Positions 1 to 38,652 of a DNA stretch of 38,652 nt are shown here, in pieces. The notes beneath the pieces are model-generated. The model did no database searches and had not been told where the DNA came from. It saw only the letters and a list, made by a program, of their open reading frames with translations. The first letter of the stretch is position 1. Every line of letters starts with the position of its first letter. The position numbers were made by a program, and so were the translations under genes. This DNA comes from Desulfuromonadales bacterium (GTDB taxonomy: Bacteria > Desulfobacterota > Desulfuromonadia > Desulfuromonadales > DASPGW01): contig DASPGW010000138.1 of NCBI GenBank assembly GCA_035620395.1, forward strand, positions 1 to 38,652. Reading direction: 5' to 3'.

Positions 1-641
1 TTCCGATCCTCACCTACCACACCAAATCACTCGACGCCCAGCAGTTGCTGGCCAAGCGTGTACTGGATGTGGTTGGCGCCTTGGTGGGGCTTCTGGTGAC
101 CGGACTTCTGCTTCCCTTCATCGCCCTGGCGATCAAGCTCAATTCGCCGGGATCGGTATTCTTTGCCCAAAAACGGGTCGGCGAGGGAGGGCGCATCTTC
201 TGCTGCTGGAAATTCCGGACGATGGACGACGGAGCGGAAAAGAAAAAAAGGAAGCTTCTCGACCGAAACGAGATGTCTGGTGCCATCTTCAAGATCAGGA
301 ACGATCCGCGGGTCACGCGGGTCGGGAAGTTTCTGCGCCGGACCAGCCTGGATGAGCTTCCTCAGTTCTGGAACGTCCTTAAGGGGGAGATGAGCCTGGT
401 TGGAACGCGCCCGCCCACGCGCTCGGAAGTTCGGAAATATCAGAACTGGCACCGCCGACGCATCAGCATCAAGCCTGGCCTTACGGGGATGTGGCAGGTC
501 AGTGGCCGCAACGCTATTGAGGACTTCGACGAGATCGTCCGCCTCGACTTGTACTACATCGACAACTGGAGCCTCTGGCTCGATCTCAAACTCATCCTGA
601 AAACCATCAAGGTCGTCCTGACCCAGCGGGGGAGTTGTTGA
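1..641 (+). CDS. Sugar transferase (undecaprenyl-phosphate sugar phosphotransferase), 5'-truncated
   Basis: Carboxy-terminal part of a bacterial sugar transferase that moves a sugar-1-phosphate from a nucleotide sugar to undecaprenyl phosphate at the inner membrane, starting exopolysaccharide or O-antigen repeat synthesis. The reading frame stays open to the window edge, and the residues upstream of a possible TTG at 45 already look like the family, so the true start is outside. Visible are the membrane-associated segment after LAKRVLDVVGALVG, the KFRTM motif, DELPQFWNVLKGEMSLVGTRPP in two parts (DELPQFWNVLKG, then EMSLVGTRPP), KPGLTGMWQVSGRN and the closing YYIDNWSLWLDLKLILKT. The stop is at 639-641. 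The acceptor and sugar specificity cannot be read from this fragment. No terminator is obvious downstream. Confidence 0.93.
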   Translation, partial: PILTYHTKSLDAQQLLAKRVLDVVGALVGLLVTGLLLPFIALAIKLNSPGSVFFAQKRVGEGGRIFCCWKFRTMDDGAEKKKRKLLDRNEMSGAIFKIRNDPRVTRVGKFLRRTSLDELPQFWNVLKGEMSLVGTRPPTRSEVRKYQNWHRRRISIKPGLTGMWQVSGRNAIEDFDEIVRLDLYYIDNWSLWLDLKLILKTIKVVLTQRGSC

Positions 642-823
642 TGACTGGTCAAAAGGGCCACGCCCGACCTCAAAGCTGTACCTCTTCGAAATGCATCTAC
701 CGGGTATTTTGTAGCAGTTGCGTCCGCTTCATGGTCATCCTCCCGGGTTAACCATGAACCGGACAAACCTTGTGCTTCAAGTCAGGACAGTTTATTTGCT
801 CGTGGCAGAGGCCAGAAAAACCA

Positions 824-852
824 TTGACAACCATCCTGCCTCTCCCTATAAT
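824..852 (+). promoter_or_regulatory. Sigma-70 promoter of tRNA-Gly
   Basis: A perfect -35 box TTGACA (824-829), a 17-base spacer and a perfect -10 box TATAAT (847-852) end 13 bases before the tRNA 5' end. Both hexamers match the housekeeping consensus exactly, as expected for a stable-RNA promoter. No other start in the window matches as well. Confidence 0.88.
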
Positions 853-865
853 CCAGCCTGTTTTT

Positions 866-940
<75 letters not shown>

Positions 941-949
941 GTAACTGCG

Positions 950-984
950 AGCCCCGATTCCTGCCAGGAATCGGGGCTTAGTTG
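950..984 (+). terminator. Rho-independent terminator of tRNA-Gly
   Basis: A perfect 12-bp stem, AGCCCCGATTCC (950-961) with GGAATCGGGGCT (967-978), closes a five-base loop TGCCA. It is followed by a T-containing stretch (TAGTTG). It lies 9 bases after the tRNA CCA. The T tract is interrupted, but the stem is strong. Confidence 0.8.
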
Positions 985-1053
985 TTTGCCTTTGCCCTTT
1001 CGGGTTTGCTGCCGGTAGGTTAAACTACAGTCAGACCCCCAGATGGATGCACG

Positions 1054-1266
1054 ATGACCGAAACCGGGAGTGTAAAACTGCTCAAGATCAAGTGTCCGCG
1101 CTGCGGCACCCTGACGAACTGGCAGGGGAACCCCGATCGGCCGTTTTGTTCGCCGCGGTGCCGGCAAATCGACCTCGGTCACTGGGCCGACGAAACCTAT
1201 CGTATCCCTGCGGGAAGCGCGCCGTCGGAGGACGAGGAGGACGCGGACCGAAAGGATGAGGAATAA
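1054..1266 (+). CDS. yacG: DNA gyrase inhibitor YacG (zinc finger)
   Basis: Seventy-residue zinc protein. YacG family members bind GyrB and block DNA binding by gyrase. The Zn site is complete: CPRC at Cys14/Cys17 and FCSPRC at Cys32/Cys36, followed by the family signature IDLGHWADETYRIP. The acidic tail (DEEDADRKDEE) is typical. The gene lies just ahead of queD with a 23-base gap, so the two may be co-transcribed. The start codon has only a weak upstream GGA. Another frame over the same bases (1047-1259) has no family features. Confidence 0.93.
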   Translation: MTETGSVKLLKIKCPRCGTLTNWQGNPDRPFCSPRCRQIDLGHWADETYRIPAGSAPSEDEEDADRKDEE

Positions 1267-1289
1267 ACCCGACCGCGAAAGGAATCCGG

Positions 1290-1661
1290 ATGTATCGTTT
1301 GACCATTCATACCCACTTCGCCGCCGCCCACAACCTGATCAACTATCAGGGGGATTGCGAGAACCTGCACGGCCACAACTGGAAGGTGGAGGTAACGGTC
1401 TCTGCCCGGCAGCTCGACAAGGCGGGACTGGGGATCGATTTCAAGATCCTCAAGCTCGAGACCAAACGGATGCTCGACCGTCTCGACCACAAGTACCTGA
1501 ACGAGCTTCCGTTCTTTCAGGAGATCAGCCCATCCTCGGAGAACATCGCCCGGTTCCTCTACGAGCAGCTCGGGACCGTCTTCAATACCGACAACATCCG
1601 GGTCGAGAAGGTCAACGTCTGGGAATCCGACTATGCCTGCGCCAGCTACAGTGAAGAGTGA
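1290..1661 (+). CDS. queD: 6-carboxy-5,6,7,8-tetrahydropterin synthase QueD
   Basis: Converts 7,8-dihydroneopterin triphosphate to 6-carboxytetrahydropterin, the second step of queuosine/7-deazaguanine synthesis. The 123-residue length fits. Zinc ligands His14, His27 and His29 lie in FAAAHNL and CENLHGHNW, and the catalytic Cys23 precedes LHGH. The DFKILK segment, the LDHKYLNE catalytic Asp-His and the late Glu of VNVWES are also present. AAAGGA lies 7-8 bases before the ATG. The last codons overlap the start of queE, so the two proteins are translationally linked. QueC and QueF are not in this window. Confidence 0.95.
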   Translation: MYRLTIHTHFAAAHNLINYQGDCENLHGHNWKVEVTVSARQLDKAGLGIDFKILKLETKRMLDRLDHKYLNELPFFQEISPSSENIARFLYEQLGTVFNTDNIRVEKVNVWESDYACASYSEE

Positions 1662-2394
1662 GGCCCAACTGATCGAGGTTTTCTCCTCGATCCAGGGGGA
1701 AGGGCTGCTGGTCGGCTGCCGGCAGATCTTTGTCCGCATGGCGCTATGCAACCTGGCCTGCGGCTACTGCGACACCCCTTATGCCCCGCAGCCCGACTGC
1801 CGCATCGAGGACGCTCCAGCCTCGGGCATTTTCCGCAACGTCCCTAACCCGGTGGCGCTGGAGACCCTGTACAACATCCTCCACACATGGAACTGCCTGC
1901 TGCCCGGACTGCACCATTCCATCAGCCTGACCGGCGGCGAGCCTCTGGTCCAGGCGGATGTGCTGCTCGAATGGCTCCCCGCCCTGCAGAAGATTCTTCC
2001 CGTCAGTCTGGAAACCAATGGCACCCTGCCGGCAGCGCTCGAACCGCTGCTGCCGGTGATCGACTGGATATCGATGGACATCAAGCTCCCCTCCCAGAGC
2101 GGCTGTCCCACCCCCTGGCAGGAGCATTGCAATTTTCTCGCCCTGGCCCGAGAGAAGGAGTGCCAGGTCAAGGTGGTCGTCGGCGAGGAGACCGAAAAGC
2201 GCGAGGTCGAGGCCGCCGCCCGGATGGTCGAGGATGTCGCCGCCGAGGTGCCGCTGATCCTGCAGCCGGTGACCCGCGAGGGGGTGATCGCCATCTCGCC
2301 GCGCGCCCTGATCGACCTGCACACAGCCGCCGCCCGCTTCCATCCGGCGACCCGGGTGATTCCCCAGACCCACCGATTCATCGGACTACTCTAA
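1633..2394 (+). CDS. queE: 7-carboxy-7-deazaguanine synthase QueE (radical SAM)
   Basis: Radical-SAM enzyme that rearranges 6-carboxytetrahydropterin, the QueD product, to 7-carboxy-7-deazaguanine. The N-terminal FSSIQGEG motif is followed by the [4Fe-4S] ligands Cys39, Cys43 and Cys46 (CNLACGYCDT, the CX3CX2C pattern) and by SLTGGEPL (GGEP at 101-104). ETNGT, DWISMDIKLPS and the C-terminal VIPQTHRFIGLL follow the family order. The ATG at 1633 overlaps queD by 29 bases. A GTG at 1651 in the same frame is an alternative start, and neither has a strong ribosome site. An insertion of about 45 residues between the cluster and GGEP is common in one QueE subgroup. Confidence 0.95.
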   Translation: MPAPATVKSEAQLIEVFSSIQGEGLLVGCRQIFVRMALCNLACGYCDTPYAPQPDCRIEDAPASGIFRNVPNPVALETLYNILHTWNCLLPGLHHSISLTGGEPLVQADVLLEWLPALQKILPVSLETNGTLPAALEPLLPVIDWISMDIKLPSQSGCPTPWQEHCNFLALAREKECQVKVVVGEETEKREVEAAARMVEDVAAEVPLILQPVTREGVIAISPRALIDLHTAAARFHPATRVIPQTHRFIGLL

Positions 2395-2434
2395 TTCACT
2401 TTATCAGACTTGCTTGAAGGTCAAACCTTGAATT

Positions 2435-2530
2435 GAACGCAGATGACTTCGGATAATTCGGATGAAACCAGAAAGACAGATCAATGCCTAATGAGATTTG
2501 ATCTGCGTGAATCCGCATTTATCTGCGTTC
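2435..2530. repeat. Imperfect inverted repeat in queE-creatininase gap (dispersed-repeat type)
   Basis: GAACGCAGATGACTTCGGAT (2435-2454) and ATCCGCATTTATCTGCGTTC (2511-2530) are inverted copies matching at 17 of 20 positions. The outer ten bases are identical. Another partial copy, ATCTGCGTGA, lies at 2501-2510. Similar ATCTGCGTT-type repeats occur between genes in many bacteria, but copy number cannot be judged from one window. The gap has no other feature apart from the ribosome site of the next gene. Confidence 0.6.
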
Positions 2531-2571
2531 GCAAAAGGTTTTTCGGTTGAACAAAGAACGGAGTTCTTATT

Positions 2572-3291
2572 GTGATCATCGAAGAGATGACCATGAATGA
2601 ATTCGCCGCGGGGCTGGAGCGCACCCGGACCGTCCTCATCCCCTTTGGTGCGACCGAGGAGCACGGGCCGCACCTGCCGCTCGCCACCGACACCCTGCAC
2701 GCCATTGCCGTCGGCCGCCGGTTGTCTGAGTGTCGGCCGATCTTCATCGCACCGCCGGTCCCCTACGGTGTCTGCCGCTCGACCGCCGATCATCCGGGGA
2801 CCCTCTCCATCAGCACGGCCACCCTGCGCGCTCTGGCCATTGACATCGTCGCCGCGCTCTACCGCCAGGGGCTGCGCAATTTCATCCTTCTCACAGGCCA
2901 TGCGGGCGGCACCCACACTTCGACGCTCGTCGATGCCGGCGAGGAACTGCTGCAGCGCTATGACGATATCCGGATTGCGGTGCTGACGGAATACATGCTG
3001 GCGGCGCGAGAGGGGCGGGGGATCATCGAAACGCCGGACGACTCTCATGCCGGGGAGATCGAAACGTCACGGATGCTGCACATGCATCCGCAACTGGTGA
3101 AAGGAAGTGCGGAGCGCGAATATCCGCAGTTTCCGTTGGGCATGCTGGTGCGCGACAAGCGGCGCTACTGGCCGAACGGCGTTTGGGGAGACCCGACCCT
3201 GGCCACGGCGGAGAAGGGGGCACGGCTCGAGGAGGCCGTGGTCGGCGCCTTGGAGCGACTGATCGAACGGCTTGAAGAGGGAGAGGAATAA
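2572..3291 (+). CDS. Creatininase family amidohydrolase
   Basis: Metal-dependent hydrolase of the creatinine amidohydrolase fold, 239 residues. Hallmarks are IPFGATEEHGPHLPLATD (metal Glu/His/Asp at about 30-40), DHPGTLSIS, a TGHAGGTH motif in place of the usual GHGGN, and the late SHAGEIETS metal-site motif, followed by GVWGDPTLAT. The GTG start at 2572 is supported by GGAG eight bases upstream; ATGs at 2587 and 2593 are in frame but less well placed. Substrates in this family range from creatinine to formamidopyrimidines and peptide modifications. Nothing here settles which, and no mycofactocin genes are nearby. Confidence 0.87.
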   Translation: MIIEEMTMNEFAAGLERTRTVLIPFGATEEHGPHLPLATDTLHAIAVGRRLSECRPIFIAPPVPYGVCRSTADHPGTLSISTATLRALAIDIVAALYRQGLRNFILLTGHAGGTHTSTLVDAGEELLQRYDDIRIAVLTEYMLAAREGRGIIETPDDSHAGEIETSRMLHMHPQLVKGSAEREYPQFPLGMLVRDKRRYWPNGVWGDPTLATAEKGARLEEAVVGALERLIERLEEGEE

Positions 3292-3306
3292 GCAGGGTAT
3301 TTGGTT

Positions 3307-3357
3307 GCAGAGACGCCCCGGTTTGGCATCTGAAACGGGTCACCGACCCGCCTCTAC
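3307..3357. repeat. Imperfect hairpin between convergent genes (REP-like, possible terminator)
   Basis: Outer arms GCAGAGACG (3307-3315) and CGCCTCTAC (3349-3357) pair at 7 of 9 positions. Inside is a perfect 6-bp hairpin, CGGGTC (3336-3341), loop ACC, GACCCG (3345-3350). A run of seven T follows at 3359-3365 on the plus strand. Because it lies between two convergent genes it may stop transcription from the creatininase gene, but the T run overlaps the end of the opposite gene and begins several bases after the stem. Confidence 0.45.
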
Positions 3358-3551
3358 CTTTTTTTGATTGCCTTGTTCAGTTCTTCGACCAGTCTTTCCA
3401 CGTTCACATGGTGCACGCCGGCGCCGTGCTCAACCGCTTCGAATTCGGCGATCTGGCACTCCATGCAGTCGAGTCCGAACCTGCGGAAAACCTCGACGGT
3501 TTCCGGGTACTTGCGAATCACGTCCTCAATGGTCATATCCCGAGTGATCAT
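3354..3551 (-). CDS. DUF1858 domain protein (redox-disulfide type)
   Basis: Sixty-five residues that are all one DUF1858 domain, often described as a hybrid-cluster-protein-associated redox-active disulfide domain. The pattern MTIEDVIRKYPETVEVFRRFGLDC is interrupted only by family-type changes, with the Cys pair CMEC at 29/32. The start ATG overlaps the coaD stop by four bases (ATGA), so it is the third gene of an rsmD-coaD operon. A paralogue lies at 35232-35435. The biochemical role is unknown. The CXXC pair suggests a disulfide or metal site, which is inference. Confidence 0.88.
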   Translation of the reverse strand: MITRDMTIEDVIRKYPETVEVFRRFGLDCMECQIAEFEAVEHGAGVHHVNVERLVEELNKAIKKR

Positions 3552-4057
3552 GGCTGCCTCCTGGGCGGGCTTCCACCGCCGAATTTCTTCTCCAGTGCCT
3601 CTTTGACCGCCGGCGGAACGAAGGTGTCGATCGGCCCCCTGAGCGAGGCGACCTCCTTGACGATCGACGAACTCAGGTAACCGTAGGGCACCGAAGTCAT
3701 CATGAAGAGAGTTTCCACCTGTTCCTGAACCGTGTGATTCATCTGCGCGATCTGGAATTCATACTCGAAGTCGGAAACCGCCCGCAGTCCGCGCAGGATA
3801 ACCCGGGCCCCGCGCGAGGCCACGTAGTCGACCAGGAGTCCGTCGAAAGTGTCGACCTGCAGCCGCGGGTTGTCGCCCACCGTCCGGCGAATCATCTCCA
3901 GTCTCTCTTCAGTGCTGAAGAGACCCTTTTTTTCCGAATTCTTCGCTACCGCCACGATCAGTAGATCAAAAACTTCAAGCCCTCGCTGGATGATGTCGAG
4001 ATGACCGTTGGTGATGGGATCGAACGATCCCGGATAGACGGCGATGTGTTTTTTCAT
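3548..4057 (-). CDS. coaD: Pantetheine-phosphate adenylyltransferase CoaD
   Basis: Catalyses ATP + 4'-phosphopantetheine to dephospho-CoA, the penultimate step of CoA synthesis. The 169-residue length and motifs fit: the nucleotidyltransferase signature GSFDPITNGHLDII (TNGH at 16-19), LRGLRAVSDFEYEFQIA and the late YGYLSSSIVKEVA, corresponding to the ISST-type loop. The C-terminal extension KKFGGGSPPRRQP is slightly long and basic. It begins four bases after the rsmD stop and overlaps the DUF1858 gene, so it is translationally coupled in a tight three-gene unit. Confidence 0.96.
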   Translation of the reverse strand: MKKHIAVYPGSFDPITNGHLDIIQRGLEVFDLLIVAVAKNSEKKGLFSTEERLEMIRRTVGDNPRLQVDTFDGLLVDYVASRGARVILRGLRAVSDFEYEFQIAQMNHTVQEQVETLFMMTSVPYGYLSSSIVKEVASLRGPIDTFVPPAVKEALEKKFGGGSPPRRQP

Positions 4058-4061
4058 CAGG

Positions 4062-4628
4062 TCACGCCTCTGCTTCGGAGTAGGAGAACAGGTGGACCGC
4101 AGTCGAACCGTAATGCCGCCGGTCGATGCGTACGAAGGAACCGATGGTTCCCGGCAACTCCTCCCGGCGATCGGTCTCGGCGCAGATCAGTCCATCGGGA
4201 GCGAGCAGGCCGAGTTCGGCGAGGGCGATCAGCACCGGCGGCACCAGCCCCTGACCGTAAGGAGGGTCGAGAAAGACCAGTTCGAAAAGGCTGGCGCCCA
4301 GTCGGGGGAGCGCCTTCAGCACGTCGGAGTGGATGAAGGTGGCCCGTTCCTGCATGGCGCACGCCCGGATGTTGGCGGGAATGACCCGGGCGGACTGCAG
4401 TCCCTGGTCGATCAGGACCGCCGTTGCTGCCCCGCGGCTCAGCGCCTCGAGTGCAAGGGCGCCGCTGCCGGCAAAGAGATCGAGGACGCGCAATCCGTTG
4501 AGTGACCCGAACCGGCTGACCAGTACGCTGAACAGGGCTTCGCGCACCCGATCGGGGGTCGGCCGGATGTCGCCGCCATGCAGGGAAGAGAGCTGTTTGC
4601 CTCGGGCCGAACCGCTGATGATGCGCAC
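4062..4628 (-). CDS. rsmD: 16S rRNA (guanine(966)-N2)-methyltransferase RsmD
   Basis: SAM-dependent methyltransferase modifying G966 of 16S rRNA in the assembled 30S particle. The start is MRIISGSARGKQL (GTG codon at 4628), with AGGAGAA a few bases upstream. RPTPDRVREALFSVL precedes the SAM-binding LDLFAGSGALALEALSRGA, and the catalytic loop reads FLDPPYG. The length of 188 residues is usual. It heads the rsmD-coaD-DUF1858 operon, an arrangement common for the first two genes. A candidate promoter lies at 4689-4717. Confidence 0.94.
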   Translation of the reverse strand: MRIISGSARGKQLSSLHGGDIRPTPDRVREALFSVLVSRFGSLNGLRVLDLFAGSGALALEALSRGAATAVLIDQGLQSARVIPANIRACAMQERATFIHSDVLKALPRLGASLFELVFLDPPYGQGLVPPVLIALAELGLLAPDGLICAETDRREELPGTIGSFVRIDRRHYGSTAVHLFSYSEAEA

Positions 4629-4688
4629 GCCGTTCTCCTCTTCAGCCGGCTCGGCAGAAACTGGCCGAAGTGGCGGAAATTCCCGAAA

Positions 4689-4717
4689 AAACTAGCACAA
4701 CGCCTACCATGCGTCAA
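4689..4717 (-). promoter_or_regulatory. Candidate promoter of rsmD-coaD operon
   Basis: On the minus strand a -35 box TTGACG (4717-4712), a 17-base spacer and TAGTTT (4694-4689) lie about 60 bases before the rsmD start. The -35 matches five of six consensus bases and the -10 is weak. Confidence 0.45.
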
Positions 4718-4752
4718 GGACTTAAAGGCGCGCCTTGAGAGCAGATTCGAAG

Positions 4753-4781
4753 TTGCGGCCGGCGCCGATTACAGGTACATT
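4753..4781 (+). promoter_or_regulatory. Weak candidate promoter of the dGTPase-like gene
   Basis: TTGCGG (4753-4758) and TACATT (4776-4781) are separated by 17 bases, in the divergent gap about 100 bases before the start at 4879. Both boxes are partial matches, so this is tentative. Confidence 0.3.
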
Positions 4782-4878
4782 ATGCTGGTTCGCACACTGT
4801 CTGGGCAGCGAAATGCCGTCTCGCCTGGTTGCACCGATTCCTTCTGCAGCGTCAGCTCCAGCCATCTTCGGAGACCTC

Positions 4879-6012
4879 ATGGAACGACCCGATCTCGCCC
4901 CGTTCGCCGCCCGCAGCAGCGCCAGTCTGGGGCGCCGTTACGATGAGCTTTTCAAGGATGAGCGGCCGGCCTATGAGCGGGATCGCGACCGCATCATCCA
5001 CTGCGCTGCCTTTCGACGCCTCGAGTACAAGACCCAGGTCTTCGTCAACCATGAAGGGGATTATTACCGCACCCGGCTCACCCATTCCCTGGAGGTGGCG
5101 CAGATCGCCCGCGGCATCGCCCGCAACCTGCACCTTAACGAAGACCTCGCCGAGACTTTGTCGCTGGCCCACGACCTTGGCCACACCCCCTTCGGGCACA
5201 CCGGCGAGGAAGTGCTCAACCGGTTGATGGCCGATTTTGGCGGTTTCGAGCATAACCTCCAGTCACTGCGCATCGTCGACGAGCTCGAGGAGCGTTATCC
5301 CGGCTTCTGCGGCCTCAACTTGACCTTCGAGGCCCGCGAGGGAATCATCAAACACTCCTCCGAGTATGATCATCCGGGCCGCGCCGACCTGACCGATTTT
5401 CTGCCCGATCAGCGTCCCGTCCTCGAGGCCCAGATCATCGACCTGGCCGACGAGATCGCCTACAACAACCATGACATCGACGACGGTCTGAAGGCCGGCT
5501 TCATCACCCTTGAAGAACTTTCAGATGTCGAACTGTGGCGGGAAACCCATGCGCTGGTCGCCGGCAAGTATCCCGGCCTCGACCGCGAGCGGCATATCTG
5601 CCAGACCATCAGCCACCTGATCGGCCGTCTCATCGACGACCTGGTCACCACCACCCGCGCCGGCATTGAACAGCACGCCGTCGGCAACCTCGAGGCGGTT
5701 CGCTGCCACCCTACGCGCCTGGTCGCACTCAGTCATGAAATGAGCCGCAAAAACAAGGACCTTAAGTTGTTTCTTCATAAACAACTTTATCATCACTACA
5801 AGGTCGAGCGGATGCGGGTCAAGGCCGAGCGATTCCTGACGCTCCTTTTCGAAAGCTACCTTCGAACGCCCTCTCTGCTGCCGCTTTCCTATCACAGAAA
5901 ATTCGAGCTGTTCGGCCGCGAGCGGGTGATCTGCGACTATCTTGCCGGCATGACCGACCGCTACGCCCTGGACGAGTACAAGCGCCTCTTCGAGCCTTAC
6001 GAACGGGTCTGA
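4879..6012 (+). CDS. dGTPase-like HD-domain triphosphohydrolase (type 2 family)
   Basis: HD-superfamily hydrolase of the deoxyguanosinetriphosphate triphosphohydrolase-like group, which converts dNTPs to nucleoside and tripolyphosphate. The true start is taken as ATG 4879 (MERPDLAPFA), because GGAG lies six bases upstream and homology begins here; a longer frame from TTG 4735 adds unrelated residues. The metal motif is intact: RTRLTHSLEVAQIARGIA (His69), LAHDLGHTPFGHTGE (His98-Asp99) and DLADEIAYNNHDIDD. FEHNLQSLRIVDELEERYP is also typical. The product is 377 residues. Gene order gives no partner, and substrate preference is not visible. Confidence 0.92.
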   Translation: MERPDLAPFAARSSASLGRRYDELFKDERPAYERDRDRIIHCAAFRRLEYKTQVFVNHEGDYYRTRLTHSLEVAQIARGIARNLHLNEDLAETLSLAHDLGHTPFGHTGEEVLNRLMADFGGFEHNLQSLRIVDELEERYPGFCGLNLTFEAREGIIKHSSEYDHPGRADLTDFLPDQRPVLEAQIIDLADEIAYNNHDIDDGLKAGFITLEELSDVELWRETHALVAGKYPGLDRERHICQTISHLIGRLIDDLVTTTRAGIEQHAVGNLEAVRCHPTRLVALSHEMSRKNKDLKLFLHKQLYHHYKVERMRVKAERFLTLLFESYLRTPSLLPLSYHRKFELFGRERVICDYLAGMTDRYALDEYKRLFEPYERV

Positions 6013-6088
6013 TGCGCTCCCCCCGTTTGACAGGGGAGACTGTCGGGGTACTGTTTATGCAACCGCCAGCCAACCTTCCGGAACGGCC

Positions 6089-7663
6089 ATGAAAGGAATC
6101 GGAAACAGCACTTGTCGCTTCCCGGAAAGGCCGATCGCCTTCAGGGTTATCGTGGTTTATCTGTTGGCCGGCTGTTTGTGGATTCTGCTCTCCGACCGCC
6201 TGCTCGGTCTGTTGACGACCGACCCGATTCTGCTTAGCCGGTTGCAGACCTACAAAGGGTGGCTCTTCATCTTCGTCACCGCCTGGCTTCTCTACGCCCT
6301 GGTCCGTCGGTATGTCAAGAAATTGCACACGAGCGAGGAGGCGCGTCTTCTCCAGGCCTGCTACGATCCTCTGACCGGTCTGGCCAATGAGCGACTTTTT
6401 CACGAGCAACTCGTTGCGGCCATAACCGACGCCCGGCTACGGACGCGGGAACTGGAGGTGCTCTATCTTGATTTCGACCGTTTCCGGACATTGGTCCGGG
6501 CCGTCGGCCACTCGGCGGGGCGGGAATTGCTGCAGGCCGTCGGCAGCCGACTCGCCGGCTGCCTGGGGAAGGAAGAGACCCTCGCCCATGTGGGCGGCGA
6601 CGAGTTCATCTGTCTCGCCCTGAATGTCGAACGCCCCGAGCAGCCGTTAGGAATCGCCTCCAGGCTGCTCGATGCCCTCAAGGATCCGTTTACCTGTTAC
6701 GGTCAGCCGGTGCATCTGACGGCCAGCCTCGGCATCGCCATCTATCCCTATGACGGTGAGGACGCCGATACGCTCCTGCGCCATGCCAATGCCGCCATGT
6801 GCCGGGCCAAAGAACTCGGCGGCAATCACTTCCAGTTCTATTTCCCGCAGCTCGGCGAGTATTCGCTCAGTCCCCTGATCCTGGAAAACCATCTGCGCAA
6901 GGCTCTCGACAGCGAAGAATTCATCCTGCGTTATCAGCCCCAGCTCGACCTTGACACTAACCTGGTTGGCGGTATGGAGGTACTTGTCAGTTGGAAGCAT
7001 CCGGAGCATCCGGGACTTTCCCCGGCGGAGTTCATTCCGCTGGCGGAGCAGACGGGCCTGATCCAGCCGATTGGGGAGTGGGTCCTGCGGGTCGCCTGCA
7101 CCCAGAATCTTGCCTGGCAGAATGCCGGACTCCCCCCTCTGCGGATGGCTGTAAATGTTTCGGCCCGGCAGTTCTACGGGACAAATCTGGTTGATCTGGT
7201 CCAGAGCGTTCTGTCCGAAACGGGACTTGCTCCCGAGTGGCTGGAGCTGGAAATCACCGAGTCTCTGCTGCTGCAGGACATCGACGAAGCGATTACCATC
7301 CTCAAGCGGCTGAAAACGATCGGCGTTGGCATCGCCATCGACGATTTTGGTACCGGCTATTCTTCGCTCAGCTACCTCAAGCAATTGCCGGTCGACACGC
7401 TCAAGCTCGATCGCTCTTTCGTCATCGGGCTGCCGCACAACCCGGACGATGCCGCCATCGCCGCTGCGGTCATCGCTATGGCGCACGTGTTGGAACTCCA
7501 GGTAGTGGCGGAAGGGGTGGAGCGGGAAGATCAGCGGGAATTTCTGCAGGCAAAGGGCTGCGACAAGATCCAGGGATTTCTCTGCAGCCCGCCGCTGCCG
7601 GCCGAGGAGTTCGGCCGGCTGTGGCGACAGGAGAAGGGGGAGGGAGCGGTCAGGGGAGGTTGA
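6089..7663 (+). CDS. Membrane GGDEF-EAL protein (probable c-di-GMP phosphodiesterase)
   Basis: 524 residues: two N-terminal membrane helices (about 17-38 and 57-73), a GGDEF domain (about 85-250) and an EAL domain (about 265-515). The GGDEF motif itself is intact (169-173), but positions that bind guanine in active diguanylate cyclases are changed: DFDRFRTLVRAVGHSAGRE has Val136 where FKxxN has Asn, and Arg145 where GD has Asp. The EAL domain keeps its metal and catalytic set: EVL (Glu297, a tolerated variant of EAL), Asn356, Glu388, Asp418-Asp419 in DDFGTGYSSL, Lys439 and Glu475. I infer a phosphodiesterase with an inactive or regulatory GGDEF. It overlaps the convergent yhbY by 14 bases. 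Confidence 0.92.
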   Translation: MKGIGNSTCRFPERPIAFRVIVVYLLAGCLWILLSDRLLGLLTTDPILLSRLQTYKGWLFIFVTAWLLYALVRRYVKKLHTSEEARLLQACYDPLTGLANERLFHEQLVAAITDARLRTRELEVLYLDFDRFRTLVRAVGHSAGRELLQAVGSRLAGCLGKEETLAHVGGDEFICLALNVERPEQPLGIASRLLDALKDPFTCYGQPVHLTASLGIAIYPYDGEDADTLLRHANAAMCRAKELGGNHFQFYFPQLGEYSLSPLILENHLRKALDSEEFILRYQPQLDLDTNLVGGMEVLVSWKHPEHPGLSPAEFIPLAEQTGLIQPIGEWVLRVACTQNLAWQNAGLPPLRMAVNVSARQFYGTNLVDLVQSVLSETGLAPEWLELEITESLLLQDIDEAITILKRLKTIGVGIAIDDFGTGYSSLSYLKQLPVDTLKLDRSFVIGLPHNPDDAAIAAAVIAMAHVLELQVVAEGVEREDQREFLQAKGCDKIQGFLCSPPLPAEEFGRLWRQEKGEGAVRGG

Positions 7664-7943
7664 TTTTCCGACCCTCGCCTTGCCGGAAAAGCAGAATGGT
7701 TTTGCCGAGCACCTGGGCAACGGTCGAACCGGTCTTCTCGGCCAGGATTGGCGCTGCCTCCCGGCGGTCGAGCGGGCACCCTTCCTGAAGCTTAACCTTG
7801 ATCAGTTCGTGCGTCGCCAGGGCTTCTTCGAGGGAGGCGAGGACGGCGTCGCTGAGTGCTTCCTTGCCGATCATGACGACCGGCTGAAGATGATGGCCGA
7901 GGCCGCGCAGGAAGCGGACCTGCTTGCCGGTCAATTGCTGCAT
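7650..7943 (-). CDS. yhbY: Ribosome assembly RNA-binding protein YhbY (CRM domain)
   Basis: A 97-residue single CRM domain protein that associates with pre-50S ribosomal particles. Characteristic segments are LTGKQVRFLRGLGHHLQPVV, IGKEALSDAV, HELIKVKL and VAQVLGKTILLFRQ. The usual GxxG loop is represented by IGKEALSD. AAGGAG lies eight bases before the ATG, and a -10-like TATAAT is at 7984-7989 on the minus strand with no good -35. Its 3' end overlaps the end of the GGDEF-EAL gene on the other strand. Confidence 0.92.
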   Translation of the reverse strand: MQQLTGKQVRFLRGLGHHLQPVVMIGKEALSDAVLASLEEALATHELIKVKLQEGCPLDRREAAPILAEKTGSTVAQVLGKTILLFRQGEGRKINLP

Positions 7944-8030
7944 CTGTTTTCTCCTTGTGGGTATGGTGAGTCGGAAGTCAGGGATTATAGCGGCAATTGC
8001 GGCGGCAGAAAAGAAAAAGGTGGGTGAGCC

Positions 8031-8459
8031 CTATCTTCGGGCAGGATCTTTTTTGCACGATTCCACCATAAAGCGCACCGCCTCCCCGATCTGCACGTCG
8101 CTCAGGTTGCGGTCGCCGCCCCGCGGCGGATGCACCCCCTGATTCCCCTGGTAGCCTTTGATGGCGTTTCGAACCAGGTTGTTTAGGCCGGTGGGGATGC
8201 GTACTTTCCAGGCTTCCCGGTCGCCAAGTTTCGGGGCGCCGGAAATCCCCTTGTCGTGACAGCGGACGCAGACCCGACGGTAGACCGTCTCTCCCTCTGC
8301 CAGCACGCTTTTCCGCCCGTCACCGGTCAGGGCCTCGGTGGTGGGCGGCAGCTCGCTTTCCCTGGGCCGGGTCGACGGCGGATCCTCCCGAGGTTCACCG
8401 ACTGCTGGTGTGGTAACGAGGAGCAGCAGTACGACCTTCAGTAGAAGGGAGCGGGTCAT
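8031..8459 (-). CDS. Periplasmic c-type cytochrome, c5-like, axial Met replaced by His
   Basis: 142 residues starting at ATG 8459, which has GGAG seven bases upstream; the frame is open further upstream but overlaps the neighbouring cytochrome. A signal peptide (about 1-21, VTTPAVG) is followed by a Pro/Thr-rich linker and one heme site, CVRCH (64-68). The domain aligns along its length with the adjacent cytochrome: GAPKLGDREAW, NAIKGYQGNQGVHPPRGG, LSDVQIGEAVRFMVE. In c5-type cytochromes the sixth ligand is the Met of VMPPKGG. Here the same position is His110 (VHPPRGG), suggesting His/His ligation. An additional Cys135 is present. It is probably a tandem-duplicate partner in periplasmic electron transfer. 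Confidence 0.9.
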   Translation of the reverse strand: MTRSLLLKVVLLLLVTTPAVGEPREDPPSTRPRESELPPTTEALTGDGRKSVLAEGETVYRRVCVRCHDKGISGAPKLGDREAWKVRIPTGLNNLVRNAIKGYQGNQGVHPPRGGDRNLSDVQIGEAVRFMVESCKKDPARR

Positions 8460-8481
8460 CGAGATTCTCCGAGGCCGGCAG

Positions 8482-8973
8482 TTAGCGGCTCTGAATGACC
8501 ATGTAGCGAACGGCGGCCTCGACCTCGGCGTTTGAGAGACCGGGGGCACCGCCTTTGGGCGGCATGACCCCCTTGTCGCCGGTGAAGCCCTTGATGGCGT
8601 GGTTGAACAGGGTCTGCATCCCCTTGGCGATCAGGGGATTCCAGGTTTCCTGGTCGCCGATCTTCGGAGCGCCTGCGATCCCCGGGCCGTGACAGGCGAC
8701 GCAGACCTTGTTGAACACTAATTCCCCATCGGGTTCTGCGGCGGTTTCGATCGGTATTTTGCCGGCCATCCCGCCGGACATCTGGACTGACGTGTCCCCG
8801 GTTATCGCCGCCGCCTGCTGCGTCGGGGTCTGAACGGGCCGGATCGTCTGGACCGGTTCGTTCCTGAACTTTTCTTTCGGCGTGGTCGCTTCCTGCTGCT
8901 GGCTGCAGGCAGGCAGCAGCACATTCAAGCAGAGAACAGCAGCCAGCATGCGATTGATCGGTTTCATCTTCAT
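8482..8973 (-). CDS. Lipoprotein c-type cytochrome, c5-like
   Basis: 163-residue monoheme cytochrome with a lipoprotein signal (lipobox LLPAC, Cys23), so it is probably anchored to a membrane facing the periplasm. A low-complexity Gln/Pro/Thr linker (about 24-80) precedes the cytochrome domain, with CVACH at 91-95 and the methionine ligand Met137 in GVMPPKGG. The C-terminal LSNAEVEAAVRYMVIQS matches the family. It lies 22 bases upstream of its paralogue at 8031-8459, and the two are presumably one operon. This copy keeps the standard His/Met ligand set and is the natural reference for its divergent neighbour. Confidence 0.93.
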   Translation of the reverse strand: MKMKPINRMLAAVLCLNVLLPACSQQQEATTPKEKFRNEPVQTIRPVQTPTQQAAAITGDTSVQMSGGMAGKIPIETAAEPDGELVFNKVCVACHGPGIAGAPKIGDQETWNPLIAKGMQTLFNHAIKGFTGDKGVMPPKGGAPGLSNAEVEAAVRYMVIQSR

Positions 8974-9126
8974 GGTTGGTTCTCAGCAGATAAAGATTGC
9001 GGGTTAACTTAAATGATTACCGTACCGGCGACGGAATGCAAGGTGGCAGACATTGACGCAGTGGTGAAGTTACGGCTGGCAGTGGCAATTGCGGGGCCGG
9101 CATGTGTGCAGGGAGGAGAGAGAAGC

Positions 9127-9210
9127 ATGAGCGTTCGAATGGCTATGCCGTGCGAAAACAGCGGCGGCCGCATCGTCTTCGCCGCGGTCGGCACGACCCT
9201 CGAGTTCTGA
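9127..9210 (+). CDS. Possible 27-residue small protein
   Basis: A short frame, MSVRMAMPCENSGGRIVFAA onward to residue 27, is preceded by a strong ribosome site, GGAGGAG (9112-9118), eight bases before the ATG. The same frame is open from an ATG at 9013 (65 codons), but that start has no ribosome site. It ends 17 bases before the convergent DUF748 gene stop. I recognise no family. The strong Shine-Dalgarno is the only real support, and the rest of the 8974-9227 gap shows nothing else. Confidence 0.25.
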   Translation: MSVRMAMPCENSGGRIVFAAVGTTLEF

Positions 9211-9227
9211 TCTCGCTTGGCAGCCTG

Positions 9228-12200
9228 TTACGGCGCCGCCACACTGAATTCTACCCGGTTGCCGCCGGTTCCCGCCCTTTCTGCCGACTGGAAGACGTCG
9301 ACCTGCTTCTGGAATATCCGTTCCGATGGCACTCCCTCAGTCTCGACCAGGAAACTGCGCACTGCAGCTCCCCTCCCCCAGGCGAGCGCCTTGAGCTCTG
9401 TCTCTCCCACTGCGGAATTGGCCAGGATCAATTTGCGCATCTCGGCGTCGGGGAGGCTTTTGGACAGGCCGATGAAATTGCGGGGTTTGGGAAAATCCGC
9501 TTTTTTGTAGACTGCCTCCAGGTATTTCGTCTCTTCCTCCGGAGCAATCTGAATTGCCTCGGCAGTCGCTCCGGGCGCCAATTCACCGCTCTTCACCAGG
9601 TCGAGGTACTTTTCCCGCCGCATTCTTTGTGCCAGCAATTCCTCGCGATATCCTTCGGGGTCCCGCTCACGATCGGCATAACCCATTACTTCTAGCTTCA
9701 GGGCCGGACGGTCCTTGAGCGCCGAAGCCAATTTTGCGAGTTTTTCCTGCTCGGGCCCGGAAAGGCGGACCGATCCGTAGGGAAAGGATATGAAGCTGAA
9801 TTCCTCGACGCCGCCGAACGTCGAGGTGAGCAGGGCGATCGGTGAGGTCGCGGCCTTGACCAGCAGATTTTTCAGGACCTGCCAGACCAGACCCCAGATG
9901 CTGAATTGCGGATCGTCGGTGCGGCCGGTGACCGGCAGATCGAGATGGATCTCCCCTTTGCGGTCCTTGAGCAGGGCGATGGCGAGGCGTACCGGAAGAC
10001 TGGTGGCGTCTTCGCTTTCGACGGGCTCGCCGAAAGTGAATTGATCGAGGAAGATGCGGTTGCGGCTCTCCAGTCGGTGGTTCTCGATATGATAGTCAAG
10101 GTCGAGGAAGAGTTTCCCCTTCTCCACGAGATAGCCCAGGTAGCGGCCAGTGTAGGGGCTCGCCGGCGACAGCTCGATGTCGGAGACGCGTACCTTGAGA
10201 TCGAGGTACAGGCTCTCGCGAAGCGGGTCGACGAAGCCGGTAATGCTCAGCGGCGACTCGTTCCGGAGATTGCCGCGCAGGTCGACCTCGGCCGGCTTTC
10301 CCCTTGCCGTGGACATATTGCCGATCCTGCCGCCCAGGTTGAGCATCTGGACCTGGTAAATGGGGCTCATGTGCCGGTCGGTGAAGTCGATGGTTCCCTT
10401 CTGGAGAGTGAAGGCATCGATGGCAATATCCGGCTGCTGGGCAGACTCTGGTTCGAATTCCGCCGTGGATGCCGGGGAGGGGGGAGTTTCATCGCCGGCA
10501 CCGCCGCCAAAAGCGCGCTGCAGATTGATGGAGCCGTCGGGGTTGATGATCACTCTGGCCCGAAAGTCGTTCAAGGCGACTTCGCCGATGTGCAGCGCGA
10601 GGGGGGAGAGGGTGAGCTGCACTTTATCGAGCTGCAGGCTTTCCCAGAGCAGCAGATCGTCGCCGGAGAGAGTCTCTGTGGCATAGAAGTCATGCACGCC
10701 AAGGCTGCCGTCGATTTTCCCGCTCAGGCCGGACTTGGCCTCCTGCAGTTCGAAGTTGAGACCGGCGTCGAGGTCGGCGGAGACCAACCCCACGTGGAAG
10801 TTTTCCGGCAGGTAGGGATTGACGCCGATCAGGGGGATGCTCCGCAGGCGGAGCCGCCCGGTGATGTCGAGGGGAACGGCCCGGCCGGCAGCGGAGAGGT
10901 CGAGCACCCCGCGCCTGCCATAGGCGGCGCTCGCGGTGAACGAGTCGAAGGCCGGGCCGGGAGAATGCAGCCCGGCCAGATCGAGAGCGATGTTGCGCAG
11001 GATAAAAGCTGGCTGTTCCGGCAGCATCCCGTCGGTGAAGGCGACATTGAAGCCGGCTGCGGAGATCCGGCCGATCCGCCAGGAAAATGGTCTCTCCTCT
11101 GTTTCTTCCGGAGGTTGATCGGCGGTGGGAGCCGCTCGCTGCAGGGAGAGGGGAGAGAGAGCGCCATCGGCATCGCGAGAGAATCGCAGCTCCCCGCTTT
11201 CCACCTGGACCGTGCCGATCTCGGCTCGCCGCTCGCCGCTGTCAACGGCGATGCCGCCGACGGCAAGGCGTTTCAGGCGCATACCGTCACCGCCACCGAA
11301 GGCGAGGGTGAAATCGCGCAGGGTGAACGTGCCGTTTCTCAGTCGCACCGCGCCCTCTGCACCCAGTTCAACCTCGGCGGCGGCGTTCAGGGTGCCGGCG
11401 GGGGGACGGGGGAGGGCGGCAGCGAGGTAGGGGAAGTAGGGTTCCAGCGGGAGCCCCGCCGCCTCGATCTTGATGGCGGCGGCAAGGGGCTGAAAGGCAA
11501 AACTGCCCGAGATGGCGATGGTCTCGCCTCGTTCCGATTCAAGAGCAAGGTTGAAAGGGCTGTTCTTGCCGGCATCGGTATCGAAGTCCTGCAGGTCGAA
11601 GCTGATCTCCTTGAGTTCGGTGGCAAAACCGTCATCGGGAAGCTCGTCGCGAAAGTGCAACATGCCGGCACGCATGCGGATGCTGCCGATTGTTACCTGC
11701 GGCGCACTGCCGGTGGCCTTCTCCTCGGTTTCGGCCGCGACGGCGCTGCTGACACCCGTGTCGGATGTGAGCCTTTGGTAGTTCCAGCCCCCCTGACGGT
11801 TGCGGTTGAGGGTCACTTCGAGCCCGTAGATGATGATTTCCTTCAGGTCGATTCGGCCGGAAAACGGCTCGGATCCGGCCAGGTTCACTTTGCCCAGGGG
11901 CAGGAAGCAAAGAGGAGCCCCGCTCCGCTCGCTCAGTTTCAAGCCGGTGAGGGTGACATCCCCGGTCAGCGCAACCTGCGGACCGGCATCACGAGTCACC
12001 CGGTAGCTTATTTTCAGGTCGGTGGAGAGATGCCCGGTTTCGGTTCGTATCGGCAGTTGGGCCGGCAGATAGGCGGCGTATTCGGGGAGGTCGAGGTTGA
12101 CTATGTTGATGTCGACCGTCGCTTCGACGGCGTCGGCAAAGGGCTTGAGCTTCCCCTCAAAAGTGAAAGGTGCGTCGTTGACCGAGGCGCTCAAATGAGG

Positions 12201-12776
12201 CGAGACGTATTCGTCGGCGAGATAGGCGACGTTGCCAACGAAAGGGACGGCAAGTTGCAGATCGCGCACGCGGTGCTGTGCGGCCGGCATTACCGCCTGG
12301 TCGATGAATTCGATGGAACCGTCGGCAACAGTGATGTTGTTGAGCGAAAAACGCAGCGGCTCTCTCTCTTCGCCCGTCGGTTGCGGCGGCCCCTCGCTGC
12401 CGAGGGCGAGGAGATCGGAGAAGTTGTAGACATTGGCGGCGGTCCGCACCAGGCGCACCGACGGTCTCTCCAGGCGTAACTCTTTGACGATCAGTGCCCG
12501 TTCCATCAGCGAACGGGCGCTCAAATTGAGGCGCAATCGTTCGAAAGCGACGAAGGGGAGGGTGTCGGGATCGGCGAGGGCGAAGCCGTGAATCTCGATG
12601 GAAAGGGTGAGGGGATTGATTCTGATCCGCTCGATTGTCAGGGTGCGTTCGGTACGGGCGGCGACCCACTGGACCACCCGGTCGCGGACGATGTCCGGAC
12701 CAGCCAGGACGATGAGCGCGAGAAGTGCAGCAACGGCCACCGCGGTTGCAGCCGCAACGCGTTTCCATCTTTTCAT
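9228..12776 (-). CDS. DUF748/AsmA-like large envelope protein
   Basis: 1182 residues. An N-terminal membrane anchor (about 6-27, AAATAVAVAALLALIVLAG) is followed by ARTERTLTIERIRINPLTLS, the usual opening of DUF748 proteins, and a long series of beta-rich AsmA-type repeats (about 40-950) with recurring INxxDG or VxLSGxxxL-like strands. The last 190 residues contain an OmpA-like segment (SVRLSGPEQEKLAKLASALK, then LEVMGYADRERDPEGY). AsmA-family giants are thought to bridge the periplasm and move phospholipids between membranes, so that role is by analogy only. The ATG at 12776 has GGGAG upstream. It stands alone, convergent with small genes. A long plus-strand frame across it is a shadow. Confidence 0.87.
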   Translation of the reverse strand: MKRWKRVAAATAVAVAALLALIVLAGPDIVRDRVVQWVAARTERTLTIERIRINPLTLSIEIHGFALADPDTLPFVAFERLRLNLSARSLMERALIVKELRLERPSVRLVRTAANVYNFSDLLALGSEGPPQPTGEEREPLRFSLNNITVADGSIEFIDQAVMPAAQHRVRDLQLAVPFVGNVAYLADEYVSPHLSASVNDAPFTFEGKLKPFADAVEATVDINIVNLDLPEYAAYLPAQLPIRTETGHLSTDLKISYRVTRDAGPQVALTGDVTLTGLKLSERSGAPLCFLPLGKVNLAGSEPFSGRIDLKEIIIYGLEVTLNRNRQGGWNYQRLTSDTGVSSAVAAETEEKATGSAPQVTIGSIRMRAGMLHFRDELPDDGFATELKEISFDLQDFDTDAGKNSPFNLALESERGETIAISGSFAFQPLAAAIKIEAAGLPLEPYFPYLAAALPRPPAGTLNAAAEVELGAEGAVRLRNGTFTLRDFTLAFGGGDGMRLKRLAVGGIAVDSGERRAEIGTVQVESGELRFSRDADGALSPLSLQRAAPTADQPPEETEERPFSWRIGRISAAGFNVAFTDGMLPEQPAFILRNIALDLAGLHSPGPAFDSFTASAAYGRRGVLDLSAAGRAVPLDITGRLRLRSIPLIGVNPYLPENFHVGLVSADLDAGLNFELQEAKSGLSGKIDGSLGVHDFYATETLSGDDLLLWESLQLDKVQLTLSPLALHIGEVALNDFRARVIINPDGSINLQRAFGGGAGDETPPSPASTAEFEPESAQQPDIAIDAFTLQKGTIDFTDRHMSPIYQVQMLNLGGRIGNMSTARGKPAEVDLRGNLRNESPLSITGFVDPLRESLYLDLKVRVSDIELSPASPYTGRYLGYLVEKGKLFLDLDYHIENHRLESRNRIFLDQFTFGEPVESEDATSLPVRLAIALLKDRKGEIHLDLPVTGRTDDPQFSIWGLVWQVLKNLLVKAATSPIALLTSTFGGVEEFSFISFPYGSVRLSGPEQEKLAKLASALKDRPALKLEVMGYADRERDPEGYREELLAQRMRREKYLDLVKSGELAPGATAEAIQIAPEEETKYLEAVYKKADFPKPRNFIGLSKSLPDAEMRKLILANSAVGETELKALAWGRGAAVRSFLVETEGVPSERIFQKQVDVFQSAERAGTGGNRVEFSVAAP

Positions 12777-12964
12777 GAGGGCTCCCGGCGGGGCTTGTAA
12801 TAGCGGATTTGCTTTTATTCTAGCAGTTTATTCGCTGCTCGCAGTTCCGAGGCAGGAATCCGGCTGCTTTCAAGGTACGCCTGAAGGGAGGGCGGCGGTT
12901 ACTCCCGGGGCGTGGGAAAGGGTATGATAATAACAAACATAACGGCCTTTGCGGAGGTTTTCCG

Positions 12965-13360
12965 ATGCCTACTCGCGCCGACCTGGCCAGAATCCATATC
13001 GCAAAAAAGGAGTTGGGGCTCGACGACGCCACATATCGCGGAGTTCTCCGGGATCGCTACCGCAAGGAGTCGGCGGCGTATCTAACCCCATGGGAGGCCA
13101 CCGACCTCATCGAACTGTTCCGGCAGAAAGGGTGGAGGCCCGTCTCCTTTGGACAGCTAGGCCTGATACATGTTCTGTGGCGCAAACTCGAGGCTGCCGG
13201 TGTACTCGAACATGGCGGGGAGGAGGCACTGACGGGCTTTGTTGAGCACGCCACCGGCAAAAGCGGCCTGCGCCGGCTCACTGTGCGCGAGGCAAGCCGG
13301 GTAATCGAGATGTTGAAGAAGTGGCTGGAGCGGGCCGAGGGAGAGGGCGCGAGGCATTGA
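12965..13360 (+). CDS. Mu GemA/Gp16-like protein (DUF1018)
   Basis: 131 residues resembling the phage Mu GemA (Gp16) regulatory protein family: the opening RADLARIHIAKKELGLDDAT, YRGVLRDRYRKESAAYLTPW, then a second helical half with FGQLGLIHVLWRKLEAAG and LTVREASRVIEMLKKWLER. In Mu-like phages GemA modulates host gene expression and DNA topology, and it normally sits in an early-gene block. No transposase A/B, portal or tail genes are near, so this is either a domesticated relic or an independent chromosomal family member. GGAGG lies eight bases before the ATG and a weak TATGAT is at 12923-12928. Confidence 0.8.
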   Translation: MPTRADLARIHIAKKELGLDDATYRGVLRDRYRKESAAYLTPWEATDLIELFRQKGWRPVSFGQLGLIHVLWRKLEAAGVLEHGGEEALTGFVEHATGKSGLRRLTVREASRVIEMLKKWLERAEGEGARH

Positions 13361-13472
13361 CAGGGGGAAGGGAGACGCGTATTGTAAGTGGCCTTATTTC
13401 ATGTGTTGATTCGGCAGGTTGGGATGGAATTCGGCCGGCGGCAGAAAAGATTTAAAGAAAGCACTCTGATCC

Positions 13473-13976
13473 ATGCTTCTCCACTGCACCCAGAAACTCG
13501 CCGCCAGGCTCGCGGATGTTTCCCCCGCGCCGCTTGTCGAAAAAAGTCCCCTTGGCAGCTGGCACGCCAATCTCTACCAGATCGACCGGCGGCAGTGCGT
13601 GCTTTTCTGCCATGACGATACCCGTTACATGCTCTTTCTGCCGGGGCTGAAAAAGCAGCATTTCGAGAATCTGGGCCGGTTGCATCGGGATATCTTCCTG
13701 ATGAGCCTGGCCGTCCACGGCGTGCCGGATGCCAAAATCATGCGGGTCGGAGTGGCTCTCGGGCCGGTTGTCTTCGATCGCGCCACCGACCGCTCGGTCC
13801 TCTCTTCCATGAATATTGCCATCGGCGACCTGGATGCCTATCTAGATGGAGTCGCCAACCTGCTGGAACTTGATCCGGCGGCTACCGCCTTACATCTCAA
13901 CAAGCGTCCCGTGACCGTCAGGGGCGCATGGCACTGGCCGGGCCGGGAAATGTTGGGGCAGGTGGCAAAACTGTGA
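13473..13976 (+). CDS. DUF6933-like hypothetical protein
   Basis: 167 residues with no signal peptide or membrane segment. The opening LLHCTQKLAARL and the following WHANLYQIDRRQCVLFCHDD resemble a family of small uncharacterised bacterial proteins (DUF6933), which I name with moderate certainty from the pattern alone. A later segment, LSSMNIAIGDLDAYLDG, fits the same family. No catalytic motif can be seen. The ribosome site is weak. A strong hairpin at 13987-14006 begins 11 bases after the stop, so it is probably transcribed as a single gene or with the GemA-like gene. Confidence 0.65.
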   Translation: MLLHCTQKLAARLADVSPAPLVEKSPLGSWHANLYQIDRRQCVLFCHDDTRYMLFLPGLKKQHFENLGRLHRDIFLMSLAVHGVPDAKIMRVGVALGPVVFDRATDRSVLSSMNIAIGDLDAYLDGVANLLELDPAATALHLNKRPVTVRGAWHWPGREMLGQVAKL

Positions 13977-13986
13977 CTTGGGCACG

Positions 13987-14010
13987 AGGGGAGGGTTGCC
14001 TCCCCTTATT
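13987..14010 (+). terminator. Rho-independent terminator after the DUF6933-like gene
   Basis: An 8-bp perfect stem, AGGGGAGG (13987-13994) with CCTCCCCT (13999-14006), has a GTTG loop and is followed by TTATTT. It lies in the short gap before the next gene and argues against that gene starting at the upstream codon 13978. Confidence 0.75.
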
Positions 14011-14028
14011 TCAATGCAAAGGAAAACC

Positions 14029-14388
14029 ATGAAAGGACGTACAATTCGCAGTTTCATTTACCACGGTGACCTGTGGCCGCTGGTTGATTTCTGGGCTGCC
14101 GAGACCGGTTTCGGTTTGCTGCATGGCGAGACATCCCGCCGCGTCTATCGGAAAGGCAAATGGTTCCTCATGGCCCCGGCATTTCTTGAGATTCGTCGCG
14201 AGCAGGGCAGGGTGACGATCGAAACCTGGGTCAAGGCAGATTTGTTCCTGGTGCTCAGTATTTTGAAGGGGAAAAAGCCCGAAACCGGAATCGAATCGGG
14301 TGGATTGACTGCCTCAGTGCCGCGGAAGCGGGCGCGGGAAGCTGTTAATCTATTGCTCAGGAGGTTGAACCAGAAACCGATTGCCTGA
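14029..14388 (+). CDS. Conserved-looking hypothetical protein (119 aa)
   Basis: I do not recognise a family. The start is put at ATG 14029 (MKGRTIRSFIYHGDLW) because AAAGGA lies about seven bases upstream and the longer frame from 13978 would run through a terminator hairpin. The protein is basic at its C terminus (PRKRAREAVNLLLRRL), rich in aromatic residues at its N terminus (YHGDLWPLVDFWAAETGFG), and has no signal peptide. A middle segment, VTIETWVKADLFLVLSIL, could be an amphipathic strand or helix region. It is flanked by terminator-like hairpins on both sides, so it is likely monocistronic. Confidence 0.72.
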   Translation: MKGRTIRSFIYHGDLWPLVDFWAAETGFGLLHGETSRRVYRKGKWFLMAPAFLEIRREQGRVTIETWVKADLFLVLSILKGKKPETGIESGGLTASVPRKRAREAVNLLLRRLNQKPIA

Positions 14389-14405
14389 ATCTCTTCAGTC
14401 CGCAT

Positions 14406-14425
14406 AGGGGGGAGGTCCCCCTTTT
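14406..14425 (+). terminator. Short terminator-like hairpin before the PPIase gene
   Basis: AGGGGG (14406-14411) pairs with CCCCCT (14417-14422) around a GAGGT loop, followed by four T. The T tract is short, so termination would be partial. Confidence 0.55.
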
Positions 14426-14451
14426 GCCAACCAACTTCATAAGGAGCTCTT

Positions 14452-14730
14452 ATGCCCACTGCAACCGCCCGACACATCCTCGTGGCCACCGAAGCCGAAT
14501 GCCTGCAGCTCAAAGCCGAAATCGAAGCCGGCGCCGATTTTGCCGAGGTGGCCAGGAACAGCTCCTCCTGTCCTTCGCGCATGCGGGGCGGCGATCTTGG
14601 GGCCTTCGTCCCGGGGCAGATGGTCAGGGAATTCGACGAAGTTGTCTTCTCCGGCGAGGTGGGCAAGGTGCTGGGTCCGGTCAAGACACAGTTCGGCTAT
14701 CATCTGATTGAGATCACCAAACGCTGGTAG
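14452..14730 (+). CDS. Parvulin-type peptidyl-prolyl cis-trans isomerase (PpiC-like)
   Basis: A 92-residue single parvulin domain that isomerises peptidyl-prolyl bonds. The sequence shows the parvulin fold markers: ARHILVATEAEC at the first strand, IEAGADFAEVARNSSSCPSR, GGDLGAFVPGQMV, EFDEVVFSGEVGKV, and the closing VKTQFGYHLIEITKR. No signal peptide or extra domains are present, so it is a cytoplasmic stand-alone PpiC form like E. coli PpiC. A clear AAGGAG sits seven bases before the ATG. Its neighbours give no substrate hint. Confidence 0.93.
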   Translation: MPTATARHILVATEAECLQLKAEIEAGADFAEVARNSSSCPSRMRGGDLGAFVPGQMVREFDEVVFSGEVGKVLGPVKTQFGYHLIEITKRW

Positions 14731-14835
14731 CGGAGGTCTCAGGAAATAAATTCTTTTTAAATTCAAATATTTTTGTGCGTATAAAGAGATTTTACTTTAA
14801 CGAATTGACGCAACAAACCTGACAAGGAGGACGCC

Positions 14836-15366
14836 ATGGACAACCGCTACATCATGACCGCCTTTGGCCAGGACCGGCCGGGGATCGTCGCCGACGTGAC
14901 CAAGCTGCTGTTCGAAAACGGCTGCAACCTCGAAGAGACCACCATGACCCTGCTGGCAGACGAGTTCACCCTCATTCTGCTCTTCACCTGCCAGAACCGG
15001 GATGTCGAGGAGTTGCTGCAGCGTGAGTGCCGCCGGCTGGAGCGGGACAAGGACATCTCTGCCTTCCTGCGGCCGCTGCAGAAACGCCAGACGGCGAAGC
15101 GCGGCGACTTCGCTTCCTGCGTGCTGCACGTCGAGGGGGAGGACCAGGCGGGGATCGTCTACAAGGTCAGCCAGTACCTGGCTGAGCACGGCCTGAACAT
15201 CTGCAATCTGCAATCGACTGTCAAGGCCTCCCCGGATAGCGGCAGCGCCATCTATATGATGGACATCCACATCCAGGTTCCCGAGGGAGTCTTGATGGAG
15301 GACGTGGAAGTCGGGCTGTCGGCGGTCGCCGACGAGCTGCATGTCGACATCAGCCTCTCCAGGTAG
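14836..15366 (+). CDS. Double-ACT-domain protein, glycine cleavage repressor (GcvR)-like
   Basis: 176 residues made of two ACT domains: first MTAFGQDRPGIVADVTKLLF (about 7-80), then VLHVEGEDQAGIVYKVSQYL (about 100-176). Both have the ligand-binding Asp-x-x-Gly-Ile element, as in GcvR-type regulators and in stand-alone amino-acid sensors. There is no DNA-binding domain, so any regulatory action must be through protein or small-molecule contact. No gcv genes are adjacent. A strong AAGGAGG lies seven bases before the ATG. The upstream AT-rich gap contains TATAAA (14780-14785) but no clear -35. Confidence 0.87.
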   Translation: MDNRYIMTAFGQDRPGIVADVTKLLFENGCNLEETTMTLLADEFTLILLFTCQNRDVEELLQRECRRLERDKDISAFLRPLQKRQTAKRGDFASCVLHVEGEDQAGIVYKVSQYLAEHGLNICNLQSTVKASPDSGSAIYMMDIHIQVPEGVLMEDVEVGLSAVADELHVDISLSR

Positions 15367-15483
15367 CAGACCGCCGGGGGCGGCTCGACGAACTGGTTTT
15401 CGGCTGCTACGTATTCATTCTGTCGGCAGGAGATAACCCCCGGACGACTGGACGTTTTTCGAAAATTTATCGGCCCCTTTTGC

Positions 15484-15489
15484 TATAAT
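15484..15489 (+). promoter_or_regulatory. Candidate -10 box of the hexapeptide-repeat gene
   Basis: A perfect TATAAT, preceded by TGC (an extended -10 arrangement one base off ideal), lies 169 bases before the start codon. No good -35 is found 16-18 bases upstream. If used, transcription would begin near 15496 and include the whole structured leader. Confidence 0.45.
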
Positions 15490-15520
15490 GGACTTAGAAG
15501 AGAAGATTTAATTCATCGGA

Positions 15521-15653
15521 CTCGCTGGTGGTGTTGGATGAGTGACCCGGGTATTTCTCGGGTCGGGGCAAAAAAAGTAGATCAGTACTCTTCTCCTAGG
15601 AAGCCAGGTTCTCTGTGAACACCACTAACGAGGCGGTTTTTCCCAGGGAGAAG
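15521..15653 (+). promoter_or_regulatory. Candidate structured 5' leader / translational switch
   Basis: A long-range stem closes the leader: CTCG (15521-15524) with CGAG (15629-15632), one C.A mismatch, TG with TA (one G.T wobble), and GTGGTGTT (15528-15535) with AACACCAC (15618-15625). Inside are the hairpins GACCCG/CGGGTC (15544-15564), CTTC/GAAG around CCTAG (15590-15603) and GTTC/GAAC (15608-15619), the last overlapping the closing stem and so an alternative fold. CTTCTCC (15590-15596) is also perfectly complementary to the ribosome site GGAGAAG (15647-15653). It does not match the c-di-GMP/cGAMP (GEMM) consensus as I know it. Function as a switch is inferred. Confidence 0.5.
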
Positions 15654-15657
15654 CATC

Positions 15658-16599
15658 ATGAGACGACTGGCCCTTTTGCTTGCCATGCTGTGTTGGGCCG
15701 TGTTCGGGTTCGCTACCGCCCAAGGGCAGGAATATGGCGTGCCTCTCGACGGGTCCGAGCAGAAGGCGATGACAGAAACCTTCCAGTACGCTCTGGAGAA
15801 CAACAAGACCAATGAGGCAGCCGCCTGGGTGAACCCGGATACCGCCCGCTCCGGCACTCTGGTGCCGCTCAGAACCTTCCAGAATGCCGATGGTCAATAT
15901 TGCCGGGAATACGTTACCACCATCGTCATCGGCGGAGAAGAACAGCAGGCTTACGGAACGGCCTGCCGGCAGCCGGACGGTTCCTGGCAGATCGTGTCCG
16001 AGGGGACGTCGGCTGAATACCAGCAGGTTGTCGAAAAAAACTACTACGTTTACCCGTACGGCTATCCGGACTGGTATTATCGTTATCCGTATTACGCGTG
16101 GGATTTCTACTATCCCAGCATCTTCTTCAGCTTCGATATCGTCCACTTCAGCGGACACCGTCATTTCCATGGGCACCACTTCCATGGAACCAAGCATTTC
16201 CATGGGACGAAGCACTTCCACGGAACGAGGCAGTTCCGGGACAGCAGACAGTTCCAGGGTACGACGCAGTTTGAGGGAAGGAAGCAGTTCCGGGACAGCA
16301 GACAGTCCCAGGGTACGACGCAGTTTCAGGGAAGGAAGCAGTTCCGGGACAACAGGCAGTTCCAGGGTACGACGCAGTTTCAGGGCGGCAAGCAGTTCCG
16401 GGACAGCAGACAGTCCCTGGGCACGACGCAGTTCCGGGACAGCAGACAGTTCCGGGGCACGACGCAGTTCCAAGGCGGCAAGCAGTTCCAGGGACAGCGG
16501 TCGCACTTTGGCGGTCAGCACTTCAAGGGAAGCCAACGCTTTGACAACTCCGGCAGCGGGAACAGGGGCGGACGCGGTGGAGGGGGCGGACGCCGTTAG
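15658..16599 (+). CDS. Secreted RT0821/Lpp0805-type surface protein with hexapeptide-repeat tail
   Basis: 313 residues in four parts. A signal peptide (about 1-23) is followed by a surface-antigen-like domain (about 26-115) with ETFQYALENNKTNEAAAWVN, GQYCREYVTTIVIGG and QAYGTACRQPDGSW, matching the RT0821/Lpp0805 family. Next is a Tyr-rich stretch (128-152), then a tail (170-282) with an exact six-residue period F-x-[GD]-x-x-[QH], as in FHGTKH, FRDSRQ and FQGTTQ. A Gly/Arg-rich end (RGGRGGGGGRR) closes it. Phe falls on 16 of 18 repeat positions from 175 to 277, with Ser at 217 and 253. GGGAGA precedes the ATG and may be masked by the leader. The export domain is a family call; the tail's structure and ligand are unknown. 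Confidence 0.85.
   Translation: MRRLALLLAMLCWAVFGFATAQGQEYGVPLDGSEQKAMTETFQYALENNKTNEAAAWVNPDTARSGTLVPLRTFQNADGQYCREYVTTIVIGGEEQQAYGTACRQPDGSWQIVSEGTSAEYQQVVEKNYYVYPYGYPDWYYRYPYYAWDFYYPSIFFSFDIVHFSGHRHFHGHHFHGTKHFHGTKHFHGTRQFRDSRQFQGTTQFEGRKQFRDSRQSQGTTQFQGRKQFRDNRQFQGTTQFQGGKQFRDSRQSLGTTQFRDSRQFRGTTQFQGGKQFQGQRSHFGGQHFKGSQRFDNSGSGNRGGRGGGGGRR
16180..16503 (+). repeat. 18-bp tandem repeat coding for hexapeptides (18 units)
   Basis: Within the surface-protein gene, 18 consecutive 18-base units encode F/S-x-[GD]-x-x-[QH/S]. They group into larger units of 54 bases (three hexapeptides: FRDSRQ, F/SQGTTQ, FQGRKQ), repeated about four times; one of these units has lost a hexamer. The first units are His-rich (FHGTKH) and later ones Gln/Arg-rich. 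The repeat keeps frame throughout. It is a coding repeat and not CRISPR, since there are no unique spacers. Confidence 0.92.
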
Positions 16600-16650
16600 C
16601 GTCGCGGTCGGATAAAGAAGGTGGCTGTCCTTGGGTAACGTAAAGGTCAG

Positions 16651-16917
16651 ATGATGCCGAGAAGACGTGATTACCTGTTCTTTGTCGTCGTCGGCGTCAT
16701 GCTGACCTTTCTTTTGTTTACCACATTACAGAGTGAACCTGTAAAAGTTCCCCGGGACGATACTCATCGTTCCCTGTTGGATACGGTAGCGCAGGGCGGC
16801 AGCCGGGAAGATGCAGAAAAGCAGTGTCCCGCCTGCCATGGGCCGCAGGACGTTCCATTGTCCGCGAAGCACCCCCCCAAGGAGCAATGCCTGATCTGCC
16901 ACAAGCAGCAGCTGTAG
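16651..16917 (+). CDS. Membrane-anchored diheme c-type cytochrome (small)
   Basis: 88 residues: an N-terminal membrane anchor (about 8-26, YLFFVVVGVMLTFLLFTTL) and two heme-binding motifs near the C terminus, CPACH (59-63) and CLICH (80-84), separated by a short PQDVPLSAKHPPKEQ linker that carries a His. This is a compact multiheme type common in metal-reducing and sulfur-reducing bacteria. The heme-bearing part should face the periplasm. An AAAGG lies shortly before the ATG. The next gene begins 21 bases downstream, so co-transcription is likely. Confidence 0.88.
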   Translation: MMPRRRDYLFFVVVGVMLTFLLFTTLQSEPVKVPRDDTHRSLLDTVAQGGSREDAEKQCPACHGPQDVPLSAKHPPKEQCLICHKQQL

Positions 16918-16938
16918 CCGATTCGAGGAGTCACGCCC

Positions 16939-18036
16939 ATGGCCAAGAAGATCTTCGTCTCTGCAACCAGCCAGGACAGCGGCAAAACCACCATCAGCCT
17001 TTCCCTGCTCCACCAGGCGCGGAAGAAATACAAGCGTATCGGCTTCATCAAGCCGATCGGTCCGAAACCGATCGATTTTCTCGGCCGGCGCATCGACACC
17101 GACCCGGCGACGATCGCCCAGGTTTATGGGCTCGAACATCTGATCGATGACATGTGCCCGGTGGTGGTGGAGCCGGGAATGACGCAGCAGGTGATCGAGG
17201 GCAAAATTCCGGTGGCCGAACTGGAGGGGCGCATCCTGCGGGCCGTGGAACGGCTCGACCGGGAATGCGACTTTCTCATTTTCGAAGGAGCAGGGCACAG
17301 TGGCGTTGGATCGGTCCTCGGCCTATCCAATGCACGAGTGGCGGCGATGGTCGGTGCCCCGGTTCTGATGGTGACCGGCGGCGGGGTGGGGAACGTCATC
17401 GATGCGGTTTGCATGAACCTCGCCCTCTATCGGGAGGTGGGTGCGGAGGTGCGGCTGCTGGTGGCAAACAAGCTGATTGCCGAGAAGCGCGAGAAGACCC
17501 TGCACCATCTGCGCCTCGCCTTCGGGGGAGCCGGCTTCGAAGTCCTCGGTGGGTTCAATTACCAGCCGGTACTGGCCAACCCGACTCTCAAGCGGGTGGC
17601 CAAAGTCCTGGGGATAGAGGTGAACGGTGACCGCGAGGATTTGATGCGCATCGCCCACCATGTGCAGATTGGCGCCGCCTCGACCCAGCGGGTGGTCGAC
17701 ATGCTGCAGGAGGATACCCTGCTGCTGGTGACCAGTTCCAGGGACGAGCTGCTGGTGACCCTCTCCACTCTATACGCCCTTCCCGAATACCGTTCCAAAA
17801 TCGCCGGCCTGGTCATCCCCGGGGTAACTCCGATTACGAAGATTACCCAACAGATTCTTGACAAAAGCGGCATTCCCTGGCTGCGCACCAGCAAGAGGAC
17901 CGACAACGTTTTTCTGGCCATTCATGAGAATGTCTCCAAGCTCACCCCCGAGGACAAAGAAAAGATCGCTCTCATTCAGCAGTTGTCGATGAAACGATTC
18001 GACTTCGATACTATCGACCAACTTTTTTCCGTCTGA
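16939..18036 (+). CDS. P-loop ATPase with DRTGG domain (phosphotransacetylase N-terminal-like)
   Basis: 365 residues in two parts: an N-terminal dethiobiotin-synthetase/CobB-like P-loop domain (about 1-210) with the Walker A region SATSQDSGKTTISLSLL, GFIKPIG and FLIFEGAGHSGVGSV; and a C-terminal DRTGG-type domain (about 215-330) with LLLVTSSRDELL and LVIPGVTPITKI. This is the layout of the N-terminal half of long Pta-type phosphotransacetylases, but the catalytic PTA_PTB domain is absent, so it is not an acetyl-transferring enzyme by itself. GAGGAG precedes the ATG. A regulatory or nucleotide-sensing role is inferred; its cellular function is unknown. Confidence 0.82.
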   Translation: MAKKIFVSATSQDSGKTTISLSLLHQARKKYKRIGFIKPIGPKPIDFLGRRIDTDPATIAQVYGLEHLIDDMCPVVVEPGMTQQVIEGKIPVAELEGRILRAVERLDRECDFLIFEGAGHSGVGSVLGLSNARVAAMVGAPVLMVTGGGVGNVIDAVCMNLALYREVGAEVRLLVANKLIAEKREKTLHHLRLAFGGAGFEVLGGFNYQPVLANPTLKRVAKVLGIEVNGDREDLMRIAHHVQIGAASTQRVVDMLQEDTLLLVTSSRDELLVTLSTLYALPEYRSKIAGLVIPGVTPITKITQQILDKSGIPWLRTSKRTDNVFLAIHENVSKLTPEDKEKIALIQQLSMKRFDFDTIDQLFSV

Positions 18037-18087
18037 AGCTCCGAAACGGCGGCCAGTGGCATCCGTTTCTCCGGAAAGGAACTTCGC

Positions 18088-18399
18088 ATGCAAGCCAGAG
18101 ACCTGGCAAAGAAAATTCAGGCCGGGAAGTCCCCATGTGTCCTCGATGTCCGCAGCGGCTTCGAATTCGACTCCGGACACATCCCCGAGGCGGTGCATGC
18201 GCCGTTCCTGAAAATTCTGTTGCACCGGGTTGCGCTGCCCAGAGAGAGGCAGTCCTTGATCATACTGACCTGCGAACACGGCCCGCGAGCCTATCTGGCC
18301 AGGACCCTCCTCGGTCTCCGCGGCTACCGAAACCTCCAGTTGCTTGACGGCCACATGGCGGGCTGGCGACGCGCCGGTCTGCCTCTGGAGAGGGAATGA
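18088..18399 (+). CDS. Rhodanese-like domain protein
   Basis: 103 residues forming one rhodanese domain: [20 protein letters not shown] near the start and the putative active-site loop TCEHGPRA, where the Cys would carry persulfide sulfur, near residue 61. The closing [15 protein letters not shown] is typical of single-domain rhodaneses. AAAGGA lies a few bases before the ATG. The gene's stop overlaps the next gene (ATGATG at 18396) by four bases, so it is translationally coupled to a cysteine-cluster protein. Substrate is not evident. Confidence 0.9.
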
Positions 18400-18710
18400 T
18401 GCAATGCCGTTCGGGCTGCGGTGCCTGCTGCATCGCACCGTCGATTTCTTCACCGATCCCAGGCATGCCCGGCGGCAAGCCGGCCGGGGTCCGCTGCATC
18501 CAGTTGACGACCGACAACCTTTGCCGTATCTTCGGAATGGACGAACGGCCGGCGGTCTGCAGTGGTTTGCGTCCCGGTGCCGAGATGTGCGGCCGCAGCA
18601 GTGCCGAGGCGATGGCGTATCTTGCGGAGCTTGAACAAAGTACTCGGCCCGCCGCGGACAGGGCAGAAACCCTCTCTTTTGCTTCACCCGAAAGCCTCCC
18701 TAATGCATGA
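18396..18710 (+). CDS. YkgJ-family cysteine cluster protein
   Basis: 104 residues with a YkgJ-type metal or iron-sulfur Cys pattern: CRSGCGACC at the N terminus (Cys4, Cys8, Cys11, Cys12), then [14 protein letters not shown] and [10 protein letters not shown], giving the usual CxxxCxxCC...C...C...C spacing. The role is unknown in general; zinc or Fe-S binding is assumed. It starts inside the rhodanese stop and ends overlapping the start of the DUF3592 gene by eight bases, so the three genes are tightly packed. The pairing of a sulfur-carrying rhodanese with a Cys-cluster protein may be functional, which is inference. Confidence 0.86.
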
Positions 18711-19446
18711 ACTGATTCGAAACGCCGCCTGGGTCTTGAGCTTTCTGATCGGCGGTCTTTGGGTAACGATTGGACTGCTGTTCGCCGGGATCGGCTGGTC
18801 GACGCTGCGGATGTGGTTCGTCTCGGCCCGCTGGCCGCAGGTGCCGGCCCGGATTGTCGCCAGCGAGATCAAGGCCGGCAGGCATCTGGATGATCACCTC
18901 ATGTATCAACCTGTAGTCCGCTATGCCTTTGCCGCCGGAGGACAGGAGGTGGGTGGCGATCAGCTCACATTTGTGGGCAAACTCTACGCCTCCGAAGCTC
19001 GTGCCCGCCGGGATATCGAAAAATATCCCGTCGGCATGATCGTCATGGCCCACTGCCATCCACAGGACCCTGTCGAGGTAATCCTTGAGCGTAGCGGAGC
19101 GTTGACCGGTTTTTTCCTGCTGCTGCTTGGCCTTGGTCTGGCGGCTGCTCCTCTGGCCATGGCGGGCTGGTTCGGGATACCCGTCTGGCCCCTGGTGGCC
19201 ATCGTGGGAACTGTTGCCGCTTTCGCCGCCCTGCTCGACCGCTCCAGCCGCCGCCGGCTGTTGCAGGCTCGCCTCGCCGGACTCTACCCGGCGAAGGGGC
19301 AGGGGCGCGACGGCGACGTTGAGCGGTTGCTGCACCAGGGAGAGAAGCTGCTGGCGATCCGTCTCTACCGGGAATTGCACGAAACCGACCTGAAGACGGC
19401 GAGACGTCGGGTGGAAGAGTTGCAGCAAAAGCCGGACGCCGTTTAA
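18703..19446 (+). CDS. DUF3592 membrane protein with L7/L12-like C-terminal helix motif
   Basis: 247 residues starting at ATG 18703, inside the end of the YkgJ gene; the frame is open further upstream but those residues are the shadow of YkgJ. There is one N-terminal membrane helix (about 8-33), an external beta domain (about 40-125: [39 protein letters not shown]), then two helices (about 130-175) of the DUF3592 type. The tail (about 205-245: [20 protein letters not shown], then [12 protein letters not shown]) resembles the ribosomal L7/L12 C-terminal fold. No function is established. Confidence 0.8.
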
Positions 19447-19506
19447 TTTTAATATTCGGCGGCGTGGCCGGCGCCGGAAAACCGTAACCTGAAAGGAGAA
19501 AAGTAC

Positions 19507-20082
19507 ATGATTCAGGATGAAACTGGCAAATTCTGGCTCGACCGGGAAAAAGCCTTGCTGGTTGTCGTCGATGTGCAGCAACGACTCGTCCCGAGCATGG
19601 ACCCAGGGGTTTACGACAAGGTGCGGCGCAGCATCGATTGCATGGTGCGCGGGGCCGAGCTTCTGGATGTGCCTGTGTTGGCCACCGAACAATACCCGAA
19701 GGGTTTGGGGCCGACTGTGCCCGAACTGGCCGCGGCCTGCACCGGCCAGGTGATCGAAAAGCTGAGTTTCGGCTGCTGCGGTGAACCGACGTTTCGCGAC
19801 CATCTGCGGGGACTGGGCCGCAGCCAGGTGATGGTGACCGGCATGGAGGCGCATGTCTGCGTCTATCAGACGGTGCTCGGTCTGCTCGAGGCTGGATACC
19901 GTGTCCACCTTCTGCGTGATGCGATCTGCTCGCGGGGGAAAACCGATTACCTCGCCGCCCTGCAGAACGCGGCCAGTGCCGGGGCGGTGGTGACCACCAC
20001 AGAAACGGCCCTTTTTCAGCTGCTGCGCACCGCTGCAGCACCAGAGTTCAAAGCGGTTTCCGCCCTGATCAAGGGGCGATGA
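19507..20082 (+). CDS. Isochorismatase-family hydrolase
   Basis: 191-residue cysteine hydrolase of the isochorismatase/nicotinamidase superfamily. The catalytic triad is visible: Asp22 in LLVVVDVQQRLV, Lys85 in VIEKLSFGC, and Cys118 in GMEAHVCVYQTVLGL. The family members hydrolyse amides or vinyl ethers in the cytoplasm. The sequence lacks the metal-binding motif expected for nicotinamidases, so the substrate is open; related proteins are annotated YcaC-like. AAGGAG lies nine bases before the ATG. It ends 21 bases before the hemolysin III gene. Confidence 0.88.
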   Translation: MIQDETGKFWLDREKALLVVVDVQQRLVPSMDPGVYDKVRRSIDCMVRGAELLDVPVLATEQYPKGLGPTVPELAAACTGQVIEKLSFGCCGEPTFRDHLRGLGRSQVMVTGMEAHVCVYQTVLGLLEAGYRVHLLRDAICSRGKTDYLAALQNAASAGAVVTTTETALFQLLRTAAAPEFKAVSALIKGR

Positions 20083-20103
20083 CCGCTTCACCTCGCCGCA
20101 GCA

Positions 20104-20754
20104 ATGAAAACGTACCCGCTCGTTACCTACAGTGAAAGGGAAGAACTGGCCCACCGGATCACCCATGGTTTCGGTACCGTCCTCAGTATCGTCGGCCTGT
20201 TTGTCCTGGTTTATGCGGCCGCCACTCGTGGAGAATTCTGGCGACTGGTCAGTTGTTCCCTCTACGGCACGACCCTGGTCATCTTTTATGCGGTTTCGAC
20301 CATCTATCACACTGTCCGCACGCCGTGGCTCAAGTACCTCTTCCGCATTCTCGACCATGCCAGCATCTTTCTGGTCATTGCCGGCACCTACACCCCGTTC
20401 ACCCTGGTCAGCTTGCCGGCTCCCTGGGGTTGGACGATCTTTCTCCTCATCTGGGGGCTGGCCCTGGCCGGGACCTTGTTCAAGGTCATGATGACCGGTC
20501 GGCTGCGCATAGTCGGGCCGCTGCTCTACCTCGCCATGGGCTGGCTGATCGTCCTGGCCTATCGCCCCCTGGCGGCGGCTGTGTCGCCGGCGGGAGTCCA
20601 CTGGCTGCTGGCCGGGGGTCTGGCTTACTCGGCCGGACTCATTTTCTATGCCTGGACAAAGCTTCCCTACAATCACGCCGTCTGGCACGTTTTCGTCCTC
20701 GTCGGCAGCGCCTGCCACTATTTCGCGGTGCTCTTCTACGTGGTACCGACATAG
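20104..20754 (+). CDS. trhA: Hemolysin III / PAQR-family membrane protein (TrhA-type)
   Basis: 216 residues with seven hydrophobic helices and the family motifs: EELAHRITHGFGTVLSIVGL, STIYHTVRTPW, RILDHASIFLVIAGTYTPF and the closing HAVWHVFVLVGSACHY. In PAQR-type proteins the conserved His, Ser and Asp residues bind zinc inside the membrane. In bacteria the protein has been linked to membrane fluidity homeostasis. The ATG has little ribosome-site support, so translation may depend on the preceding gene 21 bases away. Confidence 0.9.
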   Translation: MKTYPLVTYSEREELAHRITHGFGTVLSIVGLFVLVYAAATRGEFWRLVSCSLYGTTLVIFYAVSTIYHTVRTPWLKYLFRILDHASIFLVIAGTYTPFTLVSLPAPWGWTIFLLIWGLALAGTLFKVMMTGRLRIVGPLLYLAMGWLIVLAYRPLAAAVSPAGVHWLLAGGLAYSAGLIFYAWTKLPYNHAVWHVFVLVGSACHYFAVLFYVVPT

Positions 20755-20901
20755 CAGGCGGCAGTTCGGGAGGAGAGAGATGGTGCCGGGTACGGGGTGC
20801 CGATCGATTTTATGGTTTGAATCCAGCAAAAGAATTGGTATTTCTTTTAGCTGTTCTTGACAGCCTTCGGCTGCCACATCTTTCCTCCGCTGGAGACACC
20901 C

Positions 20902-21615
20902 GTGATTCTCCCGAAAATCCTGCTGGTCGACGATGTCGACTTCTTCCTGGAAATGGAAAAGGATTTCCTCCGCAACACACCAGCCACCATTCATACGGCC
21001 CGCAACGGCAAGGAAGCCCTGGAGTTCGTCAATAGCCAGCGGCCTGATGTAATCTTCATGGATGTCACCATGCCGGTGATGGACGGCCTCACCTGCTGCC
21101 GTACGCTCAAGGCCAACCCGGAGCTGCGGTCGATCCCAGTGGTCATGGTCTTCGCGCCGAGCCGGGAGCTCGGCCCTGAAGCAGTGGCGGCAGCCGGTTG
21201 CGATGCCTGTCTGACCAAGCCCGTTGATCGCAAGGCCTTTCTCGAAGCGGGTCGGCGATTTCTTTTCGGTATCGAACGACGGGATATCCGCGTGCCTTTC
21301 CAACTGCCGGTTATCCTGCGCCGCCAGGGGGAAGAGATCCGCTGCACCAGTGAGGACCTGGGCGAACGCGGCATGTATATCAAGTCGCGGGATCTGCTGC
21401 CGGAGGGAGAGGTGGTGCGGGTTATCATGACCCTGCCCGGCAGGACGGCAACAGAAATCGAATGCCGGGCCCGGGTTGCTTGGGCCAATCAGGGGTTTCC
21501 ACGGACGAAACTTCATCTCCCCCAGGGGTTCGGCCTCGAATTTCTGCAATTGAGTCAGGCCACGCTGACCCTAATCCGTGCTTATCTCGACAAGGGGAAG
21601 AGCAGTAACCCATGA
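20902..21615 (+). CDS. Response regulator with PilZ (c-di-GMP binding) output domain
   Basis: 237 residues from GTG 20902 (MILPKILLVDD); GGAG lies seven bases upstream, while a TTG at 20857 is less likely. The N-terminal receiver (1-115) has the acidic pocket and phospho-acceptor Asp54 in VIFMDVTMPVMDG, and CLTKPVD with the conserved Lys. The C-terminal PilZ domain (about 120-237) has RRDIR, the first c-di-GMP arm of RxxxR type, and DLGERG, a close variant of DxSxxG with Gly for Ser. The product thus joins phosphorelay input to c-di-GMP binding. The neighbouring CheY-like and GGDEF-EAL genes suggest one signalling cluster. Confidence 0.9.
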   Translation: MILPKILLVDDVDFFLEMEKDFLRNTPATIHTARNGKEALEFVNSQRPDVIFMDVTMPVMDGLTCCRTLKANPELRSIPVVMVFAPSRELGPEAVAAAGCDACLTKPVDRKAFLEAGRRFLFGIERRDIRVPFQLPVILRRQGEEIRCTSEDLGERGMYIKSRDLLPEGEVVRVIMTLPGRTATEIECRARVAWANQGFPRTKLHLPQGFGLEFLQLSQATLTLIRAYLDKGKSSNP

Positions 21616-21643
21616 CGGAGCATGGTTCGGGAGTGAAAAGCTT

Positions 21644-22018
21644 ATGAGCAATCAGAAAAAGACCATTCTCATCGTTGAGGATTCTCCGTCGGTGCGGGCC
21701 ATGCTGGCCGACATGCTGGAGAACGAAGGATACAAGGTGATGGAGGCGGTGGATGGCTACGAAGCTTTCAAGCTGGTCGAATATCTTAAATTCGACCTGA
21801 TTATCACCGACCTCAGCATGCCGGTCATGAACGGGATCGAGTTTATTCGTTTGGCGAAAAAACAACCGCTCTGCCGGTTTGTGCCGATCGTTGTTCTCTC
21901 CTCGGAAGAGGATGTTCGCACGGTTGACGAGGCGAAACAGGCCGGCGCGTCGACCTATCTCAGCAAACCATTCAAGGAACAGCAGTTGCGGACGATGCTG
22001 AAGGTCGTGCTGGGGTGA
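21644..22018 (+). CDS. Single-domain response regulator (CheY-like)
   Basis: 124 residues from ATG 21644 (MSNQKKTILIVEDSPS), since GGGAG lies shortly upstream and the frame before it has no homology. The receiver markers are DSPSVRAM, phospho-acceptor Asp56 in LIITDLSMPVMNG, VVLSSEED and YLSKPF with the conserved Lys. There is no output domain, so it must act by protein contact or as phosphate sink. It lies 28 bases downstream of the receiver-PilZ gene, and a GGDEF-EAL gene follows after 219 bases of AT-rich sequence. Confidence 0.92.
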   Translation: MSNQKKTILIVEDSPSVRAMLADMLENEGYKVMEAVDGYEAFKLVEYLKFDLIITDLSMPVMNGIEFIRLAKKQPLCRFVPIVVLSSEEDVRTVDEAKQAGASTYLSKPFKEQQLRTMLKVVLG

Positions 22019-22084
22019 ATGGAGGGATTGTCAAAAACCATGTTTTATTTTATCTGCTATTTTATTCGGTTTGCTCCTTGCGAA

Positions 22085-22123
22085 AATACTTCAGTATTAC
22101 GGGACAATTCTTCTTCTTATAAT
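22085..22123 (+). promoter_or_regulatory. Candidate promoter and dyad upstream of the PAS-GGDEF-EAL gene
   Basis: A perfect TATAAT lies at 22118-22123. Around the -35 position is a perfect inverted repeat AATACT-TC-AGTATT (22085-22098), a possible operator. No -35 hexamer is recognisable, consistent with an activator-dependent promoter, but this is inference. Confidence 0.35.
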
Positions 22124-22237
22124 AAATTATCACACAACCAACACCGTTAGATCTTCATAATTCTTTTCCTCTTTTACCATTTACAAAACTACGTTACATT
22201 CCATCTCACCTTTTTCTGAGCGCCTTCCCTCGAACAG

Positions 22238-24172
22238 ATGGATGCCGAGATGCACGAGTCCACCCTGCAAGTCAAAGCAACACGGTTCTCACTGGTTTGC
22301 ATGGTTGCCCTGGCTTTTGTCCTGCTGGCTGTAGCGCTCTGGCTGTCCGGGCCTCTGCAGCATTCTGACGCTCTCAATCTCCCGCCCCGTTCCTGGAGTT
22401 GGTGGGGGATGCTTGGTGGCGCCACGGGTTGCTGTCTGGGTCTTCTTCTGCTCGGCAACAAGTTCCTTTGCCGCATTCGAGCCCATCGCGAAAGGACGGA
22501 GATACTGGGGCAATCGTGGCTGCTGCAGACCGTCATCAACGCCATCCCGGCGCCAATCTACTACAAGGACGATGCCGGGATATACCTAGGCTGCAACAAA
22601 GCCTTCGAAAAATTCATCGGCCTCTCCCGCGATCAGATCATCGGCCAGAGCGTGTACGGAGTTGCGCCAAAAGATCTGGCAGATGTGTACTACGAAGCCG
22701 ACCGGGAGCTTTTCCGCCATGGCGGTAGTCAGACCTACGAGACATCTGTCGTTTACGCAGACGGCGGTCGCCGCGAGGTTCTTTTTCACAAGGCCGTTTT
22801 CCCGCGGCGCGACGGTCGTCTCGGAGGCCTGGTCGGTACCATGGTCGATATCACCGAACGCAAGGATGCCGAGGCCAAGGCGCGCTATCTGGCTCATTTC
22901 GATCCCCTGACCGAACTCCCGAACCATGTCCTGTTTACTGACCGCATCAATCTGGCAATTGCCCACGCCCATCGTCTCAATCAGCGCTTCGCCATCTTCT
23001 GCCTGGACCTCGACCACTTCAAGAAGGTCAACAATGCCTACGGTCACCCCCGGGGGGACAAGCTGCTGAAAAAGGTTGGCGACCGTATTTTAGCCAGCCT
23101 CCGCGAGGATGACACGGTGGCACGAATGGGGGGGGACAGCTTCAACCTTCTTCTTCCCCAGATCGGCTCGGAAGAGCGGGCCGCCAAGGTGGCCCAGAAA
23201 ATCCTCGACAGCCTGAAAGTGCCGTTCGAACTCGACGATCTGGAGGTCTTCGTCACCGCCAGTATCGGAGTCGCCCTTTATCCCTACGATGGCCAAGACG
23301 CCTCCACTCTACTGAAGAACGCCGATATAGCCCTGCAGCGGACCAAGGAGAGAGGGAGAAACAGCCATTATTTCTTCGATCCGGCCATGAATATCCGCGT
23401 CGAAGAACAGATGACTCTGGAGCTTCAATTGCGGCGTGCTGTCGAGGGAAACGAGTTTACCCTTCATTTTCAGCCCCAGGTGGATGCCGTAAGTGGCAGA
23501 ACCATCGGTGCCGAGGCGCTGGTCCGCTGGCGTCATCCCGAAATGGGACTGGTCATGCCGGACCGCTTCATCCCGCTGGCGGAACAGACGGGTTTGATCG
23601 CCCCACTCGGTGAGTGGGTACTGCGAAGCGCCTGCCTTCAAGCCAGCAACTGGCAGCAGGCCGGACAGCCGCCGCTGCGGATGGCAGTCAATATCTCGCC
23701 GCGCCAGTTCCAACGTCCTGACCTCTATCGGAAGATCGACGAAATACTTAAAGAGACCGGCCTCAATCCGGGCTGTCTCAGCATCGAGGTGACTGAGAGC
23801 GTCGTCATGCAGGATGTCGATCACGCCATCGAAACGCTGGTCCGCCTCAAGAATCTCGGGGTACACTTGGCCATCGATGATTTCGGCACCGGTTATTCAT
23901 CGCTCAGTTATCTCAAGCGCTTTCCAATCGACCTGCTCAAAATCGACCGTTCCTTCATCATGGACATCCCGGCGCTCTCCGATGACATCGCCATCGTCTC
24001 GGCGGTCATTGCCATGGCCCATCAACTGAACATCAAGGTGTTGGCCGAAGGGGTGCAAAGTGCGGAGCAGCGTGATATCCTGCTGTCCCACCGCTGTGAT
24101 GAACTGCAGGGTTACCTGTTTGCCCACCCCCTGACTGCCGATGAATTTTTCAATTGGCAAAATAATCAATAA
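22238..24172 (+). CDS. Membrane PAS-GGDEF-EAL protein (probable c-di-GMP phosphodiesterase)
   Basis: 644 residues: two membrane helices (about 18-40 and 56-73), a PAS domain (about 94-207, ending in the PAC-like GTMVDITERKDAEAKA), GGDEF (about 215-380) and EAL (about 395-640). The cyclase signature is GGDSF (298-302): the catalytic Glu of GGDEF is Ser, although the FKxxN Asn265 and GD Asp274 are kept, so nucleotide binding without cyclase activity is likely. The EAL site is complete: EAL 426-428, NISPRQF, EVTES, DDFGTGYSSL, LLKIDRSF and LAEGV. The start ATG 22238 lacks a clear ribosome site; ATG 22250 is an alternative. Confidence 0.93.
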   Translation: MDAEMHESTLQVKATRFSLVCMVALAFVLLAVALWLSGPLQHSDALNLPPRSWSWWGMLGGATGCCLGLLLLGNKFLCRIRAHRERTEILGQSWLLQTVINAIPAPIYYKDDAGIYLGCNKAFEKFIGLSRDQIIGQSVYGVAPKDLADVYYEADRELFRHGGSQTYETSVVYADGGRREVLFHKAVFPRRDGRLGGLVGTMVDITERKDAEAKARYLAHFDPLTELPNHVLFTDRINLAIAHAHRLNQRFAIFCLDLDHFKKVNNAYGHPRGDKLLKKVGDRILASLREDDTVARMGGDSFNLLLPQIGSEERAAKVAQKILDSLKVPFELDDLEVFVTASIGVALYPYDGQDASTLLKNADIALQRTKERGRNSHYFFDPAMNIRVEEQMTLELQLRRAVEGNEFTLHFQPQVDAVSGRTIGAEALVRWRHPEMGLVMPDRFIPLAEQTGLIAPLGEWVLRSACLQASNWQQAGQPPLRMAVNISPRQFQRPDLYRKIDEILKETGLNPGCLSIEVTESVVMQDVDHAIETLVRLKNLGVHLAIDDFGTGYSSLSYLKRFPIDLLKIDRSFIMDIPALSDDIAIVSAVIAMAHQLNIKVLAEGVQSAEQRDILLSHRCDELQGYLFAHPLTADEFFNWQNNQ

Positions 24173-24490
24173 TACTCCAGGTTATTTTACATCCCCCAGG
24201 GCACCTGATCGGGTGCCTTTGCTTTTTTGGCAGTCTCTCAACAATAGGGGAAAATGGTGCCGACCAGGGCTGCAACAAACCGGATTCCAAACATGGAAAA
24301 TGGTTTCAGGCGGGCTAACGGCCTTGCTGCGGAATAATCCGAATTCCTCTGTTTTGATAAGCAGTTGTCGTAATGCTGGCGGAAACGCTTGTGATGTCAA
24401 TCAATCCTTTTTGACTTTACATGAACTTGTTTTTTCTATATTTTAGTTGTTTGTTCTGAAGCAGCGATAGCTACAGCTCTTAAGGCAGTT
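24173..24490 (+). other. Gap of about 320 bases before lepA
   Basis: Apart from the terminator at 24198-24228, this holds no gene I can support. TTGACT at 24411-24416 and TATATT at 24437-24442 (20-base spacing; TCTATA at 24435-24440 gives 18) suggest a weak lepA promoter. The middle part (24240-24400) shows no clear structure. Confidence 0.5.
24198..24228 (+). terminator. Rho-independent terminator after the PAS-GGDEF-EAL gene
   Basis: AGGGCACC (24198-24205) pairs with GGTGCCTT (24212-24219), seven Watson-Crick pairs and one G.T, around TGATCG, followed by T-rich TTTGCTTTTTT. Twenty-six bases after the stop codon. Confidence 0.85.
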
Positions 24491-26296
24491 ATGGACCAGA
24501 GACTAATCCGCAATTTTTCCATCATCGCCCATATCGACCACGGCAAATCCACCCTGGCCGACCGGTTGCTGGAGATTACCGGAACCCTTTCCTCGCGGGA
24601 GAAGACCGACCAGTTTCTCGACAAGATGGATCTCGAAAGGGAACGCGGCATTACCATCAAGGCTCAGGCGGTGCGACTCAGTTATCGGGCCGACGATGGC
24701 AGGGAATACATCCTCAACCTGATCGATACGCCGGGGCATGTCGATTTCACCTATGAGGTCAGCCGCTCCCTGTCCGCCTGCGAGGGGGCTCTGCTTGTAG
24801 TGGACGCCTCACAGGGGGTAGAAGCCCAGACTCTGGCCAATGTCTACCTGGCGATCGATCAGAATCTTGAGGTCTTCCCGGTGCTCAACAAGATCGATCT
24901 GCCGAGCGCCGAACCGGAGCGAGTGAAGGCCGAGATCGAGGAAATCATCGGCCTCGATACCTCAGATGCCGTGGTGGCGAGCGCCAAGGCCGGAATCGGT
25001 ATCCATGAGATCCTTGAGGCCATCGTTCAGAAGGTTCCGCCCCCGGGAGGCGATCCCCAAGCGCCACTTAAGGCCTTGATTTTCGACTCCTGGTACGACT
25101 CCTACCAGGGGGTCATCATTCTGGTGCGAATCATCGACGGCACCCTGAAAAAGGGCGAGAAAATCCAGCTGATGGCCAACCGCAAGAGCTATGAGGTACT
25201 CAAGGTCGGCGTCTTTTCCCCGCATCCTGTCGAGATTTCCGAACTTACCGCGGGGGAGGTCGGTTTTGTCATTGCCGGTATCAAGGTCGTAGCTGACGCC
25301 AAGATCGGCGACACCATCACCCACCTGCATCGCCCCACCGCTGCGCCCCTGGCCGGTTTCAAAGAGGTGAAGCCGATGGTTTTTTCCGGCCTTTACCCCA
25401 TCGATACCAACGAATACGATTCCTTGCGCGACGCTCTCGAAAAATTGCGCCTGAACGACGCCTCCTTTTCCTTCGAGCCGGAAAACTCTTTGGCGCTCGG
25501 TTTTGGCTTCCGTTGCGGCTTTCTCGGGTTGCTCCATATGGAAATCATCCAGGAGCGGTTGGAGCGCGAATTCGGCGTCAATCTGATCACGACGGCGCCG
25601 ACGGTCGTTTACAAGGTCACCACGGTGAAAGGTGAGCTAATCCGTGTGGAGAGCGCCAACAAGCTCCCTGACGTTCAGTACATAGAGCAGATCGAGGAAC
25701 CCTTCATCCTGGCGTCCATTCATGTCCCTAACGAGTTCGTTGGCGCAGTCCTGGCATTGTGCGAGGAGAAGCGCGGCATTCAGCGGGAAATCCGTTATCT
25801 GACCGCGAACCGGGTCATGGTGGTTTACGAGCTGCCGCTTAACGAGATCGTCCTCGACTTCTATGATCGTCTCAAGTCGATCACCCGCGGCTACGCTTCC
25901 CTCGACTACGAGCATCTCGATTATCGCCTGAGTGATCTGGTGCGTCTCAACGTTCTGATCAACGGTGACCTGGTCGATGCCCTCTCCCTGATCGTTCACC
26001 GCGACAAATCCCAATTCCGCGGCCGCGAACTGGTGGCGAAGATGAAGGAGTTCATTCCCCGGCAGCAGTATGAGGTGGCCATTCAGGCGGCTATCGGCAA
26101 TAAGGTCATAGCCCGGGAAACGGTCAAGGCACTGCGCAAGGACGTTACCGCAAAGTGCTATGGCGGTGACATCACCCGTAAACGCAAGCTGTTGGAAAAG
26201 CAAAAGGAAGGCAAGAAGCGGATGAAACAGGTCGGCAACATCGAGTTGCCGCAGGAAGCTTTCCTTGCGATTCTTAAAGTGAAAGAGCAGAAATGA
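24491..26296 (+). CDS. lepA: Elongation factor 4 (LepA)
   Basis: 601-residue translational GTPase that back-translocates or remodels stalled ribosomes. The G1 motif AHIDHGKST (13-21), the switch region [13 protein letters not shown]3 DTPGHVDF and G4 NKIDLP appear in order. The LepA-specific C-terminal domain ends in [20 protein letters not shown], which excludes EF-G and TypA. Length is standard. A weak AAGG precedes the ATG by about six bases. The stop overlaps the start of lepB by four bases (ATGA), the classical lepA-lepB pair. Confidence 0.98.
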
Positions 26297-26976
26297 TGAG
26301 CAGAGAGAGCGAACCGACCAAGGCTGAGTGGCCAAACGAGAAGACGGCAAGAGCAAAAAAATCGTTCTGGCGCGAATGGGGCGAGGCACTGTTCGTTGCT
26401 GCCATACTGGCTCTTATCATCCGCACTTTTGTTGTTCAGGCCTTCAAGATCCCCTCCGGTTCGATGGAAGACACCCTGTTGATTGGCGATCATCTGCTGG
26501 TCAACAAGTTCATCTACGGCATGCAGGTTCCCTTCAGCGATGATCGTTTTCTCACGATCCGCCACCCGCAGCGGGGCGACATTATCGTCTTCGAATTTCC
26601 CGAGGACAAGGGAAAGTCCTATTTCCAGCGGCGCGATTTCATCAAGCGAGTCATCGGCACGCCGGGCGACATCATCGAGGTCCGCGACAAACGGGTCTAT
26701 GTCAACGGCGAGCTTTACGACATTCCGCAGGAGGTGCACAAGGAATCGGGAATTATCCCTGCCAATAATAACCCGCGTGATTTTATGCCTCCGGTCAAGG
26801 TTCCGCCTGGCAAATATTTTGCCATGGGGGACAACCGCGACCGCTCTTACGACAGTCGCTTCTGGGGGTTTGTCGACGAAACGGAAATCAAGGGATTGGC
26901 GTTCATCCTCTACTGGTCCTGGGATGCCGACCAAAACATGCCTCGCTGGAAGCGGATTGGCCGGCTTATCGATTAA
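26293..26976 (+). CDS. lepB: Signal peptidase I (LepB)
   Basis: 227-residue membrane serine protease that removes N-terminal signal peptides from exported proteins. One membrane helix (about 31-50) precedes the catalytic Ser57 in [15 protein letters not shown]; the general-base Lys118 is in [14 protein letters not shown]. The third conserved box [16 protein letters not shown] is near the C terminus. The product is of the single-anchor type without the large E. coli insert. It is translationally coupled to lepA. The protein ends about 40 bases before the PyrR-controlled promoter. Confidence 0.97.
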
Positions 26977-27016
26977 TATCCCGAACCCGACCTTCCTTGG
27001 TGCGACAAACTTCTTG

Positions 27017-27046
27017 TTGACTTTTCCCGCGGCCGCTTGATATAGT
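27017..27046 (+). promoter_or_regulatory. Promoter of the pyr operon
   Basis: TTGACT (27017-27022), 18 bases, TATAGT (27041-27046): five of six consensus matches in each box. A start near 27053 would make a leader of about 155 bases before pyrR containing the PyrR site and the attenuator. Confidence 0.75.
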
Positions 27047-27075
27047 CGCGAAAATTTTACAGGTGTCCCTTTTAA

Positions 27076-27746
<671 letters not shown>

Positions 27747-27784
27747 AATCTTGCCCCCAGCCTGCATTCTTCAGGAGGTTCGCC

Positions 27785-28717
27785 ATGTCTTTTCGCCACA
27801 AACACATCCTTGGCACAGAGCAGCTTTCCCGGGAGGATATAGAACTGATCCTCGATACCGCCGACAGCTTCAAGGAGATCAACAGCCGCACGATCAAGAA
27901 GGTTCCGACCTTGCGCGGCAGGACCATCGTCAATCTTTTTTACGAGGCCAGCACCCGCACCCGTACTTCCTTCGAGATTGCCGGCAAGCGACTCTCTGCC
28001 GATACCATCAATATCACCGCTTCGTCCTCCTCGGTGGTCAAGGGGGGGACCCTCGAGGATACCGCAAAAAACATCCAGGCGATGGCTCCGGATATCATCG
28101 TCATGCGCCACGCCGCATCCGGCGCACCCCATTACCTCGCCGAACGTCTCGCCTGCTCGGTAATCAATGCCGGCGACGGAGCCCACGAGCATCCCAGCCA
28201 GGCACTGCTCGATCTGCTCACCATTCGTCAGCACAAGGGGAAACTCGAGGGGCTTACGGTAGCCATAATCGGTGATATCACTCATAGCCGGGTGGCCCGT
28301 TCCAACCTCTATGCCATGAAAAAAATGGGAATGACCGTCCGCCTGGCCGGCCCCGGCACCATGGTGCCGCCCGGCATCGAGCGTCTCGGCGCCGAGGTCT
28401 ATACCGACATGAACGCGGCAATCAAGGACGCGGACGTCATCATGATGCTGCGCATCCAGCTTGAGCGGCAAGGCAAGACCATGCTGCCGACTCTGCGTGA
28501 ATACGCCCGCTTCTACGGGCTCAACCCCAACAACCTGAAGCTGGCCAAAGAGGACGCCATCGTCCTGCATCCCGGACCGATGAACCGCGGCGTCGAGATA
28601 TCTTCCTATGTCGCCGACGGGCCGCAGAACGTCATTCTGGAGCAGGTGGAAAACGGCGTCGCCGTACGCATGGCGCTGCTCTATCTGGTTGCCGGGGGCG
28701 AGCAGGCGGAAGGCTGA
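27785..28717 (+). CDS. pyrB: Aspartate carbamoyltransferase catalytic subunit PyrB
   Basis: 310 residues catalysing carbamoyl phosphate + aspartate to N-carbamoylaspartate, the first committed step of pyrimidine synthesis. The carbamoyl-phosphate loop is [25 protein letters not shown] and [15 protein letters not shown] are family signatures, and [13 protein letters not shown] lies near the C terminus. AGGAGG lies just before the ATG. No regulatory pyrI gene is in the operon, so the enzyme is probably of the unregulated trimer type or complexed with dihydroorotase PyrC, which follows directly. Confidence 0.97.
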
Positions 28718-28751
28718 AGAACGAATTAACTCTCTTTTGCGGGGACTGACT

Positions 28752-30023
28752 ATGAAAATATTGCTCAAAGGTGGGCGGGTGGTGGATCCGGTCCATAACA
28801 TCGATGACACTCTCGATCTCCTCATCGAGAACGGCAAGATCGCCAGTATCAGCAAAAGTATCGAAACTGGCGGGGCGGAGACGATCGACGCCCGGGGAAA
28901 GCTGGTGGTTCCCGGGCTGATCGATATCCACGTGCACCTGCGCGATCCTGGCTACGAGTACAAGGAAGACATCGTGACCGGCACCCGGGCGGCCGCTTCC
29001 GGCGGTTTTACTTCGGTGGCCTGCATGCCCAACACCAACCCGGTCAACGACAACAAGGCGGTCACCCTCTACATTCGGCGCAAGGCCGCTGAAGAGGGGT
29101 GTGTCAACGTCTTTCCGGTCGGCAGCATCACCAAGGGGTTGAAAGGCGAGTCTCTGGCCGAGATGGGAGAGCTGAAAGAGGCAGGTTGTCTCGCGGTTTC
29201 AGACGACGGCAGGCCGGTGGGCAATGGCGAATTGATGCGACGGGCCCTCGAATATGCGCGCCCCTTCGGGCTGACGGTCATTTCCCACGCCGAAGACATC
29301 TCGCTGGTCGGCGAAGGGGTGATGAACGAAGGCTTTGTCGCCACTGAACTGGGGCTCAAAGGAATCCCCTGGGTCGCCGAAGACGCTGCGGTGGCTCGGG
29401 ATGTGATGCTGGCCGAGTTTTCCGGGGCCAGACTGCACGTGGCTCACGTTTCGACCCGGGGGGCAGTCGAGATCGTTCGTGCCGCCAAGAAACGCGGTGT
29501 GCGGGTTACCTGCGAGGCGACTCCGCACCATTTCACCCTTACCGACGAGGCGGTGCGCGGCTACAACACCAACGCCAAGATGAACCCGCCGCTGCGCAGC
29601 GCCGAGGACGTGGCGGCAGTTCGAGCCGGCCTGGCGGACGGGACGATCGACGCCATCGCTACCGACCATGCGCCGCACCACCTTGACGAGAAAAACGTCG
29701 AGTTCAATATTGCCTTGAACGGGATCGTCGGACTCGAAACCGCCCTGCCGCTTTCTCTGCGGTTGGTGGAGGATGGTGTCCTCCCCCTGAAAGACGCCAT
29801 CGCCCGACTGACCATTGGCCCCGCCCGTGCCCTCGGTATCCCGCGCGGGATGCTGGAGGTAGGCGCTGCCGCCGACGTCACCGTCATTGATCCCGAGTTG
29901 AAGTGGACGGTTTCGGCGGAAAAGCTTCTCTCCAAGAGCAAGAACACCCCCTTCGACGGCTGGAAGCTGAAAGGAGCGGCTACGCACACCATCGTCGGCG
30001 GCAAGATTGTTTATCAAAGGTAA
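28752..30023 (+). CDS. pyrC: Dihydroorotase PyrC (class I)
   Basis: 423-residue zinc amidohydrolase that cyclises N-carbamoylaspartate to dihydroorotate. The start is taken at ATG 28752 ([17 protein letters not shown]); the frame upstream overlaps pyrB and does not resemble the family. The metal-site motifs are [49 protein letters not shown] and IATDHAPHH, and the length fits class I enzymes. Only a weak GGGGA precedes the ATG. It lies 34 bases after pyrB, in the same operon. Confidence 0.96.
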
Positions 30024-30080
30024 AGTTTTCGGACACTTGAAAGAATTCTTTAAACCAGAACCTTAAGGAGCAGTAACGGC

Positions 30081-31232
30081 ATGAAAGCAATTCTGGCCCT
30101 GGCCGATGGCCGGGTCTTTTACGGCAATGCCCTCGGCGCCCCCGGCGAGGTTGCCGGCGAGGTGGTTTTCAATACCAGCATGACCGGTTATCAGGAAATT
30201 CTCACCGATCCTTCCTACGCCGGGGAAATTGTCACCATGACCTATCCCCTGATCGGTAACTACGGAATCAACCTCGAGGACGTGGAATCGGTACGCCCTT
30301 TCCTTTCCGGGTTCGTGGTGAAGGAGGCGAGCGACTTCCCCTCCAACTGGCGATCGCAGATGAGCCTTGACGCTTACCTCAAGGAGAACGGCATCGTCGG
30401 CATCCAGGGGATCGACACCCGTGCCCTGGTCCGGCATATCCGCGACAAAGGTGCGCAGACCGGGATCATCTCTTCCCTCGACCTCGATCCGCAGAGCCTG
30501 GTGGAAAAGGCTCGCAAGGCCCCGTCGATCGTCGGCCGTGACCTGGTACGGGAAGTGACTTGCCGGCAGCCTTACCACTGGACGGAAGGCCCCTGGAATC
30601 TCGGAGAGGGGTATCAGCCGTCGAAGGAAGCACCGCGCTTCAAGGTGGTGGCGTACGATTTCGGCATCAAGCGCAACATTCTGCGCAACCTGGTCGCTTC
30701 CGGTTGCGACGTTACAGTGGTTCCCGCCGATACCCCGGCCGAAGAGGTGCTGGCGATGAATCCGGATGGTGTTTTCCTCAGCAATGGCCCCGGCGACCCG
30801 GAACCGATTGTCTACGCCCAGGAAAATATCCGCAAAATTCTTGGCAACAAGCCTATTTTCGGCATCTGCCTCGGCCACCAGCTTCTCTCCATCGCCCTCG
30901 GCGGCAAGACTTACAAGCTCAAGTTCGGCCATCGCGGCGGCAACCAGCCGGTGCGGCGCGGCGAGGGCCATGAGGTGGAGATTACCGCCCAGAACCACGG
31001 CTTTGCCGTCGATGCCGACTCGATCCGGGATGCGGGGGTCATCTCGCATATCAACCTTAACGACAACACCGTAGAGGGTCTGACTCACAAGAAATTGCCA
31101 GCATTCTCCGTGCAGTATCATCCCGAGGCTTCCCCCGGACCGCACGACGCCCGCTATCTCTTCGAGCGGTTTATCGAGATGATGGAAAAAGAAAACTCGG
31201 CAAAGGGCGAAGGGCAAAAGGCGAAGGGCTGA
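30081..31232 (+). CDS. carA: Carbamoyl-phosphate synthase small subunit CarA
   Basis: 383 residues: an N-terminal CPSase small-chain domain (about 1-145) and a class I glutamine amidotransferase (about 190-372) that supplies ammonia to CarB. The nucleophile elbow is [10 protein letters not shown] and the catalytic His-Glu is in [13 protein letters not shown]. The usual end would be near FIEMMEKE; about ten extra residues, [11 protein letters not shown], come from a Gly/Ala/Lys repeat that is one arm of an inverted repeat at 31213-31297. AAGGAG precedes the ATG by ten bases. Confidence 0.96.
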
Positions 31233-31297
31233 TCAAGTGCCAAGCTTTTTAATCCTCAGGTCTTTCACCCTCAGCCATTAGCCCTTAGCCTTTTGCC
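31213..31297. repeat. Near-perfect inverted repeat spanning the carA-carB junction
   Basis: GGCAAAAGGCGAAGGGC (31213-31229) and GCCCTTAGCCTTTTGCC (31281-31297) are inverted copies with 16 of 17 matches. The left arm codes the last residues of CarA; its stop codon is just inside the loop (31230-31232). The right arm ends 10 bases before the carB start. It may be a dispersed repeat of the AAGGGC type; whether it affects carB expression is unknown. Confidence 0.75.
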
Positions 31298-31307
31298 AGG
31301 AATTACG

Positions 31308-34562
<3,255 letters not shown>

Positions 34563-34623
34563 TGACTCCTGCCCCGGGCCGGATCGGCCTTCAGGCGAGA
34601 GTCATTTTAAATGTGGCACCATT

Positions 34624-34651
34624 CGGGCGGGGCAACCCGCCCGCTTATTTT
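34624..34651 (+). terminator. Rho-independent terminator between carB and greA
   Basis: An 8-bp GC stem, CGGGCGGG (34624-34631) with CCCGCCCG (34636-34643), has a GCAA tetraloop and is followed by CTTATTTTA. It is 60 bases after the carB stop and 33 before the greA start, so greA needs a promoter inside or before it or read-through. Confidence 0.78.
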
Positions 34652-34675
34652 ACGCTTGACGAGGAAAGAGAACAG

Positions 34676-35152
34676 ATGTCCCAATCGATTCCCATGACCC
34701 GAGAAGGGTATCAGCGTCTGCAGGATGAGTTGAAAAAACTGATTCGAGTCGACCGTCCGCAAGTGGTTTTGGCCATCGCCGAGGCCCGTGGCCATGGTGA
34801 CCTGTCGGAAAACGCCGAATACGACGCGGCCAAAGAGCGTCAGGCCTTCATTGAGGGGCGGATCAAGGAACTCAACGACAAAATTGCCCGCGCCCAGGTC
34901 ATCAACCCCGCCGAACTTGACATGGACAAGGTGGTTTTCGGTGCTACCGTGACCCTGTTTGATGTCGATTCCGGCAGCGAAGTGACCTACCAGATCGTCG
35001 GTGAGGACGAAGCCGAGATCAAGGCTGGCAAAATTTCCGTCAATTCGCCTGTCGGCAAGGCTCTGATCGGCCACCGGCTCGACGATGAAGTGCGGATCAA
35101 GGTCCCTTCAGGTCTCAGAATCTACGAAGTCATCGACATCAAATACGAATAA
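34676..35152 (+). CDS. greA: Transcription elongation factor GreA
   Basis: 158 residues starting at ATG 34676 (MSQSIPMTREGYQRLQDEL), the standard GreA length; a longer frame from 34562 runs through the terminator hairpin. The N-terminal coiled coil includes ARGHGDLSENAEYDAAKERQ with the acidic tip Asp-Leu-Ser-Glu-Asn-Ala-Glu-Tyr that enters the RNA polymerase secondary channel and rescues arrested complexes. The C-terminal FKBP-like domain (about 80-158) ends in VPSGLRIYEVIDIKYE. GAGGA lies about ten bases upstream. Confidence 0.97.
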   Translation: MSQSIPMTREGYQRLQDELKKLIRVDRPQVVLAIAEARGHGDLSENAEYDAAKERQAFIEGRIKELNDKIARAQVINPAELDMDKVVFGATVTLFDVDSGSEVTYQIVGEDEAEIKAGKISVNSPVGKALIGHRLDDEVRIKVPSGLRIYEVIDIKYE

Positions 35153-35231
35153 GGCGATTTTAAAATTTAAGTTTCAGCAAACCTATAACCAGCCCCCTGA
35201 AGCCTCACACGTTAGTTATTCGAGGGAATCC

Positions 35232-35435
35232 ATGACCGAAAAAATTACGAAGAACATGACCTTTCACCAGGTGTTGCAGATGAGTCCCGAGGTCCCCAAG
35301 GTTCTCGGCAAATACAACCTCGGCTGTATTGGGTGCATGGGTGCGATGAAGGAAACCCTTGAGCAGGGGGCCATTGCACACGGACTCGACGTCAACGAAA
35401 TCCTCCGGGATCTCAACGCTATTTTTGCCAAATAA
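35232..35435 (+). CDS. DUF1858 domain protein (second copy)
   Basis: 67 residues starting at ATG 35232, with GAGGGA upstream. The whole protein is one DUF1858 domain: ITKNMTFHQVLQMSPEVPKV, YNLGCIGCMGAM with the Cys pair at 32 and 35, and LDVNEILRDLNAIF. It is a paralogue of the 65-residue protein at 3354-3551 but differs in its CIGC versus CMEC pair and in having a third sulfur-rich position (CMGAM). It lies between greA and recG and ends 12 bases before the recG ATG, so it is probably co-transcribed. The role is unknown. Confidence 0.88.
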   Translation: MTEKITKNMTFHQVLQMSPEVPKVLGKYNLGCIGCMGAMKETLEQGAIAHGLDVNEILRDLNAIFAK

Positions 35436-35447
35436 AGGGGAGGGGAG

Positions 35448-37601
35448 ATGCCCCTGACCCCTGCCTGTCAATGCCGCAAGGAAGTCCTCGCCACCCCCCT
35501 CGAGAGAATTCGGGGGGTCGGTCCCCGCATCGTCCAGCAGCTTGCCAAAATGGGCATCTTCACCATTGAGGATGTCCTCTACACGCTCCCCTTTCGCTAC
35601 GAAGACCGCCGCCAGATTCGCAGGATCGCCCACCTCCGGGAGGGCGCCCGGGAAGTTTTCTGCGGTGAAATCCTCGCCGCCGGCGAAGCCCAGACCGCCC
35701 GCAGCCGGAAAAGACTCTACGAGGTCATCGTCGGCGACGGCACCGGGCAGGTCGTTCTCAAGTGGTTTCACTACCGCCGGGAATGGATGCTGCAGCGCTT
35801 TGTCATCGGCCGCCGGGTGTTCGTCACCGGGGAGGTGAAGCGTTTCGGCACGCTGCGTGAAGTTCATCATCCCGATATCGAACTGCTCACGCCGGAGCGC
35901 TCCCTCGAAGACTTCATCGCAGCCGACCCGCTGAGCTTCGGCCGCATTCTCCCCGTTTATCCTCTGACCGAAGGTCTGCACCAGAAGAGCGTGCGCAAAA
36001 TCTGGAAGGAGGTCGTCGACCGCTACGCCGAGTACGTGGTTTCGTCGCTGCCGCCGGAGATTCTCCAGCGCCACGGACTGCTTCCCCTTGGCGAGGCACT
36101 GCGGCGGGTGCACTGGCCTCCCGGCGAGGCGGCGCTACAAGAGCTGGAAGAGGGGAGGGACGCGGCCCGGCGCACGCTGGTCTATGACGAATTCTTCTTT
36201 CTGGAGCTCGGTCTCGCCCTCAAGAGGCGCGGCGTGGTGCTGGAGGAAGGCATCCCCTTCCAGGTCACCCACCGCTACACCAGGCCGCTGGCGGCACTGC
36301 TGCCGTACCGGCTGACGGAGGCCCAGCGCCGGGTGCTGGGAGAGATCAAGGCCGACCTGATGGCGCCGCACCCGATGCACCGTCTGGTCCAGGGGGATGT
36401 CGGCTGCGGCAAGACCATCGTCGCCCTGATGGCCGCGCTGGTCGCCATCGAAAACGACACCCAAGTCGCCGTGGTCGCCCCCACCGAGATCCTGGCCGAA
36501 CAGCATTTTCTCCAGTTTCATCCCTGGCTCGAGACACTCGGGCTGAAGGCCGCGCTCCTCTCCGGCTCGTTGCCGGCCCGGGAGAAGCGGTTGATTCTCG
36601 AACAGCTCAGGGCAGGGGAGGTGCACCTGGTCGTCGGCACCCACGCCGTGTTGCAGGAAGGGGTGGAATTCAGGCGCCTGGGCCTGGGGATCATCGACGA
36701 GCAGCACCGCTTCGGCGTCCGCCAGCGGGGCGTCCTGCGCCGGAAGGGGGAGAACCCGCACATCCTGGTCATGACCGCTACGCCGATTCCGCGCACCCTG
36801 TCGTTGACCCTCTTCGGGGATCTCGCCCTGTCGGTCATCGATGAGCTGCCGCCGGGACGCACCCCGGTGCGGACGGTGGTTGTTCCGGAGGCGTCCCGGG
36901 AAAGGGCCTATTCTCTCATTAAACGAGAGCTGGGGGAGGGGAGGCAGGCCTACATCGTCTATCCGCTGGTCGAGGAGTCGGAGAAGAGCGACCTGCTCGC
37001 GGCCAGCGAGGGGGCCGAGCATCTTAAGCAGAAGGTCTTCCCCGAGGCCCGGATCGCCCTGCTGCACGGCCGGATGAAGCCGGAGGAGAAGGAGGCGACC
37101 ATGGCCGCCTTCAAGGAGCGGCAGATCGACCTCCTGGTTGCCACCACCGTGATCGAAGTCGGCATCGACGTGCCGAACGCCACGGTCATGATGGTCGAGC
37201 ATGCCGAGCGTTTCGGCCTGGCCCAGCTCCATCAACTGCGCGGCCGGGTGGGACGCGGCGGGGCGACCGGCACCTGCCTGCTGATGCGTTCGGCCCGCTG
37301 CAGCGAGGAGGGAATGCGGCGGCTGCAGGTCATGAGCGAGACGACCGACGGCTTCCGCATCGCCGAGGCCGACCTGGAGATCCGCGGACCGGGGGAGTTT
37401 CTCGGCACCCGCCAGGCGGGGCTCCCCGATTTCCGCGTCGCCAACCTGCTGCGCGACGGCCGGATTCTGGAGGCGGCCCGCCAGGACGCCTTCCAACTCG
37501 CCGCGGATCCGGCCTTCATGACCGACCCTCGCTATGCGGAGCTGCGGACGGTGCTGCTGGAGCGTTGGGGGAGCCGTCTGGAGCTGGCCAGCATCGGCTG
37601 A
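35448..37601 (+). CDS. recG: ATP-dependent DNA helicase RecG
   Basis: 717 residues. A wedge/OB domain (about 15-150: VGPRIVQQLAKMGIFTIEDV) is followed by two helicase domains with Walker A GDVGCGKT (316-323), VVAPTEILAEQH, the RecG-type motif II DEQHRFG (417-423), MTATPIPRTLSLTLFGDL and the motif VI region QLRGRVGRGG. The C-terminal TRG-like region has EADLEIRGPGEFLGTRQAG. RecG remodels stalled replication forks and Holliday junctions. The ATG is preceded by a strong GGGGAGGGGAG. Downstream there is no clear terminator. Confidence 0.97.
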   Translation: MPLTPACQCRKEVLATPLERIRGVGPRIVQQLAKMGIFTIEDVLYTLPFRYEDRRQIRRIAHLREGAREVFCGEILAAGEAQTARSRKRLYEVIVGDGTGQVVLKWFHYRREWMLQRFVIGRRVFVTGEVKRFGTLREVHHPDIELLTPERSLEDFIAADPLSFGRILPVYPLTEGLHQKSVRKIWKEVVDRYAEYVVSSLPPEILQRHGLLPLGEALRRVHWPPGEAALQELEEGRDAARRTLVYDEFFFLELGLALKRRGVVLEEGIPFQVTHRYTRPLAALLPYRLTEAQRRVLGEIKADLMAPHPMHRLVQGDVGCGKTIVALMAALVAIENDTQVAVVAPTEILAEQHFLQFHPWLETLGLKAALLSGSLPAREKRLILEQLRAGEVHLVVGTHAVLQEGVEFRRLGLGIIDEQHRFGVRQRGVLRRKGENPHILVMTATPIPRTLSLTLFGDLALSVIDELPPGRTPVRTVVVPEASRERAYSLIKRELGEGRQAYIVYPLVEESEKSDLLAASEGAEHLKQKVFPEARIALLHGRMKPEEKEATMAAFKERQIDLLVATTVIEVGIDVPNATVMMVEHAERFGLAQLHQLRGRVGRGGATGTCLLMRSARCSEEGMRRLQVMSETTDGFRIAEADLEIRGPGEFLGTRQAGLPDFRVANLLRDGRILEAARQDAFQLAADPAFMTDPRYAELRTVLLERWGSRLELASIG

Positions 37602-38510
37602 ACAGACCTCGAAGCAGCCTCAAGAAATGCGCGTAACATGCTGCGATTGAACAGTAAAAGCAATGAGAGCAAGAAAACACTTTAAGTCTATGGACGTCGG
37701 CGCGGTGAACGGAGGGCGCTGATTACTCTGCATGAAGCCATGCCCACATCTCCGCCGAGACAATCAACAGGAATTCCGGCTGGCCGCCGGGCGGCCTTCT
37801 TCGCTAGCCCACGAGAGGTCGCCAGAGGGGGGGATGTTCTCCAGCGAGGGACACTCCCGATGCGGTCGATAGCCTGCGGCGAGATGACAACTTCCGGAGA
37901 TGGGCCCTCCATTCGCTAAGCGGGAGATGACGGACCGGGTTGCTAAAAAAAGCGGCTGCGAAATTTGCCCTATAAGCCGTCTTCTTCGCGTGGTCTAGGG
38001 GGAAGTGTGGGATCTTTTTCGGCCGGCCGGCACTTCGGCGCCCACGGGCAATCGCCTCGGGCCATCATGACTCACGACGGGGGTACACCTAGGGCGTCCA
38101 TGGCCCGCCAGGAACTCTCGGATAAGTACGGACACGTAAGTTTACATAATATTCGTTATCCGACGTTACATGCACAGGGGAAGTGAGCCTCAGGCCGGCT
38201 TCTTTCTTCCTTCCCTGCTTCCTGCTGTTGGAGGGCGGCAAACGTGCTGCGTTTTTTTTCTATCGTTTTGATTGGACAGCGAAGCAGGAGTTCGTTGACG
38301 TCCGCTTCCATCTTTTGCACTGTCAGCCTCATCCACTTCAGATCCGCAGACTCCTCTCGGCATCGATCCGCCACTTCGAGCTGGATTCTTCTGATTCCGG
38401 CCGACCCGTCGAAATATCTAGAAACCACTGCCGCTGTTCGGAACGTTGCACTGTTGCCGCTTCTACTTTTTTCCTTCGGATTGTCGGCAAGTTTCGTTGT
38501 GCACTGCACA
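37602..38510. other. About 0.9 kb without a convincing gene, next to tRNA-Pro
   Basis: No frame here has a family match I can recognise. Possible frames (37688-37912 minus, 37965-38186 plus, 38156-38509 minus, 38244-38513 plus) overlap each other. An AT-rich patch with repeated CGTTA at 38133-38175 stands out from the GC-rich surroundings and resembles the end of a mobile element, which I cannot confirm. The region may be remnant sequence beside a tRNA gene. Confidence 0.5.
38133..38175. repeat. AT-rich CGTTA-repeat patch, possible mobile-element end
   Basis: Around TTTACATAATATTCGTTATC lie direct repeats CGTTA (CGTTA-TCCGA-CGTTA) and an inverted ATAA/TTAT pair. The base composition differs sharply from both sides. 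A terminal or recombination site is inferred from pattern only. Confidence 0.3.
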
Positions 38511-38511
38511 T

Positions 38512-38547
38512 AAAAAAAGAGCCGCGACTTGCGTCACGGCTCTTTTT
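38512..38547 (-). terminator. Bidirectional terminator after tRNA-Pro
   Basis: Arms AGAGCCG (38518-38524) and CGGCTCT (38537-38543), one C.A mismatch, then GAC/GTC and a TTGC loop. A runs at 38512-38518 and T at 38543-38547 flank it, so it works on the minus strand for tRNA-Pro and possibly on the plus strand. Confidence 0.82.
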
Positions 38548-38552
38548 CTCGT

Positions 38553-38629
<77 letters not shown>

Positions 38630-38652
38630 TCAATCAACGAGTCGGGATTATG

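Follow-up and report, generated by a model that had tools for sequence, protein, structure and literature searches.

The leader and its gene

The locus lies in a window, i. e. the whole stretch of DNA that was analysed, of 38,652 nucleotides. It consists of a gene for a secreted protein, a conserved leader RNA directly in front of it, and a predicted sigma-70-type promoter (Table 1). The extended -10 element TGCTATAAT, for which no good -35 element was found, suggests a transcription start at about 15496. No intrinsic terminator was found in 15360-15700. A transcription attenuator was therefore rejected, and translational control is favoured.

Table 1. Positions of the leader elements and of the downstream gene in the window
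Feature	Position	Strand	Remarks
Extended -10 promoter element TGCTATAAT	15481..15489	+	TG followed by TATAAT (15484-15489); from sequence
Conserved leader RNA	15496..15657	+	Predicted 5' end to the base preceding the ATG, ~162 nt
P1 closing stem, 5' arm CTCGCTGGTGGTGTT	15521..15535	+	Conserved core GGTGGTG
Local hairpin P2, TGACCCGGG...CTCGGGTCG	15543..15565	+	9 pairs including 2 G-U; in the MFE fold; directly 5' of the A-run block
Conserved GGGGCAAAAAAA block	15565..15576	+	GGGCA(A/G)AAAA aligned in L027, L029 and L031; GGGTGAAAAA in L028
Switch strand / anti-Shine-Dalgarno CTTCTCCT	15590..15597	+	8 possible pairs with 15646-15653; also hairpin P3 with GAAG 15600-15603
GAAG, pairs locally with the switch strand (hairpin P3)	15600..15603	+	From sequence; predicted P about 0.25-0.3
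P1 closing stem, 3' arm AACACCACTAACGAG	15618..15632	+	Conserved core GTGAACACCAC from 15615
Local hairpin P4, GTTTTTCC-CAG-GGAGAAGC	15636..15654	+	Covers the Shine-Dalgarno region with P1 closed; -6.2 kcal/mol, P ~0.9 in the P1 state
Shine-Dalgarno region GGGAGAAG	15646..15653	+	From sequence; GGGAG conserved in all six leaders
Regulated gene, secreted 17kDa_Anti_2 (PF16998) protein	15658..16599	+	Pfam E 1.8e-9; C-terminal HFHG / FRDSRQFQGTTQFQ repeat tail

A search of 136 genomes of the order with the first 161 amino acids of the protein retrieved five close full-length orthologs (54-64% identical; genomes G030, G013, G010, G008 and G019), and, ranking below them, many relatives that were shorter or more distant. 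No further orthologs were present in 277 genomes of the class. The plasmid collection contained nothing of the protein but its 23-114 domain, in Azospirillum and others. The window's own genome (G000) carries a paralog (G000:C81:11129-11587, L057), which corresponds to the N-terminal part at 56% identity and has a TATAAT and a short leader that does not contain the element.

A small ORF at 16651-16917, downstream of the gene, starts like a membrane anchor and contains CPACH and CLICH motifs. It has no Pfam match and likely encodes a two-haem c-type cytochrome.

Homologous leaders and their predicted folds

The earlier note, which had proposed a translational riboregulator at this place, had made its case dependent on conservation in related genomes. 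Homologous leaders do exist there. They were found before all five orthologs, in four other genera of the order, between a TATAAT at the corresponding place and the ATG. In the following, L027 designates the leader of the window and L028, L029, L030, L031 and L032 the orthologous loci, L028 and L029 being congeners. The order of elements in the ortholog leaders is TATAAT, CTGGTGGTG, the GGGGCAAAAAA block, CTTCCC(C/T)C, GTGAACACCAC, GGGAG and ATG.

With the Shine-Dalgarno sequence removed, the Smith-Waterman scores of the window against L029, L031 and L032 lay above all 500 shuffles, and the same was true for the pairs L028-L029, L028-L031, L029-L031 and L031-L032. The score of the window against L028 exceeded 499 of 500 shuffles. 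The leader of L030 was only marginally similar to that of the window (36/500 shuffles). Between the congeners, 121 of 152 leader positions (80%) agree, whereas this is the case for only 20 of 38 fourfold degenerate sites (53%; p 0.0015).

A covariance model (R1) was built from L028, L029 and L031 only, i. e. with the window excluded. It recovered the window leader (15511-15632, E 3.4e-5) as the sole match in the 3.3-Mb genome and also matched L030 and L032 in the ortholog loci, with E values of 0.002 and 0.006. Weak R1 matches elsewhere were taken as chance in the cases examined: one (L068) lies inside a coding frame, and another (L065) is followed by no gene for several hundred bases. A model of all six sequences (R2) found one locus in each of six of the 136 genomes of the order, always before this gene; as its training members match by construction, what is informative is that no other credible match was obtained in the 136 genomes. 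The only other R2 match below 0.05, in G039, lies inside a coding frame. Neither the R1 nor the R2 search returned a member before any other gene. Searching the 136 genomes with the leader by blastn gave no convincing homolog, because the leaders are too diverged and become visible only by comparison at the orthologous gene. The plasmid collection held no match to the leader, and the viral contigs held no relative.

The genes flanking the locus in the window were not found beside the orthologs. Thus the leader follows the gene, and its retention is not just a by-product of conserved surroundings. These comparisons make it very probable that the leaders are homologous. A conserved leader RNA retained with one gene in six genomes (five genera) of a single order is, at the level of sequence, well supported.

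Relatives of the gene in family f4 of the order do not have the leader. They carry the motif GTAAACC-N15-17-CGTCTAA instead, which is also visible in L033, L035, L036, L037 and L041. Its exact form occurs once each in two genomes, at G044:C14:39753-39781 (-) and G130:C102:49466-49494 (+), both times before the gene. The motif looks like the promoter of an ECF sigma factor, so that the gene appears to have changed its mode of control from one family to another.

As regards the fold, the long-range stem reported in the earlier note was confirmed letter by letter: its 14 pairs in 15521-15535/15618-15632 are 13 Watson-Crick pairs and one G-T, interrupted by one C.A mismatch. The score of this stem, P1, was matched by 5 of 300 dinucleotide shuffles when the window leader was taken alone. 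For a second alternative proposed there, GTTC with GAAC, the coordinates were off by one, as GAAC occupies 15617-15620 and the span is 15608-15620, not 15608-15619.

RNAalifold recovered P1 unprompted from a plain MAFFT alignment of three orthologs, together with a second stem, P1b, and c-c', an inner stem in the shape of a long hairpin with interruptions. P1 can form with 10 contiguous and four additional pairs in the window, with nine pairs in L031, eight in L032, seven in L028 and six, in a shifted register, in L029; in L030 it is found only as an unrelated candidate of six pairs. The inner stem c-c' comprises 8-11 pairs in L028, L029, L030 and L031, with exchanged pairs in L030, and the window replaces it with the local hairpin at about 15543-15565. 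Another helix, a-a' (TTTTTTGCCC / GGGCAAAAAA; 9-13 pairs), is possible in L028, L029 and L031 and absent from the window. It crosses P1 and the inner stem and must therefore be a pseudoknot or a third alternative. The window thus has neither a-a' nor c-c' as they occur in the orthologs, and the leaders do not share one uniform fold.

In an alignment of the leaders fitted to the model (A5), 88.8% of the cells were paired, versus 79.2% after shuffling and 45-63% with slid partners. Two-sided changes were seen at six pairs, a number reached by 9 of 500 shuffles, the basis being six sequences and an alignment that was itself fitted to the model. Compensatory changes, the kind of evidence that the earlier note had named as a check, thus occur at few pairs in the stems and do not extend to the pairing of the anti-Shine-Dalgarno strand with the Shine-Dalgarno sequence, which showed none among the six leaders. 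The latter is explained by the fact that the Shine-Dalgarno sequence can hardly vary. The covariation is suggestive, i. e. it speaks for the fold and is not proof of it.

Predicted mutually exclusive pairings at the ribosome site

The pairing between CTTCTCC (15590-15596) and either GAAG (15600-15603) or GGAGAAG (15647-15653), on which the earlier note had based its proposal, is exact, and with CTTCTCCT and GGGAGAAG the pairing to the ribosome site lengthens to eight pairs. In the window alone a match of this length was equalled in 78 of 1000 dinucleotide shuffles. The total folding energy of the window leader is ordinary (z -1.4), and for the six leaders z lies between -1.6 and +0.6. Taken by itself, the window sequence thus exceeds chance only slightly, and it is the related leaders that give the case its weight. 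In all six leaders a pyrimidine strand is located 52-57 nt upstream of the Shine-Dalgarno sequence, with which it can form 5-8 pairs.

P1 encloses the switch strand but not the Shine-Dalgarno sequence. P1 and the duplex of these two strands are therefore mutually exclusive unless a pseudoknot is formed. In the window both states have nearly equal predicted energy: on 15496-15720, P1 has a probability of 0.49 and the anti-Shine-Dalgarno duplex one of 0.43. This balance depends strongly on the 3' end, i. e. on how much coding sequence is included. Once the transcript reaches 15632, P1 is predicted with a probability near 0.99; with about 35 nt of coding sequence included, the Shine-Dalgarno sequence is masked by the anti-Shine-Dalgarno strand in the predicted ensemble.

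The predicted ensembles of L028, L029 and L030 are dominated by the anti-Shine-Dalgarno state, and the Shine-Dalgarno sequence is masked more strongly than in shuffled sequences, only 2-3 of 150 of which were as masked. The window is a borderline case (12 of 150 shuffles as masked), and in L031 and L032 masking was no stronger than in the shuffles. Furthermore, in the P1-closed state of the window the Shine-Dalgarno sequence is not open. It is still contained in P4, which at -6.2 kcal/mol is weaker than the anti-Shine-Dalgarno duplex at -10.7 kcal/mol. This coverage in the supposed ON state weakens the simple switch model. Mutually exclusive folds of nearly equal predicted energy are nevertheless the behaviour expected of a switch, and to this extent the predictions moderately favour one.

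The predicted 5' end of the transcript, AGAAGAGAAGA (window 15496-15506), repeats the GAGAAG of the Shine-Dalgarno sequence and can form seven pairs with the anti-Shine-Dalgarno strand. Counterparts of this pairing exist in L028 (seven pairs) and L029 (six pairs), and it could act as an anti-anti-Shine-Dalgarno.

Possible functions of the leader

A possible interpretation is that the sigma-70-type promoter gives rise to a leader of about 162 nt with two mutually exclusive folds. In the ON state, P1 would form first during transcription and trap the switch strand (15590-15597), leaving the ribosome site at most in a weaker local hairpin. In the OFF state, P1 would open and the switch strand would pair with the Shine-Dalgarno sequence. 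Some factor (a small molecule or ion, a protein, or an sRNA) could shift the balance and thereby set the translation of the surface protein. We consider a translational switch the best explanation of the leader, with a probability of roughly 0.55. That the folds form in the cell, that translation depends on them and that a signal selects one of them, we infer from the pairing potentials. The idea of a translational riboregulator in the earlier note thus holds in part: a conserved, structured leader with a strand able to mask the ribosome site is found in all six genomes, whereas masking beats the shuffles in only three of them and P4 covers the ribosome site of the window. Riboregulator is a fair guess as a label, riboswitch no more than a possibility.

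Alternatively, the leader could be conserved but static, i. e. stabilise the mRNA or fix a low translation rate without responding to any signal. This would agree with the ordinary folding energies, with a ribosome site that is covered in both states of the window, and with a switch pairing that does not covary. However, a static leader would account neither for the closeness in energy of the alternatives in the window nor for the position of the switch strand at the same distance in six leaders, and a conserved leader of 150 nt exceeds what a static masking hairpin needs; we regard this explanation as unlikely. Orphan riboswitches have been found via leaders with built-in alternative pairings, and as a special case of the translational switch the leader might represent a new class of this kind, in which P1, P2, the A-run and the inner stem constitute the aptamer and a ligand stabilises P1. 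The conserved bases are grouped in blocks that flank the stems or lie outside them (GGGGCAAAAAA, GTGAACACCAC), the element occurs as a single copy per genome before one gene, and comparable rare candidates, the yjbM and nifV motifs, have been described in Geobacter (PMC11109978). Yet no metabolite is known for the downstream protein, subgroups differ in their internal fold, and no member precedes any other gene. A riboswitch class confined to a handful of genera within one order, in which ligand-stabilised P1 would free the Shine-Dalgarno sequence of a gene for a repeat-rich envelope protein, is thus a tentative idea to which we give a low probability.

The co-occurrence of leader and gene across differing neighbourhoods suits a gene-specific control and could also point to a protein, possibly the gene product itself, whose binding to the leader would close or open the ribosome site. 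The exported product, however, is an unlikely RNA binder. CsrA would be the usual suspect, but none was found in G000, G010 or G008, and the leaders show no enrichment of GGA motifs, whose counts are about at or below those of shuffles; control by CsrA was dropped for these reasons, and protein-mediated control in general appears unlikely. Translational coupling to an upstream ORF via an ATGA overlap was suggested by a frame of about 43-44 codons in L028 and L031 which extends to a TGA overlapping the ATG. But this frame is interrupted by stop codons in the window, L028 and L029 differ in it by a frame-shifting indel, and neither its start codon nor its Shine-Dalgarno sequence is conserved, so that such coupling is very unlikely. 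The chances of an RNA thermometer are slimmer still: an envelope gene whose leader masks the ribosome site would be in line with it, but the predicted accessibility of the Shine-Dalgarno sequence is nearly flat from 10 to 60 C and in the window changes in the wrong direction, from 0.16 to 0.04.

GEMM riboswitches (c-di-GMP / cGAMP) are common before surface and cytochrome genes of Geobacter. Like them, the window leader precedes an envelope-type gene, and in the same bacterial group. Yet, in line with the earlier note, which had seen no resemblance to known riboswitch motifs, none of the 4227 families of Rfam 15 matches the window leader or the five orthologous loci at the gathering score, and GEMM did not match at any threshold used. 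With translational riboswitches of the sequestor / anti-sequestor type it shares mutually exclusive pairings in which the ribosome site takes part and the lack of an intrinsic terminator; unlike them, it contains no aptamer known from Rfam. It is a leader RNA of a known kind that is absent from Rfam 15. No published description of it was found in the open-licence literature.

Closest among published systems are rare riboswitch candidates with three to six members, some of them with a Shine-Dalgarno or anti-Shine-Dalgarno sequence in the fold, which have been reported from Geobacter and other genera (PMC11109978). Among these, the yjbM and nifV motifs are rare orphan candidates of Geobacter which resemble the present leader in their narrow distribution (three to four representatives), a complex fold next to or over the Shine-Dalgarno sequence and the association with one gene; they differ in that the genes code for a (p)ppGpp synthetase and a homocitrate synthase, the comparison being one of descriptions and not of sequence or structure (PMC11109978). 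The purS motif of Corynebacterium likewise has six representatives and a loop that was proposed as an anti-Shine-Dalgarno, but it belongs to a different phylum and a different gene, and was again compared by description, not sequence (PMC11109978).

With a defined gene partner, six alignable members and a small size, the leader is directly testable. If a ligand exists, it would reveal how the poorly understood PF16998 surface-protein family is controlled in this group. If there is none, the leader would still be an example of a rare leader that is kept with one gene despite differing neighbours.

Elsewhere in the window, at 27064-27178, the Rfam PyrR binding site was matched at exactly the gathering score (54.0 bits). 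It overlaps the start of a pyrR-like ORF (27135-27746), which is followed by an ORF resembling aspartate carbamoyltransferase (27785-28717).
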